Positions 1-10,282 of a stretch of 10,282 nt of DNA are shown piece after piece. Under the pieces are notes generated by a model. It had not been told where the DNA came from. It ran no database searches and was given only the letters and a program-made list of their open reading frames with translations. This DNA is from an uncultured Erythrobacteraceae bacterium (GTDB lineage: Bacteria; Pseudomonadota; Alphaproteobacteria; Sphingomonadales; Sphingomonadaceae). Within the stretch, counting starts at the first letter, position 1; every line of letters begins with the position of its first letter. Made by a program: the position numbers and the translations under genes. Location: positions 1 through 10,282 of the forward strand of contig CAMLQG010000103.1 of NCBI GenBank assembly GCA_946482075.1. Direction: 5' to 3'.

Positions 1-1
1 A

Positions 2-142
2 TATTCGCTGGCGGGCACTCCGATTGGAAAACCGATCCGGTGGGGCGATGGACCTTACAGAGAGGAACAGGCCGTCGAACTGAACCTTGGCCGAGTGATC
101 GGCATCTATCAGCCCGACTTCCGGCCTCGACTGATCCCATAG
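2..142 (+). CDS. Hypothetical protein, C-terminal part only (cut by window edge)
   Basis: Frame 2 is open from the window edge to a TAG at 140-142 and gives 46 residues ending in RVIGIYQPDFRPRLIP. It is probably a true gene end because a strong intrinsic terminator follows about 30 bases later on the same strand. I do not recognise the family. The tail is rich in charged residues and prolines and shows no membrane segment. Its function cannot be judged from this fragment. Confidence 0.6.
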   Translation, partial: YSLAGTPIGKPIRWGDGPYREEQAVELNLGRVIGIYQPDFRPRLIP

Positions 143-148
143 TAACCC

Positions 149-165
149 GACGCCCCCGAGGCGTC
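149..165 (+). repeat. Small hairpin just before the terminator
   Basis: GACGCC (149-154) and GGCGTC (160-165) form a 6-bp stem with a 5-base loop, directly after the stop codon at 140-142. It is not followed by a T run, so by itself it is not a terminator. It may help stabilise the 3' end of the transcript. Confidence 0.4.
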
Positions 166-172
166 CACCTTG

Positions 173-214
173 CCCCGCCTGCACCATGCCCCCGGTGCAG
201 GCGGGGTTTCTTTT
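173..214 (+). terminator. Strong Rho-independent terminator
   Basis: CCCCGCCTGCACC (173-185) pairs perfectly with GGTGCAGGCGGGG (194-206), a 13-bp stem with an 8-base loop. It is followed by TTTCTTTT (207-214), a classic T tract for + strand transcripts. It closes the gene ending at 142 and insulates the downstream membrane-protein gene, which must therefore have its own promoter. Confidence 0.93.
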
Positions 215-245
215 ACCGGCGTTTGTAATCGGGTACTCGCCCAAC

Positions 246-1076
246 ATGCCGAAGGAATCAGCAGCACCCAAGGAAGCAACCAAGGCTCTTCCGCCGACAC
301 CCCCGAAGGTCGTCACGGAGCAACCGGACCCTTACCGATTGCGTGATCTCACGGCACAGGAAACGATGGCGCATTGGGCGTATCCAATGTTCGTGGTCGC
401 CTGTGTGTCGATCGTCATCACCGCGCTCGGCGCGATTTTCGTTGCATGGCAAGTGTGGCTCACACGAGCCGCCGTGAGAGAAACTGCCAAGGCTACAAGC
501 GCCGTACTCGAAGCGAATGAGATGGCTCGCGAAGCCCAGCGCCCTTGGATCACGATGAATGCAGTCCCACTATTCACGGGCCCGGTTCGTGACGGACTAA
601 ATATCAAGATAAACGTCGAATTTCAGAATATCGGAGAAACCATCGCGACATCAGTCGCTTTACGGACTGCCTTCCTGTCGCCTGGCGCTGACGAAGTGAA
701 TGACGACTTCCTCAAGCGACTAAAGATGATTGTGGAGGATTGGCGACAAAGGCATCGGATGCCGGTGAACCGCACCCTCTTCCCCCACGATACCATTACC
801 GTTCCTCATTGGGATAACATCGACGCTGCTAGCCTTGCCGAACGGGAGTTTGTCGCGGGATATCATGGAGCTGATGTGATCGTGGTCGCGGCGGCAATCT
901 ATACGATCCCCCAAAATAATTGGCTCCAGTGCAGCTGGAGGGCCTGGAGCATACAGCATCGCTCTCAAGGTCTGCCCGTCTCGTTCGTGCCGACGCGAAC
1001 GGAAATGCGGTCGGAAGATCTATTTGCGGAACCTCTTTTCGTAAGCATGTGGCATGAGGAACACGCCGCGCCGTAG
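246..1076 (+). CDS. Single-pass membrane protein of unknown function, 276 aa
   Basis: The N-terminus (residues 1-40) is proline- and charge-rich. One hydrophobic helix follows at about residues 45-70 (FVVACVSIVITALGAIFVAW), then a short charged helical stretch (about 74-98) containing the motif AQRPWI. The rest looks like a beta-rich domain with a FQNIGETIATSV segment (126-137). From memory, this architecture (one helix, heptad-like segment, 'QRPW', then an 'N-x-G-x-T-x-A'-like strand) occurs in unnamed proteins of alphaproteobacterial mobile elements; the function is unknown to me. I chose the ATG at 246 because the upstream in-frame ATG at 186 sits in the loop of the preceding terminator. 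No convincing ribosome binding site is visible, and an ATG at 366 is an alternative. The gene is visibly AT-richer than the flanking DNA and converges on the minus-strand operon, which suggests separately acquired cargo. Confidence 0.7.
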   Translation: MPKESAAPKEATKALPPTPPKVVTEQPDPYRLRDLTAQETMAHWAYPMFVVACVSIVITALGAIFVAWQVWLTRAAVRETAKATSAVLEANEMAREAQRPWITMNAVPLFTGPVRDGLNIKINVEFQNIGETIATSVALRTAFLSPGADEVNDDFLKRLKMIVEDWRQRHRMPVNRTLFPHDTITVPHWDNIDAASLAEREFVAGYHGADVIVVAAAIYTIPQNNWLQCSWRAWSIQHRSQGLPVSFVPTRTEMRSEDLFAEPLFVSMWHEEHAAP

Positions 1077-1108
1077 GATTAATGCTGATACGAAATCTTG
1101 GTGTTTCG

Positions 1109-1193
1109 CCGGTGTATTATCACCGGGCACGGCCCGTTATTTCCCGTTAGAAAACGGTGCTGCCCGCCGTAATGGTCCCGTATTTACGGCGGG
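1109..1193. terminator. Cluster of three hairpins between convergent genes
   Basis: Three stems lie in tandem: CCGGTG/CACCGG (1109-1114 with 1121-1126), CCGTT/AACGG (1144-1148 with 1153-1157) and a perfect 10-bp stem CCCGCCGTAA/TTACGGCGGG (1163-1172 with 1184-1193). They fill the gap between the + gene ending at 1076 and the minus-strand gene ending at 1202. The position fits a bidirectional termination or transcript-end region, but none of the stems has a proper T run, so the terminator call is an inference. Confidence 0.45.
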
Positions 1194-1201
1194 GTGCTAT
1201 G

Positions 1202-1450
1202 TCAGGGCAGGATCGATATCGCCTGCCGCCATATCTCCCTCATCTCCCTGATCATCTGCTGTGTTTCCCTGGAGTACATGCCATGCTTCCAGGCATTGCG
1301 ATTACCCTTCGGCGCCCCGGTCGATAGCCCTCCGTGCAGCTTGCAGCGTTTCTTCCCCTTGATCGGCCACAATTGGCACGCCGTTCCCGAACGGGTCTTG
1401 GCCGAGCACCGCCGCAGCTGTTGCATGGGCTTGATCTCCACTTTTTCCAT
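1202..1450 (-). CDS. HGGxSTG domain protein, 82 aa (putative small zinc-binding protein)
   Basis: The protein contains HGGLSTGAPKGNRNAWKHG (residues 39-57), the hallmark of the HGGxSTG family. This is preceded by C15, C25, C36 and H39, spaced as a possible zinc site (C-x9-C-x10-C-x2-H). A basic, amphipathic helix follows to the end. The family is common in phages and genomic islands and its role is unsettled; nucleic-acid binding is a plausible inference from the Cys/His pattern and basic character. It is the last gene of the operon, and its first 50 codons overlap the previous gene in another frame. The ATG at 1450 has a G-rich stretch 3-10 bases upstream; the ATG at 1426 has a GGAG nine bases upstream and would give 74 aa while keeping all motifs. 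Confidence 0.85.
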   Translation of the reverse strand: MEKVEIKPMQQLRRCSAKTRSGTACQLWPIKGKKRCKLHGGLSTGAPKGNRNAWKHGMYSRETQQMIREMREIWRQAISILP

Positions 1451-2192
1451 TCACCCCCCCTGTCGTGACGTGATCTGTGACGATCGCCTGACCGTTTCGG
1501 TTGTCAATATGAACGTGCTTCACGACCTGCTCACCGCCGCGCTGGAGCTTCGACAACACTTCTGCCTGGCGGGAGAACGTGTTCAGCAACTTGTTCGCGA
1601 GATTCCCGTAAGCCTGCAAATGCTCCACCATCTGCGCGCCCCCAACCATCGCAAGCGCTCGCATCGCCGCATCGTGAGTGGCCGCCATCTGGACGAGTAG
1701 GGAGCTTTGTACCGGATCGCCAGGCTTGGAGCCGTGAATGAACGCGAGACTCGCTGACAGGCCCTCAGTCGTCAGACCACTGCGATTATTCTTCTGAAAG
1801 TAGTCGGCCAGGGCGTTCAGGCGATCATCACCGTATTCGGCAGATCTCGAACCCATAGCCTCCATCAATCGCAGCGCATACAGGGTTACGTCGTCTCCAT
1901 CGGCAGGCCGGGCGTGTGGTCTGCCGTCTTTTTGCTGCACCGTCATCCGAGGCGGCTTTGATCGCTGCGGAAGCTCGTGTGTTAGTCTGATGATTTCCGC
2001 CTGATCGGCGGCGCTGAGAGATAACCAGTCCGGTATGGACTTGGCGCACTGATCTCGAACATCCTGTTCGTCCAGACCATCTGCCAACACGATGTAGGCG
2101 CGTAGCTCTGTGGCGCTCTTCCTTTTGCTATCAGCATTGTTGTCGCGGCGAGACTGCCTCTTCGTCCGATGTTCGGTTGCTGGCTTAACCAT
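1302..2192 (-). CDS. Hypothetical protein of replication-module operon, 296 aa
   Basis: The protein has a basic N-terminus (residues 8-26), a helical middle (about 100-220) and a distinctive segment RGGEQVVKHVHIDNRNGQAI (218-237). From memory, very similar segments occur in unnamed alphaproteobacterial mobile-element proteins encoded directly before HGGxSTG genes. I know of no function. I chose the ATG at 2192 rather than the one at 2207 because it has a clear GGAGGT seven bases upstream and overlaps the previous gene's stop by 8 bp (ATGGTTAA). The C-terminal 49 residues (about 248-296) are encoded in the same DNA as the start of the HGGxSTG gene. Confidence 0.8.
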   Translation of the reverse strand: MVKPATEHRTKRQSRRDNNADSKRKSATELRAYIVLADGLDEQDVRDQCAKSIPDWLSLSAADQAEIIRLTHELPQRSKPPRMTVQQKDGRPHARPADGDDVTLYALRLMEAMGSRSAEYGDDRLNALADYFQKNNRSGLTTEGLSASLAFIHGSKPGDPVQSSLLVQMAATHDAAMRALAMVGGAQMVEHLQAYGNLANKLLNTFSRQAEVLSKLQRGGEQVVKHVHIDNRNGQAIVTDHVTTGGVNGKSGDQAHATAAAVLGQDPFGNGVPIVADQGEETLQAARRAIDRGAEG

Positions 2193-2481
2193 TTGCACCA
2201 CCTCCAAGCCCGAGATCTGAAATGTCGTCGTTCAACTGCTGGCGAGGGGCGCGCTGGGACGATGCCCGTTGCACGCGCCCGTTTCCGTTGTTCGGCTGAC
2301 GCTTCGCCTCGTCGGGTTTCGGGGCAGGCGTCTGGACGTACACACTCCAGATCTTCCCCCCGTTCTCTTCCTTGGAGAATGCGACAACCGACGCTTTGCC
2401 CAGCCATCCGGACATGTAACTGTTGCCTGCGGCAGACGTGCGCTCCTTCAATTCCAGGAGCAGAACCTTCTCATTCTGCAT
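2185..2481 (-). CDS. Small conserved hypothetical protein, 98 aa
   Basis: The first 50 residues look like a compact beta-rich domain (LLLELKERTSAAGNSYMSGW, then GKIWSVYVQTPAP). The tail from about residue 55 is polar and low in complexity, with N, Q, R and G runs, and looks disordered. The strand pattern reminds me of small DUF736-like or OB-fold-like proteins, and a single-stranded-DNA-binding role in the primase operon would make sense, but that is inference only. It starts 11 bp inside the end of the 164-aa gene and ends 8 bp inside the 296-aa gene, so its translation is probably coupled to both. Confidence 0.75.
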   Translation of the reverse strand: MQNEKVLLLELKERTSAAGNSYMSGWLGKASVVAFSKEENGGKIWSVYVQTPAPKPDEAKRQPNNGNGRVQRASSQRAPRQQLNDDISDLGLGGGANG

Positions 2482-2965
2482 GGGGTAGCTCCCACATCAG
2501 TAGCAAGCCGCTCGACACGAGAGCCAAGCCTGAACCACGATTCCACTGTTCCGGGACGCCCATGTGTGCCCACCGGGCGCGCCCGTCGACCAGCTTGAGG
2601 TTCCGGGCGCCCCGCAGGCGATCGGCAAGACCGCCCCAATAGGGCTTCACCGGAAGCACCCCGAAGAGATCGAGGCCGCTCCAATTGTCGCGTGCGGCTG
2701 GTTCACCGAACTTTTCGAAGATCCAGAACGCGTCTTCGCACAGGTTCCGCCAGCGCTGCCCCTCAATGCCTGCAACGGGGCGCCAAGGATCGAGACCGGC
2801 AAGTTGCACCCGCCATTCCCGTTGGCGCTCGCGCTGGGCCTTTTCCGAAATGCGGCACTCCGGCTCACCTCCGAAACCGCCGAAACTAGGTTCTGGTGGT
2901 TTCGGCGGTTCCTCGTGGGGGACGTTTTCCGCAATTCGCGCTTTCAGTTTGTCGAGGTAGCTCAT
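2471..2965 (-). CDS. Conserved hypothetical protein, 164 aa
   Basis: A polar, proline- and glycine-rich N-terminus (EPPKPPEPSFGGFGGEPECR, residues 19-38) precedes a predicted helical domain with WRVQLAGLDP (51-60), DNWSGLDLFGVLP (93-105) and YWGGLADRLRGARNLKLVDG (109-128). From memory, proteins with this combination are common in sphingomonad islands, directly downstream of DUF3987 genes, and have no assigned function. It starts in an ATGA overlap with the DUF3987 gene and continues the replication operon. No catalytic motif or membrane segment is visible. Confidence 0.8.
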   Translation of the reverse strand: MSYLDKLKARIAENVPHEEPPKPPEPSFGGFGGEPECRISEKAQRERQREWRVQLAGLDPWRPVAGIEGQRWRNLCEDAFWIFEKFGEPAARDNWSGLDLFGVLPVKPYWGGLADRLRGARNLKLVDGRARWAHMGVPEQWNRGSGLALVSSGLLLMWELPHAE

Positions 2966-4509
2966 TCGCCAAACTCCTTCGGATTGACGACAAACCGCGT
3001 GGTGGGGCGGCCACCAGACGGACCCGTGGGAATGGGGATGGATCGAACCCAGCCATATTCATCCAGCAGATCGAGTGCTTCTTTCACCCTCACCGGATCG
3101 TCACCCATCGGAGACCAGTTCTTGTGGGTCACGTCCCGGACGGTGAAGGACTTATCGAGCCTGCCGCTACGCAGCCCCCGAATGATGGCTTTCGCCCCAT
3201 CCACAGTGTTCACGCTGCCAGCATGGTAGATGCGCTGCGCATGGCTTTCGAGGAAGTCTGCCCAGGCCAATGCTGACAAGACCGCTACGTCCCCGACTGG
3301 ACCAGTTCCGCCGCTGGCGAGATGGTGGATCAGCGCCAGCGCCGGCACCAGCTTTCGGAACTTCGCGATGTGGCTTTCAAGTGCCGGGTGCAGTTCGTCG
3401 CTACGGATGCGGCCTTCCAGCGTCCGCCGCCATTCCTTGAAGCATTCAATCCCGTCGTCGCTGAAGCGCAGGAAGGGGCTGTCCCTGTCGAAGCGATCGA
3501 ACTCCGCCCCCACATCCTCAGCGCGAAGCCGGTCCAAACGATCGAACGCATCGAATGCGACCTGCCGATACTGGGCATCGGGTTCGCGATCGTGTTCGGT
3601 CCAGTCCGGCGACATGTCGGGCCATACCGTCATGCTGAAGCGCTGAAGCAGGCCGTCATCAGTGGAGTTGCCACCCATCACACCCCGGACATAGCCCTGC
3701 ATCAAGGCCGGCTGGGTTGAGCCGAGAACACTCAGCGTGACGGACGGCACGAACAGATTTGTGCCGCGCCCGATCCGGTCGAAGACATAGGATTCGCTGC
3801 CGTTCCATCCGGTCAGGTAGAACCCGCGCGCTTCGGAGCTGTCCTCGCGATCCAGCGCCCGGATCAGGGACATCAACTCGTCGCGATGGACCAGTAGGCC
3901 ATTTGTATTCTTGCGCAGGATCTCGCCCAATGCCTGATACGAGCCATCGTTGGTCTTGTACCGCCGTGCGGTGGGCTCTTCTTCTTTTGGAGAGATCGCC
4001 CCTGCTGTATCCGCCTTGGGGTTGTCCTTCAGCAGCTTCTTGAGTGCCGCTTTCTCCGCGTCACGCCGCAGCTCGCGCTCAATCTCGCCGTCCTCCCACT
4101 CTTCCTTCGCCTGCAGGAACGCATCATTCGCCATCGCCTCCAGCCGGGCGAGCGGTTTCAGCGCCGCGCCGACAGCGGGCGACTTCATCACGCCGGGCCG
4201 GCCGATGATGCAGCCCCAGAGATTGGGAACGACCGTCCAATCGTCCTGGCGCATAGGGCGGATACCAACCTTACGCCCGATCACGGCGCCGGCCGCGATC
4301 ATGGCAGGCACGGCGATAAACTCTGGTGGGGTTTGCATCCGCTCGCTGATGTCCTCCACCCACGGCTTGAATGCCGCTGGAAGCATGTCGCAATCAAATG
4401 CCTTTACCGGCAGAAGCCCGCCAGGCAGGGGCTTCGCAGTCGGCCAGATGTCGATATCCTGTCCGCTATCGAGAGCCTGTTGGAATGCATTGGCTGTGGC
4501 CGCGTTCAT
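2962..4509 (-). CDS. DUF3987 domain protein, 515 aa (putative replication ATPase/helicase-like)
   Basis: The protein matches the DUF3987 pattern by eye: an N-terminal helical region (FKPWVEDISERMQTPPEF, 47-64), a P-loop-like GRPGVMKSP (103-111), a Walker-B-like LLVHRDE (205-211), a sensor-like LGSTQP (262-267) and GLLQRF (286-291) with a possible arginine finger. Residues about 440-505 look like a winged-helix end. DUF3987 proteins sit beside primases in phages, plasmids and satellites, where they are thought to act in DNA replication. The P-loop is non-canonical: methionine replaces the glycine just before Lys109. A charged linker (about 134-185) follows the P-loop. The gene starts in an ATGA overlap with the primase gene upstream and ends in another with the 164-aa gene. 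Confidence 0.85.
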   Translation of the reverse strand: MNAATANAFQQALDSGQDIDIWPTAKPLPGGLLPVKAFDCDMLPAAFKPWVEDISERMQTPPEFIAVPAMIAAGAVIGRKVGIRPMRQDDWTVVPNLWGCIIGRPGVMKSPAVGAALKPLARLEAMANDAFLQAKEEWEDGEIERELRRDAEKAALKKLLKDNPKADTAGAISPKEEEPTARRYKTNDGSYQALGEILRKNTNGLLVHRDELMSLIRALDREDSSEARGFYLTGWNGSESYVFDRIGRGTNLFVPSVTLSVLGSTQPALMQGYVRGVMGGNSTDDGLLQRFSMTVWPDMSPDWTEHDREPDAQYRQVAFDAFDRLDRLRAEDVGAEFDRFDRDSPFLRFSDDGIECFKEWRRTLEGRIRSDELHPALESHIAKFRKLVPALALIHHLASGGTGPVGDVAVLSALAWADFLESHAQRIYHAGSVNTVDGAKAIIRGLRSGRLDKSFTVRDVTHKNWSPMGDDPVRVKEALDLLDEYGWVRSIPIPTGPSGGRPTTRFVVNPKEFGE

Positions 4510-5441
4510 ATCCGCGATCCTTTCATGAGAGCTTCGTTCCAGTCCTTCGCGTCGATCGGGAAGAACATTCGTGTGGAGAGACCGCGCTTGGCGAAGGCCG
4601 ATGCGGATTTGTTGGCCGCCGCGCGCCCGGCATCGTCATTGTCCCCGCCGACAGCGACAGACCGGACCATTTCGGGGAAGAGCATGGCGGGAAGCATCGA
4701 GGCGCCAGCGGCGACCCAGACGGCTTTGCCCAACTCTTGCTGGAGGCTCAGGCCATCTTCGAGGCCTTCACAGACCACGAGTGAAGCCGCTGGAGGCGAA
4801 AGGCGCACCGCACCGCCCGATACCCTGCCCAAACTCAGCTTCGGCTTGGGGACCGCCGCTTTGCCCGTGCCAGACTCGTTGAGATAGGTCCGCTGCATTC
4901 CGATGAATTGCCCATCGACAGATGACACTGCCGCCAGCAACACAGGATGTTGAGGCCCGGACTTGCCGTAACGAAGCGCAGTAAACCGAATGCTTTCCGG
5001 CATTGCGATGCGGATCGCCCGATGGTGGAGATAGCGTTCTGCCAAGGTACCGGGCGCTGGCTGCGCTGCATCCCAAATCGCCTTTGCTTCCTCCACACGA
5101 TTGCTGGCGTCGTCCGGGGGCGGTAGCGGGGCGTAATGTGTCGTCGGCAGATTACCGCCAGACAGCATTTCGCCCGCACCACGCAGATCGACACCATGCA
5201 ATCGCTGTACGAAATCCAGGACATCACCCCCGGCGCCACACCCGAAACAGTAGTACCGCTGGCCACCCTTGAAGATGGTGAAGCTGGGCGACTTCTCGTT
5301 GTGGAACGGGCAACAGGCTTTCCATTCGCTGCCTGCGCGCTTGAGGTCCACGACCGTGCCGACGACAGCGGGCAATGGGTTCTCCTGTTTTATCGTGTCG
5401 AGATCGAGGCGTGAGCGCGGTTCGCGTGCAATCGTCGTCAT
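4506..5441 (-). CDS. DnaG-like primase with CHC2 zinc finger and Toprim domain, 311 aa
   Basis: The N-terminus carries a CHC2-type zinc finger: CCPFHNEKSPSF (43-54) and YYCFGCGAGGDVLDFV (63-78), with ligands C44, H47, C65 and C68. A linker and an alpha/beta region lead to a Toprim domain with VCEGLEDGLS (223-232; acidic residue E225) and GGDNDDAG (265-272; D267 and D269 fit the DxD motif). This arrangement is typical of short primases of phages and mobile elements that make RNA primers on unwound DNA. It is about half the length of chromosomal DnaG and lacks a DnaB-interacting C-terminal domain. I chose the ATG at 5441 because it forms an ATGA overlap with the 130-aa gene; an in-frame ATG at 5462 is the alternative. 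The DUF3987 gene downstream is the likely helicase partner. Confidence 0.92.
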   Translation of the reverse strand: MTTIAREPRSRLDLDTIKQENPLPAVVGTVVDLKRAGSEWKACCPFHNEKSPSFTIFKGGQRYYCFGCGAGGDVLDFVQRLHGVDLRGAGEMLSGGNLPTTHYAPLPPPDDASNRVEEAKAIWDAAQPAPGTLAERYLHHRAIRIAMPESIRFTALRYGKSGPQHPVLLAAVSSVDGQFIGMQRTYLNESGTGKAAVPKPKLSLGRVSGGAVRLSPPAASLVVCEGLEDGLSLQQELGKAVWVAAGASMLPAMLFPEMVRSVAVGGDNDDAGRAAANKSASAFAKRGLSTRMFFPIDAKDWNEALMKGSRI

Positions 5442-5830
5442 GCGATGTCCCCCAGCTTGCACGGCGCATATTGCCCGAGCTGACCCAAAGCGAAGCGGAT
5501 AGCCTCATCCCGTTCGTGCGGACCAAATCTGCCGAGCGAACCGAATGAATCGCTAGAGCGGCTTTCGTGCAGAACTTCGTACCCACCGCCAGCGAGAGGG
5601 ATGACATGGATCAGTCCGTGTTCCGGCAGGTCCAACACGACGCCGGGTTCATCCTGCGAAATGCGACGAGCGCTGGAGCAGGCGTCCTGATACGCCCCCG
5701 GCTTTCCGACCATCATCGGGCCGGCGTCCCGGTTCCAGAACATCACGCACCAGTTACCCGAATACGCTTGCGCGACTGAGACGACTTCGGCACCGACAAG
5801 TGCCGCCAATGGCATGGCCATAACGCTCAT
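5438..5830 (-). CDS. Hypothetical protein, 130 aa
   Basis: I do not recognise this protein. Its first 85 residues look beta-rich, with alternating hydrophobic stretches (EVVSVAQAYSGNWCVMFW, 15-32, and HGLIHVIPLAGGGYEVLH, 71-88). The C-terminal part (104-122) looks like a helix, EAIRFALGQLG. There is no signal peptide or membrane helix. I chose the ATG at 5830 because it overlaps the stop of the small gene upstream (ATGA); ATGs at 5821 and further upstream are possible. It ends in an ATGA overlap with the primase gene, so its product is probably made at similar levels and may take part in replication or its control. Confidence 0.65.
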   Translation of the reverse strand: MSVMAMPLAALVGAEVVSVAQAYSGNWCVMFWNRDAGPMMVGKPGAYQDACSSARRISQDEPGVVLDLPEHGLIHVIPLAGGGYEVLHESRSSDSFGSLGRFGPHERDEAIRFALGQLGQYAPCKLGDIA

Positions 5831-6003
5831 GGTGCCATCTCGCCAAAACAGAGAGGACCGATCAGGTTCGCACGATGTTGAGAGATGCCGCGGCGCGCAA
5901 AGAATTGAACGCGAGCGCGGCTGATGATATGACCGTGGATGTCGCCTGCCAGCAGACATTCCACGGCCTCGCCCTCACGGGCGGGGTCGTTTGCTTTTCT
6001 CAT
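5827..6003 (-). CDS. Small hypothetical protein, 58 aa
   Basis: This short open frame fills the gap between the AlpA-like gene and the 130-aa gene. It begins MRKANDPAREGEAVECLLAG, continues with an arginine-rich stretch (29-46) and ends GEMAP. Support comes from packing: its ATG lies 6 bases after the AlpA-like stop (6010-6012), and its TGA overlaps the next ATG (ATGA, 5827-5830), matching the other junctions of the operon. A GGAGG lies 14 bases upstream of the ATG, a little far for ideal spacing. From memory, similar short proteins with an N-terminal 'DPAR' helix occur at this place in related islands. Its function is unknown; a small regulator or DNA-binding accessory is a guess. Confidence 0.65.
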   Translation of the reverse strand: MRKANDPAREGEAVECLLAGDIHGHIISRARVQFFARRGISQHRANLIGPLCFGEMAP

Positions 6004-6009
6004 GGTAGA

Positions 6010-6201
6010 TCACGCAGCCTCCGAGGTGGAGTGAATCACGCGATCAGCGATCCAGGCGCGGGCATCCTCGGGCCGGTAACGGACCTGTCGTCCGAGTTTC
6101 ACATATGGGCAGCCGCCCCCATACACGCGCTCTTTCTGCACGGTCGAAACCGAGCAGTCACGATACTCGGCATACTGCTGTTCGGTCCAAAGCGGTTCCA
6201 T
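6010..6201 (-). CDS. AlpA/MerR-like helix-turn-helix protein, 63 aa (putative excisionase/regulator)
   Basis: The sequence LWTEQQYAEYRDCSVSTVQK (4-23) is a helix-turn-helix of the HTH_17/AlpA type. It is followed by the characteristic wing CPYVKLGRQVRYRPEDARAW (31-50). Proteins of this family bind DNA at att sites or promoters; they promote excision by the partner tyrosine integrase and often regulate it. I chose the ATG at 6201 because AAGGAGG lies seven bases upstream; the longer frame to 6249 has no such site. It is the first gene of the replication operon and follows the integrase and the 221-aa gene on the same strand, so it may link excision with replication. Confidence 0.87.
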   Translation of the reverse strand: MEPLWTEQQYAEYRDCSVSTVQKERVYGGGCPYVKLGRQVRYRPEDARAWIADRVIHSTSEAA

Positions 6202-6222
6202 TCTCTTGCCTCCTTCCAATTG

Positions 6223-6236
6223 CCCGCAAGAGCGGG
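6223..6236 (-). promoter_or_regulatory. Short hairpin in the leader of the AlpA-like gene
   Basis: CCCGC (6223-6227) and GCGGG (6232-6236) form a 5-bp stem with a 4-base loop. It ends about 11 bases upstream of the AAGGAGG ribosome binding site of the AlpA-like gene. It could shape the 5' leader, but the stem is short and may be chance in GC-rich DNA. Confidence 0.3.
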
Positions 6237-6280
6237 TGGCTGGGTGCAAGTTGGAGCGAACACGGAAACGCTGCGCGGAA

Positions 6281-6329
6281 GAATGCCGAGGAATGCCGAG
6301 GAATTGAATTGCTCGTTATTGCTCGGCAT
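6281..6329. repeat. Direct and inverted repeats upstream of the excisionase-primase operon
   Basis: GAATGCCGAG occurs twice in perfect tandem (6281-6300). An inverted copy of its core, CTCGGCAT, lies at 6322-6329. Between them ATTGCTCG occurs twice (8-base repeats ending at 6315 and 6325). This fills the short gap between the stop of the 221-aa gene (6329-6331) and the AlpA-like gene. Such iterated motifs may be operator sites, a replication origin with iterons, or a transcript-end hairpin for the upstream gene; the sequence alone does not decide. Confidence 0.55.
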
Positions 6330-6994
6330 CAGGAGATAGGCCAGCGCAACTGCCACTCTTGGGCACGGGTTATGGCATCCCGCACCGAGTCTTCTGAAAG
6401 AGGGCTCGCGCCTTCACGATCTACAACAGCAAGAAGCTGAGCAACCTGGTTGTAGATCGAAGCTGCCGAGGTGCCGACTTCCAATCCCTCTTTTGAGGCG
6501 ACGGCAGCGAATGCTGCGGCGAATTTGATCCAATCATCTTTTCGGATCCTCGCTCCGGTGCCCGTGAGTGTTGCGGGCCGTATATCTTCCGCGTTGGCGG
6601 TTGCGGTTGGTGCAAAGGGAGAGGTTGGAATTTGCGATCCGAACACCTCGATCAACCCAGCCTTGTCGAAGGATATCCCGACCCCGGACACGCGGCGCTC
6701 TGTCCTTGGGTAGACGTCGCCAGTTTGCAACGACAGCTCGTTACGCGCCAGTTGGAAGGCGATATTGCCCCGTCCTTTCTGGTCTAGCCGAAGATCACTG
6801 GCCCTATCCACGACGTAATCTTCCTCTTCCGTGGTCCGAATTCCGTGAACTATTTGTGCTTTCCGCAGCCGAATTTTCAGCAGCCCGTGACACGCGTTTT
6901 GGTTCAGCATCTCGCTTATCTGGTGAGGATATTTCTCGACAAGCCATTCCCTGATTTCAAGAAGGCCCACCCATTCAATCGCTTCGTCACTCAT
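6329..6994 (-). CDS. Hypothetical protein between integrase and excisionase, 221 aa
   Basis: I do not recognise this protein by name. Residues 5-50 look like a helical domain (LLEIREWLVEKYP, 11-23). The middle contains GVGISFDKAGLIEVFG (104-119). The C-terminal part (150-215) is helical, with KDDWIKFAAAFAAVASKEGL (152-171) and SIYNQVAQLL (179-188), and may be a winged-helix or helix-turn-helix-like module. No membrane segment is seen. I chose the ATG at 6994 because GGAGG lies four bases upstream; an in-frame GTG at 7078 would add 28 proline- and arginine-rich residues and looks less natural. It is slightly AT-richer than the replication genes, and its location matches the place where many satellites and islands carry accessory cargo. 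Confidence 0.7.
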   Translation of the reverse strand: MSDEAIEWVGLLEIREWLVEKYPHQISEMLNQNACHGLLKIRLRKAQIVHGIRTTEEEDYVVDRASDLRLDQKGRGNIAFQLARNELSLQTGDVYPRTERRVSGVGISFDKAGLIEVFGSQIPTSPFAPTATANAEDIRPATLTGTGARIRKDDWIKFAAAFAAVASKEGLEVGTSAASIYNQVAQLLAVVDREGASPLSEDSVRDAITRAQEWQLRWPIS

Positions 6995-7086
6995 ATCGCC
7001 TCCGCGCGGGCGTCCGCGTATAGGAAGGGGCGGAAGGGCCGGGCGGAAACCGACCTTTTCGGGAGCTACCCTATCCACCCCGACGC

Positions 7087-8349
7087 TCAGCCCGATTTCG
7101 CGAGCGGAACCACGTTGTCAGCATCGACCAGTAGGGCAGCGAGAAAGCCCCCCCACTTGTCCATCGCTTCTCGCTTTTCGTCGCCGTAGTCATGGCGCTG
7201 ATAGACACGGGCAATACCCGACTTGGACCGGCCGGCCAGGCGGTTCTCGCAAGCCTCGATCACATCGCCGCTGATGCGAAGGCGCTGCATGTGCGTTGCC
7301 ATCGAGCGGCGCAGATCATGCAGCCGCCAGGGTTCTAGATCGGCTTCCTCGTCTTCCTTCTGCATCGCTTCCAACATCGCTTTGTCCAATGCCAGCTTGC
7401 ATTTGGAGAAACCGGATATCGGCGTGGTGCCCGTTGTCGAGAAGACCAGTCCTCGCTTCGGCCACTTATCGGCGCCTGCCAGAACATCCAGTTCCGCGAC
7501 GGCAAGGGCCGGCAGCGGAAGAAGGTTTTCAACGCCGTTCTTAGCCCGCGCGGCTGGCACCAGCCATTCCCGTCGAGCGCGGTTCAATTCGCGCCAGTCG
7601 AGTCCTGACATCTCATTCCGGCGCTGACCTGTGATAGCCAGCAGCCGGACGAACGATCCGAAGGGCTTGGGCAGACCTTCCGACGCCGAGAACATCAGCT
7701 TCAGTTCCGCATCGTCCAGAACGCGATCACGGCTTTCCACGGCTGGTGGAGCCTCAATCCCCTCCATTGGATTTGTCGCGATATCGCCACGGCCGACAGC
7801 CCAGCGCAGCATCCGGCGGAGAATTGCGTATGAATTGCGGCGAACGGCTGGCTGGCTCTTCGGGATCTTGTCCAGGAGGCGCGTTAGATCGCCACGGGTG
7901 AGCGAGGGCAGGGGAGTGTCCCCCAGCTCAGGCTTCAGGTGCAGGCGCACGACGGTTTCCGCGAAGCCGTAGGATCGATCCTTCCAATTGCCCTTCACCT
8001 CCGTTCTCAGGAAGCGATCGGCATAGACGTTGAAGGCCAGTTCCGAAGCCTCCAGACGCATGCGCTTCTTCTCGGTCGCGGGATCAGTCCCCTGTGCCAC
8101 CATCCGCATAAGCCGTTCGGCTTCCGTGCGGGCGCTGTCAGGGGTCCATGTTCCCATCGGGCCGATCGTGAAACGCTTTGTCTTGCCAGCACGGCCACCA
8201 TGCATGCGATACTGGATCAGAAACACGGCCTTCCCGGCTGGCGTTCGCTTCACACCAAAGCCCTTGCAATCAGTATCCCACAGGAAGGCGTCTGAAGGCC
8301 CAGCCTTGAGGGCGTCAACAGATCGCTTCGTGATTTTCGCGCTCGCCAT
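7087..8349 (-). CDS. Tyrosine-type site-specific integrase, 420 aa
   Basis: It catalyses integration and, with a recombination directionality factor, excision of the element at its att site. The N-terminus (1-95) is an arm-binding DUF4102-type domain (MASAKITKRSVDALK, then GFGVKRTPAGKAVFLIQYR). A core-binding SAM-like region (about 100-190) and the catalytic domain follow, with TGQRRNE (R243), RAKNG (probable K270), LHDLRRS (H344, R347) and the nucleophile region VYQRHDYGDEK (Y388). The second active-site histidine expected near 'LNH' is Arg370 here (CENRLAG). I chose the ATG at 8349 because TGGAG lies seven bases upstream; the frame also runs to 8376. It is transcribed away from the tRNA half at 8499-8543, its likely att site. 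Confidence 0.95.
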   Translation of the reverse strand: MASAKITKRSVDALKAGPSDAFLWDTDCKGFGVKRTPAGKAVFLIQYRMHGGRAGKTKRFTIGPMGTWTPDSARTEAERLMRMVAQGTDPATEKKRMRLEASELAFNVYADRFLRTEVKGNWKDRSYGFAETVVRLHLKPELGDTPLPSLTRGDLTRLLDKIPKSQPAVRRNSYAILRRMLRWAVGRGDIATNPMEGIEAPPAVESRDRVLDDAELKLMFSASEGLPKPFGSFVRLLAITGQRRNEMSGLDWRELNRARREWLVPAARAKNGVENLLPLPALAVAELDVLAGADKWPKRGLVFSTTGTTPISGFSKCKLALDKAMLEAMQKEDEEADLEPWRLHDLRRSMATHMQRLRISGDVIEACENRLAGRSKSGIARVYQRHDYGDEKREAMDKWGGFLAALLVDADNVVPLAKSG

Positions 8350-8380
8350 GTGATTGCTCCAGTAACCACCTAGCAATCAC
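8350..8380 (-). promoter_or_regulatory. Inverted repeat in the integrase leader
   Basis: On the minus strand GTGATTGCT (8380-8372) and AGCAATCAC (8358-8350) form a perfect 9-bp stem with a 13-base loop. The stem ends immediately before the integrase ATG (8349). The integrase ribosome binding site (TGGAG) lies at the loop/stem border, so folding could hide it. It could equally be an operator for a dimeric repressor. Confidence 0.6.
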
Positions 8381-8392
8381 CTTAAATCCAAG

Positions 8393-8484
8393 TCGGTGCA
8401 AAACCAAGAAAGAACATGCAAGGAACAGTGGCGGTATAGCGTACTCTGTGGATAGCCATTGAAACCCACTGCGACTCGGTGCAA
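8393..8484 (+). repeat. Pair of direct repeats flanking the integrase promoter region (possible arm-type sites)
   Basis: TCGGTGCAA occurs at 8393-8401 and 8476-8484, within a wider match (A-x-TCGGTGCAA). The copies are 83 bp apart, close to eight helical turns, between the integrase gene and the tRNA half. Short direct repeats beside a tRNA core are typical arm-binding sites of tyrosine integrases, but this is inferred from position only. Confidence 0.45.
8435..8464 (-). promoter_or_regulatory. Weak candidate promoter of the integrase gene
   Basis: On the minus strand TTTCAA (8464-8459) and GCTATA (8440-8435) are separated by 18 bases and lie upstream of the integrase leader. The match to the -35/-10 consensus is poor; it is only the best candidate I see in this 149-bp non-coding stretch. 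Confidence 0.2.
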
Positions 8485-8498
8485 GTCAGACCACCAAA

Positions 8499-8543
8499 CT
8501 ACGAATCTGAGGGTCGGACGTTCGAATCGTTCCGGGCGCGCCA
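8499..8543 (+). tRNA. 3' half of tRNA-Arg(ACG): attachment site (partial, not a functional tRNA)
   Basis: The 45 bases match tRNA positions 32-76 exactly in layout. They comprise anticodon loop CTACGAA (8499-8505, anticodon ACG at 8501-8503), 3' anticodon stem TCTGA, a 5-base variable loop, T stem GGACG/CGTTC (one G-U pair) around loop TTCGAAT, acceptor strand CGGGCGC, discriminator G and encoded CCA (8541-8543). The 5' half is missing: the five bases before the loop (CCAAA) pair only partly with TCTGA, and no GCGCCCG acceptor strand occurs upstream. This is what an integrase-made att site looks like when it uses the anticodon loop and the 3' half of a tRNA gene. The reconstituted tRNA gene is expected at the other end of the element. 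Confidence 0.88.
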
Positions 8544-10196
8544 TTTCGGTTCAAAACCACGAACGCCTAGCACCGCCGCCTCTACGCCAGAGGCGGCGGT
8601 GAGGGTGCGGAGCAGCTCGCTCCGCAAGCCGCGAATGCGAACCTCCGTCTTGCTCACCACCTCGACGCGCTGGGCGACCGCCCGGATATGATCGCGCGCG
8701 AATGACCCATCACCCTTCCGCAGCTTCCTGCGCGCCGCCATCGCAAAGGCCCGCAGGCTTTCGGGCGTGATGGCCGGTCCGATCTTCTCGATATGCGCCA
8801 CCGCCCGCTCGGCGTCGCCCCTGGCCTGGTCGCGCGTCGCCGTCAGCTCCGCGATCCGATCCTTGAGCGACGGATCGCTTACGTCGATCACGCCATTCTC
8901 GATCGCGTTATAGAGCCGCTTGAGCTTCGCTTCCGCCTCGGTCGCGCGGCGCTCCAGATCAGCGACATGGAGCCGCCGCTGATCCACCCATTCGTCGCGG
9001 CGTTCGAGGATTTGATCCATCATCTCCTCAAGCCGCTTCGGATCGAGCAGCCGCCACTCCAGATGCCCGACCACGGCTTCGTTCAGCCGATCCATCGGAA
9101 CCGTAATGCCGGGGCAGCCCTTCGCGCCCTGCCGCGCCTTCGTGGAGCAGGTGTAATAGCGATACTCGCGGCCGACGCTGCTAGTGCCGGTGCGCAGGGT
9201 CATCGCCCCGCCGCAGCACGCGCAGAAGCAGATGCCCGTGAGCAGCGTTGGCCCCCCAACGGCCATCGGCGGCATCATCTTCGGGCTGCGCGCCTTGAGC
9301 GACCGCTGCACAGCCTCGAACTCCGCCTCCGAGACGATGGCGGGCACTTCCATGATGGCGTGCTCGCTTTCGGGCTTGGGGGCCTTGGTGCGATAGTCCC
9401 GATAGTTGAACTTGTGCTGGCCGATATAGGTAGTGCGGGTGAGCACCTGATGCACGGCTCCAAGCCCCCAGCGCCCGCCGTCGCGGGTGCGGGTGTTGTT
9501 GTCGTTGAGCCAGGTCGCGATGGCCTTGAGGCCCATCGGCCCGCTATCATCGACGCCGTTCAGCGCCATCCGGTAGATGCGCCGCACGGTCTCGGCCTGG
9601 ATCGGGTCGATCTCCAGCTTCTTCTTGACCTTCGCGCCGCGGTGCCCGGCCTCGACGATCCGATAGCCGATGGGCGCGCGCGCGCCGTTCCAGAAGCCCT
9701 GGCGCGCGTTCTCCTTCATCGACCGCAGAGTATGCTTGCCGTTCTCCTTCGACTGATATTCGTCGAACAACGTCATGATCTGGCGCATCATCACGCTCAT
9801 CGGATCGTCGCCCAAATCCTGCGTGATCGAGATCAACCGCACGCCGTTCTTCGCCAGCTTGCGGACGTAGAACTCGAACTGGAACTGGTCGCGGAAGAAG
9901 CGCGAGAAACTGTGGACCAGGATCACGTTGAATGGCGACGGCTTCTGCATCGCCGCGTCGATCATCGCCTGAAACGCCGGCCGACGATCATCGGTCGCGG
10001 TATTGCCCGGTTCGACGAACTCGGCCGCGATCTCCCAGCTGCGCGACAGGCAATAGCCTTCGATCTGCCGGCGCTGGTCGGGGATCGACAGGTCGCTCTC
10101 GGCCTGGCGGCCGGTGGAGACGCGCAGATAGAGCGCGGTGCGGGCCATCGCCATAACCGGCGAGGTGTCCTCGACGCGAAGGACGGCGTCGGTCAT
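8499..10196 (-). CDS. Large serine recombinase with zinc ribbon, 565 aa
   Basis: The N-terminal resolvase domain shows ALYLRVSTGRQ (21-31; nucleophile S27, R25), DRRPAFQAMI (70-79) and HSFSRFFRD (95-103; R99, R102). The recombinase domain spans about 170-310, including GARAPIGYRIV (171-181). The zinc ribbon has C325, C328, C350 and C361. A long coiled coil follows at about 385-470. Such enzymes move elements by serine-mediated recombination. The ATG at 10196 has AAGGA ten bases upstream; ATGs at 10154 and 10148 still precede the catalytic serine. The tail is odd: residues 552-565 and the TAG stop are the antisense of the tRNA-Arg half. The gene is clearly GC-richer than the integrase side, suggesting a different origin. 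It could be the integrase of a second element or a remnant of one. Confidence 0.92.
   Translation of the reverse strand: MTDAVLRVEDTSPVMAMARTALYLRVSTGRQAESDLSIPDQRRQIEGYCLSRSWEIAAEFVEPGNTATDDRRPAFQAMIDAAMQKPSPFNVILVHSFSRFFRDQFQFEFYVRKLAKNGVRLISITQDLGDDPMSVMMRQIMTLFDEYQSKENGKHTLRSMKENARQGFWNGARAPIGYRIVEAGHRGAKVKKKLEIDPIQAETVRRIYRMALNGVDDSGPMGLKAIATWLNDNNTRTRDGGRWGLGAVHQVLTRTTYIGQHKFNYRDYRTKAPKPESEHAIMEVPAIVSEAEFEAVQRSLKARSPKMMPPMAVGGPTLLTGICFCACCGGAMTLRTGTSSVGREYRYYTCSTKARQGAKGCPGITVPMDRLNEAVVGHLEWRLLDPKRLEEMMDQILERRDEWVDQRRLHVADLERRATEAEAKLKRLYNAIENGVIDVSDPSLKDRIAELTATRDQARGDAERAVAHIEKIGPAITPESLRAFAMAARRKLRKGDGSFARDHIRAVAQRVEVVSKTEVRIRGLRSELLRTLTAASGVEAAVLGVRGFEPKWRARNDSNVRPSDS
8571..8601. 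repeat. Perfect 13-bp hairpin inside the 3' end of the serine recombinase gene
   Basis: CACCGCCGCCTCT (8571-8583) and AGAGGCGGCGGTG (8589-8601) pair perfectly around a 5-base loop, 28 bp from the tRNA end. It lies within codons for about residues 532-542. No T run follows on either strand, so it is not a standard terminator. It could be a recombinase or att-associated structure, or a by-product of GC-rich coding. Confidence 0.6.
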
Positions 10197-10214
10197 GGCA
10201 TGAACATCCTTATC

Positions 10215-10282
10215 TCACGGCAAGGGTCCGAACAGGTCGTCCAGCTCCTTGCGCAAATGGCCTTCGATGACGCGCAACTCGG
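10215..10282 (-). CDS. Hypothetical protein, C-terminal end only (cut by window edge)
   Basis: The minus strand is open from the window edge to a TGA at 10217-10215 and gives 22 residues, ELRVIEGHLRKELDDLFGPL then P. The end is charged and probably helical. It stops 18 bases before the serine recombinase ATG, and that gap holds the recombinase's AAGGA ribosome binding site, so the two are probably one transcript. The family cannot be identified. DUF2924 genes often precede such recombinases, but this tail does not resemble what I remember of them. Confidence 0.5.
   Translation of the reverse strand, partial: ELRVIEGHLRKELDDLFGPLP

Follow-up and report, generated by a model that had tools for sequence, protein, structure and literature searches.

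A displaced tRNA-Arg half at the probable junction of two mobile elements with unrelated recombinases

How does the 3′ half of a tRNA-Arg(ACG) gene come to lie, without its 5′ half, between a tyrosine integrase and a serine recombinase? The question is raised by a stretch of 10,282 nucleotides from an uncultured Erythrobacteraceae bacterium, referred to here as the window. An original prediction, made from the letters alone, held that two elements lie in tandem at one tRNA-Arg gene and that each was brought in by its own, chemically unrelated enzyme. On the basis of comparisons with relatives of both recombinases, we conclude with high confidence that two mobile elements meet in the window at a single tRNA-Arg(ACG) gene, one dependent on serine and the other on tyrosine chemistry.

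A tRNA half between two recombinase genes

The 45-base block at the centre of this question is identical to bases 33–77 of the 77-nt intact tRNA-Arg(ACG) of a relative, which confirms the prediction that it comprises tRNA positions 32–76, including an encoded CCA, without a 5′ half. The base to its left (8498) also matches, extending the identity to 46/46 bases. A search of both strands of the window for the 5′ half gave no stretch of at least 12 bases, and ARAGORN detected no whole tRNA in it. The 46-base stretch, as tRNA or as displaced half, recurs exactly in the genomes of 7 of 15 relatives and with up to 3 mismatches in 10 of the 15; given this recurrence, it is not a chance match. The flanking genes were also predicted correctly, with Pfam support for both: a tyrosine integrase lies to the left and reads away from the block, and a serine recombinase lies to the right and reads into it (Table 1). 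In the tandem explanation, which we consider very probable as a whole, the block is both the distal att site of the left element and the tRNA-side att site of the right element. We also observed a 23-base near-repeat (83%) between 8388–8410, in the probable arm region, and 8541–8563, at the end of the serine element; by eye, its TCGGTGCAA recurs near 8475.

Table 1 Features of the window and the evidence for each
Feature	Position	Strand	Evidence
Terminase-small-subunit-like short ORF (weak match)	1202..1450	-	PHROG 1889, E 9e-9
DUF3987 helicase-like protein	2962..4509	-	Profile matches
Primase-like protein	4506..5462	-	CHC2 zinc finger, DUF7146, Toprim
AlpA-like HTH protein	6010..6249	-	PF12728 below cut-off; PHROG 66 excisionase/regulator
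int-alpA RNA (Rfam RF02996)	7014..7081	-	38.9 bits (gathering 35.8)
Tyrosine integrase	7087..8376	-	Pfam Arm-DNA-bind_3 and Phage_integrase; ATG at 8349 a possible start
End of left element, from integrase start to tRNA half; probable arm-site region	8377..8498	.	Position and the 146–212 bp spacing in 8 relatives
Displaced 3′ half of tRNA-Arg(ACG)	8499..8543	+	Positions 32–76 with encoded CCA; identity to intact tRNA, like halves in relatives
Large serine recombinase, 565 aa	8499..10196	-	Pfam Resolvase, Recombinase and Zn_ribbon_recom; PHROG 95 integrase
Encoded CCA (TGG in antisense), crossover region of serine recombinase	8541..8543	+	Junctions in four genomes, of which three have near-identical elements in different tRNAs, and empty site; exact dinucleotide presumptive
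tRNA-side end of serine element, extending past the window	8544..10282	.	Conserved TTTGAACCGAAA beside TGG in relatives
Perfect 13-bp inverted repeat with 5-base loop, in 3′ coding end of recombinase just past CCA	8571..8601	.	

Tyrosine integrases that target tRNA genes are known to cross over in the anticodon loop, and the left element has the arrangement of a tRNA-targeting island, in that its integrase adjoins a tRNA fragment that ends at this loop. Satellites of the PICI type are defined by an integrase, AlpA, a primase or replication module and a terminase small subunit, without structural genes. As far as the window edge, which cuts the element, the left element encodes an integrase, an int-alpA RNA, an AlpA-like protein, a primase, a helicase and a weak match to a terminase small subunit, so that in gene content it appears satellite- or prophage-like. 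Relatives of the integrase (E ≤ 1e-60) were found in 43 of 296 surveyed genomes, and 30 loci were examined. At 8 of these, a tRNA 3′ half that ends at or near the anticodon loop is located 146–212 bp before the inferred start of the integrase, and two of the eight halves belong to tRNA-Arg(ACG) (L245 and L247); a pattern search of 700 bp at the other 22 loci found no half. An integrase beside the distal half, which the original prediction had called the less common layout, is thus recurrent for this integrase group. Among the viral_contigs sequences, no relative of the window's integrase was confirmed.

Serine elements at the CCA ends of tRNA genes

Serine integrases are usually found in protein genes or intergenic DNA. 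The recombinase of the window has the domain order of large serine recombinases—an N-terminal resolvase domain followed by Recombinase and zinc-ribbon domains (Pfam)—and its activity is predicted. Residue S27 of the motif YLRVST, which we take to be the catalytic serine, is invariant across 37 aligned recombinase proteins. The last 14 codons and the TAG stop of the open reading frame are exactly the tRNA half read in antisense, and the stop codon (8499–8501) falls within the anticodon loop. Residues 530–565 have low confidence in an AlphaFold2 model (mean pLDDT 72, pTM 0.41), compatible with a loose tail.

The C terminus of most of the recombinase relatives listed is really host tRNA sequence. 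We read the best 80 of the 104 relatives found in a scan of species genomes, and in 62 of them an intact tRNA lies with its CCA end directly against the recombinase gene: 57 for Arg (ACG 22, CCG 20, CCT 8 and TCT 7), 3 for Thr and 2 for Leu. The 18 exceptions, sorted by eye, comprise 11 loci with cut or degraded tRNA pieces (L029, L031, L037, L039, L055, L060, L061, L063, L067, L074 and L079), two that end at a contig edge (L043 and L053), two in which an intact tRNA lies 53 bases (L049) or 9 bases (L080) beyond the expected spot, and three with no recognisable tRNA at the recombinase end (L017, L046 and L059). A search of 396 Sphingomonadales genomes for the element-end pattern, a sample that partly overlaps the genomes of the first set, yielded 18 matches, spread over 15 genomes; of these matches, 16 abut intact tRNAs, one abuts a cut tRNA-Arg (kind assigned by eye) and one has no tRNA. 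A single genome (G006) carries three copies of the serine element at three tRNA-Arg genes. Cultured carriers include Sphingomonas trueperi DSM 7225, with three copies in its genome. At one of the cut tRNAs (L037, 11645–12915), an intact tRNA-Arg(TCT) is present just 1.2 kb further on, and the one ORF tested between the two had no integrase match.

Plasmids were also searched with the window DNA, which gave short matches to the recombinase and tRNA region in three records. Recombinase relatives with around 60% identity are present on plasmids of Enterobacter, Klebsiella and Brevundimonas (L221, L222 and L223), with adjacent trb genes in both enterobacterial records and resistance genes close by in those of Enterobacter and Brevundimonas.

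The ends of the serine element were defined from relatives. Records of Pacificimonas, Enterovirga and Prosthecomicrobium (L010, L012 and L014) have in common a 44.2-kb element that is over 99.9% identical and that sits in tRNA-Arg genes with the anticodons TCT, CCG and ACG, respectively. On the tRNA side, this element has TTTGAACCGAAA and then TGG (CCA backwards); the far side starts with TGG[C/T]GCCCCG...GATAAACATAACGAATA, beside a different flank. Because the ends share TGGYGC only, there is no second tRNA half at the far end, and the further tRNA copy that the original prediction sought to the right of the window is not to be expected. It had also proposed a comparison with related genomes lacking one or both elements. 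In one genome without the serine element (G104), which is of the same genus as the element-bearing G005, the far flank and the tRNA side of G005 join directly at TGG, with 95% identity over 1.5 kb of the far-end flank and 96% on the tRNA side. A terminator-like hairpin and T run that belong to the tRNA are present in G104 and have been moved around 46 kb away in G005.

These junctions and the empty site describe an insertion without long repeats, the ends of which share TGGYGC, as is characteristic of serine-integrase sites. The fourth base of the core matches the right-side tRNA (for example, T for a Leu or Thr tRNA), which points to an exchange within TGG. Judged from these junctions, the serine element appears to cross over in the encoded CCA, with the exact point presumptive, and it leaves the tRNA complete. 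Just inside this end of the window's element is the hairpin at 8571–8601; a similar stem is present, by eye, in 24 of the 25 printed trailers of relatives, of 56 distinct trailers. It was considered as a terminator for the tRNA, and 8300–8750 contains no terminator-like match; it could stand in for the tRNA terminator that the serine element displaces.

Only 86 bases past the recombinase lie within the window, and the gene content of the family was read from a relative, G008, whose element has genes for a relaxase/DUF3363 protein, a coupling protein (T4SS-DNA_transf), TrbE-like, TrbL, TrbI, CagX and ParB-like proteins. The family thus carries conjugation genes, with transfer predicted. By homology, the element of the window probably belongs to this Trb-type conjugative family, and a conjugative body would be expected to the right of the window. 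The outermost 5.2 kb of the G008 element encode a SIR2-type Argonaute-associated protein and a short prokaryotic Argonaute. Additional far-end (attP′-like) sites occur in rows, 4–10 kb apart, in L087 (7506–12732) and L138 (2068, 7296 and 11808; G028:C16), and in 7 of the 39 distinct flank/end pairs the far-end site is preceded by a shared motif ending in CGGCGG[T/A]A.. in place of a recombinase end. The rows look as if cassettes without a recombinase, each with its own right end, had been stacked; two stacked cassettes carry genes for SIR2-associated and short Argonaute proteins. Over 9.36 kb, the serine element and its tRNA are 100% identical between a Sphingomonas record (L001, 2372–11732) and a Caulobacter record (L005, 19–9379), which suggests either recent transfer from one order to another or contamination of one record.

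The protein tail encoded at the far end

All 28 distinct kinds of far end are open in the frame of the recombinase, and 26 of the 28 stop at codon 19, with the tail consensus W[RC]PxxDKHNEYxSPFxL[LP] followed by the stop. The 28 kinds derive from 51 matches, in which some places are counted twice and 39 flank/end pairs are distinct. Two loci (L109 and L136), which were chance matches outside elements, were excluded ahead of the first tail count; for the second count, only ends with GG and GC at the core positions were accepted.

The far ends contain two conserved blocks. Information per position is 1.86 bits at positions 16–33, 1.47 bits at 37–57 and 0.64 bits at 58–70, just past the stop. Of the two, the first probably serves as a DNA site. 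As DNA, GATAAACATAACGAATA hardly varies. The second block looks coding: in codons 12–18 the third positions are the most variable (1.07 bits versus 1.42 and 1.52), and one far end has an in-frame CTA expansion ahead of the stop. When alignment columns were shuffled, 31–33 of 1000 shuffles reached the observed synonymous change for columns 31–54/57 (codons 11–18/19); the test is suggestive only, because 83 and 153 of 1000 did so for two other column ranges.

A conserved in-frame tail at the far ends implies that integration should swap the C terminus of the recombinase. In the circular form, the enzyme would end with the element-encoded tail W[RC]PxxDKHNEYxSPFxLL, and insertion would replace this tail by an antisense read of the host tRNA, stop codon included. 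Such a swap would alter the stability or direction of the enzyme, for example, if the lost tail served degradation or partner binding. A tyrosine element that arrives later would keep the stop of the recombinase, because exactly those 45 bases stay beside it. That attP is located within the terminal part of the recombinase gene, and that integration acts as a built-in protein switch that locks the element in, is a tentative proposal that we regard as rather doubtful.

We lean towards a plainer explanation, in which the attP-side tail owes its conservation solely to DNA recognition, its frame is open by chance and the swap has no function. The near-invariance of GATAAACATAACGAATA at the DNA level agrees with it, and so do the protein records: none of the best 120 of 4901 homologous proteins has the attP tail, 112 have the antisense-tRNA signature DSN and 8 have neither. 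The absence of the attP tail from these homologues is also expected if assemblies contain integrated forms. Incidental frames fit less well with 28 open ends that mostly share one stop codon, with conservation that falls right past this stop, with the in-frame expansion or with the excess of synonymous change (around 3% of shuffles for two column ranges, and 8% and 15% for the two others). Junctions of a circular form or of a serine–serine tandem were sought as well; none of 6 matches in a pattern search of viral_contigs continued into the far-end motif, and none was found among the 18 matches in the 396 Sphingomonadales genomes.

Tandems in relatives and in known systems

The arrangement proposed for the window—two elements at one tRNA-Arg gene, with unrelated recombinases—is found among relatives and is seen in full in one of them. 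In a Brevundimonas genome (G001, locus L083), an intact tRNA-Arg(ACG) at 830–906 is followed 16.3 kb on by a 46-base half at 17214 and then by the serine recombinase, and an integrase (15872–17098, minus strand) has the same place and direction as that of the window, next to the half and pointing away from it. In G003 (L084 and L085), the intact tRNA and the half, which is beside the recombinase, are 28.9 kb apart; the ORF tested next to this half (L067) is not a recognised integrase. The original prediction could have failed on an intact tRNA with a different 3′ half or on a recombinase side made of ordinary chromosome. Neither was found in G001 or G003: the 3′ half of the intact tRNA agrees in both, and in this family the recombinase side consists of inserted DNA. 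The tyrosine element of L083 contains, by eye, restriction- or defence-like genes (1268–10615), such as a DNA methyltransferase and a short-patch-repair-like endonuclease.

Partial views of the same junction are provided by L029, L031 and L039, in which Arm-DNA-bind_3 integrases read away from a half beside the recombinase (the proteins of L029 and L039 have no Phage_integrase domain match at 0.001), and by L055, in which the integrase is oriented the opposite way. One IMG/VR contig (L082) has phage-like genes (by eye), a half and the start of a recombinase match, and another (L081) has a half with no recombinase beside it. Identity between the window's integrase and the L083 integrase is 28%. 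Against the L029 and L039 integrases, which share 55% identity, BLAST gives it no match at E up to 1, so the same place has been reached by three integrases of the tyrosine type that are very different from one another.

This diversity bears on whether the window might show a single composite element that carries two recombinases and moves as one unit. Conjugative transfer is reported for CIME–ICE tandems, and such movement is not excluded for other composites (PMC5704250). We consider a composite unlikely here, because the tyrosine neighbours differ while the recombinase ends stay similar to that of the window (84–85% DNA identity in L029 and L031, and 87% protein identity in L039), and because 62 of the 80 relatives have an intact tRNA next to the serine element, with nothing inserted between. 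Seen in the window alone, an antisense gene end inside a tRNA could also be an annotation accident, with only the left element mobile and the serine recombinase a long-standing resident whose end overlaps the tRNA by chance. This is very improbable given the 44.2-kb element, which is near-identical in three genera and occupies a different tRNA-Arg gene in each, the precise empty site in G104 and the three copies in G006.

The half could instead be the decayed remnant of a tRNA that was broken by a deletion, and not an att site, as the degraded tRNA pieces in some relatives (for example, L074 and L055) might suggest. We give this little credence, because the half matches intact tRNA-Arg(ACG) at every one of 46 bases and stops at the anticodon loop, like those in L029, L031, L039 and L067. 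The points that weigh against the tandem overall are the 18 of 80 recombinase relatives without an intact tRNA at the exact spot, the 22 of 30 integrase relatives without a half, the unrecognised ORF of L067 and the reversed integrase of L055.

For the tandem of two elements, which we favour, the following model may be drawn. The serine recombinase would insert a Trb-type element at the encoded CCA of tRNA-Arg, and the tRNA would stay complete. The tyrosine element would have entered the tRNA at the anticodon loop and restored it with its own 3′ half, displacing the old 3′ half to 8499–8543; a restored, intact tRNA-Arg(ACG) would then be located to the left of the window, at a position such as that seen in L083. 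As the crossover points differ, both elements can use one gene in either order. The tyrosine element could enter second because the serine element leaves the tRNA whole, and the serine element could enter second because the displaced half retains the CCA, acceptor and T-arm sequence; the structure is compatible with either having been first. Two unrelated enzymes would split one gene between two crossover points. A family that reads tRNA-Arg ends in many bacterial genera and leaves them uncut is useful for element finding and as a multi-site integration tool, and searches that need a second tRNA fragment will miss the ends of such serine elements. The conserved attP-encoded tail predicts that integration rewrites the C terminus of the integrase.

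Tandem accretion of ICEs, IMEs and CIMEs at tRNA genes is already known (PMC5704250). Those tandems are like ours in their site-specific stacking, including at the 3′ ends of tRNA genes, and in integrases that are often distantly related; here, by contrast, serine is paired with tyrosine chemistry, the two enzymes use different points of one gene and the serine element leaves the tRNA uncut. The tRNA and tmRNA islands of Islander, which are the work of tyrosine integrases (PMC4383910), resemble the left element in the split tRNA, the restored copy and the displaced fragment that marks the end, and differ in that the integrase of the window is at the displaced-fragment end. Prophage Pami6 of Paracoccus has a serine recombinase and a predicted site in tRNA-Met (PMC6536676), and so shares with the present family a serine recombinase with a predicted tRNA-gene site in an alphaproteobacterium; it is one case at tRNA-Met, whereas the family described here uses four kinds of tRNA-Arg as well as Thr and Leu tRNAs and carries conjugation genes. 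The vcr islands of Dehalococcoides (PMC3146451) also lie at a structural RNA gene, the tmRNA, and the paper uses the term serine recombinase; these islands are from another phylum and have a single tmRNA target. Among the matches listed in searches of one open-access library, we found no serine-recombinase family that sits at the CCA ends of tRNA-Arg genes and ends its own gene inside the tRNA, and no integrase tail that is swapped with antisense tRNA. The nearest known logic to the proposed tail swap appears, by analogy, to be that of mycobacteriophage BPs, in which attP lies inside a gene and integration strips an ssrA-like degradation tag from the repressor (PMC4557955). Integration changes the C terminus of a protein in BPs, as it would here; there a repressor is truncated, whereas here the recombinase would gain a predicted tail read from the tRNA.
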